A DNA stretch of 64,000 nucleotides from Pleodorina starrii (lineage: Eukaryota; Chlorophyta; Chlorophyceae; Chlamydomonadales; Volvocaceae). Below are positions 1 to 64,000 of this stretch, in pieces (positions within the stretch are counted from its first letter, which is position 1; each line of letters begins with the position of its first letter). A program made the position numbers and the translations under genes. The DNA lies in NCBI GenBank assembly GCA_030267565.1, contig BRXU01000030.1:1072001-1136000 (forward strand), read 5' to 3'. The notes under the pieces were generated by a model. The model was not told the DNA's origin and did not search any database. It saw nothing but the letters and a program-made list of their open reading frames with translations.

Positions 1-190
1 CAAATTTCCCAGCCCCGCCACTCCCCCTTTCACCACCACCGCTTCTTTGGGCTGCTGTCCTTTCCTCCCACCAACTCCCCCAACGCACGCATCGCCTCCG
101 CCCGCCTTTCTTAAAAAACTGTTCTTTTACTCTTCCCTCCCCCCCTTCCCCCCCTCCCCCCTCCCTCCCCCCAATTCGCCAGTCACTCAC

Positions 191-3100
191 GCAGCTGCAG
201 TGCGGCATCCGCCACCACCACCGGCCCCGCAGCCAGCGTGGTGTTGGCCGCGGGCGACACCAGCAGATCGAACCCGGGCGCTATGAGGAAGGGACTGGTG
301 CGGAAGTTGCGAAGCACCACGTATTGGAAGGTGAGCACCGCTCGGGAGCCCAGACGCAGCTGTGGGGGGGGAGGTGTGTGCGAGGGGGGGGGAGGCGGGA
401 GAGGGAGGAGTGTACGTATGTGGGAAGGAGGGAGGGAGGGAGGGGAGGGGGGGAGGGACGAGGGAGGGAGGGTAAGAAAAAGGACACCGCAGCGAACGGA
501 CGGAGACGGCGCTCGCGAGCGGACCCAGGGAAGAGCTCTGTCTGCGGGGCGTGATCTGCTGCCCTCCTCCATTGCATCTACTCGCTCCCTCCCAGACACC
601 CGCTCCCTAAACCCCATCGACCGAACACATCGCCTCGCCTCATGTTTGCCGCTTCCCGGGGCTTCACTACCGCCGGCATTTCCCTCTCCCCTCCTGAAGT
701 CATGATCCCTAAAACCCGAAAACCCTTTCCCCCTCTCCCTCTCCCGAGTTGAACTCCTTCCCACGAGTCGAGCCCCCCCCCTTCAAATCCCCCCCTCTCT
801 CCCGCCCCGCCCCGCCCTTCCAGGCACCCCGTGCCGCCCTCGCGCGCGAGAGAGGCGGCGTCTGTTATGTATATAAAAATAACGGTAAATGTTCAAGACT
901 GCGGGTTTTGTGGATCCGCTGCGCAATGTGTCGTACTCCCGTACTGTCGTACCGCCGTACCTTGCCACGGACGTTGCCCAGATCCACTACGGGCCAGGCC
1001 GCCGGCGGCGCGGGCGTCCCCACCACCGTGAAATCAAAGACTCGGATTGCAAAGGGTTCCGGAAGGCCCACCCAGTCTGAGAAGCTCATCTGAATGTTAT
1101 TGACCACGAGCCCGACTGTCTTGTTGGCGCTGGCCAGCGCGACGGCGAGATCGCGGCCGGTGCGGATGACGGCGACCCACGGGTCATTTGGGTTGGGGAG
1201 AGGGGCGGGCGGCGGCCGGGGGGATGGAGGCAGCGGCGGCGAGGGCGGTGGCGGGGAGGGTGGTGGGGGCGGCGGCGGGGAGGGGGGTGGGGGAGGAGAC
1301 GGGGAGGGGGGAGCGGGGGAGGGGGGTGATGGAGGACGCGGGGAGGGGGGCAGGGGAGAGGGAGGGGCGGGGGGAGGGGAGGGCGGTGTGGGCGGGGGAG
1401 TTGGGGCGGGAGGCGGCGGAGGCGGGGTGGGCGGAAGGGGAGTGGGCGGGAAGGGCGGCGGCGGGGAGGGAGGATGGGGCGACGGTGGCGGTGGTGAGGG
1501 AGGCGGCGGGGAGGGGGGCGGAGGCGAGGGTGGCGGGGAGGGCGGAGGTGGCGGGGAGGGAGGCCGTTCGGGTGGGGAGGGGGGCTGGGAGGGGGGCCTG
1601 CGAGGTACTTTGGGTCGCTTGGGCGCCGGCGGCGAGGGTGTAGGCGATGGAGGCGGAGGCGGCGAGGGAGGGGGAGACTTGGGTCGACGGGGGATCTTGG
1701 GTGCGGGCGGACTCGGCGGCTTGGGAGGCTTGGAGGCCATTGGAAACAAAGGAGCCGAGGGGGAATCAGGCTCTGGCGGGGGTGGTGGGAGGGACGGCAG
1801 AGGCAGTGGGGGAGGTGGGAGGGACTGAAGCGGCGGCGGCGGAGAGGGGGGCCGGGACGGCACCGGCGGCGGCGGCGGCGGCGGGAGGGATTGCGGCGGC
1901 GGCGGCGGCGGTGGCGACGGCGGCGGCGACGGCAGCGGCGGCGGCGGCGGGGGCGGCGGCGGCGGCTGGGCGCGCGGCGGCGGCGGCGGTGGCGGCGGCG
2001 GCAGCGGCGGGCGTAGTCCCAAGATCCTGCACAGAAGGATGGGGGGGGATGTGCGGGAGGAAGACGTGTGTTGTTTTTTGGGAGGAAGGGAACGCATGCT
2101 GGAGGGGGGAACGCATCCTGACAGCCAGAAGAGGCACGGTGGAGGCGACGACGACTCATTTGCGACATGAAGGATATGTGCACTTTCCCTGCAGTCCCCC
2201 CTCCCTGGACCCACATCAGAAAAGGAACGAAGAAGGCATCGCATCCCCCCCTCTGTAGTATCGAGCATCTAAAGGCCTCACGCTGCTGTACGACACTAAA
2301 AACACCCTCTCTTCCATTCCCTCGCCCCTAGGCGGGATTCCGGCTGGTCTTGGCTTCGTTCCTTCGTTCCTTCGCTTCCCTAGGCTTCCCTGCGCGCTTC
2401 GCCTCCTATGAACCCCTCCTCTTTCCCCCGTATGTGCCTTCCCCCTCTCGTCTGTTACGCGTTTCCACTACAGCACGTCAGCCTGCTTGTCCTGAAATAC
2501 TACCCCGCCGCCTCCCACCACCCCTCCCACCATCCCTCCTCCTGTAGCCTCACATATTTTGGAAGCAGCCCAGGAACCCAAACGACACGATGCAGTCCTC
2601 CGGCATGACGCTCTCGCACAGGAAGCCCGCCCGCGTCAGATACAGTTGGTAGTTGGTGGTTACCGTAACGCCCGCGTCGCCAACGGTCCAGCCCGGCGTC
2701 ACCAGACTGTCGTATGCGCCGCGATCCGGCCAGCAGCGGGCGGTGGGGTGTACGGACGCGGAGGTGTCGTTGACGCAACCCGACTGGGAGACGCGGCTGG
2801 CGGCGCCGCCAAGCACGACCTGGCCTCCCGCGGTGGCTGAGCGAGCTGCCAGGGAGGTGAGGTTGGTGGGGTCGGGCCAGCAAATGCCTGCACGGTGGTG
2901 GAACGTGGAAGCAGGGGTGTGTGCGTGTGTGTTGGGGTATTTGATTCGATATGGAAGGGAGGGTTGGGCATTAATTGTAAGGGCGGGGGGTAAGGACGAG
3001 CGTAAGGGGGGGGGACGCGCGGGAGAGAGTAACCCAAAAGGCGGGAGGGTTGAGTGGCGGGTTACGATAATGAAGCATGGAGAAGCGGGAAGGGGCTGGG

Positions 3101-4366
3101 GCTGGGGCTGGGGCTTGGGGGGAAAGGGGGTGGGTGGGGAGAGACAGCGGGGAGAGACAAGGGGCGGGCAAAGCGGCTGGCTAGGGATTCGGAGAGTTGG
3201 GGCCCGAGAACCCCACAGGGCCGCCCGTAACGTCCCGTTCCGTGCCCACCCCTTTTCCTCCGCCTGGTGTCCTCAAACGATGAACACTCCGCATCACTGC
3301 CTACTCCCAAACTAACTCCCATACCCACCAATCAACAAACCAACCAACCAACCAACCAACCAACTTCCAACCGTTTTCGTACTCACGCAGGATCATGGCG
3401 CTGTCCAGTACAGCCACACGAGCCCCTTGGTTGGAGGCAGCGGGGGCCACCAGGTCCACCCCGGGGGATATGAGGAAGGGGGTGTAGCGGAAGTTGCGCA
3501 GCACCAGGTTCTGCAGCGTGAAGGCGATGGAGGCGCCGAGCAGGAGCTGCGGATGGAGGGCGGGGGGGGAGGGAGGGAGAGGGAGGGAGAGGGGGGAGGG
3601 GGTGGGGTGGGAATAACCCTGAAACCCATCACCCAGGAAAATTTTCCAACCCCCCATCCAACCAATTTCCAACACCCTGGGAAAACTCCAACCGCCAGGG
3701 ACCTAACCCAAAACCAATATCCAGAGGAAAAACCTGAACACCCGCCCTTCCCCCAGCCAACCGACCCCAAGCCCAGGCAAGCCCCCTGACACCCAGCATC
3801 GCAAGGCCTCCCTCCCCCCCTCCCCCCACTCTCTCCCCTCCCCCCCCAACGATTCCCTGTTTGGACTGTCGTACTCTACCTCATCCCCTAGCCCCCAGCG
3901 CCTTCCCCCCCCCCTTGCGCACGGGCTCCGGCCTATACGTGGATAACCCCTCCCTTCGTCCCTTGCGCACCCTGCTCCTTGCGTTGTTAAAGTCCAGCAC
4001 CGGCCAGAAAGCCTGCGCCGAGCCGGGGACGCCGCTGATTGCGAAATCGGTGTTGCGGACGATGGGCGTGGAGTAGGGGGCCCAGTCGCCGGCTGCCACC
4101 GCCACGTCACCCGTCAGGAGCGCCACGCGGATGGAGGAGTTGGCCATCGCAGCCAGCAGCGCTGGGCCCGTGGAGACGAGGACGACGGAGGGGTTGGTGG
4201 GGTCCACGGGCACGGGTGATTGCGCGGCGGCGGGGGCGGGGAACCAGGCGGTGGTGGCGAGGAGGGCGGCGAGGAGTGGGGGCAGCAGGAGGGAGGCGGG
4301 AGGGCCGCGGCGGTGGCGGCTGCCGTCGGCGGGAGAGCCGCATGGAGGCGGCCGTGGGCCGCGCAT
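191..4366 (-). CDS. Secreted modular hydroxyproline-rich protein, 5' part (5 exons, continues off the left edge)
   Basis: Exons on the minus strand: 3971-4366, 3387-3546, 2554-2887, 961-2026 and 191-359. Donors are GTGCGC, GTGAGT, GTGAGG, GTACGG and GTGAGT, acceptors are all CAG, and phases agree (0, 1, 2, 0, then 1 out of the window), giving 708 codons so far. The ATG at 4366 starts an Arg/Pro-rich n-region and a hydrophobic stretch ending APAAAQ, a likely signal peptide. Exons 1-3 encode a globular region (motifs WPVLDFNNAR and LVLRNFRYTPFLISPG) with a Cys-containing end. Exon 4 holds roughly 280 residues of Pro-rich and Ser-Pro-rich sequence, then a second copy of the exon 1-type domain (PVVDLGNVRG). 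Exon 5 repeats exon 2 (VVLRNFRTSPFLIAPG). Ser-Pro/poly-Pro tracts are typical of green-algal cell-wall glycoproteins, so an extracellular-matrix role is inferred. The globular module resembles a beta-helix-like repeat, but I cannot name its family. Downstream exons lie outside the window. Confidence 0.8.
3338..3364. repeat. (CAAC)n microsatellite
   Basis: About six CAAC units within intron 2 of the Pro-rich protein gene. It is a simple repeat with no visible function. Confidence 0.85.
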
Positions 4367-4690
4367 TGCGGGGGGTTGTCCACGTATAGGCCGGAGCCTC
4401 GGGGGGGAGGGGGGCGCTGGTCCGGGCGGGTAGGAATTTGATGAAGGCGCGGTGGAGCAACGGAGGCGACGTTGGTGAGCTGATTAGTTCGGCTGGTTTG
4501 GTGGGTTGTTGGGGTGGTGGGGTGGTGGGTCTGGAGAGGTGCTGTGTTGGGGGAGGGGTGAGAGGGGGTGAGCAGGGTTGACGGCGGGCTTTGGAAGCGG
4601 GCATGGGCGTGGGTATGGGGGTGTGGGGCTGTGGGAGGCGGGGAGGCGGGCGGTAAAAGTGTAGGGGGCCGCCATCGTCGTTCCGGGTGT

Positions 4691-4767
4691 GCTGGAAAGG
4701 ACTGGAGGTGGAAAGGACTGGAAAGGAAAGGAAAGGAAAGGAAAGGACTGGAGGTGGAAAGGACTGG
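4691..4767. repeat. GGAAA/GGACT short tandem repeat
   Basis: Interrupted tandem units of GGAAA and GGACTGGAGGT lie upstream of the start codon of the leftward secreted-protein gene. Simple-sequence expansion is the only support. Confidence 0.7.
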
Positions 4768-7735
4768 AGATCAGAGACGCGGCGCCACGAGGCGAGTCGT
4801 GCGAGGTGCGAAGTGCTCAAATGGGATCTGATGTCGTCGTGTTTTGGCAGCGGCGAATCGGCCGGATGCGAGCTCGCGGATCGGTCGCGGTTTCGGTCAG
4901 CACAGCGCGCCTACCAGCTGCCTACCCCGTACGGCCCCTCCCTCGCGGTTTACCTAAGCATGCGTTTACTGCGCGAGCTTACCTTCAGCAAGCAAGAGGC
5001 TAATTGTACATCCTGGAATTGTTATTGTCCTGCGTTACCAGGCCACCGTGAGGAAGCTCCTCTATAATTGGTCGAGGGCGAAGCACGAACAGCTTTCCGA
5101 TAGTGTGATGTAAGCATATAAAGTTGTTGTAAGCACTCGCAAATCGTGGGTCCTTCAGCCCTTAATGTCGGGAGTGCTTTTCAGAGTTATTCTAACGCTT
5201 CAAGTGTATGCACGCCAGCTGATATTTGAGACCCACAGTTGTTAACAATACATCAAGATTCAGCGAAACAAATTAACTGGAATGGTACTTCTGGATGGAA
5301 TCCTTACGAACATGAGTTCGTCGCCGAACATGCCTAGCTGAGCATCCCGGTCCTAGCAGCAACCGCGAACCCACTCATTTGCAAACCAAAACCTCGTCAA
5401 CTAGGATGACAATGCGCACTTGTCGTGAAGGCGTACGAAATCGTACGGACATGAAGCGTGCGTTGTCTTACCAATCGCCGAAACAAAATGCAATTAGGGG
5501 CTATATGACCGCCTTGAACATGTTGCAGACTTAACATATATTACGTTATGCACTCCATCCTCTGCTCTTTACTTTCTTTCCGCTTACTGTGTGGCGGGCT
5601 ACAGCAAGTCGGGGGCAAGATATCCGCATCAAAACATTACGCATCCATAATGAGATCACATTATGCATGAACAAATCGCGCTCGTGTTGAACACATTTTT
5701 AAATTCGCTACCATGTCCGATCCACGTGGCCGTTTGAGTTGCTACTTGACGCGTTGGTCTTCGCGCTAGTCGCAACCTTTGTAAATGTAAATGGCCGGCC
5801 ACGGACAGCCACCACACTTCATGGACAAAAGGAGTTGTCGAGTAATGGGTTTGTCTCCGGCCGCTCTCCGGCGCTGGCGGCTGTATCGGAATGGGGGCGG
5901 CGGCGCATCACCCAAGGCTCCAAACCTCTGCACTAATAAAAACCTTTCAGTATTCGAATGCGCACATGATCATGCTCAGTTTTTCAGGCCAGCTGGAACT
6001 GTCAGTTTATCTGCTCAGTCTGGCTCAGTTGGCTTAGTTATTACAGGTTATTACCTCAGCACGTGCGTGGGGATGCGTGCGTCTCCACACGCCCCATGTT
6101 TGACAAAAACGGACAAAACCTGCTCGCACAGGCGACTGTGACTAATGCCGACAAGGTGTCTGACTGAGGTAAAACCTGTCCTCACAGATGAAGAGATGAT
6201 GTCCTCCCCTCAGACCCTCGCTTGTTGTGTCTATCTCGTCCACACTGTCCCACTGTCTCTGTTGCTTCATCGCCGAAGCGCCGTCAAGCCGTATTTGTCC
6301 TGATGCTGGGATCCTGGGAGTGTTAGGGCTGTATGTTAGCGAGGCTGAGGCGAGCGGAAAAAAAAGCTGTCCTGTGACACGTTTGATAGATGAACCGTAC
6401 GGATGCAAACGATGCAGACGAAAACGAGACGGCCGGTGGGGCGCGCACCAACTGCATGGATCGGCAGGCAGGGCGCGCTTGATTGGGTGACGGCGGAGAG
6501 CTGGGGGACGGCGGTTAGACGGATGTTAGTTATGGGTGCGGGCCGGTAGTTCCTGGTAGTTCCAAGTAACGGGACTAACGAATGCTGTTGCAGCTACGTA
6601 GCATAGTGTGTGACGGTTCTGAACTACTACGTATGCTCTCGCTGTTTGATGCCTCGCTGTGCAGAACCAGCAGAACCCTCATCGTGGGCTTTCTGCCCCG
6701 GTGGGTGCACCTTGCACGCAGCTGCTCGCCCCTTGCTTGCTCGCTCTACCTGCGCAGAGGGTAGCTAGAGCGCGCGAGGAGGAGGACGGGCGACGGAGGC
6801 GCTGCCGGCGCCGGCGCCCAACGAAGGCTTCCGTCTAGCCGCGGAATGAGGGGCACTGAAGAAGCGGAAGCCCCTGGTGGGGAGGTGGTAATTGAGGCAG
6901 CAACAGCTAGCTTTATGGATACTTTTGCTTACGTAAATTAAGGGCGGGCGCGGCAGGCCTGCGGGGCGGCCATCTAATTCCGGAAACAAAGTCAGTCCTG
7001 ACCTACAGTAAATGCATGTTAAGTAAACAGGGGCCTCCTGTGTCCATGCAATGCATTTCTAGCGTTGGAAATGCTCCATACATCCCCGCCCTGAGTTTCC
7101 AGCGAGGTTCCGCTCCATGTTCTTACAACTACCATGCAGCTGTTTTCTACGTGCGTGCGTGCGGCATCGATGCAACCTTATTCACTTCGTTAGAACCAGT
7201 GCCGCGCACGCTGCATAACGAATGCGATTGAACAGAACCTTGTCTACGTACGGTAACTGCGTGCGAACAGAACCTTGTACCTTCGCAAGTAAGCGATAAG
7301 GCCGTACGAGAAGGTATATGTACGTACGGCGACCGGCGGGTAAAATGACTACTCCGCTACAGAAAGACTGCGCCGATAGATAGCGCCAGCAGTTATATGC
7401 GCGCTGACCCACCTAGCCTGTGGAGGCGTTCGTTGCTTTCTGTCTAAGATTAATATCTCGCGCACGCTCGCTCAACGCCCAGCCAGCTGCTGCTGCGCAG
7501 CTTTGCCCTTTCAAAACGCCTAAGCCTTGCTGCTTTCCGGGTCAAGGTACGTAACCTAAAAGGGCAGCGTTGGCTTACTTCTGATTTGCTTTCGTGCTCC
7601 GCACTGCGGTTCTGCGATTCATTCGCGCCTCGATCGGCTGGCTCTCGTCGACTTTTCCAGCAGCTGGAACCACCGCACGCACACGGGCGCTATCTAGGTA
7701 TCAACAAATCTATCTCACTGCCCTATTCAACACTC

Positions 7736-7763
7736 AATTATATTAATTATACATTATAATAAG
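7736..7763 (+). promoter_or_regulatory. AT-rich candidate core promoter
   Basis: A short, very AT-rich stretch (ATTATATTAATTATAC, then ATTATAATAA) in GC-rich surroundings, about 165 bp before the ATG at 7928. A TATA-like role is only an inference from position. Confidence 0.25.
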
Positions 7764-7927
7764 GCCTGTACTGTAATTCCATTTCCGTCCCGACGCATCC
7801 CACCTTCACGGCCCGCACGCACGCAGGAGTCGACGGTCGAACCACGCAAAGCAAGGACCGACCCGCGCGCCGTGGGTCAGCACCACCCAGCAGCTACCCA
7901 TCTACCTCATATACACCTTCACCGATC

Positions 7928-9634
7928 ATGGCCGGTCGTCGTGGAGCCTCGCGCCCGGCGGTGACTTCGCAGTCGGTTGCGACCGCGCTGGCGCCGGCGC
8001 TGCTGCTGCTGCTTCTGGTCGTCGCCGCCATGGGTGCCGCTGGCGAGTCAACCGGCGCGGCAGGTCCGTACGACACTATTTGCAGTTAAGTACTATACAT
8101 ACGATGGTACGATCGGTCGATGCGTCGTCGTCGCAGTCAACCGTAAGACGACAATGCCGAGCACGAATTCATTCCGAAGTTGGGGATGCGTGCTATATAA
8201 ATCTAAATACCGGCACTACGGTGTGATGACCTTCGGCCCGCCGCCGTCCCTCCATCTGACACGCCGTCCCTCATCATCGTATGCGTGTCAGCAGGCGGTG
8301 TGGCGGCTTCCGGAGACGTCGCCGGCGGCAGCAGGAAGCTTCAGGCCGCTGCTGATGCCGACAATGACAACGACAACGACGACACCACGACCATCACCTA
8401 CCAAACCACCACCATCGATATCATTTTCTACGGCAGGCGCCTCAACAATTTCCAGCAGGCGGATACGAGCGAGGCCGCCGACAGCAGGAAGCTTCAGAGC
8501 GACGGCGGCGGCGGCACCGGAGCCCCTCCCACAGGCGGCAGGAGCCTGCTGCTGAACGCTCAGCCAATGCCCACCAGTGTTCCGATGACGACCACCATAG
8601 GCAGGAGGCGGCTTCAGGACGCCGCCGCCGGAGCCCCTCCCACCAGCATGAACGTTGCCGGCAGGCGGCTGTTGCAGCCGATGGATACCAGCTCGCCTAT
8701 GGAGATCGAGGGCAGGAGGCGGCTTCAGGACGCCGCCGCCGGAGCCCCTCCCACCGGCGTCAGGAGCCTGCTGCTGAACGCTCAGCCAATGCCCACCAGT
8801 GTTCCGATGACGACCACCATAGGCAGGAGGCGGCTTCAGGACGCCGCCGCCGGAGCCCCTCCCACCAGCATGAACGTTGCCGGCAGGCGGCTGCTGCAGC
8901 CGATGGATACCAGCTCGCCTATGGAGATCGAGGGCAGGAGGCGGCTTCAGGACGCCGCCGCCGGAGCCCCTCCCACAGGCGTCAGGAGCCTGCTGAACGC
9001 TCAGCCAATGCCCACCAGTGTTCCGATGACGACCACCATAGGCAGGAGGCGGCTTCAGGACGCCGCCGCCGGAGCCCCTCCCACCAGCATGAACGTTGCC
9101 GGCAGGCGGCTGCTGCAGCCGATGGATACCAGCTCGCCTATGGAGATCGAGGGCAGGAGGCGGCTTCAGGACGCCGCCGCCGGAGCCCCTCCCACCGGCG
9201 GCAGGAGCCTGCTGAACGCTCAGCCAATGCCCACCAGTGTTCCGATGACGACCACCATAGGCAGGAGGCGGCTTCAGGACGCCGCCGGAGCCCCTCCCAC
9301 CAGCATGAACGTTGCCGGCAGGCGGCTGTTGCAGCCGATGGATACCAGCTCGCCTATGGAGATCGAGGGCAGGAGGCGGCTTCAGGACGCCGCCGCCGGA
9401 GCCCCTCCCACCGGCGGCAGGAGCCTGCTGAACGCTCAGCCAATGCCCACCAGTGTTCCGATGACGACCACCATAGGCAGGAGGCGGCTTCAGGACGCCG
9501 CCGGAGCCCCTCCCACCAGCATGAACGTTGCCGGCAGGCGGCTGTTGCAGCCGATGGATACCAGCTCGCCTATGGAGATCGAGGGCAGGAGGCGGCTGCG
9601 GGGCGGCGGAGCTTCCAGTACCTCCACCACCTAG
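7928..9634 (+). CDS. Secreted repetitive protein with RRL(L/Q) motifs (2 exons)
   Basis: Exon 1 is 7928-8063 and exon 2 is 8292-9634, joined in phase 1 (GCAG/GTCCGT donor, GTCAG acceptor), giving 492 aa. The N-terminus has Arg residues followed by a strong hydrophobic core (ALLLLLLVVAAMGAAG), a likely signal peptide. After an Asp/Asn/Thr-rich segment the protein consists of about five copies of a unit of about 71 residues. Each unit contains RRRLQDAAAGAPPTSMN, VAGRRLLQPMDTSSPMEIEG, RRRLQDAAAGAPPTG and RSLLNAQPMPTSVPMTTTIG. Dibasic RRLL/RSLL/RRLQ motifs recur at each sub-boundary and could be pro-protein processing sites (inference). No known domain was recognised. The ATG at 7928 was chosen because only it adds a signal peptide. 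The stop is TAG at 9632. Confidence 0.7.
8520..9600 (+). repeat. Coding tandem repeat, about 213 bp, about 5 copies
   Basis: Near-identical units inside exon 2 of the secreted repeat protein. They differ by whole-codon changes (one GCC codon more or less, CTG CTG versus CTG, GGC versus GTC), so the reading frame is preserved. This fits recent in-frame expansion or gene conversion. Confidence 0.9.
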
Positions 9635-10338
9635 TAAGGATGTCCGGCAGGAAGCTTTAACACGAAGGCTGTTACGCTGGACGGAAGGCTGATGTATGGC
9701 GGCGGCGGCGGCCGCAGTACGTCGGCTGCTGGATGTATGATAGAGCTTACTGACAGATGTATGGGAACGGACGGAGATAGGCGGAGGTTTTACTGAGTAG
9801 ATAGTGCGGCGACCGTGGAAACGATCGAGGTGCAGCATTAGCTGCGCCGCGAGCCGTCGACGGTAGGGTTTGCAGTTATAGATAGATAGGTGCTCCAGCC
9901 ACGCGGAGATGGGGGCGCATGCGTGGAGCTCGTTGTGTACGTAGTTCGTCATCTAGGTTATTACCCCTTTGGCAGTTGGTGGGTTCCTATACCCGTGCGC
10001 CACAATAAGCTGGCCCAGGGTACGACATCCGGTTGAATTTCAACAGTTAATTGGTGTGCACTGGCGCCGTGAGTTGCAGAAACTTGTTCACGGCCTAGCG
10101 CTGTTCTTCCAAAAATGTTGCAAGTTGCGTGCTGCTTGAGTAAGGCTGTCGTGAAGAGTCAACGGGCTCCAGGGTGGCCTCCTGGAGAAGTGCAGGCCGG
10201 GAACGAGCTTGCTATTTGAATGACTGTTGTACGGGAGCGCAATCCGAGCGCTTTCACCGCGGCCCTACATTGCGTTATTCAAGCTTTCCATTTGAGACGA
10301 CATAATAAATTAGTACTGGCGAAGGGCCGCAGGTTGTC
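9635..10338. other. Intergenic or 3' UTR region
   Basis: It probably holds the 3' UTR of the repeat-protein gene. A further RKL-type coding-like remnant just after the stop suggests a decayed repeat end. I see no separate gene. Confidence 0.4.
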
Positions 10339-10834
10339 ATGCATCCCCTCAAACACGTGTACCTAGGCAATCGGAGATGGAAGTGCGCGATTTGCGGGGC
10401 AGAAAAAAGGACTGACCAATTAAAAACTCATATGAAAACTCATCCGCAACAAAGCACCAGCCCACAAGAAACATCAGTCCCGGCGTGCTTCGACCTGGTG
10501 GGCGGTCAGCTTGACCTTTTGACCTGTTTAGACGGCGGTGAGAACTGCGCGAAGAACTGCATAGCTGGGACACACAGGAATTCACATATACACGTTTATT
10601 TTTGCATAAATCGATGGCGTGTTTTGTGCAGGATGCAAGGACCCGCTCGCTCTTCTCGATTTAGACTTCCCGGGCTTACCGGACGCACCGGTCTTGAGCC
10701 GAAAGCGCCCCGCTCCTTCAGACGCTGGGGCGGCAGAGGCAGCAAGACCTCGAGTTGCCCAGGAGCCAAGGCCTGCAGCTGGCCCACCAGGCGAGGCGTT
10801 GCAGACACGGCACGCGATAGTTAGGTTAGCGTAG
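10339..10834 (+). CDS. Candidate C2H2 zinc-finger gene fragment
   Basis: The ATG at 10339 opens a frame whose first 37 residues contain a single finger, WKCAICGAEKRTDQLKTHMKTH, with Cys-x2-Cys-x11-His-x3-His spacing. A possible GTCAGC donor near 10505 and a TGTGCAG acceptor ending near 10631 would join it in phase 1 to an Ala/Pro-rich segment (DPLALLDLDFPGLPDAPVL). A possible further short exon, flanked by CTGCAG and GTAGGT, lies near 10910-10957. The splice model is weak and could instead be a relic of a zinc-finger transposase gene. Function unknown. Confidence 0.3.
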
Positions 10835-12879
10835 CCCCGCCCCTACCAACGTACACCCGCCCCGCGCCCCCAAACGTGGACACCGATCGACCTTCGTTGC
10901 CTTCTGCAGGTCCTCGGGACCGCGACCACAAGGATGATGGAGATGGGTGTGCTCTCGACGGTAGGTGAGGCCATGGGGCACCGACGGAGCGAGGGGACTG
11001 GACACTGGAGGGCGTACCTAGTGGCATGCTTGGGGCACACCCGAGCGAGCCTCGACGGTACGAACGTCACCATGCTGCTTTGCCAATGCAACTGTCATGG
11101 CGTTGTAGTTGATTCGTCGCCTGTTTGCGGTACTGGTGCGGTACTGGTGCTACTAGTACATGGTACTGATGCCATGCTCGCTCGCTCGGCCCCTGTACTG
11201 GCTTCGGTGCAAGCTTCCAAATCATCCCATGCTGTTTCTGCAGACTTGTATTGGACTCGCGGGGTATTGGAGGGCATCACTTTCTTTGGTTAAGCAGCAA
11301 AGGCTGATCCCGCGGATGCTCGGGAGCCTGGCTTACACCATGGTAACGGTCGCAACGACTTCACGCCGACGGAGGACGTTGCACGTACCGCGCGGTGACA
11401 TTTGAAGGGTTCCCGGTCGGTCGTTGTTGCACCGGTTTGGGACGTGCGTTGGCTGCTGGGTTGCGACTCGGGAGCGAGGCATGAGATGTGCGGCGTCCCG
11501 ACACGGTCGCCACCACGCACCGGGGCCCCACCCCTGTTACCGGTACGTGCAGGCCGAGTCCCAGCCTTTTCGCGGTACTCCCCAGGGCGGCCGGCCCCAG
11601 AAGTCGACGGCCCACGAGGACCACGCGTTCGGTGGCTCCGTTTGTAAGACTGGGACCAGGCACCAGTGCCGGGTCTTCCATCTTGCCCGTATGTGACCTA
11701 CCAATAATGGGTGGTGAGCGTTACAACGGTCTAGTGGACTGGCCCCAACCGAGGAGGAAGGAGGGCGCTGTCAGCGCATACGACGCAGCTCGCCGAATGT
11801 CGCGCCCCTTCCCCAAAGCCGACCCCCAAAGCCCACACCATTCCGAACCAGTACTCGAGAGGAAATGCCGCGGGTCCGATTAAAGCACGGGCCCAGCGAG
11901 AACGGCCCCGCCGCGAGCAGAGGCTCTACCCCGAACAGCCGCAGACCCGAGGGGGCAAACGCGACCACAAACACAGGGCAAAGAAACCGCAGGCGATGCC
12001 GTCATGATACCGTCGTCGCCGCCGTCGTCAGTCCAAGCTTGGCCAACCCAATGATTGCAGCTGCCGCTGCCGCTCTGCTACATGTCGGTTTTCTTGCGAC
12101 TGAAGGCAGGGTGTGTAGGGAAGCACGTTTCCTCAGGGTTCCCAACGCCTTTCCGCTCCCCACCTCGTTGTTCGAACCCGCCGGCGGGGAGCCACCCGCA
12201 AGTCAGCCGTCAGTGTTCCCGAGTTCGCCCCATTTGTCGTCTCACCATCCGTCAACATTCCGTCGCAGTCGTCACCCTTCCCGGCGCCCCGACGCGCTCG
12301 CCCCCTCGCCCCCTCATCTGCACCCCCCGCGTCAGGGCTCCTCCATTATACCCCTTGTCTCCTCCGTCGTCTCGTCCGCGTCGTCTCGTCCGCGAAAGGT
12401 CCTACCCCCGCTTCGCCCGAAATGTCCACGTTCTCCCCATTCCTGCATTCCCCATCCTCGCACAGTCGCCCCCAAACATTTCCCAAACCCCACCTAGCAC
12501 CTACCTTCCAGGAACATCCCACAGCCAGCTCCCCTGTCCGGCTCGTCCTTCCCGTGCTTCCCCTTCCCCTCCCTCCCTCCCTCCCACTCTTCCTTCCTTA
12601 CTCCCTTCCCCAAGCACCGCTGTGCTCGGCCCAACTGACTCACCCTCAGTCATCCGTCTATCTGCCGCGTCCTTGCAACACAAGCTGGGTCCCATCATCA
12701 CCCATCCAGCTCCCCCCCAAAGCTCGTCCCACAACCCAAACACCTTCCGCTATACCGTACATCGTACACCGTACCCGGCGGCCCACCGTACCCAGCTCAA
12801 CGCCCGAGCGGTGAAACCCCAAGCCCATCACAGCACAACACAACAAGAGCGATACTATAACGCCCGGGCCCGCCCGTCA
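10835..12879. other. Region without a recognisable gene; includes the probable 3' UTR of UTP4
   Basis: Reading frames here are either short or shadows in C-rich sequence. The part next to 12880 should hold the 3' UTR of the leftward UTP4 gene. No RNA gene or transposon structure was seen. Confidence 0.4.
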
Positions 12880-15800
12880 TCACCCGCTGCCGTACCGCTG
12901 CGTGAGCAGCGGCGGCGGCAGCGCCCCCAGCACCTCCTCCCACGGCTTCTCCATCAGGAGCAGATCCGACGCGCCAACGTGGCCCACCCAGACCGCCGGA
13001 TGAACCGTCCGGATGACGCGGCCGTTGCTGAAGCGGCTCTCGGGACGATCCTCGGGCTGCTCCCGCTGCTCAGGCCGCAGCGGCCCGCGAACGCGGCGGC
13101 CACCGGCGCCGGCGGCGCCGCCCTTCTCCCACTGAAGGTAAAATTCAGACACGCGGCGGGAGAGGTCCAGGTGCACCATGCCGCCGGGGCTGCTGACAAT
13201 CAGGCGGTACGGCAGTACGGCATCGCCGCCGTGCGCGGTGACGGCAGCGGCGGCGGTGGGGCAGAAGCTGATGCCCGTCGGCGTGCCCGGCAGTCGGGCG
13301 ATGGCGGCGGTGATGGCTTCGGCGTTGTCGAGACACCAGCGGACCTGGCTGACGTCAGCGCCGGCGGCGGCGGGAGAGGAAGTCTCCCAGACCAGGAGAT
13401 GGCAGTCCGAGGTAGTGGCGGCGACGAGGCGGCCGTCGCAGCTGAAGGCGACGGTGGTGAAGGCGCCGTCGGCCTGCAGCGGCCGGCCGAGCGGCTCCAG
13501 ATCCGGCAAACGGTACAGCGAGATGCCTTGCCCGCCCACCGCCGCCAACAGAGACCCTTCGGGTGACACCACAAGCTGCGCCGCCGCCGGGCAGTAGCCG
13601 CGCCACGCCTGCTGTTGCTTGGCGTCGGCGGCTGCAGCCGCCTGCGGCCGCGCCGTAGCGGTGCCGCTGCGCCGCGCCGTGACGGCGGCAGCGCCGTCGC
13701 CCAGGTTGCACGACATCAGTCCGCCGTCACGCATCGCCAACACGAGGTGGCTGTCCGTGACGGCGACCGCCACCGCCGGCACCGCCGCCGCCGGCGGCAG
13801 CTTCAGGCGCGTCAGCGCCGCCGGCGCGGCGGCGGCAGCGGCGGCGGCTGCCGCCGTCAGGCGGTATGCGCGAGTGCCCGCGGGTGTCGTACATGCCAGT
13901 AAGACGCCTGACGGCGACAGCGACGCTGACGCGATGCGCGCGCCCTTTGTACGAATCTGCGCCAGATGTCGCGGCGCTGCCATCAACTCCAACGGCTCTC
14001 CCTCCGCCACCGCGCACTTGTCAGCGTCGCGGCGCGACGCCGCCGGCGGCGCCGCAGCGGCCGCCAGCTGCCACACGTCCAGCGTGTCGTTCTGCGCGAC
14101 CAGCAGCCTCGGCAACGTCGGCGCCGCCTCCGCCAGCGGCGGCGGCGGCGGCACGGCGACGTGGCACATGGGCCGCTGCGGGACCTTGCAGAGCCGATGG
14201 GGATGCTCCTGCAGAAACGTCTTGGCGGGATAGGCCATGAGCTGTGCGTCGACGCCGCCGCTTAGCAGTATGGAACCCTTTCCACCGCCGTCGGGCAGCG
14301 TCAGCAGCGCGAGGGCGCGGACGTCGTGCGTGTGAGGCCGCTTGTAATGGGTGTACACCCAGGCCTCGGGCTGGGCGGATGCGGCGGCGCCGCCGCCGCC
14401 GCCGGTACGGCAGAACATGGCGACTTGCGAGTCAACACCGGCGGCGAACACCGTCGCGCCGTCGCCGGTCGCAGCCATGGCCAGTACGTCGGCTCGGTGT
14501 TGCGTGAAGCGGTGCAGCAGGGTGCCGAAGCGGCTGTCCCACATCTGTACGGCACCGTCGCTGTCGCCGCTGACGAGAGTGCCGTCGGGCAGGAACAGCA
14601 GGCGCCAGACGGTCACTGGGCGGGCGGTGGAGGCGGCGGCGGTGATGCGCAGGCGCTCGCGGCCTGGCGTGAAGCGAGCGGGGATTGCGAGGGGGCAAGG
14701 GGGAGCGGGAGCGGGAGGGGATGAATGCAAACGAGTATTGTGGGGCTTCGGAAAGGGGCTTAAGGCCGTGGGAGGAGTTGAGGCAGTCGGAAGGGTTGGA
14801 AAGTAGAAACCAAGGCAAAGGAGAAGGGGTCAACCAGCAGTGCCGGGGGTCAGCCGCGGCGGCGGCGGCGGCGGCGGGGAGTGGCGGCGGCGGCGGCGGC
14901 GCTGGGTAACAAGGAGGACCCCACAGCGACGTTGGCCAACGTACCCAGTAGTACCTAACGAAGACGGCTGTTCCCGTAACAATACGGGTCACGGTGCGGA
15001 GGAGCAGGGATTCAAGCACTGGCGAGAGCCGACCAGGACCGGATGTGTGTAGGTGAGAGGAGCGGAAAAGATCCCTCCTCCCCCCGAATCCGCTCCGCAC
15101 CTCAAACCCTGTCAGCTCTCACCCCGGTTGGAACCTCGCAGCCCCCACACATCACCTTTTCACATTCCACCTCAACCAGTCCTATTTGCGCTCGTCTGTG
15201 GGAACGAGGACCTCGGGACATACCTCCCCTTCTCGCCCCACTTCACTTCCTTCTCACCTTTCGCCTGGGGCTGACACATCCTCCCACCCACCCACCCGCG
15301 CACACACACAATCGCAACACCCCAGTGCCCACCCACCACCCGCCACCCAACCCACCCGCCACCCCGCCCGCCGCCCCCATCTCGCTACCCACCCACCCTC
15401 TCACACCCCCCAAACGCACTCACCTGTCACCGCATCCAGCACATGAATGTTCCCCGAGCTTCCCGCCACGGCCAGCGCAGTGCCGCCCGCGTGCCAGGCG
15501 GCACACAGCAGCCGGCCCTCCAGCCGCGCGAGGACTCGCTCCGGAACCAGCCCCGGCTCGCCGCCCTCGCAGCCAAACAGACGGACGCTGCCATCGTCGC
15601 AGGCGGCAGCCAGCGTGTGGGAGAAGCCTGCGGGCGGAGGGCGGGAAGGCAAGGGAAGTGGAGGGAAGGAAAGGAGATAAGGAGAGGAATGCGGGTGGAG
15701 TGGTAAAGCTGATACCGCAGCGGAGGAACGGTGGCGACGGAGGGTGGAGGGCGGGGCAGGCAGGGGAGGGGTGCAAGGGGATGACAGTCCAAGACGAAAA

Positions 15801-17238
15801 GCTGACAAGCTGACGAAGGTAGTGTAGCGGGGAGGGGGGCGGGGCGGCGCCAGGCTGTGGACGGGGACCGCCTCTTGCGACGATGAGACGCCGTGCCCCG
15901 GAGCTGCGGCCAGGCGTGTGTCTGCTCGCAGCAGCGATTTGAGCCCAGCCATGAAACGTCCGTCCACAAGCGCCGGGATCACCTTGTCCCTTCCCCACGC
16001 CCGCCCGCCCGCCCGCCCCTCCGCCCGCCTCTCCTACCGCTCCGGAACCAGGACAAACCCTTCCGTCCATGGCCAAGCCCCGGCGAGCTTCTCCGCCCCT
16101 GTCCAACCGCGTTCCAGGCTCCCAACCCTGTTCCCATCCAACGGCCCCAAACGCATAAAGCCCATTTCCTGCCCGCACCCGGTTTCCCACACCCTCCCCC
16201 CCCCCGCATCCTCCCGCCCCCACTTTCCTGCCCTCCTGCACCTTCTCGCCCGCACCAGACCTCCCGTTCGCACCTGGCTTCCCAGTTCCACCCGCACGCG
16301 CGCAACTGGCTTCCCGCCGGTACCTTGCTTGCCGCACGCGCCTTCCCAATCGCTCCCTCCCGCCGGCTCCTTTACGCCCCCACCTCTCCGCCCGCCTGCG
16401 CCTGGCTTCCCATTCGCGCCTGGCTTCCCGCCCCCACCGGCCCCCTTTCCGCCCACCGCCCACTTCCCGCATGCGGCGCACCTGGCTTGACGACCGACAC
16501 AGGGCTGGCCGCGAGGGCCCATACGACACCGCCGTACGAGTCGGACGAGTGCGCGACGGCGGCCTGGCGCCATAGCACCTCCGCCACGGTGCCATCCAAA
16601 AAGGCGGCAAAGGTGCGCCAGGTGTTGGTGACTGAGTCACGGGCCCAGGCCAGCGACGTTATCTCCAGGGAAGGACCCACGACGGTCTGCGGTGTTCAAT
16701 GGTGTGGGAACGGCGCCGGGCGGTGTTTGGATGGGGGTATGGAGGGCGTGAGCGTGGGGTGGGGGGGTGGGCGCAATGCCGGGAGCAATGCCGGTTACTG
16801 TCCGGGCACGGAAATGGAAGTGCATGTGATTGATTTTATCTGGAAGGGCGGCGGGCCAGACGAGGCGTTCGGCCTTGGTGTTTTTAAGGAGTCGCGCTGA
16901 GCGTGCGGGAGGATGGTGCGCCCGCACACCCGGAAGGGCCAGTCGCGAAAAACCACTCTATTGCCTTGCTGTACTTTAGATGCCGTCGTGACGCTTATTA
17001 CCTGTATGCAAACTAGTTGCAGCATGTCCCAGAGCTCCAAGCTGCCGGACTCGTAGCCGACGGCGAAGAGCGGCGCGCCCGGGCAGGGCGCGATGGCGAC
17101 CACAGCCAGTGGTTTCCATTCAAACATTCGGCTGCGATGAAGAGCGACAATCCCTGACGCCGTGCTTCCTGGCCCCGGTCCGGCGCCCTCATCCGCCGCC
17201 GGGGCGGTACTAGGGCGGCCACGTTTTCCTGTCGGCAT
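12880..17238 (-). CDS. UTP4: UTP4/cirhin, WD40 subunit of the t-UTP (U3 snoRNP) complex
   Basis: Four minus-strand exons, 17002-17238, 16482-16686, 15424-15627 and 12880-14663, have GT-AG borders and agreeing phases (0, 1, 1), giving 809 aa. The start at 17238 (MPTGKRGRPS) is followed by RSRMFEWKPLAVVAIA and GYESGSLELWD, the first WD40 blade of cirhin. Exon 2 carries GPSLEITSLAWA, FLDGTVAEVLW and SYGGVVWALAASP. Exon 3 carries AAACDDGSVRLF. Exon 4 carries FLPDGTLVSGDSDGAVQMWD, HRADVLAMA and HTHDVRALAL, and ends with EKPWEEVLGALPPPLLTQRYG, the conserved C-terminus. In yeast and human, UTP4 acts in the nucleolus in pre-18S rRNA transcription and processing. The protein is longer than human cirhin (about 690 aa) because of Ala/Gly-rich insertions between blades, common in algal proteins. 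It is divergently paired with the YdcF gene. Confidence 0.92.
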
Positions 17239-17509
17239 ATTTCTAGATTTGATACAATGGCTTTGTTATCGCATTGGTAGATAACCCAGACACTATTCCC
17301 AAAAACTTGGAAACTAGGACGCTCAGACAAATAGGGCAACACAGCGAAGCTTTACCGTCTGTTCATAACACAGTTGTACTCCTAGTCCGTCAATAAGCAT
17401 GTTGGCTACAAGAAAGAATTCGCGAGTAGTGGAAGGCTTCCTAACTGACGAAGGGCCTTACAACGGGCACCGTTGGCAACCCTAATAACTCGTCAGGCAA
17501 GCCTGTCAT
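17239..17509. promoter_or_regulatory. Short shared 5' region between UTP4 and the YdcF-like gene
   Basis: Only 271 bp separate the two divergent start codons, so both 5' UTRs and promoters must lie here or overlap the genes. No clear TATA element is visible. A bidirectional promoter is an inference from spacing. Confidence 0.5.
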
Positions 17510-20500
17510 ATGTTCCAATTTCATAAGTTCTTCAAGATGTTGGGAAGACTTGCCGCGTACAGACCAGGCAGCGGTATCCGCGTCTTAGCCGCAACATCGC
17601 GACGACAGCTTGCACGCCTTTCTTGTTCCGCTAGTAGCAACAAATGTAACGGCAACCATGTCGCATCAGCTAACCATGCTTCTACTCGAGTCCTGCCGGG
17701 CGTAACTTGGGGTTTGGCTTACCACGAGCCATCAGCCGAAGCCAACGGCTTAGACGACAGCTCCGACTTGGAGCGGTACAAATCTCTGGACGCCATCGTG
17801 GTTCTGGCTGGTGGTCAGACCGGACCTGACTCGATCCCCGTTTGGGTGGAGCGAAGGCTCGACACGGCCCTCTCACTGCAACGGCTGCAGCGGCAGCCGT
17901 GCCCCATCCTGAGCCTAGGTGAGACGGCACGACGTCTGGCGCACATGTCGATTATTACAATCTGGACGCCACTTGCTTGCGCGCCCGGAGACCACCGTAG
18001 CTATGCAGTCGGCCCGCTTGTACTCCCGCTTTTTTCTGGCACTCATTCAATTTAAGGGACCAGTTTCCGCCGCTTGGAATTCAGGGATTGCTGGCACGTA
18101 GCGGCATCACAAATGCGGGTCTTTCGGACCAGCCACGTGCCGGTCTGTCGCCCAAGCCAAGGCGTCTCTACCGTCTACCCAGCAAACCGAAAAGCCTCCC
18201 CCTCGCCGCCACCGCGGCCCCGCTCCGGAACCCGGCCTGCAGACCCACTTCTCCTCTCATGTAGCACCGGTTCTCTCCTCCAGCTGTGCACTTCGCCTCG
18301 CGTGACTACGCGCCCATCCATGCCTCCCCTTCCTCCCTGGCTGGCATCCCACCCCAGTACTTCCGCCCCCCTCGTGTCGTCCTTCCTCGCCTCCTCTGTT
18401 ACCCAACACCACATACCCACCGCACCGCACGCACCCACGCAGGTGGTGGTACGCCCCACAAGGGCCCCTACTTGGACACGGCGGGTTTTGTCGTACATGA
18501 GTCCACCGCCTGCGCGCGTTACCTACTGCAGCGAGGGGCGGCGGCGGATCACCTGCTTAAGGAGGTGCGAGCGTGCACACGTGTGTGCGTGCGTGCGTGC
18601 GTGAGTGCGTGCGTGCGCCAAAGGGCATGTATCTAACATGTACGACGGTACGGGATACCGCCGCCCATCAGCGGGTCACTGGGTTACGGTGGCCCAGACC
18701 TGTGTACGGCACGCTCCTGCTCTCGAACGGCTTGCCAACAGCGGGTCTCACGCGCCAAACCTCTTTACACCCCCCGCTTCCGATGCTCCTCCGACACCCT
18801 CAAACCCCATCTCGCCGCCCCATCCTCCGCCCCCGCCCCCCACTCCGCGCCCTAGGTGTCCAGCTACGACACGGTGGGTAACGCCTACTTCTCGCTCACA
18901 ATCCACGCCGTTCCCGCGGGCTGGCGGCGGCTGGCGGTGGTGACGTCCGACTTCCACATGCCGCGCACCGCCGCGCTGTTCGCCTCCATGTACGGATTGG
19001 CCGGCAGGGAGCTGTACGGAGATCCGCGGAGGTACGTACGACACCGGGAGGGGAAGCGGGCGGTGAGGAGGCGGCGCCCAACGCAAGCTACTGACGGAAG
19101 CGAAGCTCGAAACGTAGTAGTCAGGCTTCCCTTGCTCAATGTTCGCGACGTACGCGGGGTTCGTGAAGCTCGGCTAGGCTACATGTTCTGAGTTGAGGTT
19201 CTGAGTTGACTCAGAATGCGCCAGCGCAGAACCCTATTGGTCCCTCCCATTGTAACTCTCGTATCCTACGTGTTCGTTGACGGCACCTCAGTCCAAATCC
19301 TCGCCCCGGCCCGCCCAATCCCCGACCTCGCACGACAACCCCGCCAAAGTCCTACAGCGAAACCCATCCCCCCGTTGGCGTCGCCTCAGTTCCTTCGCTG
19401 CGGTCCGTTTTCTGTTTTTAACACGCATCTTAACCAGGTTCGAGCTTATGTTCGTGGCGGCAACCGATGAGGGTATCTTCGAGCACGAGGTACTCAACAT
19501 CCGTAAGGTGAGCGGGACGGATGGCGGGAATGCGCCCGAGCCGAGCCGGCTCAGCGCTGGCGCGCGAGCCGGTGAGCCGGCAAGGGCGCGGGCGGGCGGG
19601 CGGGCGGGAAGGGGCAGCCACCTTAGGGGGGCGGGGGGGAGGCGGCGAGGAGTGTGTCAGACAGACAGACAGACAGCTGCGGGTGTGGAGGTAGGTGTGC
19701 CTGGGCGCCGGCAGCAGCTGGCGTTGGGCTGGGGAGGAGACCGCGGCGGAGGGATGTCGGCGATCGAGAACCCGGCAATACTTACCACGCGTACCTGTAA
19801 CCTGTTACGTTACTAATACCGGAAGAGCTACGACCGCGTCGTCGCCGCCCGATCTGCCCAAACGGACCATTACGCGCGACAGCACAGCAACGACACGAAC
19901 GCCTAGATAACAATACAAACCGATAAAAGGATTACTCATCTGCGTTCATCAGAGGAGAAGGGGCGGGCGAGAGCGATGGGGGACATGCAGATGCAATGGC
20001 TAGGGGAGATTTAGGGAAATTATTTCGTGGGCATATCGTGAGTAACCATTTCACAATGATTTGAAGACCCCCGAAACCCGACCGACTGATGACCGACCGT
20101 GCCGTACGACCCTTGCGTCGTACACTCTCTGGCCGGGAAAACAGCAGCTGCGATCTACAACGTATTATCTATTCATATAATTGTTATTAATTTCTGGCAA
20201 AAAACGCAAGTGTTCGCCCTCCCCAAGCCCCAGCCATCTTGGTCGCCCGTGTTCATCCCATCCGCACGCACGGTCTTGCCATTTTCACCCTGGCCCTCAA
20301 CTAGGACTTAACCCGTGCTATAGCCGCAAAGCAATGACGCCTACATCCTTGCCGCCCATACCCAAAAGAACGCACGTCAGTATTGAAACCCAAATGAAGA
20401 GGGCATATGTACGACACCATGTACATACAGCAAGCCGCTAATAAGCTGCTGCTGCCATGCATGCCGCACTAGCACGTTATTACAGCCCGTCCGTTGCCGC

Positions 20501-20871
20501 AACATCCAACATCCTCTATACGGGCGGGGCTTTTGACCTATCCCTCCCCCCGGAATCCCGCTTACTTTTGCCTTTCCGCAACTCGCTCGGCACCCTCAGC
20601 GCACAAGCAGCTGGAATCCATCTATCTCCGTCCCACATCCCTCACATGATACGTGATGCCGCGACCCTTCCCCCACACCCCCGCCCTTTCCCTGGAGCAG
20701 TCCAAGGAGGATGCCAGCCGCGCCGCCTGGCTCCACACGGCGGAGGGTCTGACCTCGCTCCGAGACCTGCACACCTGGCTGCACGGCACGCACCTCTGCT
20801 ACTCGGTATCTCGGCAACACGAGTTCGGCGTGCAGCAGATCACCGATTCCAAGCTCCTAGCGTCATACTAG
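17510..20871 (+). CDS. YdcF/ElyC-like DUF218 domain protein (5 exons)
   Basis: Exons are 17510-17918, 18443-18564, 18856-19031, 19438-19507 and 20701-20871, with GT-AG borders and phases 1, 0, 2, 0 in agreement, giving 315 aa. The first 45 or so residues are basic and Ser/Ala-rich with few acids (MLGRLAAY, RVLAATSRRQLARL), like an organelle transit peptide. The ATG at 17537 is an alternative start. DUF218 motifs follow in order: LDAIVVLAGG, PILSLGGGTPH across the first intron, SSYDTVGNAYFS, VVTSDFHMPRTAALF and FVAATDEG. DUF218 proteins are Rossmann-like. Some bacterial members affect envelope metabolism, but plant and algal homologues lack a defined reaction. The last intron (1.19 kb) is long for this window and carries microsatellites. 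The stop is TAG at 20869. Confidence 0.86.
18585..18616. repeat. (GTGC)n microsatellite
   Basis: Interrupted GTGC/GTGA units in intron 2 of the DUF218 gene. Confidence 0.8.
19659..19676. repeat. (CAGA)n microsatellite
   Basis: Four to five CAGA units in intron 4 of the DUF218 gene. Confidence 0.8.
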
Positions 20872-21689
20872 CTAGCTAGGCCGTACAGCAGCCATACCCT
20901 ACGTGAGTCATGTGTGTCGGAGGCGAGTTTGTGGGGTTCCGGGCTAGGTACAGCAGTGTTCCGGAGCTGTGACAGCCGCCTGACGAATCGATGAGGGAGC
21001 GGGTCATGCGCGCCAAACTAGAGATGTACGGAAGACAACACCTTATGGCTCAGCAATAATGGTATTACCATACGACGGCAACCAATCAGTTAGTTCAACG
21101 GCGTCGTACTCAGGCTGGGAGAGGGCTCTGATAACGTGTGTATGGTGTGTCGTCCACTAGTTGAATCATCCCGACCCAATACCGGCCTGTGCGGTTTTTC
21201 CATAGCAGTAGCTGAATCCGCTTCTCGGGCGCTTCCTGGAGTCAAGTCCGTCGCTGCCATAGCCGGCGCTATCTTGGCGTCACATCCGCGTCTGTACTTT
21301 TGGGGCCTAGTGTTGACACGGTGTTCGGTCTGCTTCAACATGCATGGCCGTGTATTGCAAAAAGATACGGATAGTGTCATATACGGCCGCTTCAACATGG
21401 CCGACTACAAATGGCCGGCGGGAGGTAGGTGTTGGACTAGCGCGCGGTTCCTCGTGAATTGCACCATGCGATCTGCCTTGCGGGTGATCACAACCGGCCG
21501 ACTGGCTAGCGATCGGTCAAGCGCATGCGCATTTACAACAGGTGCTTGGCGGCGAGCGTGGCGGTGGCAGGGAGGATTATTTATGATGTGCGTGGTATGT
21601 GTGACCGCGTGATGACACTTCGAGCATGTGTATGTGGTAGGTAGGCCGGCTGGTGACAGGATGCCACAGGAGTCAGTATGACTTGAATG
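20872..21689. other. Downstream region of the DUF218 gene, nothing recognised
   Basis: It presumably contains the 3' UTR. Frames here show no known motif. Confidence 0.4.
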
Positions 21690-22022
21690 ACTTGATACCT
21701 AGACTTAATTGAGTCAGGATTTTTGTAAGAGTCTAGGCCCCACTCACTGGGCGCCACTCAGTGACCCAAACGACGCAAACCACTTAGTTGAGGCAAACCA
21801 CTCATTGAGTCTGCACTTCACTTACCCCGCCCCTACTTGTCGTACAGTCCACTCATCCCCCTAGCTAGCGGCCCCACTTAGGGACGCAAACGACGCAAAA
21901 CACTCAGGGTTATATCGAGTCCCCGCCCACTCATTGAGTCCAGCCCCACACTAAATTGACTCGACCCACTCTATTATGTCCCCAGCCCACTGATTGAGTC
22001 CAGCCCCGCACTCAATAGGCTC
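21690..22022. repeat. Degenerate ACTCATTGAGTC / ACGCAAACGACGCAAA repeat block
   Basis: At least five copies of near-palindromic ACTCA(T)TGAGTC-like words alternate with CCACTCA and GACGCAAACGACGCAAA motifs. The same motifs recur at about 25120-25250, beyond the tyrosine-recombinase relic, so the two blocks flank that segment. Confidence 0.6.
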
Positions 22023-22265
22023 AATAATTATTCATTACAGAAGATGGAGCAAGCTCAGAGCCTTGGGTTCGGAGCAACGGTGCGTAAGCACTCTGGCCTC
22101 GTTCACTCAAGAGTCCGTGTGGACCAGCGATTGGTGACCTGTCCGCCTCGGTCGGCGCCGGATGTACGCATGTCATTTCGCGTGCCGGACTCCTTGGCCC
22201 GGGTAGGTCGGGCCACGCGCGTCTCTGCTATCCCGTTCTGTGCCGTGGCTGACTCGACTATTTTT

Positions 22266-22306
22266 GGGCGGGGCCCCAGCGCGAAGCGCCCAGGGGGGCC
22301 CCGCCC
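22266..22306. repeat. Perfect 12-bp inverted repeat (hairpin)
   Basis: GGGCGGGGCCCC at 22266-22277 and GGGGCCCCGCCC at 22295-22306 can form a 12-bp stem with a 17-nt loop. The same 12-mer occurs again at 23392-23403. It is probably part of a mobile-element terminus or internal repeat. Confidence 0.7.
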
Positions 22307-23096
22307 TGTAGGATTGCCCATGTCCGTGGGTTCTGGGTTCTGGATAACTTTCGGCCAACGGAAAGGCTGCATAAGTAAAAGATTACATTCTTTATTGCAC
22401 GGTAAATTTATTATTGGAACCCAACATCGCATGAGTACAAACCAGTTTGGCAGTCTCCATGGACCGAGGCCGAGGTCAAACCATCACCTCTCGGCCTATA
22501 ATTAATTCCAGAAGATTCATCGTTCCTTAAGGTGGAATTCTGACATGACGGCGTGAAATGAATCTTCGTTTCGGAAACAAACTATGTTTGCATTGCGAAC
22601 ATTCTTCCCGCGACCACACCACAGCAGCTCTGCTAGCCGGTCCGATCGTCTTGACGCATATTGCTATTACAAAGGTTGCAAGGAGCAAACCATGAGGGGC
22701 AAACTGCTGGTTGTTGGACGCCAAGCCGCCGATGCACGCACGATGCAGCCCTATGCAGCGGTCTTCTGCGGGCCGCCCAACAAGTCCAGTCGGCAACCTA
22801 GGGGATGGACTTCTACATTCCCTGTCCTAATGTTATAGCAGTCAAGCCTCCTCTACGGCGAATACCTCAGTAGCGAAGCCAGTGCACTCTCGTCGCGATC
22901 GGCAACTGCACGTCGTCGCTACCCTCGCAAACAGTTCCGCTGCGTGTCCTTCTGTTGGCAAGTCAGCCTGCGTGATGTGTAAATGATACACTCCATGTCT
23001 ACTGTCAAGTAACTTCAGCCAATGCGCTGGCCGGAAGAGTTGCACAGTGCCGAGACGGCGCGCGATGCTAAACATGGGTCGGATTGCTGAAGCCGA

Positions 23097-23370
23097 AGGC
23101 ATTTCAGATATAAAGCTCTGGCTACCTATCAGCAGGAATGTCGATGCGACACTCTCACAGTTGACGCCCTCGCCGCTCGCTTTGGAAATGCCGTATTTCG
23201 GTCGATGCGCACATGCGCTCATGCACCCGACGGGATGACGCGCTTCGCGCGGCGCCGGCAGGCCTTGATAACGACTCGGCTAGCAGGCATTTCGGGAAAA
23301 AGCTCTGGCTGTCTATCAGCAGGAATGTCGACACTCTCACATTTCACGCCCTCGCCGCCCTAGCGCTCAA
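23097..23370 (+). repeat. Two diverged direct repeats of about 80 bp
   Basis: Copies at about 23097-23186 and 23285-23370 share AAGCTCTGGCT, TATCAGCAGGAATGTCGA, ACACTCTCACA and ACGCCCTCGCCG with small indels. They are about 190 bp apart. Confidence 0.7.
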
Positions 23371-24204
23371 CTTAACCCGTACGGATTTAGTGGGGCCCCG
23401 CCCTTTTTCCGGCTTCAAGGAAGCCGACACCAACCCCTTGTCTCTCTCTTCCGCATCCGGTCGGGCGGCCGCGTGGTGGTTGCCTGATGGTTTCGCAGGT
23501 TCTCCCGTCTGCCGGTGTGCCTGCCTCGGCGGGCGCTATTTGCTTCCCGCCTCTGTCTCCTCTGCAGGTACGCCTTAGTTGCTTGCGCACCGCTCTGCCC
23601 ACTGGACCGTTAGTGATTTAGGGTCCGATGTGTTGCCGCAGGCGCCCTTCTCCGTCGGCAGCTGGCCCGGTTTCTCCACCGGGGTGTCGCCGCTCCAACC
23701 ACCGGTGCGTCTGCCTACGTTGGGCCGGGGCGGTACCTCGTCCATCTGGTCCGACCTCACTTCGTGCTCGGCCGCAGGCCCTCGGCGTCAACTTCGGGCC
23801 GCTTGTGCCCCCGAGCTCAGTCCCCCTCGTCGGCCCCTTCCTGGGTGTGTCTGGCTCCGTCCCTGCCTCGGGGCCCTCCCTTCCGGTGAGCATCGTGCGT
23901 CCGTAAACTTGGCCTCGTCGCCACTTCGCGTCTCGGCACCCCATTTCCCCGCCTGCCGTTTGAAGGGCTGTCCGCGGGCCGGCTTCCCTGTCTCGCTCCG
24001 GAGCTAACTGCTCCTCGCTCCTGTCCTGCTCGTGCAGGGGTCCCTGTCCGCCATGCCGCCGGTCCGATTGATGGGCGCCCCCTTCTTCTCCCCGCCCAAT
24101 CTGGGCTTCTCTGTCGGTTTCCCGCAACCGGGCCTCGCTGGGCAGGTGCGAAGCGGCTTTAGGAGGGACCGGGTGTCGCGAGTCGGCGGGTCTTCCGTAC
24201 ACGG

Positions 24205-25157
24205 TTGCCGCCAGTCCGCGTCCCGCCTTCCTTCACGTCCTTAACCCTTCGTCGTCGGCCCGCCCACCACTCTGCGCAGGGGGTGCCGCCCTTGGGTGTG
24301 GCGAGTGGTCGCTTGGCTCGGATCTCCGGACGGCTCCGGGCAACCCCGCCTACCCCACTCGCCGAGCAGGCCACTACTTATCAGCAGGGGCTGGCGGTCG
24401 TGAACCTGGTGCTCCTGGGGGCCTTGGCGAGCAAGACTGTGGAGCGGCAGGACGCCTCTACCGCAGAGTTCCTGGACTGGCTCGCCCGCTGCTGGCGCGG
24501 CCGGTCGTGGGGGGACTGCACTCCCGACGACGTGCTGGTGTACATGGTAACCTGGTGGTTGCCGCACCACCGCGGTCGGGGTGGCGGCGAGGTGGGCCCC
24601 TCCGCCGTCAAGGGCTGCCTGTCGGCTCTCAGCGGCTTCTTCGACCGGGCCGGGCGCACCGGCCCATACAACTCGTACACTGGGCAGGGCAACCCTTGCG
24701 ACTGTATCTGGGTGGATGACTTTCGGGCCGCCTACCAATGTACCCGGGTGCTCGCGGGGGTATCCGAGGTGTCGGCGGTGCTCATGACGTACACCAAGTA
24801 CCGGGCGCTGGTGGCCTACCTGTGGGGTGCGGTGGCCGAAGCTCCCTGGAGCGGATTGTGCTGCTGCGGGACCTCTTGTGCGTCTTGCTGCTGTGGCAGA
24901 CTGCGTTCCGGGGTCACGACATCGGCAAGTTGGGCCTGGGTGACTTTGTCGACCCGACGCAGCCGGATCGGCTCTACACCGGTTTTCCGCTGCCTCCGCC
25001 CTGGCTGTGGGGCTCAGAGGCCGCTCCCACGCTGGGCTTCCGTCAGCGCGGCACGAAGACGTACAAGCTGGCCCGTGCCCCACTGGTCGTGTTGGAGCCT
25101 AACTCGGCGGATGGAGTCCATGCAACACTTACTGAGTCTCCCTGGTCACTCTCTTGA
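24205..25157 (+). pseudogene. DIRS-type tyrosine recombinase, frameshifted and truncated
   Basis: The first frame carries the N-terminal core-binding part (ASTAEFLDWLARCWRG, VLVYMVTWWLPHH, PSAVKGCLSALSGFF, RTGPYNSYTGQGNPCD). At about 24842-24847, in a CTCCCTGG context, the reading frame must shift by one missing base. The next frame then carries the start of the catalytic domain (ERIVLLRDLLCVLLLWQTAF, RGHDIGKL) with the first catalytic Arg. It ends before the HxxR and Tyr catalytic residues. Domain order and wording match recombinases of DIRS/Kangaroo-like algal retrotransposons. No RT was found next to it, so this is a dead fragment. A Crypton origin cannot be excluded. Confidence 0.7.
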
Positions 25158-25550
25158 GTCTGCCATGACTCGTGCCGTACAGTCTGTCCGACCTCCTAGG
25201 GCCCAGACGCAAACGACGCAAACGACGCAAATACCTGCGCCAAACCTGCGCCAAACCGAAGTAGTCAGCCGCGGTAATATGCGATATATGCCTCACTCAA
25301 AAAAATTGTGCTGATTGCGAGGTATTGTCAGCGTCAAACAGGCCCTCCGGCCATACCAGACATACATGAGCAACCGCCCCCACCCGCCGGAGCACAACAG
25401 GACGCGTGAAGCGGGTGTCAATATATATTGGGGTGGCGGAACGTTTTAGCGGCTAAGGCAGCACGAGTGCAGAGCCCGTCCCTCCGGACCTTGAGGGCTA
25501 CATCTACATATATATCGGATACCAAATAAAATAAAATTCACCAAATAAAA
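25158..25550. other. Spacer between the recombinase relic and the tRNA array
   Basis: Starts with TGAGTC and ACGACGCAAA motifs like those at 21.7-22.0 kb, then turns AT-rich (ATATATATT, AAATAAAATTCA) just before the first array copy. No gene seen. Confidence 0.4.
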
Positions 25551-26590
25551 TTCAGCAAGGTTCTGGCCGGAAGATAAAAGAAATCATCCGAGCGAAATAA
25601 AGACCTCTGTCTCACTTTGGTGATCTGTCACAACTACTGTTCTGAATTTGGCTGCAGTGGTAGCTAAAAGCACTGCTTTCCCTACTTCACCAGCAGGTAG
25701 GGGAAGCTGCGATGACCACACGTTTGTCCTGCACTCATGCATGCATAGGGTTCATCACGTACACAGGGATTCTGTGACCTGGTGGTGGAATGTGCCTGCA
25801 GGGTTTCGGTTTCAGGGTTCAAACCCAAAGCCACGCCGCGTGGCTGGCCAGTTACGTATGCACGCATATGTACATATATGTGGGGGGTTACTCCTTCCAC
25901 AGCCAGCAGGCTGCAGTCGAACTGCACATGCTGAGCTATCCTGCCTTCCGTGCGTGCATGCAGACCTTGTGCTCAGCAAGGTTCTGGCTGGAAGATTTAA
26001 GAAACCATCCGAAAGACCTCTGTCTCACTTTGGTGATCTGTCACAACTGTTCTGAATTTGGCTGCAGTGGTAGCTAAAAGCACTGCTTTCCCTACTTCAC
26101 CAGCAGGCAGGGGAAGCTGCGATGACCACACGTTTGTCCTGCACTCGTCCAATTCTGTCTGATGGGTGGCTTATGTCTTCCACTCTGGATGTGCTTCCCG
26201 TTTGCTCTGCTTTGTCCCAATGCAGCATATGCATGGCCAGCTGCGGGCCAGCTGATTCTTTTGTTCCAGAGTTTTGTAACATCCGTCACAACTCCATCCA
26301 GCAGCATCTGCATCACCTACCAGAACCACGCACTGCATGTGTCAAGCATAAATCCCTGATGATGATTCGTTTCCCTTCTGTTGTCATGATGGAGCTGGAC
26401 CTGATCATCACCATGAACAAGCCCAGTCAGCAGGTAATCATACATGCATGGCAGCATGTGTGAGGGCACTAATACGGTTGCTGCAACAGGCACTGTGTGA
26501 ATGATTGAAGGAGCTGGATATCCGATATGGATGCCTTGAACACTTTAAAAAGTCATCTTTTAGTGAGATATAGCTGCGCTCCCGGGATTT

Positions 26591-26689
26591 AGGTGAAGAT
26601 TTTGGGTTCGAGTCCCATCTTGGTCGCTCATCACAGCATCATACTGCGTGATGGCCGAGTGGCCTAATGGATAAGGCGTCACCCTCCGA
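26591..26689 (+). tRNA. Permuted tRNA-Arg(CCG), copy 1
   Basis: The 3' half (mature nt 38-73) is at 26591-26626, the spacer at 26627-26652 and the 5' half (nt 1-37) at 26653-26689. Joining the 5' half to the 3' half gives a 73-nt tRNA. The acceptor is GGCCGAG with CTTGGTC (7 pairs, two G-U), the D stem GCC/GGC with loop TAATGGATAA, the anticodon stem TCACC/GGTGA with loop CTCCGAA (anticodon CCG), and the T loop TTCGAGT, with discriminator G. The D arm and anticodon context match eukaryotic arginine tRNAs. The junction falls between nt 37 and 38, the usual nuclear tRNA intron site. In the spacer CATCAC pairs with GTGATG, stacking near the acceptor stem. The leader CTCCC can pair with GGGAG in the trailer, next to the junction. 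This copy has T instead of G at position 49, losing one T-stem pair. A TTTT run follows about 25 nt downstream. Confidence 0.85.
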
Positions 26690-26836
26690 TAGATTGGGAG
26701 TAGTCAGATAAGACTTTTATGCCCGCAGTCTGTCCATCTATCTCAGGACGCTTGTACCATGATGTTCGTTCTTGCCTCACACCAGTAGGGTTCCAGACCC
26801 CAGTCATCGCGACTGCATGGCAACTGACAGGTGCCA

Positions 26837-26910
26837 GGCCTTCTAGCTCAGTTGGTTAGAGCGTGGTGCTAATAACGCCAAGGTTATCAGTTCGATACTG
26901 ATGAGGGCCA
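26837..26910 (+). tRNA. tRNA-Ile(AAU), copy 1
   Basis: Complete 74-nt intronless cloverleaf including discriminator A. The acceptor is GGCCTTC/GAGGGCC, the D stem GCTC/GAGC, the anticodon stem TGGTG/CGCCA with loop CTAATAA (anticodon AAT, read AAU/IAU), and the T stem ATCAG/CTGAT with T loop TTCGATA. A box and B box are intact. Left-block copies carry T48 and A60. Downstream is TTCT rather than the TTTT seen in later copies, so Pol III termination may be weaker here. Confidence 0.93.
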
Positions 26911-27837
26911 ACAAGTTCTCATGCTACCAAGGACGAGGGTGCATGTTATCGATGCATATAGGAATGCTGGAAAATAGGCGCCTGTGTATGCATGCATAGG
27001 GTTCATCACGTACACAGGGATTCTGTGACCTGGTGGTGGAATGTGCCTGCAGGGTTTCGGTTTCAGGGTTCAAACCCAAAGCCACGTGGCTGGCCAGTTA
27101 CGTATGCACGCATATGTACGTATATGTGGGGGGTTACTCGCTCCTTCCACAGCCAGCAGGCTGCAGTCGAACTGCACATGCTGAGCTATCCTGCCTTCCG
27201 TGCGTGCATGCAGACCTTGTGCTCAGCAAGGTTCTGGCTGGAAGATTTAAGAAACCATCCGAAAGACCTCTGTCTCACTTTGGTGATCTGTCACAACTGT
27301 TCTGAATTTGGCTGCAGTGGTAGCTAAAACTGCTTTCCCTACTTCACCAGCAGGTAGGGGAAGCTGCGATGACCACACGTTTGTCCTGCACTCGTCCAAT
27401 TCTGTCTGATGGGTGGCTTGTGTCTTCCACTCTGGATGTACTTCCCGTTTGCTCTGCTTTGTCCCAATGCAGCATATGCATGGCCAGCTGCGGGCCAGCT
27501 GATTCTTTTGTTCCAGAGTTTTGTAACATCCGCCACAACTCCATCCAGCAGCATCTGCATCACCTAACAGAACCACGCACTGCATGTGTCAAGCATAAAT
27601 CCCTGATGATGATTCGTTTCCCTTCTGTTGTCATGATGGAGCTGGACCTGATCATCACCATGAACAAGCCCAGTCAGCAGGTAATCATACATGCATGGCA
27701 GCATGTGTGAGGGCACTAATACGGTTGCTGCAACAGGCACTGTGTGAATGATTGAAGGAGCTGGATATCCGATATGGATGCCTTGAACACTTTACAAGGT
27801 CATCTTTTAGTGAGATATAGCTGCGCTCCCGGGATTT

Positions 27838-27936
27838 AGGTGAAGATTGTGGGTTCGAGTCCCATCTTGGTCGCTCATCACAGCATCATACTGCGTGATG
27901 GCCGAGTGGCCTAATGGACAAGGCGTCACCCTCCGA
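27838..27936 (+). tRNA. Permuted tRNA-Arg(CCG), copy 2
   Basis: 3' half 27838-27873, spacer 27874-27899, 5' half 27900-27936. T stem is GTGGG/CCCAT. The D loop reads TAATGGACAA (C variant of copies 2-4). Confidence 0.85.
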
Positions 27937-28083
27937 TAGATTGGGAGTAGTCAGATAAGACTTTTATGCCCGCAGTCGGTCCATCTATCTCAGGACGCTT
28001 GTACCATGATGTTCGTTCTTGCCTCACACCAGTAGGGTTCCAGACCCCAGTCATCGCGACTGCATGGCAGCTGACAGGTGCCA

Positions 28084-28157
28084 GGCCTTCTAGCTCAGTT
28101 GGTTAGAGCGTGGTGCTAATAACGCCAAGGTTATCAGTTCGATACTGATGAGGGCCA
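28084..28157 (+). tRNA. tRNA-Ile(AAU), copy 2
   Basis: Identical in structure to copy 1, with T48 and A60 of the left block. A TTCT sequence follows. Confidence 0.93.
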
Positions 28158-29084
28158 ACAAGTTCTCATGCTACCAAGGACGAGGGTGCATGTTATCGAT
28201 GCATATAGGAATGCTGGAAAATAGGCGCCTGTGTATGCATGCATAGGGTTCATCACGTACACAGGGATTCTGTGACCTGGTGGTGGAATGTGCCTGCAGG
28301 GTTTCGGTTTCAGGGTTCAAACCCAAAGCCACGTGGCTGGCCAGTTACGTATGCACGCATATGTACGTATATGTGGGGGGTTACTCGCTCCTTCCACAGC
28401 CAGCAGGCTGCAGTCGAACTGCACATGCTGAGCTATCCTGCCTTCCGTGCGTGCATGCAGACCTTGTGCTCAGCAAGGTTCTGGCTGGAAGATTTAAGAA
28501 ACCATCCGAAAGACCTCTGTCTCACTTTGGTGATCTGTCACAACTGTTCTGAATTTGGCTGCAGTGGTAGCTAAAACTGCTTTCCCTACTTCACCAGCAG
28601 GTAGGGGAAGCTGCGATGACCACACGTTTGTCCTGCACTCGTCCAATTCTGTCTGATGGGTGGCTTGTGTCTTCCACTCTGGATGTACTTCCCGTTTGCT
28701 CTGCTTTGTCCCAATGCAGCATATGCATGGCCAGCTGCGGGCCAGCTGATTCTTTTGTTCCAGAGTTTTGTAACATCCGCCACAACTCCATCCAGCAGCA
28801 TCTGCATCACCTAACAGAACCACGCACTGCATGTGTCAAGCATAAATCCCTGATGATGATTCGTTTCCCTTCTGTTGTCATGATGGAGCTGGACCTGATC
28901 ATCACCATGAACAAGCCCAGTCAGCAGGTAATCATACATGCATGGCAGCATGTGTGAGGGCACTAATACGGTTGCTGCAACAGGCACTGTGTGAATGATT
29001 GAAGGAGCTGGATATCCGATATGGATGCCTTGAACACTTTACAAGGTCATCTTTTAGTGAGATATAGCTGCGCTCCCGGGATTT

Positions 29085-29183
29085 AGGTGAAGATTGTGGG
29101 TTCGAGTCCCATCTTGGTCGCTCATCACAGCATCATACTGCGTGATGGCCGAGTGGCCTAATGGACAAGGCGTCACCCTCCGA
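29085..29183 (+). tRNA. Permuted tRNA-Arg(CCG), copy 3
   Basis: 3' half 29085-29120, spacer 29121-29146, 5' half 29147-29183. Same sequence as copy 2 with the D-loop C variant. Confidence 0.85.
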
Positions 29184-29330
29184 TAGATTGGGAGTAGTCA
29201 GATAAGACTTTTATGCCCGCAGTCGGTCCATCTATCTCAGGACGCTTGTACCATGATGTTCGTTCTTGCCTCACACCAGTAGGGTTCCAGACCCCAGTCA
29301 ACGCGACTGCATGGCAGCTGACAGGTGCCA

Positions 29331-29404
29331 GGCCTTCTAGCTCAGTTGGTTAGAGCGTGGTGCTAATAACGCCAAGGTTATCAGTTCGATACTGATGAGG
29401 GCCA
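29331..29404 (+). tRNA. tRNA-Ile(AAU), copy 3
   Basis: Intact cloverleaf with T48 and A60. A TTTT terminator-like run lies about 8 nt downstream. Confidence 0.93.
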
Positions 29405-30334
29405 ACAAGTTTTCATGCTACCAAGGACGAGGGTGCATGTTATCGATGCATATAGGAATGCTGGAAAATAGGCGCCTGTGTATGCATGCATAGGGTTCAT
29501 CACGTACACAGGGATTCTGTGACCTGGTGGTGGAATGTGCCTGCAGGGTTTCGGTTTCAGGGTTCAAACCCAAAGCCACGTGGCTGGCCAGTTACGTATG
29601 CACGCATATGTACGTATATGTGGGGGGTTACTCGCTCCTTCCACAGCCAGCAGGCTGCAGTCGAACTGCACATGCTGAGCTATCCTGCCTTCCGTGCGTG
29701 CATGCAGACCTTGTGCTCAGCAAGGTTCTGGCTGGAAGATTTAAGAAACCATCCGAAAGACCTCTGTCTCACTTTGGTGATCTGTCACAACTGTTCTGAA
29801 TTTGGCTGCAGTGGTAGCTAAAAGCACTGCTTTCCCTACTTCACCAGCAGGTAGGGGAAGCTGCGATGACCACACGTTTGTCCTGCACTCGTCCAATTCG
29901 GTCTGATGGGTGGCTTGTGTCTTCCACTCTGGATGTGCTTCCCGTTTGCTCTGCTTTGTCCCAATGCAGCATATGCATGGCCAGCTGCGGGCCAGCTGAT
30001 TCTTTTGTTCCAGAGTTTTGTAACATCCGCCACAACTCCATCCAGCAGCATCTGCATCACCTACCAGAACCACGCACTGCATGTGTCAAGCATAAATCCC
30101 TGATGATGATTCGTTTCCCTTCTGTTGTCATGATGGAGCTGGACCTGATCATCACCATGAACAAGCCCAGTCAGCAGGTAATCATACATGCATGGCAGCA
30201 TGTGTGAGGGCACTAATACGGTTGCTGCAACAGGCACTGTGTGAATGATTGAAGGAGCTGGATATCCGATATGGATGCCTTGAACACTTTACAAGGTCAT
30301 CTTTTAGTGAGATATAGCTGCGCTCCCGGGATTT

Positions 30335-30433
30335 ACGTGAAGATTGTGGGTTCGAGTCCCATCTTGGTCGCTCATCATAGCATCATACTGCGTGATGGCC
30401 GAGTGGCCTAATGGACAAGGCGTCACCCTCCGA
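30335..30433 (+). tRNA. Permuted tRNA-Arg(CCG), copy 4 (mismatched anticodon stem)
   Basis: 3' half 30335-30370, spacer 30371-30396, 5' half 30397-30433. The 3' anticodon strand reads CGTGA, so pair 31-39 becomes C-C. The spacer has C to T, keeping a G-U pair in the spacer stem. Possibly impaired. Confidence 0.75.
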
Positions 30434-30580
30434 TAGATTGGGAGTAGTCAGATAAGACTTTTATGCCCGCAGTCGGTCCATCTATCTCAGGACGCTTGTA
30501 CCATGATGTTCGTTCTTGCCTCACACCAGTAGGGTTCCAGACCCCAGTCAACGCGACTGCATGGCAGCTGACAGGTGCCA

Positions 30581-30654
30581 GGCCTTCTAGCTCAGTTGGT
30601 TAGAGCGTGGTGCTAATAACGCCAAGGTTATCAGTTCGATACTGATGAGGGCCA
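30581..30654 (+). tRNA. tRNA-Ile(AAU), copy 4
   Basis: Intact cloverleaf with T48 and A60 and a TTTT run downstream. The transposon insertion at 30836 lies about 180 bp beyond it. Confidence 0.93.
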
Positions 30655-30831
30655 ACAAGTTTTCATGCTACCAAGGACGAGGGTGCATGTTATCGATGCA
30701 TATAGCTGGAAAACAGGCTGGAAAACAGGCGCCTGTGTATGCATGCATAGGGTTCATCACGTACACAGGGATTCTGTGACCTGGTGGTGGAATGTGCCTG
30801 CAGGGTTTCGGTTTCAGGGTTCAAACCCAAA

Positions 30832-30835
30832 GCCA
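30832..30835 (+). repeat. Target-site duplication GCCA (left copy)
   Basis: GCCA occurs once in an uninterrupted unit (AAAGCCACGTGG) but twice around the insertion, here and at 37620-37623. Confidence 0.75.
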
Positions 30836-31140
30836 TGTCACGACACACTGCGTAACTGGCAGAACGCGTGCTGCCCTGAGCAACTATGGTGTGGTGCCGG
30901 GGCCAGACGTGCCCGACGCGTTTGCAATGGCGCGGCGATGAGAGGAGGTGTCGGAGTGGTCGATCAGATCAGCGTGCGTATCGTAGCAGCAGCAGCGAGC
31001 GAGTGAGCGAGCGTTCAGTAACACAGCATTTGGTGTTACAAGTCACAGCAGCGGGTGCGCCACCCGTGAGGCCGGTCCTTGCGACCTGACGATGTAGAAC
31101 CGGCTCGTCGTCAGGGAGCTAGTTGTGAATACAAGCGCGA

Positions 31141-31153
31141 CAGCTAGATGTAA
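31141..31153. repeat. 13-bp target-site duplication of the LINE (left copy)
   Basis: CAGCTAGATGTAA here is repeated at 37405-37417, on the other side of the LINE. The last TAA merges with the element's TAA tail, so the boundary is uncertain by a few bases. Confidence 0.75.
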
Positions 31154-31296
31154 TAATAATAATAATAATAATAATAATACGCCCGACAGAGCCGAGGCGT
31201 GGGTTATGGGAGCAGGAGGGGTGGGGTGTCGGGTTGCCCCGATCCCAGGCCTCTCCCGCTACCGCGGTGAGATTGGGAGCCCGCCGTTGCGGCGGG

Positions 31297-34200
31297 TTAG
31301 GGCGGGTCGGCGCTGGTTGTGCTCTGTTGGCGGGGGTCCCGCTCCAGTTGCCTCCTGGCAGCGACAATTGCGTTCAACGCTCGGACAGCGTGGTCGTGGA
31401 GGTCGTTGCAGCATTTTTTGGCCGCTTCGTTGCTCGTTCCCAGTGAGGTCAGCAGTTGTCGCAGGTCTTTGCGGATGGTGCCGGCGAAGCCCAGGCTAAT
31501 TGCTTCCTGTTTCGTGTAACATACTTTCCATCCGTGCGCCGTCAGCATCTGAGCTAGTTCCGCGTGTTGATGGGCCTTGTCGTTTTGTTTCTGTGTGTGA
31601 TTTGTGTCGGCTGTGTAGCCTACTTCGATTATGTGTACAGTGTGCTCGCTGGGGTCATCTGGTCCCATGTATTTCGGTGAGCATGTGTCGCTGAGGGGTA
31701 TGCTGGGGATAAGCAGCAGGTCAGGGCGCTTTTTGGACCGATCTTCGTCGGGGATGTTGGGAAGCAGCCACTTGGGCAGGCGTGTGCCGGCCACGTAGTC
31801 CGGCTTGTCCTCCATGCTGCAGGCGTCCATGACGATGAAGCAGCCGCCATGGGCCCCTCTGGACAGTGTTCTGGTGATGGTTTGTACCGCTTGGTTGTGT
31901 CGCAGGGTATAGAGAGCGTGCATTCGCGCGTGTTGGCAGCCTCCCAGGATGTGTGCTCCTGAGTCAGGGATGCGTGTCTTTGTTTGGGGGTCTTTGCACA
32001 CAGGGCAGTAGCCTGTGGACGTTGGGCCGCCCGGTACAAGGGGCATGCGAAAGAGCTTTGCGAGTTTGGCATTCCAGAGCTGTCCGTACAGGTAGTCGAG
32101 GCACCGTTTGTAATGCCGGTGCCGGCCCGTGCCCCTCTGCAGGGTTCTTGTGCTGGCATTGATCTCTAGGTCCGGTAAGGCATCCTCTACGTATTTGACG
32201 TATGCGGTCTCGTTGGTGTACCCATTGTGTGTCGTCTGGCTGACCAGAGTGTCGATGCCGCGGTTAAGGTCGTTGGCGTAGCGACCGGCGTTTACGTCGG
32301 TCCCCTCGGACTTCCGTAGCCACCAGTGTTTACTTCTTGGATTATTGTCTGCTTTCTCTATTGCGGCTTCTGCCGGCAGCATTCCCTGCGCCGCAAGGAT
32401 AGCAGCCTGTACGGCGGCTTTGTCCGCTTCTTCATTATATCGAACACCTGTATGTGCTTTGACTTTCAATAGCGACGTTTTAAGCTTGGCGACGGCCCGG
32501 GCTTTAAGTGCGGCAACGATGTCCTCGAGCAGTGCTCTATGCTTACTCAGCCGCAATTTTTGCGGGTTGTTTATCATCTTCTGGATCAACTGGAGCGATG
32601 CTTTTGAGTCCGTCCAAATGCTGAGATGGGCTTGGTTGTGAGGTAGGCCGCGTCGCATGGTGAGTGCCTGATGTATCGCGCTTAGTTCACAGCGCGTAAT
32701 TGTTTGACATCCGTAGGCTCCTGGGTTGACATCTATGAGGAGCGTATGTCCAGTCAGTGCGTCGACTGCTGCGGCGCCGAGTCCTAACATCTTGGTGTTC
32801 CCGACCTCGACTTCCCTAACCGACCCATCAGTGTAGATGGATGCGTGGGCGTTGTACCGAAGCGGGTTTGCTGCATGGAACGCCAGGTGCGCGGAGCGTC
32901 GTTCAGCGGGTGTGGGGTTACTGCATTTACGAGAGGGCACCGCCTGGTCAGGCGCTCCGGCAGTCATTTTGCGGACGCGTTTCCGTACCCACTGGGGGGC
33001 TATCCACGGCTGGGATTCACCTGTAGGCGCTGACAGGGTGGTGTGCATACCTAGCGCCTGTCGGAGGCTGCTCACGTGTGATTTGCCCGCGTCGTTACTG
33101 ACCAGTAGCAGGGTCAGGCCAACCGGGTAAGGCTTGGTGTCCACGTTGAGCGTGGCGCTTTGCAGTATCCCCTTGGCGGCGAGCGAGTCGATGCTGCCCA
33201 CTTGCGTGACCAGGGGGTGCGATAGGTACCGGGTATACGGCGCTGTACGGGACGTGGGGACTACGATAAGGGTGGCGGTCTGCGTAGCCTCGGTCTTTTT
33301 GGCTTCCGCCCAGCCCAACGCCCACCGCAAGGCATGGTGGCCCTCCTCGGGTGTGGGTTCCGGGTGTGCGATGGACAAGCCGGTAAACGGTTGGGAGTAT
33401 GCGTCATGGTTGGCCCCAAAGAGCATGTCTTCTGGGAAGCGTGAGAAGTACGTTTCAGTGCAGTTAGCCACATTTAAAGGGGACGCAAAGCGTTCTGTGC
33501 TTGAACCCATGGCATTCATGAGACGCGTTGTAAACTGTTCTCCGAGTCCTTGCTCGTGCGCCGCCTTAACGGGGTGTGTTTTGGTGCCCCCTCCATCACG
33601 GTAGCGCAGGAGGAGGCGTGCCACGTCTTCCTCGAAGCCACCCGCCGCTGCAAGCTTGGCGTGCGCCTCCGGCCTCTTACATTTGGCGTCGGAGTGCCTT
33701 AGCCACAGGCTGCGCAGCAAGCTGTCCAGGAGCGTGCCGATGCATCGTCCCTGGGGGTCGTAAACCAGCGCGACTCCCTGTTCTAGGAGGCCTGCAGGAG
33801 TATCTCCGCTGCCGTCCCAAGGTGCGCGGTTAGAGGGGTCGGGGTCGCTGTGTTTGCCAATCTGGATGGTGTACCGCCCTGTCGGGCGGATGTCCCTGTC
33901 CGGGTTGCCGGGACATACATCGATTTCTACGTGTTGGCGTAGGAGCCGTTGTCCTCTGGCCTGGTTGAGGCATTCAGAGGCCCATTGGCCTTGCTGCTGC
34001 CTCGGATTAAGGTGCTGGTCTCGGGCTGGCGCAGTGCGCCCGGGGGCCGTCTCGGCTGCCGCCTCTAGGCGGTGTCGGAATGCATTGAGCAGCTCGTTCC
34101 AGTTGTCTTGGGTGGCCAGGCGCGTGCCTTCGTCCTCGGTTCGCTCCCAGTCTACTTCGATCCTTCCGGTGGGGGTTGCCGTATCTGCTGCGGCCTCGTA

Positions 34201-37101
34201 CGGACGTGTTGCCGTGGGTAGGTATCCGTGCGCTGCGTACAGCTCGAGCGCCCCTTTGGTGATAACTGTGCTTTCCCACTCAACTTGGTAGAAGGTGCTG
34301 TGTGTGGGGTGCCGGGGTGTATCTCTGCGTTGCCGCTTTGCGGCTCGGGGGCCTGCTTCCACCCGCTTGCGGATCTGCGCGTGTATATGGGCTACCCTCT
34401 CTTGCTCGCCGAATAGGTATTGGTTGATGTTGTGGCCGTATTTAAGGGCAACCCCTGTGGGCCATTCTCGCTCTCCCCGCAGCATTTCTTCAAGCTGCGA
34501 TGCGGTCCCCACTTCGGCTGCTAGTCCTGGGAGGTCGTGGTGACGCAGCAGGGCTTCACAGTGTGTGACGGTGAGTGGGCTTTCTCTGGGGTCCCATCCG
34601 GAGGCAGTTGTGTCCGTGATGTTGCGCGTGGGTTTTGGGTGCTGCCTCCTGATGTATGCCGTCATGGTTTCTTCGGTAGCGTTGCGTCGGGGCATGTGGC
34701 GTCGAGCTTCCCGCTGCTGCGCTGGGCGCCTCACCTGGCCCTCCTGGGATCCGACTTCCCGTCTCGGGGCCGCCGGATCTGGGCTGAGGTTGTGCGCGGC
34801 GGGCGAAGGGTCTGGCGGCGGGGCCCCGGTCGTGTCCCGGGGGCGGGACACCACATATCGCATGATATTTCCATAAGGCAGCGGCGTGGGTCCTTGTGTG
34901 TCGTTCATGAGGTCCGTCATAATGGGCACACTGGGGATGGCCCGCAGCTCCGGGGGCAGCGCAGTCACCCCTCGGTGCCTCGCCGCGCGGGCGCGTACAC
35001 TGGGAGCGGGGTTCAGTGCTAGGCTGAGTTGGTTCAGGGCGATGAGGTGTCGGGGCCCGACACTCCGTCCACCGATGCGTCGGAGCTGGTCCGTGGTAAT
35101 CAAGTGTGCTCCTGTGTTCTTATCTTTCAGGACTCGGAGATCCAGGCCCAGCTCAAGCAGAGGCTGTACGCATCTGGAGAGGAGCGCGAGGGTTTTGGGC
35201 TCCGTCCCCGAGTTGCACGCCGCAAGAAGGTGAATGAGAGTGCTTGCTTTCCGTTCGTACCCTTTGCCACAGTCCGTGAGTTCAATGCCCGCCTCCTGCG
35301 TGATGGTCAGCTGCTTTAGCGTCGTGTAGAAGCGGCTTTCCTTCTTGAGGGCGTGCACCGGCATGTCGCCCATGTATCGGCTTTGCAGGCTAAGGAGAGC
35401 CCTAGTGACTACCCCAAGCCGGCCTTCGTCATTCAGGGAGAGGACGAGAGCTTTGGCCGCCTTGGCGACATAGAGGCTGCGTATGGTGCCGACCCCCAGG
35501 CCGAGTTGCTTTACTGGACCGAGGATTGCGCGGGTGGGAAACCCCATTTTAAGGTCATAGCTGCGCTTAGCTATGCCAGCAATTTGGGAGTCGAAGCTGG
35601 CGATGTCTTGGGGGGTGTACGCCATAGTGGCCAGGCTGTACGCGACGAATGGGTGGATCAGGGTTTTGATCATGTTGATGCGCTGGTCGGGAGACGCCAT
35701 GGACTCCTGGATGCCCTGTCCTCGCCGCGTGATCTCAGCGCGGACATAGGCTACTTGAGGTGCCCAGTCGAGGGTAGGGGTTACATGGACTCCCAGGTAT
35801 TTGTACGAGGCGGTCGGGGGCGCGTAGGGTATCGGTGATCCGTCTATACGGATTTGGTCTTTTAGCAGTCGCTCAAGGGCAGTCTGATATTTGCGGGTGC
35901 CGGGTCCCCGGCTCAGGTCCTGGTCCGACCGTGCGCGGCCGTGCAGGATGCCTTGTAGCTGACATTTGCCAACGTTGACCTTCAGGGCTCCCCATTGCGC
36001 GTACTGCTCGATTTTCGCACATTGGAGACGCATGTCTGAGACGCTGTTTGTGAGTGTAACCAAGTCGTCTGCGAACGCTCCCGAGCTGAAATGGTGCCGC
36101 TCATTTTCCTCGGCCTTGAGGCATCCGTACTGGTATCCCCGTCCTCCGCTGTGCAGCCACCTGAGTAGGGGTTCCATATAGATGATGAACAGCACCGGGG
36201 ACAGCGTGTCACCCTGAATTGTACCGCGTTCGATGGCTATGTCCGCTGTGCAGCCGTGCTCTGTCCGGATGCGCGTGGTGGCCCGTGAGTATAGGTTAGC
36301 TACCACTTCGATCAGGTCGTCCGGGTAGCCCAGGTCGTACATGATCATGAGCAGCTTGTCGTGATCGATCGTGTTGAACGCAGACGTGAAGTCGATGTAT
36401 AGAAGGAAGAGGTCACGGCTGGTGAGGCCCGCGTCCTCGATTGCGTGTAGCACGTTTTGGAGTTGGCGCTCGGTGTTTCGTTGCCTCAGGTAGCCCTCCT
36501 GAGCTTCCGTAAAGATGTGCGCTTGCTCACTGTAGAGTACGATATTCAGCGTAATGTGGCTGGTGTACAGCTTGTAAATTGTGTTCGCCAGGGCGATGGG
36601 CCTTTTGTTCTTAATGAGGAGCGGGTCGCCCTTCTTGGGGATAAGGACCGTGTCGGACTTCGTCCAGTGTGTGGGGATTTCGGCCTTCGCCCACATGACC
36701 GTAATGAGCTGGTGGATGGCGGTCTGGAGGTCGGCGGGTAGTGTTTGTAGAAGTTCGTTGGGTATCCCGTCGGGACCTGGGGCCTTGTTTCTCGCGAGGT
36801 GGTCGATAGACGTGCGGAAGTTGTGTGGATCTAGTACACCCGGGAGGAGCGATGGGGGGGCGTCTCTCCACTTGGCCAGCCCTTCCCTAAGCGGGTCTTG
36901 CGCGCCCGGTCTGGTCCAGGGATAGTTCCGGGGGGCTTCGTTTCGGAGGTACTTTTCCCGTTCGTGGGCCAGAGACGGGTCTCGCAAGAAGGGCGAAGTG
37001 CGTGTGAAGCGCATCGAGTATGTTTTTGGAATCAGTACACAGTCGTCCATCGGTTGGGTGTCGGATGGCCGCGATTCCGCGGGGCTGGTCATCGGGTTCA
37101 A
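31297..37101 (-). CDS. LINE polyprotein: RT, RNase H, restriction-like endonuclease
   Basis: A 1,934-codon open frame. RT motifs lie in the first 450 residues: NKAPGPDGIPNELL, DFTSAFNTIDHDKL, GTIQGDTLSPVLF and FADDLVTLT near residue 345. An RNase H domain starts near residue 1,420 (SIYTDGSV, SIWTDSKASLQLI, KAHTGVRYNEEADKAA). A CPVC...H...C zinc motif near residue 1,700 is followed by a PD-(D/E)xK-like segment (KRPDLLLIP, then HIIEVGYTAD) near 1,790-1,830. The listed ATG is not a true start: coding similarity continues upstream in another frame (next entry). No strong domain was recognised between about residues 600 and 1,350. Such proteins act by target-primed reverse transcription. Confidence 0.85.
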   Translation of the reverse strand: MNPMTSPAESRPSDTQPMDDCVLIPKTYSMRFTRTSPFLRDPSLAHEREKYLRNEAPRNYPWTRPGAQDPLREGLAKWRDAPPSLLPGVLDPHNFRTSIDHLARNKAPGPDGIPNELLQTLPADLQTAIHQLITVMWAKAEIPTHWTKSDTVLIPKKGDPLLIKNKRPIALANTIYKLYTSHITLNIVLYSEQAHIFTEAQEGYLRQRNTERQLQNVLHAIEDAGLTSRDLFLLYIDFTSAFNTIDHDKLLMIMYDLGYPDDLIEVVANLYSRATTRIRTEHGCTADIAIERGTIQGDTLSPVLFIIYMEPLLRWLHSGGRGYQYGCLKAEENERHHFSSGAFADDLVTLTNSVSDMRLQCAKIEQYAQWGALKVNVGKCQLQGILHGRARSDQDLSRGPGTRKYQTALERLLKDQIRIDGSPIPYAPPTASYKYLGVHVTPTLDWAPQVAYVRAEITRRGQGIQESMASPDQRINMIKTLIHPFVAYSLATMAYTPQDIASFDSQIAGIAKRSYDLKMGFPTRAILGPVKQLGLGVGTIRSLYVAKAAKALVLSLNDEGRLGVVTRALLSLQSRYMGDMPVHALKKESRFYTTLKQLTITQEAGIELTDCGKGYERKASTLIHLLAACNSGTEPKTLALLSRCVQPLLELGLDLRVLKDKNTGAHLITTDQLRRIGGRSVGPRHLIALNQLSLALNPAPSVRARAARHRGVTALPPELRAIPSVPIMTDLMNDTQGPTPLPYGNIMRYVVSRPRDTTGAPPPDPSPAAHNLSPDPAAPRREVGSQEGQVRRPAQQREARRHMPRRNATEETMTAYIRRQHPKPTRNITDTTASGWDPRESPLTVTHCEALLRHHDLPGLAAEVGTASQLEEMLRGEREWPTGVALKYGHNINQYLFGEQERVAHIHAQIRKRVEAGPRAAKRQRRDTPRHPTHSTFYQVEWESTVITKGALELYAAHGYLPTATRPYEAAADTATPTGRIEVDWERTEDEGTRLATQDNWNELLNAFRHRLEAAAETAPGRTAPARDQHLNPRQQQGQWASECLNQARGQRLLRQHVEIDVCPGNPDRDIRPTGRYTIQIGKHSDPDPSNRAPWDGSGDTPAGLLEQGVALVYDPQGRCIGTLLDSLLRSLWLRHSDAKCKRPEAHAKLAAAGGFEEDVARLLLRYRDGGGTKTHPVKAAHEQGLGEQFTTRLMNAMGSSTERFASPLNVANCTETYFSRFPEDMLFGANHDAYSQPFTGLSIAHPEPTPEEGHHALRWALGWAEAKKTEATQTATLIVVPTSRTAPYTRYLSHPLVTQVGSIDSLAAKGILQSATLNVDTKPYPVGLTLLLVSNDAGKSHVSSLRQALGMHTTLSAPTGESQPWIAPQWVRKRVRKMTAGAPDQAVPSRKCSNPTPAERRSAHLAFHAANPLRYNAHASIYTDGSVREVEVGNTKMLGLGAAAVDALTGHTLLIDVNPGAYGCQTITRCELSAIHQALTMRRGLPHNQAHLSIWTDSKASLQLIQKMINNPQKLRLSKHRALLEDIVAALKARAVAKLKTSLLKVKAHTGVRYNEEADKAAVQAAILAAQGMLPAEAAIEKADNNPRSKHWWLRKSEGTDVNAGRYANDLNRGIDTLVSQTTHNGYTNETAYVKYVEDALPDLEINASTRTLQRGTGRHRHYKRCLDYLYGQLWNAKLAKLFRMPLVPGGPTSTGYCPVCKDPQTKTRIPDSGAHILGGCQHARMHALYTLRHNQAVQTITRTLSRGAHGGCFIVMDACSMEDKPDYVAGTRLPKWLLPNIPDEDRSKKRPDLLLIPSIPLSDTCSPKYMGPDDPSEHTVHIIEVGYTADTNHTQKQNDKAHQHAELAQMLTAHGWKVCYTKQEAISLGFAGTIRKDLRQLLTSLGTSNEAAKKCCNDLHDHAVRALNAIVAARRQLERDPRQQSTTSADPP

Positions 37102-37404
37102 GGACCTGTCTGTGCGCGTGCCGGGGCTTTTTGGTTAGTAGCCGCTGGAAGCTTTTCTTTGCCTTGCGTGCGTTAGTTGCGCGAATCTCTCGAGCAAGCT
37201 TGGCTATTTCCCCTCCGGTCTCTTTAATGGCCGCACGCAGGGTGCGGGCTGCGTCTGGTTCTTCGCGCTCAGTGGCGGCATGCTGAGTGGCAGCGCTGCG
37301 CTCGGGTGTTGCCCGTTCCGTTGTGCCGCTGGTGCCTGGGGGCGCCGTGGCCGGATGGGGGGGCGTCGTGCCATTGGCTTGACCCTCCGTTAGTGTAGGT
37401 GCCC
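37000..37404 (-). pseudogene. LINE pre-RT coding segment, out of frame with the main ORF
   Basis: This frame encodes ETGGEIAKLAREIRATNARK, SFQRLLTKKPRHAHR and HPTDGRLCTDSKNILDALHT, the linker that normally precedes the LINE RT. The downstream frame takes over at RTSPFLRDPSLAHEREKYL. A shift of one extra base near 37000 separates them, so this copy is probably inactive, or it uses frameshifting. Confidence 0.65.
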
Positions 37405-37417
37405 CAGCTAGATGTAA
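37405..37417. repeat. 13-bp target-site duplication of the LINE (right copy)
   Basis: CAGCTAGATGTAA, same as at 31141-31153. Confidence 0.75.
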
Positions 37418-38318
37418 CCAACCGTCTGCAATGAATGCGGCAAGTATTTCAACAAGCTGCCGCGATGATCGCGAGCAGCTCCTAAATATCCCACAAAGTA
37501 CGCTCCAGAACCACATAACTAACCTCGCGAAATCCTAACCAACCGCCAAGTTCTTCTGCTTCTTAGTAACTACCAATGACTTCGGACAAACGGTGTCAAA
37601 GACGCAGTGTGTCGTGACAGCCACGTGGCTGGCCAGTTACGTATGCACGCACATGTACGTATATGTGGGGGGTTACTCGCTCCTTCCACAGCCAGCAGGC
37701 TGCAGTCGAACTGCACATGCTGAGCTATCCTGCCTTCCGTGCGTGCATGCAGACCTTGTGCTCAGCAAGGTTCTGGCTGGAAGATTTAAGAAACCATCCG
37801 AAAGACCTCTGTCTCACTTTGGTGATCTGTCACAACTGTTCTGAATTTGGCTGCAGTGGTAGCTAAAAGCACTGCTTTCCCTACTTCACCAGCAGGTAGG
37901 GGAAGCTGCGATGACCACACGTTTGTCCTGCACTCGTCCAATTCGGTCTGATGGGTGGCTTGTGTCTTCCACTCTGGATGTGCTTCCCGTTTGCTCTGCT
38001 TTGTCCCAATGCAGCATATGCATGGCCAGCTGCGGGCCAGCTGATTCTTTTGTTCCAGAGTTTTGTAACATCCGCCACAACTCCATCCAGCAGCATCTGC
38101 ATCACCTACCAGAACCACGCACTGCATGTGTCAAGCATAAATCCCTGATGATGATTCGTTTCCCTTCTGTTGTCATGATGGAGCTGGACCTGATCATCAC
38201 CATGAACAAGCCCAGTCAGCAGGTAATCATACATGCATGGCAGCATGTGTGAGGGCACTAATACGGTTGCTGCAACAGGCACTGTGTGAATGATTGATGG
38301 AGCTGGATATCCGATATG

Positions 38319-38350
38319 GATGCCTTGAACACTTTACAAGGTCATCTTTT
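38319..38350 (+). terminator. Hairpin plus T-run upstream of the permuted tRNA-Arg (representative unit)
   Basis: GATGCCTTG pairs with CAAGG(T)CATC with one bulged T, followed directly by TTTT, about 30 bp before the permuted gene. It recurs in essentially all units. It could end an upstream Pol III transcript, but none is identified. Confidence 0.3.
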
Positions 38351-38379
38351 AGTGAGATATAGCTGCGCTCCCGGGATTA

Positions 38380-38478
38380 AGGTGAAGATTGTGGGTTCGA
38401 GTCCCATCTTGGTCGCTCATCACAGCATCATACTGCGTGATGGCCGAGTGGCCTAATGGATAAGGCGTCACCCTCCGA
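38380..38478 (+). tRNA. Permuted tRNA-Arg(CCG), copy 5 (canonical sequence)
   Basis: 3' half 38380-38415, spacer 38416-38441, 5' half 38442-38478. All stems pair as described for copy 1, with GTGGG in the T stem and D loop TAATGGATAA. A TTTT run at 38504-38507 follows the 5' half. The leader ends GGGATTA rather than GGGATTT. Confidence 0.87.
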
Positions 38479-38625
38479 TAGATTGGGAGTAGTAAGAGAA
38501 CACTTTTATGCCCGCAGTGTGTCCATCTATCTCAGGACGCTTGTACCATGATGTTCTTTCTTGCCTCACACCAGTAGGGTTCCAGACCCCAGTCATCGCT
38601 ACTGCATGGCAACTTACAGGTGCCA

Positions 38626-38699
38626 GGCCTTCTAGCTCAGTTGGTTAGAGCGTGGTGCTAATAACGCCAAGGTCATCAGTTCGATCCTGATGAGGGCCA
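38626..38699 (+). tRNA. tRNA-Ile(AAU), copy 5
   Basis: Intact cloverleaf. Right-block copies carry C48 and C60, the usual eukaryotic bases. TTTT at 38705-38708. Confidence 0.95.
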
Positions 38700-38944
38700 A
38701 AAAGTTTTCATGCTACCAAGGACGAGGGTGCATGTTATCGATGCATATAGGAATGCTGGAAAACAGGCGCCTGTGTATGCATGCATATGGTTCATCATGT
38801 ACACAGGGATTCTGTCACCTGGTGGTGGAATGTGCCTGCAGGGTTTCGGTTTCAGGGTTCAAACCCAAAGCCACGTGGCTGGCCAGTTACGTATGCACGC
38901 ATATGTACGTATATGTGGGGGGTTACTCGCTCCTTCCACAGCCA

Positions 38945-38983
38945 GCAGGCTGCAGTCGAACTGCACATGCTGAGCTATCCTGC
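38945..38983 (-). other. Shortened tRNA-like stem structure (representative unit)
   Basis: On the minus strand GCAGG and CCTGC pair around ATAGCTCAGC (A-box-like) and GCAGTTCGACTGC (T-arm and B-box-like), but no anticodon arm fits in the 39 nt. It recurs in every unit. It may be a deleted tRNA relic or a chance hairpin. Confidence 0.3.
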
Positions 38984-39123
38984 CTTCCGTGCGTGCATGC
39001 AGACCTTGTGCTCAGCAAGGTTCTGGCTGGAAGATTTAAGAAACCATCCGAAAGACCTCTGTCTCACTTTGGTGATCTGTCACAACTGTTCTGAATTTGG
39101 CTGCAGTGGTAGCTAAAAGCACT

Positions 39124-39156
39124 GCTTTCCCTACTTCACCAGCAGGTAGGGGAAGC
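39124..39156 (+). other. Conserved 11-bp hairpin in the array unit (representative)
   Basis: GCTTTCCCTAC and GTAGGGGAAGC form an 11-bp stem with one T-G wobble and an 11-nt loop. The sequence is present in all units of the right block. Confidence 0.5.
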
Positions 39157-39629
39157 TGCGATGACCACACGTTTGTCCTGCACTCGTCCAATTCGGTCTG
39201 ATGGGTGGCTTGTGTCTTCCACTCTGGATGTGCTTCCCGTTTGCTCTGCTTTGTCCCAATGCAGCATATGCATGGCCAGCTGCGGGCCAGCTGATTCTTT
39301 TGTTCCAGAGTTTTGTAACATCCGCCACAACTCCATCCAGCAGCATCTGCATCACCTACCAGAACCACGCACTGCATGTGTCAAGCATAAATCCCTGATG
39401 ATGATTCGTTTCCCTTCTGTTGTCATGATGGAGCTGGACCTGATCATCACCATGAACAAGCCCAGTCAGCAGGTAATCATACATGCATGGCAGCATGTGT
39501 GAGGGCACTAATACGGTTGCTGCAACAGGCACTGTGTGAATGATTGATGGAGCTGGATATCCGATATGGATGCCTTGAACACTTTACAAGGTCATCTTTT
39601 AGTGAGATATAGCTGCGCTCCCGGGATTA

Positions 39630-39728
39630 AGGTGAAGATTGTGGGTTCGAGTCCCATCTTGGTCGCTCATCACAGCATCATACTGCGTGATGGCCGAGTG
39701 GCCTAATGGATAAGGCGTCACCCTCCGA
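39630..39728 (+). tRNA. Permuted tRNA-Arg(CCG), copy 6
   Basis: 3' half 39630-39665, spacer 39666-39691, 5' half 39692-39728. Same mature sequence as copy 5. Confidence 0.87.
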
Positions 39729-39875
39729 TAGATTGGGAGTAGTCAGAGAAGACTTTTATGCCCGCAGTCTGTCCATCTATCTCAGGACGCTTGTACCATG
39801 ATGTTCGTTCTTGCCTCACACCAGTAGGGTTCCAGACCCCACTTATCGCGACTGCATGGCAATGGACAGGTGCCA

Positions 39876-39949
39876 GGCCTTCTAGCTCAGTTGGTTAGAG
39901 CGTGGTGCTAATAACGCCAAGGTCATCAGTTCGATCCTGATGAGGGCCA
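39876..39949 (+). tRNA. tRNA-Ile(AAU), copy 6
   Basis: Intact cloverleaf with C48/C60 and a TTTT run downstream. Confidence 0.95.
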
Positions 39950-40879
39950 ACAAGTTTTCATGCTACCAAGGACGAGGGTGCATGTTATCGATGCATATAG
40001 GAATGCTGGAAAACAGGCGCCTGTGTATGCATGCATATGGTTCATCATGTACACAGGGATTCTGTCACCTGGTGGTGGAATGTGCCTGCAGGGTTTCGGT
40101 TTCAGGGTTCAAACCCAAAGCCACGTGGCTGGCCAGTTACGTATGCACGCATATGTACGTATATGTGGGGGGTTACTCGCTCCTTCCACAGCCAGCAGGC
40201 TGCAGTCGAACTGCACATGCTGAGCTATCCTGCCTTCCGTGCGTGCATGCAGACCTTGTGCTCAGCAAGGTTCTGGCTGGAAGATTTAAGAAACCATCCG
40301 AAAGACCTCTGTCTCACTTTGGTGATCTGTCACAACTGTTCTGAATTTGGCTGCAGTGGTAGCTAAAAGCACTGCTTTCCCTACTTCACCAGCAGGTAGG
40401 GGAAGCTGCGATGACCACACGTTTGTCCTGCACTCGTCCAATTCGGTCTGATGGGTGGCTTGTGTCTTCCACTCTGGATGTGCTTCCCGTTTGCTCTGCT
40501 TTGTCCCAATGCAGCATATGCATGGCCAGCTGCGGGCCAGCTGATTCTTTTGTTCCAGAGTTTTGTAACATCCGCCACAACTCCATCCAGCAGCATCTGC
40601 ATCACCTACCAGAACCACGCACTGCATGTGTCAAGCATAAATCCCTGATGATGATTCGTTTCCCTTCTGTTGTCATGATGGAGCTGGACCTGATCATCAC
40701 CATGAACAAGCCCAGTCAGCAGGTAATCATACATGCATGGCAGCATGTGTGAGGGCACTAATACGGTTGCTGCAACAGGCACTGTGTGAATGATTGAAGG
40801 AGCTGGATATCCGATATGGATGCCTTGAACACTTTACAAGGTCATCTTTTAGTGAGATATAGCTGCGCTCCCGGGATTA

Positions 40880-40978
40880 AGGTGAAGATTGTGGGTTCGA
40901 GTCCCATCTTGGTCGCTCATCACAGCATCATACTGCGTGATGGCCGAGTGGCCTAATGGATAAGGCGTCACCCTCCGA
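40880..40978 (+). tRNA. Permuted tRNA-Arg(CCG), copy 7
   Basis: 3' half 40880-40915, spacer 40916-40941, 5' half 40942-40978. Same mature sequence as copy 5. Confidence 0.87.
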
Positions 40979-41125
40979 TAGATTGGGAGTAGTAAGAGAA
41001 CACTTTTATGCCCGCAGTGTGTCCATCTATCTCAGGACGCTTGTACCATGATGTTCTTTCTTGCCTCACACCAGTAGGGTTCCAGACCCCAGTCATCGCT
41101 ACTGCATGGCAACTGACAGGTGCCA

Positions 41126-41199
41126 GGCCTTCTAGCTCAGTTGGTTAGAGCGTGGTGCTAATAACGCCAATGCCATCAGTTCGATCCTGATGAGGGCCA
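41126..41199 (+). tRNA. tRNA-Ile(AAU), copy 7 (variable-loop variant)
   Basis: All stems intact. The variable loop reads ATGCC instead of AGGTC. Confidence 0.9.
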
Positions 41200-42129
41200 A
41201 CAAGTTTTCATGCTACCAAGGACGAGGGTGCATGTTATCGATGCATATAGGAATGCTGGAAAACAGGCGCCTGTGTATGCATGCATAGGGTTCATCACGT
41301 ACACAGGGATTCTGTGACCTGGTGGTGGAATGTGCCTGCAGGGTTTCGGTTTCAGGGTTCAAACCCAAAGCCACGTGGCTGGCCAGTTACGTATGCACGC
41401 ATATGTACGTATATGTGGGGGGTTACTCGCTCCTTCCACAGCCAGCAGGCTGCAGTCGAACTGCACATGCTGAGCTATCCTGCCTTCCGTGCGTGCATGC
41501 AGACCTTGTGCTCAGCAAGGTTCTGGCTGGAAGATTTAAGAAACCATCCGAAAGACCTCTGTCTCACTTTGGTGATCTGTCACAACTGTTCTGAATTTGG
41601 CTGCAGTGGTAGCTAAAAGCACTGCTTTCCCTACTTCACCAGCAGGTAGGGGAAGCTGCGATGACCACACGTTTGTCCTGCACTCGTCCAATTCGGTCTG
41701 ATGGGTGGCTTGTGTCTTCCACTCTGGATGTGCTTCCCGTTTGCTCTGCTTTGTCCCAATGCAGCATATGCATGGCCAGCTGCGGGCCAGCTGATTCTTT
41801 TGTTCCAGAGTTTTGTAACATCCGCCACAACTCCATCCAGCAGCATCTGCATCACCTACCAGAACCACGCACTGCATGTGTCAAGCATAAATCCCTGATG
41901 ATGATTCGTTTCCCTTCTGTTGTCATGATGGAGCTGGACCTGATCATCACCATGAACAAGCCCAGTCAGCAGGTAATCATACATGCATGGCAGCATGTGT
42001 GAGGGCACTAATACGGTTGCTGCAACAGGCACTGTGTGAATGATTGATGGAGCTGGATATCCGATATGGATGCCTTGAACACTTTACAAGGTCATCTTTT
42101 AGTGAGATATAGCTGCGCTCCCGGGATTA

Positions 42130-42228
42130 AGGTGAAGATTGTGGGTTCGAGTCCCATCTTGGTCGCTCATCACAGCATCATACTGCGTGATGGCCGAGTG
42201 GCCTAATGGATAAGGCGTCACCCTCCGA
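42130..42228 (+). tRNA. Permuted tRNA-Arg(CCG), copy 8
   Basis: 3' half 42130-42165, spacer 42166-42191, 5' half 42192-42228. Same mature sequence as copy 5. Confidence 0.87.
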
Positions 42229-42375
42229 TAGATTGGGAGTAGTCAGAGAAGACTTTTATGCCCGCAGTGTGTCCATCTATCTCAGGACGCTTGTACCATG
42301 ATGTTCGTTCTTGCCTCACACCAGTAGGGTTCCAGACCCCACTCATCGCGACTGCATGGCAACTGACAGGTGTCA

Positions 42376-42449
42376 GGCCTTCTAGCTCAGTTGGTTAGAG
42401 CGTGGTGCTAATAACGCCAAGGTCATCAGTTCGATCCTGATGAGGGCCA
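42376..42449 (+). tRNA. tRNA-Ile(AAU), copy 8
   Basis: Intact cloverleaf with C48/C60. The upstream flank changes from TGCCA to TGTCA from here to copy 18. Confidence 0.95.
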
Positions 42450-43379
42450 ACAAGTTTTCATGCTACCAAGGACGAGGGTGCATGTTATCGATGCATATAG
42501 GAATGCTGGAAAACAGGCGCCTGTGTATGCATGCATAGGGTTCATCACGTACACAGGGATTCTGTGACCTGGTGGTGGAATGTGCCTGCAGGGTTTCGGT
42601 TTCAGGGTTCAAACCCAAAGCCACGTGGCTGGCCAGTTACGTATGCACGCATATGTACGTATATGTGGGGGGTTACTCGCTCCTTCCACAGCCAGCAGGC
42701 TGCAGTCGAACTGCACATGCTGAGCTATCCTGCCTTCCGTGCGTGCATGCAGACCTTGTGCTCAGCAAGGTTCTGGCTGGAAGATTTAAGAAACCATCCG
42801 AAAGACCTCTGTCTCACTTTGGTGATCTGTCACAACTGTTCTGAATTTGGCTGCAGTGGTAGCTAAAAGCACTGCTTTCCCTACTTCACCAGCAGGTAGG
42901 GGAAGCTGCGATGACCACACGTTTGTCCTGCACTCGTCCAATTCGGTCTGATGGGTGGCTTGTGTCTTCCACTCTGGATGTGCTTCCCGTTTGCTCTGCT
43001 TTGTCCCAATGCAGCATATGCATGGCCAGCTGCGGGCCAGCTGATTCTTTTGTTCCAGAGTTTTGTAACATCCGCCACAACTCCATCCAGCAGCATCTGC
43101 ATCACCTACCAGAACCACGCACTGCATGTGTCAAGCATAAATCCCTGATGATGATTCGTTTCCCTTCTGTTGTCATGATGGAGCTGGACCTGATCATCAC
43201 CATGAACAAGCCCAGTCAGCAGGTAATCATACATGCATGGCAGCATGTGTGAGGGCACTAATACGGTTGCTGCAACAGGCACTGTGTGAATGATTGAAGG
43301 AGCTGGATATCCGATATGGATGCCTTGAACACTTTACAAGGTCATCTTTTAGTGAGATATAGCTGCGCTCCCGGGATTA

Positions 43380-43478
43380 AGGTGAAGATTGTGGGTTCGA
43401 GTCCCATCTTGGTCGCTCATCACAGCATCATACTGCGTGATGGCCGAGTGGCCTAATGGATAAGGCGTCACCCTCCGA
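43380..43478 (+). tRNA. Permuted tRNA-Arg(CCG), copy 9
   Basis: 3' half 43380-43415, spacer 43416-43441, 5' half 43442-43478. Same mature sequence as copy 5. Confidence 0.87.
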
Positions 43479-43625
43479 TAGATTGGGAGTAGTCAGAGAA
43501 GACTTTTATGCCCGCAGTGTGTCCATCTATCTCAGGACGCTTGTACCATGATGTTCGTTCTTGCCTCACACCAGTAGGGTTCCAGACCCCACTCATCGCG
43601 ACTGCATGGCAACTGACAGGTGTCA

Positions 43626-43699
43626 GGCCTTCTAGCTCAGTTGGTTAGAGCGTGGTGCTAATAACGCCAAGGTCATCAGTTCGATCCTGATGAGGGCCA
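43626..43699 (+). tRNA. tRNA-Ile(AAU), copy 9
   Basis: Intact cloverleaf with C48/C60 and a TTTT run downstream. Confidence 0.95.
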
Positions 43700-44629
43700 A
43701 CAAGTTTTCATGCTACCAAGGACGAGGGTGCATGTTATCGATGCATATAGGAATGCTGGAAAACAGGCGCCTGTGTATGCATGCATAGGGTTCATCACGT
43801 ACACAGGGATTCTGTGACCTGGTGGTGGAATGTGCCTGCAGGGTTTCGGTTTCAGGGTTCAAACCCAAAGCCACGTGGCTGGCCAGTTACGTATGCACGC
43901 ATATGTACGTATATGTGGGGGGTTACTCGCTCCTTCCACAGCCAGCAGGCTGCAGTCGAACTGCACATGCTGAGCTATCCTGCCTTCCGTGCGTGCATGC
44001 AGACCTTGTGCTCAGCAAGGTTCTGGCTGGAAGATTTAAGAAACCATCCGAAAGACCTCTGTCTCACTTTGGTGATCTGTCACAACTGTTCTGAATTTGG
44101 CTGCAGTGGTAGCTAAAAGCACTGCTTTCCCTACTTCACCAGCAGGTAGGGGAAGCTGCGATGACCACACGTTTGTCCTGCACTCGTCCAATTCGGTCTG
44201 ATGGGTGGCTTGTGTCTTCCACTCTGGATGTGCTTCCCGTTTGCTCTGCTTTGTCCCAATGCAGCATATGCATGGCCAGCTGCGGGCCAGCTGATTCTTT
44301 TGTTCCAGAGTTTTGTAACATCCGCCACAACTCCATCCAGCAGCATCTGCATCACCTACCAGAACCACGCACTGCATGTGTCAAGCATAAATCCCTGATG
44401 ATGATTCGTTTCCCTTCTGTTGTCATGATGGAGCTGGACCTGATCATCACCATGAACAAGCCCAGTCAGCAGGTAATCATACATGCATGGCAGCATGTGT
44501 GAGGGCACTAATACGGTTGCTGCAACAGGCACTGTGTGAATGATTGATGGAGCTGGATATCCGATATGGATGCCTTGAACACTTTACAAGGTCATCTTTT
44601 AGTGAGATATAGCTGCGCTCCCGGGATTA

Positions 44630-44728
44630 AGGTGAAGATTGTGGGTTCGAGTCCCATCTTGGTCGCTCATCACAGCATCATACTGCGTGATGGCCGAGTG
44701 GCCTAATGGATAAGGCGTCACCCTCCGA
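44630..44728 (+). tRNA. Permuted tRNA-Arg(CCG), copy 10
   Basis: 3' half 44630-44665, spacer 44666-44691, 5' half 44692-44728. Same mature sequence as copy 5. Confidence 0.87.
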
Positions 44729-44875
44729 TAGATTGGGAGTAGTCAGAGAAGACTTTTATGCCCGCAGTGTGTCCATCTATCTCAGGACGCTTGTACCATG
44801 ATGTTCGTTCTTGCCTCACACCAGTAGGGTTCCAGACCCCACTCATCGCGACTGCATGGCAACTGACAGGTGTCA

Positions 44876-44949
44876 GGCCTTCTAGCTCAGTTGGTTAGAG
44901 CGTGGTGCTAATAACGCCAAGGTCATCAGTTCGATCCTGATGAGGGCCA
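44876..44949 (+). tRNA. tRNA-Ile(AAU), copy 10
   Basis: Intact cloverleaf with C48/C60 and a TTTT run downstream. Confidence 0.95.
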
Positions 44950-45879
44950 ACAAGTTTTCATGCTACCAAGGACGAGGGTGCATGTTATCGATGCATATAG
45001 GAATGCTGGAAAACAGGCGCCTGTGTATGCATGCATAGGGTTCATCACGTACACAGGGATTCTGTGACCTGGTGGTGGAATGTGCCTGCAGGGTTTCGGT
45101 TTCAGGGTTCAAACCCAAAGCCACGTGGCTGGCCAGTTACGTATGCACGCATATGTACGTATATGTGGGGGGTTACTCGCTCCTTCCACAGCCAGCAGGC
45201 TGCAGTCGAACTGCACATGCTGAGCTATCCTGCCTTCCGTGCGTGCATGCAGACCTTGTGCTCAGCAAGGTTCTGGCTGGAAGATTTAAGAAACCATCCG
45301 AAAGACCTCTGTCTCACTTTGGTGATCTGTCACAACTGTTCTGAATTTGGCTGCAGTGGTAGCTAAAAGCACTGCTTTCCCTACTTCACCAGCAGGTAGG
45401 GGAAGCTGCGATGACCACACGTTTGTCCTGCACTCGTCCAATTCGGTCTGATGGGTGGCTTGTGTCTTCCACTCTGGATGTGCTTCCCGTTTGCTCTGCT
45501 TTGTCCCAATGCAGCATATGCATGGCCAGCTGCGGGCCAGCTGATTCTTTTGTTCCAGAGTTTTGTAACATCCGCCACAACTCCATCCAGCAGCATCTGC
45601 ATCACCTACCAGAACCACGCACTGCATGTGTCAAGCATAAATCCCTGATGATGATTCGTTTCCCTTCTGTTGTCATGATGGAGCTGGACCTGATCATCAC
45701 CATGAACAAGCCCAGTCAGCAGGTAATCATACATGCATGGCAGCATGTGTGAGGGCACTAATACGGTTGCTGCAACAGGCACTGTGTGAATGATTGATGG
45801 AGCTGGATATCCGATATGGATGCCTTGAACACTTTACAAGGTCATCTTTTAGTGAGATATAGCTGCGCTCCCGGGATTA

Positions 45880-45978
45880 AGGTGAAGATTGTGGGTTCGA
45901 GTCCCATCTTGGTCGCTCATCACAGCATCATACTGCGTGATGGCCGAGTGGCCTAATGGATAAGGCGTCACCCTCCGA
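45880..45978 (+). tRNA. Permuted tRNA-Arg(CCG), copy 11
   Basis: 3' half 45880-45915, spacer 45916-45941, 5' half 45942-45978. Same mature sequence as copy 5. Confidence 0.87.
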
Positions 45979-46125
45979 TAGATTGGGAGTAGTCAGAGAA
46001 GACTTTTATGCCCGCAGTGTGTCCATCTATCTCAGGACGCTTGTACCATGATGTTCGTTCTTGCCTCACACCAGTAGGGTTCCAGACCCCACTCATCGCG
46101 ACTGCATGGCAACTGACAGGTGTCA

Positions 46126-46199
46126 GGCCTTCTAGCTCAGTTGGTTAGAGCGTGGTGCTAATAACGCCAAGGTCATCAGTTCGATCCTGATGAGGGCCA
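46126..46199 (+). tRNA. tRNA-Ile(AAU), copy 11
   Basis: Intact cloverleaf with C48/C60 and a TTTT run downstream. Confidence 0.95.
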
Positions 46200-47129
46200 A
46201 CAAGTTTTCATGCTACCAAGGACGAGGGTGCATGTTATCGATGCATATAGGAATGCTGGAAAACAGGCGCCTGTGTATGCATGCATAGGGTTCATCACGT
46301 ACACAGGGATTCTGTGACCTGGTGGTGGAATGTGCCTGCAGGGTTTCGGTTTCAGGGTTCAAACCCAAAGCCACGTGGCTGGCCAGTTACGTATGCACGC
46401 ATATGTACGTATATGTGGGGGGTTACTCGCTCCTTCCACAGCCAGCAGGCTGCAGTCGAACTGCACATGCTGAGCTATCCTGCCTTCCGTGCGTGCATGC
46501 AGACCTTGTGCTCAGCAAGGTTCTGGCTGGAAGATTTAAGAAACCATCCGAAAGACCTCTGTCTCACTTTGGTGATCTGTCACAACTGTTCTGAATTTGG
46601 CTGCAGTGGTAGCTAAAAGCACTGCTTTCCCTACTTCACCAGCAGGTAGGGGAAGCTGCGATGACCACACGTTTGTCCTGCACTCGTCCAATTCGGTCTG
46701 ATGGGTGGCTTGTGTCTTCCACTCTGGATGTGCTTCCCGTTTGCTCTGCTTTGTCCCAATGCAGCATATGCATGGCCAGCTGCGGGCCAGCTGATTCTTT
46801 TGTTCCAGAGTTTTGTAACATCCGCCACAACTCCATCCAGCAGCATCTGCATCACCTACCAGAACCACGCACTGCATGTGTCAAGCATAAATCCCTGATG
46901 ATGATTCGTTTCCCTTCTGTTGTCATGATGGAGCTGGACCTGATCATCACCATGAACAAGCCCAGTCAGCAGGTAATCATACATGCATGGCAGCATGTGT
47001 GAGGGCACTAATACGGTTGCTGCAACAGGCACTGTGTGAATGATTGATGGAGCTGGATATCCGATATGGATGCCTTGAACACTTTACAAGGTCATCTTTT
47101 AGTGAGATATAGCTGCGCTCCCGGGATTA

Positions 47130-47228
47130 AGGTGAAGATTGTGGGTTCGAGTCCCATCTTGGTCGCTCATCACAGCATCATACTGCGTGATGGCCGAGTG
47201 GCCTAATGGATAAGGCGTCACCCTCCGA
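47130..47228 (+). tRNA. Permuted tRNA-Arg(CCG), copy 12
   Basis: 3' half 47130-47165, spacer 47166-47191, 5' half 47192-47228. Same mature sequence as copy 5. Confidence 0.87.
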
Positions 47229-47375
47229 TAGATTGGGAGTAGTCAGAGAAGACTTTTATGCCCGCAGTGTGTCCATCTATCTCAGGACGCTTGTACCATG
47301 ATGTTCGTTCTTGCCTCACACCAGTAGGGTTCCAGACCCCACTCATCGCGACTGCATGGCAACTGACAGGTGTCA

Positions 47376-47449
47376 GGCCTTCTAGCTCAGTTGGTTAGAG
47401 CGTGGTGCTAATAACGCCAAGGTCATCAGTTCGATCCTGATGAGGGCCA
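47376..47449 (+). tRNA. tRNA-Ile(AAU), copy 12
   Basis: Intact cloverleaf with C48/C60 and a TTTT run downstream. Confidence 0.95.
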
Positions 47450-48379
47450 ACAAGTTTTCATGCTACCAAGGACGAGGGTGCATGTTATCGATGCATATAG
47501 GAATGCTGGAAAACAGGCGCCTGTGTATGCATGCATAGGGTTCATCACGTACACAGGGATTCTGTGACCTGGTGGTGGAATGTGCCTGCAGGGTTTCGGT
47601 TTCAGGGTTCAAACCCAAAGCCACGTGGCTGGCCAGTTACGTATGCACGCATATGTACGTATATGTGGGGGGTTACTCGCTCCTTCCACAGCCAGCAGGC
47701 TGCAGTCGAACTGCACATGCTGAGCTATCCTGCCTTCCGTGCGTGCATGCAGACCTTGTGCTCAGCAAGGTTCTGGCTGGAAGATTTAAGAAACCATCCG
47801 AAAGACCTCTGTCTCACTTTGGTGATCTGTCACAACTGTTCTGAATTTGGCTGCAGTGGTAGCTAAAAGCACTGCTTTCCCTACTTCACCAGCAGGTAGG
47901 GGAAGCTGCGATGACCACACGTTTGTCCTGCACTCGTCCAATTCGGTCTGATGGGTGGCTTGTGTCTTCCACTCTGGATGTGCTTCCCGTTTGCTCTGCT
48001 TTGTCCCAATGCAGCATATGCATGGCCAGCTGCGGGCCAGCTGATTCTTTTGTTCCAGAGTTTTGTAACATCCGCCACAACTCCATCCAGCAGCATCTGC
48101 ATCACCTACCAGAACCACGCACTGCATGTGTCAAGCATAAATCCCTGATGATGATTCGTTTCCCTTCTGTTGTCATGATGGAGCTGGACCTGATCATCAC
48201 CATGAACAAGCCCAGTCAGCAGGTAATCATACATGCATGGCAGCATGTGTGAGGGCACTAATACGGTTGCTGCAACAGGCACTGTGTGAATGATTGATGG
48301 AGCTGGATATCCGATATGGATGCCTTGAACACTTTACAAGGTCATCTTTTAGTGAGATATAGCTGCGCTCCCGGGATTA

Positions 48380-48478
48380 AGGTGAAGATTGTGGGTTCGA
48401 GTCCCATCTTGGTCGCTCATCACAGCATCATACTGCGTGATGGCCGAGTGGCCTAATGGATAAGGCGTCACCCTCCGA
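48380..48478 (+). tRNA. Permuted tRNA-Arg(CCG), copy 13
   Basis: 3' half 48380-48415, spacer 48416-48441, 5' half 48442-48478. Same mature sequence as copy 5. Confidence 0.87.
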
Positions 48479-48625
48479 TAGATTGGGAGTAGTCAGAGAA
48501 GACTTTTATGCCCGCAGTGTGTCCATCTATCTCAGGACGCTTGTACCATGATGTTCGTTCTTGCCTCACACCAGTAGGGTTCCAGACCCCACTCATGGCG
48601 ACTGCATGGCAACTGACAGGTGTCA

Positions 48626-48699
48626 GGCCTTCTAGCTCAGTTGGTTAGAGCGTGGTGCTAATAACGCCAAGGTCATCAGTTCGATCCTGATGAGGGCCA
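48626..48699 (+). tRNA. tRNA-Ile(AAU), copy 13
   Basis: Intact cloverleaf with C48/C60 and a TTTT run downstream. Confidence 0.95.
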
Positions 48700-49629
48700 A
48701 CAAGTTTTCATGCTACCAAGGACGAGGGTGCATGTTATCGATGCATATAGGAATGCTGGAAAACAGGCGCCTGTGTATGCATGCATAGGGTTCATCACGT
48801 ACACAGGGATTCTGTGACCTGGTGGTGGAATGTGCCTGCAGGGTTTCGGTTTCAGGGTTCAAACCCAAAGCCACGTGGCTGGCCAGTTACGTATGCACGC
48901 ATATGTACGTATATGTGGGGGGTTACTCGCTCCTTCCACAGCCAGCAGGCTGCAGTCGAACTGCACATGCTGAGCTATCCTGCCTTCCGTGCGTGCATGC
49001 AGACCTTGTGCTCAGCAAGGTTCTGGCTGGAAGATTTAAGAAACCATCCGAAAGACCTCTGTCTCACTTTGGTGATCTGTCACAACTGTTCTGAATTTGG
49101 CTGCAGTGGTAGCTAAAAGCACTGCTTTCCCTACTTCACCAGCAGGTAGGGGAAGCTGCGATGACCACACGTTTGTCCTGCACTCGTCCAATTCGGTCTG
49201 ATGGGTGGCTTGTGTCTTCCACTCTGGATGTGCTTCCCGTTTGCTCTGCTTTGTCCCAATGCAGCATATGCATGGCCAGCTGCGGGCCAGCTGATTCTTT
49301 TGTTCCAGAGTTTTGTAACATCCGCCACAACTCCATCCAGCAGCATCTGCATCACCTACCAGAACCACGCACTGCATGTGTCAAGCATAAATCCCTGATG
49401 ATGATTCGTTTCCCTTCTGTTGTCATGATGGAGCTGGACCTGATCATCACCATGAACAAGCCCAGTCAGCAGGTAATCATACATGCATGGCAGCATGTGT
49501 GAGGGCACTAATACGGTTGCTGCAACAGGCACTGTGTGAATGATTGATGGAGCTGGATATCCAATATGGATGCCTTGAACACTGTACAAGGTCATCTTTT
49601 AGTGAGATATAGCTGCGCTCCCGGGATTA

Positions 49630-49728
49630 AGGTGAAGATTGTGGGTTCGAGTCCCATCTTGGTCGCTCATCACAGCATCATACTGCGTGATGGCCGAGTG
49701 GCCTAATGGATAAGGCGTCACCCTCCGA
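49630..49728 (+). tRNA. Permuted tRNA-Arg(CCG), copy 14
   Basis: 3' half 49630-49665, spacer 49666-49691, 5' half 49692-49728. Same mature sequence as copy 5. Confidence 0.87.
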
Positions 49729-49875
49729 TAGATTGGGAGTAGTCAGAGAAGACTTTTATGCCCGCAGTGTGTCCATCTATCTCAGGACGCTTGTACCATG
49801 ATGTTCGTTCTTGCCTCACACCAGTAGGGTTCCAGACCCCACTCATGGCGACTGCATGGCAACTGACAGGTGTCA

Positions 49876-49949
49876 GGCCTTCTAGCTCAGTTGGTTAGAG
49901 CGTGGTGCTAATAACGCCAAGGTCATCAGTTCGATCCTGATGAGGGCCA
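49876..49949 (+). tRNA. tRNA-Ile(AAU), copy 14
   Basis: Intact cloverleaf with C48/C60 and a TTTT run downstream. Confidence 0.95.
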
Positions 49950-50879
49950 ACAAGTTTTCATGCTACCAAGGACGAGGGTGCATGTTATCGATGCATATAG
50001 GAATGCTGGAAAACAGGCGCCTGTGTATGCATGCATAGGGTTCATCACGTACACAGGGATTCTGTGACCTGGTGGTGGAATGTGCCTGCAGGGTTTCGGT
50101 TTCAGGGTTCAAACCCAAAGCCACGTGGCTGGCCAGTTACGTATGCACGCATATGTACGTATATGTGGGGGGTTACTCGCTCCTTCCACAGCCAGCAGGC
50201 TGCAGTCGAACTGCACATGCTGAGCTATCCTGCCTTCCGTGCGTGCATGCAGACCTTGTGCTCAGCAAGGTTCTGGCTGGAAGATTTAAGAAACCATCCG
50301 AAAGACCTCTGTCTCACTTTGGTGATCTGTCACAACTGTTCTGAATTTGGCTGCAGTGGTAGCTAAAAGCACTGCTTTCCCTACTTCACCAGCAGGTAGG
50401 GGAAGCTGCGATGACCACACGTTTGTCCTGCACTCGTCCAATTCGGTCTGATGGGTGGCTTGTGTCTTCCACTCTGGATGTGCTTCCCGTTTGCTCTGCT
50501 TTGTCCCAATGCAGCATATGCATGGCCAGCTGCGGGCCAGCTGATTCTTTTGTTCCAGAGTTTTGTAACATCCGCCACAACTCCATCCAGCAGCATCTGC
50601 ATCACCTACCAGAACCACGCACTGCATGTGTCAAGCATAAATCCCTGATGATGATTCGTTTCCCTTCTGTTGTCATGATGGAGCTGGACCTGATCATCAC
50701 CATGAACAAGCCCAGTCAGCAGGTAATCATACATGCATGGCAGCATGTGTGAGGGCACTAATACGGTTGCTGCAACAGGCACTGTGTGAATGATTGAAGG
50801 AGCTGGATATCCGATATGGATGCCTTGAACACTTTACAAGGTCATCTTTTAGTGAGATATAGCTGCGCTCCCGGGATTT

Positions 50880-50978
50880 AGGTGAAGATTGTGGGTTCGA
50901 GTCCCATCTTGGTCGCTCATCACAGCATCATACTGCGTGATGGCCGAGTGGCCTAATGGATAAGGCGTCACCCTCCGA
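50880..50978 (+). tRNA. Permuted tRNA-Arg(CCG), copy 15
   Basis: 3' half 50880-50915, spacer 50916-50941, 5' half 50942-50978. The leader ends GGGATTT, as in the left block. The mature sequence is canonical. Confidence 0.87.
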
Positions 50979-51125
50979 TAGATTGGGAGTAGTCAGAGAA
51001 GACTTTTATGCCCGCAGTCTGTCCATCTATCTCAGGACGCTTGTACCATGATGTTCGTTCTTGCCTCACACCAGTAGGGTTCCAGACCCCACTCATCGCG
51101 ACTGCATGGCAACTGACAGGTGTCA

Positions 51126-51199
51126 GGCCTTCTAGCTCAGTTGGTTAGAGCGTGGTGCTAATAACGCCAAGGTCATCAGTTCGATCCTGATGAGGGCCA
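51126..51199 (+). tRNA. tRNA-Ile(AAU), copy 15
   Basis: Intact cloverleaf with C48/C60 and a TTTT run downstream. Confidence 0.95.
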
Positions 51200-52129
51200 A
51201 CAAGTTTTCATGCTACCAAGGACGAGGGTGCATGTTATCGATGCATATAGGAATGCTGGAAAACAGGCGCCTGTGTATGCATGCATAGGGTTCATCACGT
51301 ACACAGGGATTCTGTGACCTGGTGGTGGAATGTGCCTGCAGGGTTTCGGTTTCAGGGTTCAAACCCAAAGCCACGTGGCTGGCCAGTTACGTATGCACGC
51401 ATATGTACGTATATGTGGGGGGTTACTCGCTCCTTCCACAGCCAGCAGGCTGCAGTCGAACTGCACATGCTGAGCTATCCTGCCTTCCGTGCGTGCATGC
51501 AGACCTTGTGCTCAGCAAGGTTCTGGCTGGAAGATTTAAGAAACCATCCGAAAGACCTCTGTCTCACTTTGGTGATCTGTCACAACTGTTCTGAATTTGG
51601 CTGCAGTGGTAGCTAAAAGCACTGCTTTCCCTACTTCACCAGCAGGTAGGGGAAGCTGCGATGACCACACGTTTGTCCTGCACTCGTCCAATTCGGTCTG
51701 ATGGGTGGCTTGTGTCTTCCACTCTGGATGTGCTTCCCGTTTGCTCTGCTTTGTCCCAATGCAGCATATGCATGGCCAGCTGCGGGCCAGCTGATTCTTT
51801 TGTTCCAGAGTTTTGTAACATCCGCCACAACTCCATCCAGCAGCATCTGCATCACCTACCAGAACCACGCACTGCATGTGTCAAGCATAAATCCCTGATG
51901 ATGATTCGTTTCCCTTCTGTTGTCATGATGGAGCTGGACCTGATCATCACCATGAACAAGCCCAGTCAGCAGGTAATCATACATGCATGGCAGCATGTGT
52001 GAGGGCACTAATACGGTTGCTGCAACAGGCACTGTGTGAATGATTGAAGGAGCTGGATATCCGATATGGATGCCTTGAACACTTTACAAGGTCATCTTTT
52101 AGTGAGATATAGCTGCGCTCCCGGGATTA

Positions 52130-52228
52130 AGGTGAAGATTGTGGGTTCGAGTCCCATCTTGGTCGCTCATCACAGCATCATACTGCGTGATGGCCGAGTG
52201 GCCTAATGGATAAGGCGTCACCCTCCGA
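52130..52228 (+). tRNA. Permuted tRNA-Arg(CCG), copy 16
   Basis: 3' half 52130-52165, spacer 52166-52191, 5' half 52192-52228. Same mature sequence as copy 5. Confidence 0.87.
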
Positions 52229-52375
52229 TAGATTGGGAGTAGTCAGAGAAGACTTTTATGCCCGCAGTGTGTCCATCTATCTCAGGACGCTTGTACCATG
52301 ATGTTCGTTCTTGCCTCACACCAGTAGGATTCCAGACCCCACTCATCGCGACTGCATAACAACTGACAGGTGTCA

Positions 52376-52449
52376 GGCCTTCTAGCTCAGTTGGTTAGAG
52401 CGTGGTGCTAATAACGCCAAGGTCATCAGTTCGATCCTGATGAGGGCCA
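52376..52449 (+). tRNA. tRNA-Ile(AAU), copy 16
   Basis: Intact cloverleaf with C48/C60 and a TTTT run downstream. Confidence 0.95.
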
Positions 52450-53379
52450 ACAAGTTTTCATGCTACCAAGGACGAGGGTGCATGTTATCGATGCATATAG
52501 GAATGCTGGAAAACAGGCGCCTGTGTATGCATGCATAGGGTTCATCACGTACACAGGGATTCTGTGACCTGGTGGTGGAATGTGCCTGCAGGGTTTCGGT
52601 TTCAGGGTTCAAACCCAAAGCCACGTGGCTGGCCAGTTACGTATGCACGCATATGTACGTATATGTGGGGGGTTACTCGCTCCTTCCACAGCCAGCAGGC
52701 TGCAGTCGAACTGCACATGCTGAGCTATCCTGCCTTCCGTGCGTGCATGCAGACCTTGTGCTCAGCAAGGTTCTGGCTGGAAGATTTAAGAAACCATCCG
52801 AAAGACCTCTGTCTCACTTTGGTGATCTGTCACAACTGTTCTGAATTTGGCTGCAGTGGTAGCTAAAAGCACTGCTTTCCCTACTTCACCAGCAGGTAGG
52901 GGAAGCTGCGATGACCACACGTTTGTCCTGCACTCGTCCAATTCGGTCTGATGGGTGGCTTGTGTCTTCCACTCTGGATGTGCTTCCCGTTTGCTCTGCT
53001 TTGTCCCAATGCAGCATATGCATGGCCAGCTGCGGGCCAGCTGATTCTTTTGTTCCAGAGTTTTGTAACATCCGCCACAACTCCATCCAGCAGCATCTGC
53101 ATCACCTACCAGAACCACGCACTGCATGTGTCAAGCATAAATCCCTGATGATGATTCGTTTCCCTTCTGTTGTCATGATGGAGCTGGACCTGATCATCAC
53201 CATGAACAAGCCCAGTCAGCAGGTAATCATACATGCATGGCAGCATGTGTGAGGGCACTAATACGGTTGCTGCAACAGGCACTGTGTGAATGATTGATGG
53301 AGCTGGATATCCAATATGGATGCCTTGAACACTGTACAAGGTCATCTTTTAGTGAGATATAGCTGCGCTCCCGGGATTA

Positions 53380-53478
53380 AGGTGAAGATTGTGGGTTCGA
53401 GTCCCATCTTGGTCGCTCATCACAGCATCATACTGCGTGATGGCCGAGTGGCCTAATGGATAAGGCGTCACCCTCCGA
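53380..53478 (+). tRNA. Permuted tRNA-Arg(CCG), copy 17
   Basis: 3' half 53380-53415, spacer 53416-53441, 5' half 53442-53478. Same mature sequence as copy 5. Confidence 0.87.
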
Positions 53479-53625
53479 TAGATTGGGAGTAGTCAGAGAA
53501 GACTTTTATGCCCGCAGTCTGTCCATCTATCTCAGGACGCTTGTACCATGATGTTCGTTCTTGCCTCACACCAGTAGGGTTCCAGACCCCACTCATCGCG
53601 ACTGCATGGCAACTGACAGGTGTCA

Positions 53626-53699
53626 GGCCTTCTAGCTCAGTTGGTTAGAGCGTGGTGCTAATAACGCCAAGGTCATCAGTTCGATCCTGATGAGGGCCA
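53626..53699 (+). tRNA. tRNA-Ile(AAU), copy 17
   Basis: Intact cloverleaf with C48/C60 and a TTTT run downstream. Confidence 0.95.
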
Positions 53700-54629
53700 A
53701 CAAGTTTTCATGCTACCAAGGACGAGGGTGCATGTTATCGATGCATATAGGAATGCTGGAAAACAGGCGCCTGTGTATGCATGCATAGGGTTCATCACGT
53801 ACACAGGGATTCTGTGACCTGGTGGTGGAATGTGCCTGCAGGGTTTCGGTTTCAGGGTTCAAACCCAAAGCCACGTGGCTGGCCAGTTACGTATGCACGC
53901 ATATGTACGTATATGTGGGGGGTTACTCGCTCCTTCCACAGCCAGCAGGCTGCAGTCGAACTGCACATGCTGAGCTATCCTGCCTTCCGTGCGTGCATGC
54001 AGACCTTGTGCTCAGCAAGGTTCTGGCTGGAAGATTTAAGAAACCATCCGAAAGACCTCTGTCTCACTTTGGTGATCTGTCACAACTGTTCTGAATTTGG
54101 CTGCAGTGGTAGCTAAAAGCACTGCTTTCCCTACTTCACCAGCAGGTAGGGGAAGCTGTGATGACCATACGTTTGTCCTGCACTCGTCCAATTCGGTCTG
54201 ATGGGTGGCTTGTGTCTTCCACTCTGGATGTGCTTCCCGTTTGCTCTGCTTTGTCCCAATGCAGCATATGCATGGCCAGCTGCGGGCCAGCTGATTCTTT
54301 TGTTCCAGAGTTTTGTAACATCCGCCACAACTCCATCCAGCAGCATCTGCATCACCTACCAGAAGCACGCACTGCATGTGTCAAGCATAAATCCCTGATG
54401 ATGATTCGTTTCCCTTCTGTTGTCATGATGGAGCTGGACCTGATCATCACCATGAACAAGCCCAGTCAGCAGGTAATCATACATGCATGGCAGCATGTGT
54501 GAGGGCACTAATACGGTTGCTGCAACAGGCACTGTGTGAATGATTGATGGAGCTGGATATCCGATATGGATGCCTTGAACACTTTACAAGGTCATCTTTT
54601 AGTGAGATATAGCTGCGCTCCCGGGATTA

Positions 54630-54728
54630 AGGTGAAGATTGTGGGTTCGAGTCCCATCTCGGTCGCTCATCACAGCATCATACTGCGTGATGGCCGAGTG
54701 GCCTAATGGATAAGGCGTCACCCTCCGA
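54630..54728 (+). tRNA. Permuted tRNA-Arg(CCG), copy 18 (acceptor variant)
   Basis: 3' half 54630-54665, spacer 54666-54691, 5' half 54692-54728. The 3' acceptor strand is CTCGGTC, turning the G5-U pair into G5-C across the permuted halves. Confidence 0.87.
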
Positions 54729-54875
54729 TAGATTGGGAGTAGTCAGAGAAGACTTTTATGCCCGCAGTGTGTCCATCTATCTCAGGACGCTTGTACCATG
54801 ATGTTCGTTCTTGCCTCACACCAGTAGGATTCCAGACCCCACTCATGGCGACTGCATGGCAACTGACAGGTGTCA

Positions 54876-54949
54876 GGCCTTCTAGCTCAGTTGGTTAGAG
54901 CGTGGTGCTAATAACGCCAAGGTCATCAGTTCGATCCTGATGAGGGCCA
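54876..54949 (+). tRNA. tRNA-Ile(AAU), copy 18
   Basis: Intact cloverleaf with C48/C60 and a TTTT run downstream. Confidence 0.95.
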
Positions 54950-55879
54950 ACAAGTTTTCATGCTACCAAGGACGAGGGTGCATGTTATCGATGCATATAG
55001 GAATGCTGGAAAACAGGCGCCTGTGTATGCATGCATAGGGTTCATCACGTACACAGGGATTCTGTGACCTGGTGGTGGAATGTGCCTGCAGGGTTTCGGT
55101 TTCAGGGTTCAAACCCAAAGCCACGTGGCTGGCCAGTTACGTATGCACGCATATGTACGTATATGTGGGGGGTTACTCGCTCCTTCCACAGCCAGCAGGC
55201 TGCAGTCGAACTGCACATGCTGAGCTATCCTGCCTTCCGTGCGTGCATGCAGACCTTGTGCTCAGCAAGGTTCTGGCTGGAAGATTTAAGAAACCATCCG
55301 AAAGACCTCTGTCTCACTTTGGTGATCTGTCACAACTGTTCTGAATTTGGCTGCAGTGGTAGCTAAAAGCACTGCTTTCCCTACTTCACCAGCAGGTAGG
55401 GGAAGCTGCGATGACCACACGTTTGTCCTGCACTCGTCCAATTCGGTCTGATGGGTGGCTTGTGTCTTCCACTCTGGATGTGCTTCCCGTTTGCTCTGCT
55501 TTGTCCCAATGCAGCATATGCATGGCCAGCTGCGGGCCAGCTGATTCTTTTGTTCCAGAGTTTTGTAACATCCGCCACAACTCCATCCAGCAGCATCTGC
55601 ATCACCTACCAGAAGCACGCACTGCATGTGTCAAGCATAAATCCCTGATGATGATTCGTTTCCCTTCTGTTGTCATGATGGAGCTGGACCTGATCATCAC
55701 CATGAACAAGCCCAGTCAGCAGGTAATCATACATGCATGGCAGCATGTGTGAGGGCACTAATACGGTTGCTGCAACAGGCACTGTGTGAATGATTGAAGG
55801 AGCTGGATATCCGATATGGATGCCTTGAACACTTTACAAGGTTATCTTTTAGTGAGATATAGCTGCGCTCCCGGGATTA

Positions 55880-55978
55880 AGGTGAAGATTGTGGGTTCGA
55901 GTCCCATCTTGGTCGCTCATCATAGCATCATACTGCGTGATGGCCGAGTGGCCTAATGGATAAGGCGTCACCCTCCGA
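55880..55978 (+). tRNA. Permuted tRNA-Arg(CCG), copy 19
   Basis: 3' half 55880-55915, spacer 55916-55941 (C to T, keeping a wobble in the spacer stem), 5' half 55942-55978. Mature sequence as copy 5. Confidence 0.86.
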
Positions 55979-56125
55979 TAGATTGGGAGTAGTCAGAGAA
56001 GACTTTTATGCCCGCAGTCTGTCCATCTATCTCAGGACGCTTGTACCATGATGTTCGTTCTTGCCTCACACCAGTAGGATTCCAGACCCCACTCATCGCG
56101 ACTGCATGGCTACTGACAGATGCCA

Positions 56126-56199
56126 GGCCTTCTAGCTCAGTTGGTTAGAGCGTGGTGCTAATAACGCCAAGGTCATCAGTTCGATCCTGATGAGGGCCA
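56126..56199 (+). tRNA. tRNA-Ile(AAU), copy 19
   Basis: Intact cloverleaf with C48/C60 and a TTTT run downstream. Confidence 0.95.
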
Positions 56200-57129
56200 A
56201 CAAGTTTTCATGCTACCAAGGACGAGGGTGCATGTTATCGATGCATATAGGAATGCTGGAAAACAGGCGCCTGTGTATGCATGCATAGGGTTCATCACGT
56301 ACACAGGGATTCTGTGACCTGGTGGTGGAATGTGCCTGCAGGGTTTCGGTTTCAGGGTTCAAACCCAAAGCCACGTGGCTGGCCAGTTACGTATGCACGC
56401 ATATGTACGTATATGTGGGGGGTTACTCGCTCCTTCCACAGCCAGCAGGCTGCAGTCGAACTGCACGTGCTGAGCTATCCTGCCTTCCGTGCGTGCATGC
56501 AGACCTTGTGCTCAGCAAGGTTCTGGCTGGAAGATTTAAGAAACCATCCGAAAGACCTCTGTCTCACTTTGGTGATCTGTCACAACTGTTCTGAATTTGG
56601 CTGCAGTGGTAGCTAAAAGCACTGCTTTCCCTACTTCACCAGCAGGTAGGGGAAGCTGCGATGACCACACGTTTGTCCTGCACTCGTCCAATTCGGTCTG
56701 ATGGGTGGCTTGTGTCTTCCACTCTGGATGTGCTTCCCGTTTGCTCTGCTTTGTCCCAATGCAGCATATGCATGGCCAGCTGCGGGCCAGCTGATTCTTT
56801 TGTTCCAGAGTTTTGTAACATCCGCCACAACTCCATCCAGCAGCATCTGCATCACCTACCAGAACCACACACTGCATGTGTCAAGCATAAATCCCTGATG
56901 ATGATTCGTTTCCCTTCTGTTGTCATGATGGAGCTGGACCTGATCATCACCATGAACAAGCCCAGTCAGCAGGTAATCATACATGCATGGCAGCATGTGT
57001 GAGGGCACTAATACGGTTGCTGCAACAGGCACTGTGTGAATGATTGATGGAGCTGGATATCCGATATGGATGCCTTGAACACTGTACAAGGTCATCTTTT
57101 AGTGAGATATAGCTGCGCTCCCGGGATTA

Positions 57130-57228
57130 AGGTGAAGATTGTGGGTTTGAGTCCCATCTTGGTCGCTCATCACAGCATCATACTGCGTGATGGCCGAGTG
57201 GCCTAATGGATAAGGCGTCACCCTCCGA
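57130..57228 (+). tRNA. Permuted tRNA-Arg(CCG), copy 20 (T-loop mutation)
   Basis: 3' half 57130-57165, spacer 57166-57191, 5' half 57192-57228. The T loop is TTTGAGT, so invariant C56 is lost, weakening the B box and the D-loop/T-loop contact. Probably decaying. Confidence 0.65.
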
Positions 57229-57375
57229 TAGATTGGGAGTAGTCAGAGAAGACTTTTATGCCCGCAGTCTGTCCATCTATCTCAGGACGCTTGTACCATG
57301 ATGTTCGTTCTTGCCTCACACCAGTAGGATTCCAGACCCCACTCATCACGACTGCATGGCAACTGACAGGTGCCA

Positions 57376-57449
57376 GGCCTTCTAGCTCAGTTGGTTAGAG
57401 CGTGGTGCTAATAACGCCAAGGTCATCAGTTAGATCCTGATGAGGGCCA
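57376..57449 (+). tRNA. tRNA-Ile(AAU), copy 20 (T-loop mutation)
   Basis: Stems intact, but the T loop is TTAGATC, again losing C56. Probably a pseudogene at the edge of the array. Confidence 0.7.
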
Positions 57450-58469
57450 ACAAGTTTTCATGCTACCAAGGACGAGGGTGCATGTTATCGATGCATATAG
57501 GAATGCTGGAAAACAGGCGCCTGTGTATGCATGCATAGGGTTCATCATGTACACAGGGATTCTGTGACCTGGTGGTGGAATGTGCCTGCAGGGTTTCGGT
57601 TTCAGGGTTCAAACCCAAAGCCACGTGGCTGGCCAGTTACGTATGCACGCATATGTACGTATATGTGGGGGGTTACTCGCTCCTTCCACAGCCAGCAGGC
57701 TGCAGTCGAACTGCACATGCTGAGCTATCCTGCCTTCCGTGCGTGCATGCAGACCTTGTGCTCAGCAAGGTTCTGGCTGGAAGATTTAAGAAACCATCCG
57801 AAAGACCTCTGTCTCACTTTGGTGATCTGTCACAACTGTTCTGAATTTGGCTGCAGTGGTAGCTAAAAGCACTGCTTTCCCTACTTCACCAGCAGGTAGG
57901 GGAAGCTGCGATGACCACACGTTTGTCCTGCACTCGTCCAATTCGGTCTGATGGGTGGCTTGTGTCTTCCACTCTGGATGTGCTTCCCGTTTGCTCTGCT
58001 TTGTCCCAATGCAGCATATGCATGGCCAGCTGCGGGCCAGCTGATTCTTTTGTTCCAGAGTTTTGTAACATCCGCCACAACTCCATCCAGCAGCATCTGC
58101 ATCACCTACCAGAAGCACGCACTGCATGTGTCAAGCATAAATCCCTGAAGAGAAAGTATTACGCTGGACCGTAAGCCCGAGCGTGGGGTTAAGGGAACAG
58201 ACTGATGCCTCTTCGGCGGGTACTTTCAGCCCATTACCGCGGTGACCGCCTTTTTGACTAAGATGGGTTGCTTCTCCCACCCACTCCGTGACTGGGCTCC
58301 GTCTCACTCGGATCACATCTGGATACCCGCACGCACTTTTCCCAGATATGCCAGACACATCATTGTTAAACATTCAACCGTGATGACTTCTACCAGTGCA
58401 GGGGACAGGGACATGGCTGAAGAGCCATGCGTTCACCTGCTGTTCTTTCCCACACCAGGGCCCCCATCG

Positions 58470-58555
58470 GTCACCCGGCCCTCTGCGAAGGCCGGGATCG
58501 AACTGGTGACCTCTCGGTCAACAATTTAGTGCCCTAACTCTCAGGCACTCCTAGG
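58470..58555 (-). repeat. Degenerate tRNA-like (SINE-like) sequence
   Basis: On the minus strand, GCCTGAGAGTTAGGGC (D-arm/A-box-like) precedes TTGTTGACCGAGAGGTC (Asn-like anticodon region) and AGTTCGATCCC (good B box). Anticodon and T stems pair poorly, so this is a tRNA-derived SINE fragment or tRNA relic, not a working gene. Confidence 0.4.
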
Positions 58556-58562
58556 GGATATT

Positions 58563-58636
58563 CCCGAAGAAAGCGTAAAGAAAGCACGCCAGAGAACCCG
58601 GTAGGGGCTTCTCTGGCTGCTTTCTGCTTTCTCGGG
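58563..58636. other. Strong imperfect hairpin
   Basis: The arm at 58563-58598 (CCCGAAGAAAGC, AAAGAAAGC, GCCAGAGAA) is complementary to the arm at 58603-58636 (TTCTCTGGC, GCTTTC, GCTTTCTCGGG) with small bulges and a loop of about 5 nt. This is about 28 pairs. It could be a small foldback element or a small-RNA precursor. Confidence 0.5.
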
Positions 58637-58651
58637 CATGCCAGGGACTGC

Positions 58652-58673
58652 CGTTCGTTCGTTCGTTCGTTCG
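58652..58673. repeat. (CGTT)n microsatellite
   Basis: Five tandem CGTT units. Confidence 0.9.
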
Positions 58674-59585
58674 AAGGCACAAGTGGAAAGAGCTGGTTGG
58701 CAGAGAATAAAATTGCAATATACGTGCACTATACGGGTGCGTACGGGACAGGGTTGACGATAGCGGTTCACCGAGCCGACGACGCGCGATCGATCCCTAT
58801 GGGGTGCAATACGCGCGGTAGCTAGCCCGCGCGAGTGGGCGACTTGGGATATTGGCAGGACATCGGCAGGACACCTTCAGCCCATTAGTGCAAGCAATGT
58901 GGAGAGCAGTGCATTACAGAAAGTGAACATCAGGGCACAAGTCAGGTTTGCTGGGCAAGTGGAGTATACGAATCCCAAGACAACAAAAGAGTACCCGGCA
59001 GAGAAATCGTGATGGGGGACGGCGCACGTGGGGCCGTAAACCCGTAATGTGGGGCCGTGCAAGGGATTTCCGTCCGCCTGTGGCGCTCAGGAGCGTCTCG
59101 TTAATTCCAGGTAAAATTAGTGTACCCCACAGTGGATACTCCGAATAGAGAAGCCAATGGCCAACGTCGAACAAATGACCCATGGGTCATAACCGTTCCT
59201 TGGCCGCCCATCGGGAAGTGCGCATCAGGCGGGGTGAACGTGTTTAACGTTGCGGCTACAGATGGTTGGCTGCTGGGACCTTGCTTGAGAGCCAGCACCT
59301 TTTGTGGCCCAAACATACAAAGCACGTGTTATCCTACCTAACCTAATAGGATGGACCAAGGCCCGCGAGCACGGGGTGTCGCGGGCCCGCTCGGAGCAGT
59401 GGAGCGGCCTGTGGAGGGATATGCGCCCTGGCAATCGTACGTGCAGGCGGTGCTGGCGTCGGCGGTCATATGCATATGTAGTGTGTACTCCACCCCATCC
59501 CGCTTCACCCTATTTCAGGAACCAACATGGCTGGCTAGGCGGATAGGTGGCTGGGCAAGAGGCTGGCTGCTGGGCGAGTGACAGG

Positions 59586-60222
59586 CAGGGTGGGTTGGCG
59601 GGTGGTTAGCTGAGCGGTAGGCGAATAGCTGACTTGGCAGATGGCTGGGGAATGAATGGCTGGGTGGCTGGGTGGGTGGCTACGTGGCTGGCTGGGCGGG
59701 TGGCTGGCTGGGTGGCTGAGTGGCTGAATGGCTGAGTGGCTGGCTGACTGGGTGGCTGACTGGGTGGCTGACTGGACGGCTGAATGCCTAGGTGACTAGG
59801 TGGCTAGCTGGGTGCCTGAATGACCGGCTGGGCGGCTGGGTGACCGGGTGCCTAGGTGACTGGCTGGCTACCTAGCTGGGTAGCTTGCTTGGGTAGATGG
59901 ATGCGGCGTCTCGCTTTTTTGAATAGTAGACCCATGTGAAGATCGAACGCTATTCAGAGAAGCGACTGCTATTGCGATGCAATACCGTACCGACATGAAT
60001 AGTCGTACACACTACATATGCATATGACCCCTTGTTTGTCGCTGTTGGGTGGCCAAATGCCTGAGTGACTGGGTGACTGGATGGCTGGGTGGCTGGCTGG
60101 GCAAATAGGCGACTAAGTGGCTAGGTGACTGATTGGCTAGCTAGCTAGATGGCTTGCTGCGTAGATGAATGGCTGTATAAGTGACCGACAGGATGGATAC
60201 CTGGGTGGGTAACTAGATAACT
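59586..60222. repeat. TGGC-based minisatellite
   Basis: Degenerate (T/A)GGCTGG(G/C)TGGCTGA units run through this stretch, broken at about 59900-60045 by a diverged copy of the 176-bp repeat. No coding function is visible. Confidence 0.8.
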
Positions 60223-60223
60223 G

Positions 60224-61471
60224 GATACGGCGTCTCGCTTTTTTGAACAGTAGACCCATGTGAGGATCGATCGCTATTGAGAGAAGCGACTGCTGTTGCA
60301 ATGCTATACCGTACCAACATGAATAGTCGTACAGACTGCATATGAATATGACCCCTTGTTTGTTGCTGCCAGTTTGCGGAGCCGTACCCAGAATAACTGG
60401 ATACGGCGTCTCGCTTTTTTGAACAGAAGACCCATGTGAGGATCGATCGCTATTGACAGAAGCGACTGCTGTTGCAAGGCTATACCGTACCGACATGAAT
60501 ACTCGTACACACTGCATATGGATATGACCCCTTGTTTGTTGCTGCCAGTTTGCGGAGCCGTACCCAGAATAACTGGATACGGCGTCTCGCTTTTTTGAAC
60601 AGTAGACCCATGTCAGGATGATCCGCTATTGAGAGAAGCGACTGCTGTTGCAAGGCTATACCGTACCGACATGAATAGTCGTACAGACTGCATATGAATA
60701 TGACCCCTTGTTTCTTGCTGTAATTAATTAATTGTTTGTTGCTGCCAGTTTGCGGAGCCGTACCCAGAATAACTGGATACGGCGTCTCGCTTTTTTGAAC
60801 AGAAGACCCATGTGAGGATCGATCGCTATTGACAGAAGCGGCTGCTGTTGCAAGGCTATACCGTACCGACATGAATAGTCGTACAGACTGCATATGAATA
60901 TGACCCCTTGTTTGTTGCTGCCAGTTTGCGGAGCCGTACCCAGAATAACTGGATACGGCGTCTCGCTTTTTTGAACAGTAGACCCATGTCAGGATGGATC
61001 GCTATTGAGAGAATCGACTGCTGTTGCAATGCTATACCGTACCGACATGAATAGTCGTACAGACTGTATATGAATATTATGACCCTTTGTTTGTTGCTGC
61101 CAGTTTGCGGAGCCGTACCCAGAATAACTGGATACGACGTCTCGCTTTTTTGAACAGAAGACCCATGTGAGGATCGATCGCTATTGACAGAAGCGACTGC
61201 TGTTGCAATGCAATACTGCACCGACATGAATAGTCGTACAGACTGCATATGAATATGCGTGGGTTCTGGCTCGTTTTGTGGTATAACTGGATACGGCGTC
61301 TCGCTTTTGTGAACAGAAGACCCATGTGAGGATCGATCGCTATTGACAGAAGCGACTGCTGTTGCAATGCAATACTGCACCGACATGAATAGTCGTACAC
61401 ACTGCATATGGATATGACCCCTTGTTTGTTGCTGCCATTTTGCAGAGCCGTACCCAGAATAACTGGATATC
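60224..61471. repeat. Tandem repeat of about 176 bp, seven to eight copies
   Basis: Units start with AACTGGATACGGCGTCTCGC at about 60221, 60396, 60571, 60771, 60948, 61127 and 61286, with a partial one at 61462. Spacing is mostly 176-180 bp. One unit has a 24-bp insertion with TAATTAATTAATT and one is shortened. Each unit contains a CATATG-AATATG motif. The array is cut at about 61471 by a retrotransposon. Confidence 0.9.
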
Positions 61472-61477
61472 TTGTTT

Positions 61478-61585
61478 TTGTTGTTCAGCTCGCGCCGAAC
61501 AACAAGCAGGTCCCGCGCCTTCGGCGCGCTTCTGTTATAATACTATCCGCTGTGCCTTCGGCTCTTCAGCAAGACCCTTCGGGTT
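61478..61585 (+). promoter_or_regulatory. Structured leader with consecutive hairpins
   Basis: TTGTTGTTC and GAACAACAA (61478-61505) form a 9-bp stem. It is followed by GCGCCTTCGGCGC, then CCTTCGG and CCCTTCGGG small hairpins. All lie upstream of the gag-like ORF, and may be part of the terminal or promoter region of the element. Confidence 0.4.
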
Positions 61586-61647
61586 AAGTGCAAAATTTTT
61601 TTTTACAGCACGACTAATAGGCGACTGGAGTTCAGAGAATAAGTAGG

Positions 61648-62739
61648 ATGCAGTTACTCGGCCTGGTTTTGGCGGTTTTGGCCGCCAGTTCCTCCGCCGT
61701 CGCGATGATACCGCAATACGGTCCAACGACTTCGCCTCCGCCTGGGTTTGCGCAGCTCTATAATGGGCCGCGTTCCCAAGCCGGGGTGACTACTCCAGGC
61801 GTCTCGCCCGTGCACCACCTGTATGGCGGTGTTCAAGTTCCGCTGGGCGGCGGCGCAGCACCTTCTCAAGGCGTTCCGCCGCAACATCAACAACAACAAC
61901 AACAACACCAAGCCACTCCGGCCGACACTACGGCGATGCTCCTCCATCTCCAACAGCAAATTGGCACTCTGACCGCCCATGTTGCGAACCAAGGTGGGGC
62001 GGACACAGCAGTGTTGCAATCGCTGCGAAATCTTGGAAACCCGCGAAATCAGCAGTCTCCTCCGGACGCGCGTTTTCCGTTTCCTAGCTGGTTGATGGCG
62101 AGGTTGCCGGAGCAGCAGATAGATGTCAATAACATGGTGTTGCATAACTATCAGGCCTTTCCGGAATGGCAGCGTTTAGAGCAGGCGCAGCGCGGCCACG
62201 CTGACCGGGCCGGTTCCCTGTTATACGAATTGGGCATCATGATTTCTTTGATGGCGATTGCGGATTTGATAGCAGCAGGTTTAGGAGTTTTGCTTTCCGC
62301 AGCACCATATGCCCTGAACGCCAGTTGGGCGGGGGCTACCCTTGGCGCTTTGCATACCCTCAGTTACGATGTCAGTTGGATGAAGGCCATTATCTCCGCT
62401 CGCATTAACTGCCTGGCGGAGTTTTCCCTGCGGGGCCGGGACGGGCTCGTCGCCCTTCACCACCGGTATTTCTCTTCTGCAGAGCGGTCCTTAGCTGATG
62501 AAGTCACTAGGGATTTTGATGAGCAGTTCGCGGTGGCGAGGCAGAGGTGTGCACTTAAGGAACTGGCGGCGAAGGAGTTTAGGAATCGTAACGGCACTGT
62601 AGGCCAAGGCCAGAATGCCACTGGCGGGCAGGGGCGTCGCGGGCGCGGTGGCGGCCATGGTGGTCGGGGTTTCCAGCCAAATCGGGCCGCCACGGCAGCC
62701 ACCGCCTCGGGCGCATCAGGCCCGAGGCAGAGCAGTTAA
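61648..62739 (+). CDS. Gag-like protein of the DIRS-type element
   Basis: 363 aa. The order is a Gln/Pro-rich N-terminal region (with a poly-Gln tract near residue 85), a central helical region (SWLMARLPEQQIDVNN, ELGIMISLMAIADLIAAGLG) and a basic Gly/Arg-rich tail (GQGRRGRGGGHGGRGFQPN) likely to bind nucleic acid. The first 19 residues are hydrophobic (MQLLGLVLAVLAASSSAVA) and look like a signal peptide, odd for a Gag. Translation may start at the internal Met of residue 20 instead. The stop is 6 bp before the ATG of the RT ORF. Confidence 0.65.
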   Translation: MQLLGLVLAVLAASSSAVAMIPQYGPTTSPPPGFAQLYNGPRSQAGVTTPGVSPVHHLYGGVQVPLGGGAAPSQGVPPQHQQQQQQHQATPADTTAMLLHLQQQIGTLTAHVANQGGADTAVLQSLRNLGNPRNQQSPPDARFPFPSWLMARLPEQQIDVNNMVLHNYQAFPEWQRLEQAQRGHADRAGSLLYELGIMISLMAIADLIAAGLGVLLSAAPYALNASWAGATLGALHTLSYDVSWMKAIISARINCLAEFSLRGRDGLVALHHRYFSSAERSLADEVTRDFDEQFAVARQRCALKELAAKEFRNRNGTVGQGQNATGGQGRRGRGGGHGGRGFQPNRAATAATASGASGPRQSS

Positions 62740-62745
62740 CGCGCA

Positions 62746-64000
62746 ATGGGTGCCCCCGCCACTCCTCTGCATGCGCGGGTCACGGAGCGGGTAGCTGCAT
62801 GGAAGGCGATTGGAGCGGATGCACGCACGTTGCACGTGTTAAAGCACGGCGTTCCCGTCGAGTTCCTCGGGGGTCGCCCACCGCCGGCGTTTGAGCTTCC
62901 CAGTTTCCCGGTCCATGATGCGCAGCGTCGTTGGTGGTTGGAGACGGAAGAACCGCGTCTGGTTGCGTTGGGCGCCATTTCCCGGGTGGACCCCGCCCGA
63001 TCTGTCGATCACGTGGTGAATGCGTTCTGTGTGCCCAAGCCGGGCAGCGGGTCCTGGCGGTTGGTAGTTAATCTGAAGCGCATGAATATCGCTCAGAAGG
63101 CGTATAAATGTCGGTATGAGTCCCTCAACACGCTCCGGCGCATGGGGATCCAGGACTCCTGGATGGTCAAGGTTGACCTGGCCGATGCCTTCTACCACAT
63201 CCCCATCCGGCCGGCGGATCGCCGGTACTTCGTGTTTCGTTTTTGCGGCGTGTTGTATGAGATGAATGCGCTCCCAATGGGGTGGCTCAATAGTCCGTAC
63301 TGGTTCACCAAGATCATGCGGAACGTTGTGCGCTTCTGGCGGGACCCCTTGGCGGCGGTTGTCAAGGGCCGGCGGCATCTCTCGCCGCCTTTGCCGCCGC
63401 ACGTGTTTTTTCCCAAGGGACGAGGCGGGCGCCCGGCCCGCCTCGGTGCGCGGGTTTTGCCGTACCTGGATGATTTCTTGTTCGTGTTCGCGTCCCGGGA
63501 GCAAGCTGAGCTGGGTGCGCGCTGGGTGCGCGAGAGCATAGAGTTTTTAGGTCTTTCGTGCCATCCCACCAAATGCCAGTGGGAGCCTTCGCAGTCCGTG
63601 TATCATTTAGGCATTACAGTCAACACGGCGGACGGTCTTTTCGAGGTGCCTGCGGAGAAGTTGGCGAAGTTGCGTCGATTGGCAGTCGGGCTGCGGGTTA
63701 CGGCGAAGAAAAATCGCCGGCTGGTGCAGAAGCGTGAGTTGGCAAAACTGTGCGGTTTTGCGCAGAGCGTCAAGCTGGCCCTCACCCCCGCTCCCTTGTT
63801 CCTGCGCAATTTTTACGATGATATGAAGCAGCCAGTGGGTTGGTCTGGTCGGGTTCGCTTGTCGCGGGGTTCGTTACGGGACCTCGACTGGTGGGCGGAC
63901 ATTCCCACGCGGCACTGCTCGGCCGCTATCCACCTAGGCCCGGCGGCCGTTGAGCTGTCGGTCGACGCGTCCCGTCACTCGTGGGGCGCTGTCTTGCATG
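62746..64000 (+). CDS. DIRS-type reverse transcriptase/RNase H, partial (runs off the window)
   Basis: Open from the ATG at 62746 to the edge (about 418 codons). RT motifs appear in order: FCVPKPGSGSWRLVVNLKRM, VKVDLADAFYHIPIR (catalytic Asp), YEMNALPMGWLNSPYWFTK, LPYLDDFLF (YLDD box near 63455) and HLGITVNTADG, then DLDWWAD and the start of RNase H, ELSVDASRHSWGAVLH. The ALPMGWLNSP wording and absence of a protease-integrase context point to DIRS/Kangaroo rather than Gypsy/Copia elements. No stops or frameshifts occur in the visible part, so the copy is young. Confidence 0.85.
   Translation, partial: MGAPATPLHARVTERVAAWKAIGADARTLHVLKHGVPVEFLGGRPPPAFELPSFPVHDAQRRWWLETEEPRLVALGAISRVDPARSVDHVVNAFCVPKPGSGSWRLVVNLKRMNIAQKAYKCRYESLNTLRRMGIQDSWMVKVDLADAFYHIPIRPADRRYFVFRFCGVLYEMNALPMGWLNSPYWFTKIMRNVVRFWRDPLAAVVKGRRHLSPPLPPHVFFPKGRGGRPARLGARVLPYLDDFLFVFASREQAELGARWVRESIEFLGLSCHPTKCQWEPSQSVYHLGITVNTADGLFEVPAEKLAKLRRLAVGLRVTAKKNRRLVQKRELAKLCGFAQSVKLALTPAPLFLRNFYDDMKQPVGWSGRVRLSRGSLRDLDWWADIPTRHCSAAIHLGPAAVELSVDASRHSWGAVLH

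Follow-up and report, generated by a model that had tools for sequence, protein, structure and literature searches.

Organization of the tRNA array

The window, which is the whole stretch of DNA analysed here, comprises 64,000 nt of the genome of Pleodorina starrii, a multicellular alga of the Volvocaceae (Chlorophyceae). It corresponds to C30:1072001-1136000 in an assembly of 136,057,477 bases and 95 contigs, in which an exon for the Rubisco small subunit agrees with a small chain in the PDB (from Chlamydomonas) in 74 of 75 residues. It contains 20 copies of a tRNA-Arg(CCG) gene with its two halves in swapped order, all on the + strand (Table 1). In each copy, nt 38-73 of the tRNA (36 nt) are followed by a 26-nt spacer and then by nt 1-37 (37 nt). 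Four copies, starting at 26591, 27838, 29085 and 30335, occupy positions 26591-30433. They are followed by an ORF (31297-37101) and by 16 further copies, which start at 38380 and recur with an exact period of 1250 bp up to 57130. Each array unit also carries one collinear tRNA-Ile(AAT) gene, 20 in the window according to ARAGORN. The 73 exon bases are exact in 14 of the 20 permuted copies, and the other six carry one or two changes.

Table 1. Positions of the permuted tRNA-Arg(CCG) genes, their parts and related tRNA genes (window coordinates unless a contig is given).
Feature	Position	Strand	Remarks
5' leader, focal copy	38366..38379	+	CTCCC 38368-38372 able to pair with trailer GGGAG 38485-38489
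Leader GGA, focal copy	38374-38376	+	able to pair with U33C34C35
3' half, nt 38-73, focal copy (copy 5)	38380..38415	+	
Intervening sequence, focal copy	38416..38441	+	26 nt, from discriminator base 73 to nt 1
5' half, nt 1-37, focal copy	38442..38478	+	anticodon CCG 38475-38477
3' trailer, focal copy	38479..38494	+	GGGAG 38485-38489 able to pair with leader
TTTT, candidate RNA polymerase III terminator, focal copy	38504..38507	+	offset +26
Permuted tRNA-Arg(CCG) copy 1	26591..26689	+	G49 to T, T-stem pair broken
Permuted tRNA-Arg(CCG) copy 2	27838..27936	+	D-loop T to C
Permuted tRNA-Arg(CCG) copy 3	29085..29183	+	D-loop T to C
Permuted tRNA-Arg(CCG) copy 4	30335..30433	+	nt 39 G to C, one anticodon-stem pair broken; D-loop T to C
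Permuted tRNA-Arg(CCG) copy 6	39630..39728	+	
Permuted tRNA-Arg(CCG) copy 7	40880..40978	+	
Permuted tRNA-Arg(CCG) copy 8	42130..42228	+	
Permuted tRNA-Arg(CCG) copy 9	43380..43478	+	
Permuted tRNA-Arg(CCG) copy 10	44630..44728	+	
Permuted tRNA-Arg(CCG) copy 11	45880..45978	+	
Permuted tRNA-Arg(CCG) copy 12	47130..47228	+	
Permuted tRNA-Arg(CCG) copy 13	48380..48478	+	
Permuted tRNA-Arg(CCG) copy 14	49630..49728	+	
Permuted tRNA-Arg(CCG) copy 15	50880..50978	+	
Permuted tRNA-Arg(CCG) copy 16	52130..52228	+	
Permuted tRNA-Arg(CCG) copy 17	53380..53478	+	
Permuted tRNA-Arg(CCG) copy 18	54630..54728	+	acceptor-stem T to C, pairing retained
Permuted tRNA-Arg(CCG) copy 19	55880..55978	+	
Permuted tRNA-Arg(CCG) copy 20	57130..57228	+	T-loop C56 to T
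Collinear tRNA-Ile(AAT), unit of focal copy	38626..38699	+	about 150 bp downstream of the focal permuted gene
Collinear tRNA-Arg(CCG)	C13:1157846-1157952	-	34-nt intron at 37/38; ARAGORN, Rfam tRNA

When the halves are rejoined, the 73-mer is recognized by ARAGORN as tRNA-Arg(ccg) and folds into a cloverleaf (-25.2 kcal/mol, RNAfold). The 20-fold permuted gene with its 26-bp spacer and the full pairing of its stems after rejoining, both claimed in the original prediction, thus hold in the window. In the native window sequence ARAGORN calls only the 20 tRNA-Ile(AAT) genes and none of the 20 permuted copies, so other genomes may hide such genes. Swapped order, a cloverleaf with the consensus bases, the junction and the spacer length together identify, at the level of sequence, a type II (37/38) permuted tRNA gene.

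A permuted-tRNA search and covariance-model folding had been proposed along with the prediction, and both recover the array. Of the 20 window copies, the permuted-tRNA scanner picked up 19, missing the one at 57130 (T loop TTTGA), and it found nothing in 20 dinucleotide shuffles. For a covariance model (R2), seven collinear tRNAs from this genome (Thr, Lys, Gly, Arg-ACG, Arg-TCG, Ile and Trp, with Arg-CCG left out and the Gly row shifted by one column at its start) were rewritten in permuted order. R2 detected all 20 copies at 57-66 bits (E 3e-16 to 3e-19). Applied to the window and four loci, R2 gave 73 matches: all 27 permuted genes that were found in the genome scored 56.7-66.3 bits, and the remaining 46 matches reached at most 23.2 bits, those that were placed overlapping tRNA-Ile genes. 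In alignment A1, which combines the seven rearranged tRNAs with a natural permuted gene, the structure is 97.0% paired and 18 of 21 pairs are changed on both sides, as in tRNAs in general.

A whole-window Rfam scan at the gathering threshold returned no match. Because tRNA-Ile reaches 61.4 bits (cut-off 29) when a short stretch is scanned, this zero was rejected as a sign of absence. YrlA RNA contains a tRNA-like module. This bacterial Y-RNA-like family (Rfam RF02553) matched 38366-38494 with 23.7 bits (E 0.024), a weak likeness far under its gathering score of 69, and the permuted gene was not assigned to it.

The ORF at 31297-37101 (- strand) splits the array between units 4 and 5. Its 1934-aa product matches reverse transcriptase, RNase H and PCIF1_WW, and it would be a retrotransposon-like element with an unusual third domain (the PCIF1_WW match). 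Two other repeats lie in the window. Just downstream of the tRNA array, 60217-61469 is occupied by a separate tandem repeat with periods of 159-376 bp, and 8517-9597 holds about five 216-bp tandem repeats that are 98% alike and lie in open frames on both strands.

Permuted and collinear tRNA-Arg(CCG) genes in the genome

The count of 20 copies was extended to 27 permuted tRNA-Arg(CCG) genes in the whole genome, with 25 on C30 (those of the window and five at C30:1143490-1149500), one on C1 and one on C28. A search of the genome with the rejoined 73-mer (27 candidates scored) gave 54 matches on these three contigs, every one a half in permuted order. The exact 73-base consensus is present in 18 of the 27 genes. 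The C1 and C28 exons are each identical to the C30 consensus at 73 of 73 bases, and their spacers measure 13 and 14 nt. Blastn comparison of the three loci detected no similarity beyond the gene, except for about 12 nt of leader common to C28 and C30. On the trailer side, similarity between loci stops at nt 37 or one base later.

The pattern RRTGGATARNGCNNNNNNYTCCGR, searched with zero mismatches, occurs at 25 places in the genome: 24 permuted genes and C13:1157916. The three permuted genes outside these matches are window copies 2 to 4, in which the D loop is changed. The match on C13 belongs to a tRNA-Arg(CCG) gene with its halves in normal order. ARAGORN calls it tRNA-Arg(ccg), 107 nt, when introns are allowed and makes no call when they are disallowed; it scores 48.6 bits against Rfam tRNA and 29.6 bits with R2. 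Its 37 + 36 exon bases are interrupted exactly at 37/38. This gene, like the limit of similarity between the permuted loci, places the junction at 37/38 as originally claimed, and the exact cut would lie there. Used as a query, the C13 gene retrieved one copy. A near match at C2:1895105 is not a tRNA and was rejected as an Arg(CCG) gene.

The C13 gene and the permuted genes have in common the anticodon, the point of interruption (37/38) and 62 of 73 exon bases (31/37 and 31/36); they differ in the order of the halves and in copy number. Inspected by eye, none of the 11 differences breaks a stem pair. Double changes occur at 6-67, 13-22 and 29-41, the first and last of which connect both halves, and may predate the permutation. 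Moreover, the trinucleotide GGA is found at -6 to -4 in the C13 intron and in the three permuted leaders (4/4), where it faces U33C34C35, the register expected of an anticodon-intron pairing; it occurs in that place in 0.2-1.7% of shuffles of each 14-mer. This intron-end motif, common to the C13 intron and the permuted leaders, indicates an intron-based origin of the permuted genes.

The existence of the C13 gene means that the permuted genes are not the sole source of tRNA-Arg(CCG). A collinear tRNA-Arg(CCG) elsewhere that accounts for the mature tRNA, together with a lack of reads across the 37/38 junction, had been named in the original prediction as what would speak against it. Such a collinear gene does exist, in intron-bearing form; the other half of that clause concerns reads.

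Permutation was found for this isoacceptor only. The permuted-tRNA scanner, run on 106 genomic loci (some overlapping, with copies repeated), returned Arg(CCG) alone. Probes based on plant tRNAs retrieved gene copies for Cys, initiator-type Met, Ser(CGA) and Leu(TAA), all of them collinear; in the tRNA family search of the genome, 63 of 4674 candidates were scored. Exact scans for the halves in prokaryote and viral contig collections gave nothing.

Flanking sequences and proposed processing

At all three loci the leader could pair with the trailer next to the junction, in the manner of a bulge-helix-bulge-like (hBH) motif: CTCCC/GGGAG on C30, TTCTCC/GGAGAA on C1 and CTCCC/GGGAG on C28, in registers chosen by eye. 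Compared with letter shuffles, the P values at the three loci are 0.0086, 0.027 and 0.0018 (Fisher 5e-5); compared with random genomic segment pairs, many of them GC-rich, they are 0.10, 0.23 and 0.055, which is not remarkable. Folded freely, the C1 and C28 precursors adopt the permuted cloverleaf together with the leader/trailer helix. The free fold of the C30 precursor (-44.5) is not the cloverleaf (-42.6) and lies 1.9 kcal/mol lower. The candidate TTTT terminator is present at the same offset in 25 of 25 C30 copies and at +28 in C28, and no TTTT was found within 150 nt in C1. Upstream, TATA is found in C30 and C28 and an AT-rich stretch in C1.

The host genome also has a 12-nt intron in a tRNA-Tyr(GTA) gene, as well as two exons matching PF01974, which suggests that ordinary tRNA splicing operates in P. 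starrii. The PF09511 ligase was not found in a search run without a positive control.

The first reading of the gene architecture appears supported by the cloverleaf, an independent covariance model, two more loci, the potential leader/trailer pairing and the shared intron-end motif. Since the halves are in swapped order, a working tRNA can arise from these copies only if the cell rejoins them after transcription. These are very probably type II (37/38) permuted nuclear tRNA-Arg(CCG) genes that derive from an intron-bearing gene like that of C13 and are rejoined after transcription, and we expect with similar confidence that their transcripts are processed to real tRNA.

The transcription, cutting, joining, circle formation and charging, like the origin of the genes, are inferred and would proceed as follows. 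A single RNA would contain the 3' half, the spacer and the 5' half. In the folded precursor the acceptor stem would be closed by the spacer loop and the anticodon arm left open at 37/38, and the pairing of leader with trailer would resemble that between the ends of a tRNA intron. After cleavage at 37 and 38 by the tRNA-splicing endonuclease, a ligase would join 37 to 38, giving a circular pre-tRNA from which end-processing nucleases would excise the spacer. The pathway with a circular intermediate described for known permuted tRNAs fits here (PMC3978253, PMC4033280), and RNase P and tRNase Z have been named as possible end nucleases (PMC4033280). As to origin, a C13-type intron-bearing gene would have been duplicated in tandem, with subsequent loss of the outer halves. 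It seems rather probable that the permuted gene, having arisen through an intron, then became the high-dosage form and not a dying relic, with circular pre-tRNA-Arg as a routine intermediate.

Function and alternative explanations

The identity of the exons at three places despite diverged spacers and flanks argues for function, as does the integrity of the stems after 11 differences from C13, though this may predate the permutation. Variation within the array gives no convincing support for selection: among the 25 C30 copies, variable sites number 6/36 in the 3' half, 1/37 in the 5' half, 2/26 in the spacer, 1/14 in the leader, 1/16 in the trailer and 4/44 in the 44 nt past the trailer. Arg(TCG) genes could wobble-read CGG, and the C13 gene could serve, which means that the cell might do without the permuted ones.

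The permuted genes could be relics, in which the tandem duplication of an intron-bearing tRNA-Arg gene left swapped inner halves that stay silent or unjoined and multiplied only as passengers of the tRNA-Ile unit, C13 supplying the tRNA. The intact collinear gene on C13, the variation of the 3' half within the array and the broken stem pair or T loop in at least 4 of the 25 C30 copies would all agree with this. We nevertheless consider it unlikely, because the two solitary copies on C1 and C28 hold 73 of 73 exon bases next to diverged spacers and flanks, and the potential for leader/trailer pairing is retained with different letters. If transcripts are made, they might instead be used as two separate half-tRNAs, or in the form of a stable circle, rather than as charged tRNA. 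Nothing direct speaks for such a role, for which the C13 gene would leave the permuted genes free, and a full cloverleaf with its anticodon in the 18 exact copies is more than a half-RNA needs; we regard this as very improbable. It is harder still to believe that the array is a SINE-like, tRNA-derived mobile element whose halves merely resemble a tRNA. The high copy number and the retrotransposon-like ORF within the array would suit such an element, but C1 and C28 share only the gene and a short leader with the array unit, 16 copies recur at an exact 1250-bp period, and the exons make a complete tRNA. Permuted genes processed to tRNA remain the preferred reading.

Permuted tRNA genes have been reported from several lineages: 34 in six unicellular algae and one archaeon (PMC3978253), to which nucleomorph genes were added (PMC4494063). 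The original prediction had given their range as Cyanidioschyzon, prasinophytes, a nucleomorph and an archaeon; these hosts stand, and the list was incomplete, as such genes are also described in the trebouxiophyte Auxenochlorella (PMC12633428, PMC12636532), a green alga outside the prasinophytes like P. starrii, from which it differs in being a trebouxiophyte. The prediction had further named no known case in a volvocine-type alga and none in a tandem array, and no earlier case appears in the searchable literature on permuted tRNAs in green algae: among the papers listed, none reports a tandem array, a host in the Chlorophyceae/Volvocales or a multicellular host.

A close likeness exists to the type II genes of prasinophytes (Ostreococcus, Micromonas) and of chlorarachniophyte nucleomorphs, in which the 3' half also lies upstream, the junction is at 37/38, leader and trailer pair as they may in Pleodorina, and the spacer falls within 1-74 bp (PMC3978253, PMC4494063), the range reported for permuted tRNA genes (PMC3978253). 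One permuted Ser gene of O. tauri is type V (PMC3978253, PMC4494063). The prasinophyte and nucleomorph genes encode Ser, Leu, Cys, iMet, Arg(TCT) and Asn, and their published table contains no array (PMC3978253, PMC4494063). Those of Pleodorina encode Arg(CCG), number 27 and coexist with a collinear relative that has an intron and the same anticodon. In the red alga Cyanidioschyzon merolae the halves are likewise swapped, and 6 of 11 genes are type II; this unicellular alga differs in having several junction positions, other tRNAs and at most two genes per tRNA (Gly CCC) (PMC3978253). Charged tRNA from permuted genes has been demonstrated in C. merolae (PMC3978253).

Both the origin and the persistence of permuted genes are called unclear in a review that considers compact genomes, a defence against mobile elements and neutral leftovers (PMC3978253). 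The 136-Mb genome of P. starrii, with its large tRNA arrays, retrotransposon-like ORF within the array, intron-bearing relative and 27 copies, speaks against the need for a compact genome and makes the intron-duplication route directly testable. If the preferred reading is true, the genome of one multicellular alga has both states of one isoacceptor, collinear with a 37/38 intron and, in 27 copies, permuted. Strains of P. starrii exist in culture (PMC10256686).

Other tandem tRNA arrays were observed at C2:6121542-6358594, C36:434054-511881 and C2:6665164-6735886; their contents are many dozens of Arg(ACG)-type matches, genes for initiator-type Met and intron-bearing Tyr, and places scoring like a Lys(CTT) gene (L004). 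On C3, between tRNA-Trp genes, a tRNA at L071:1049-1122 (- strand) has by eye a tRNA-Glu-like body and, according to ARAGORN, the anticodon CTT (Lys), possibly the result of an anticodon switch.
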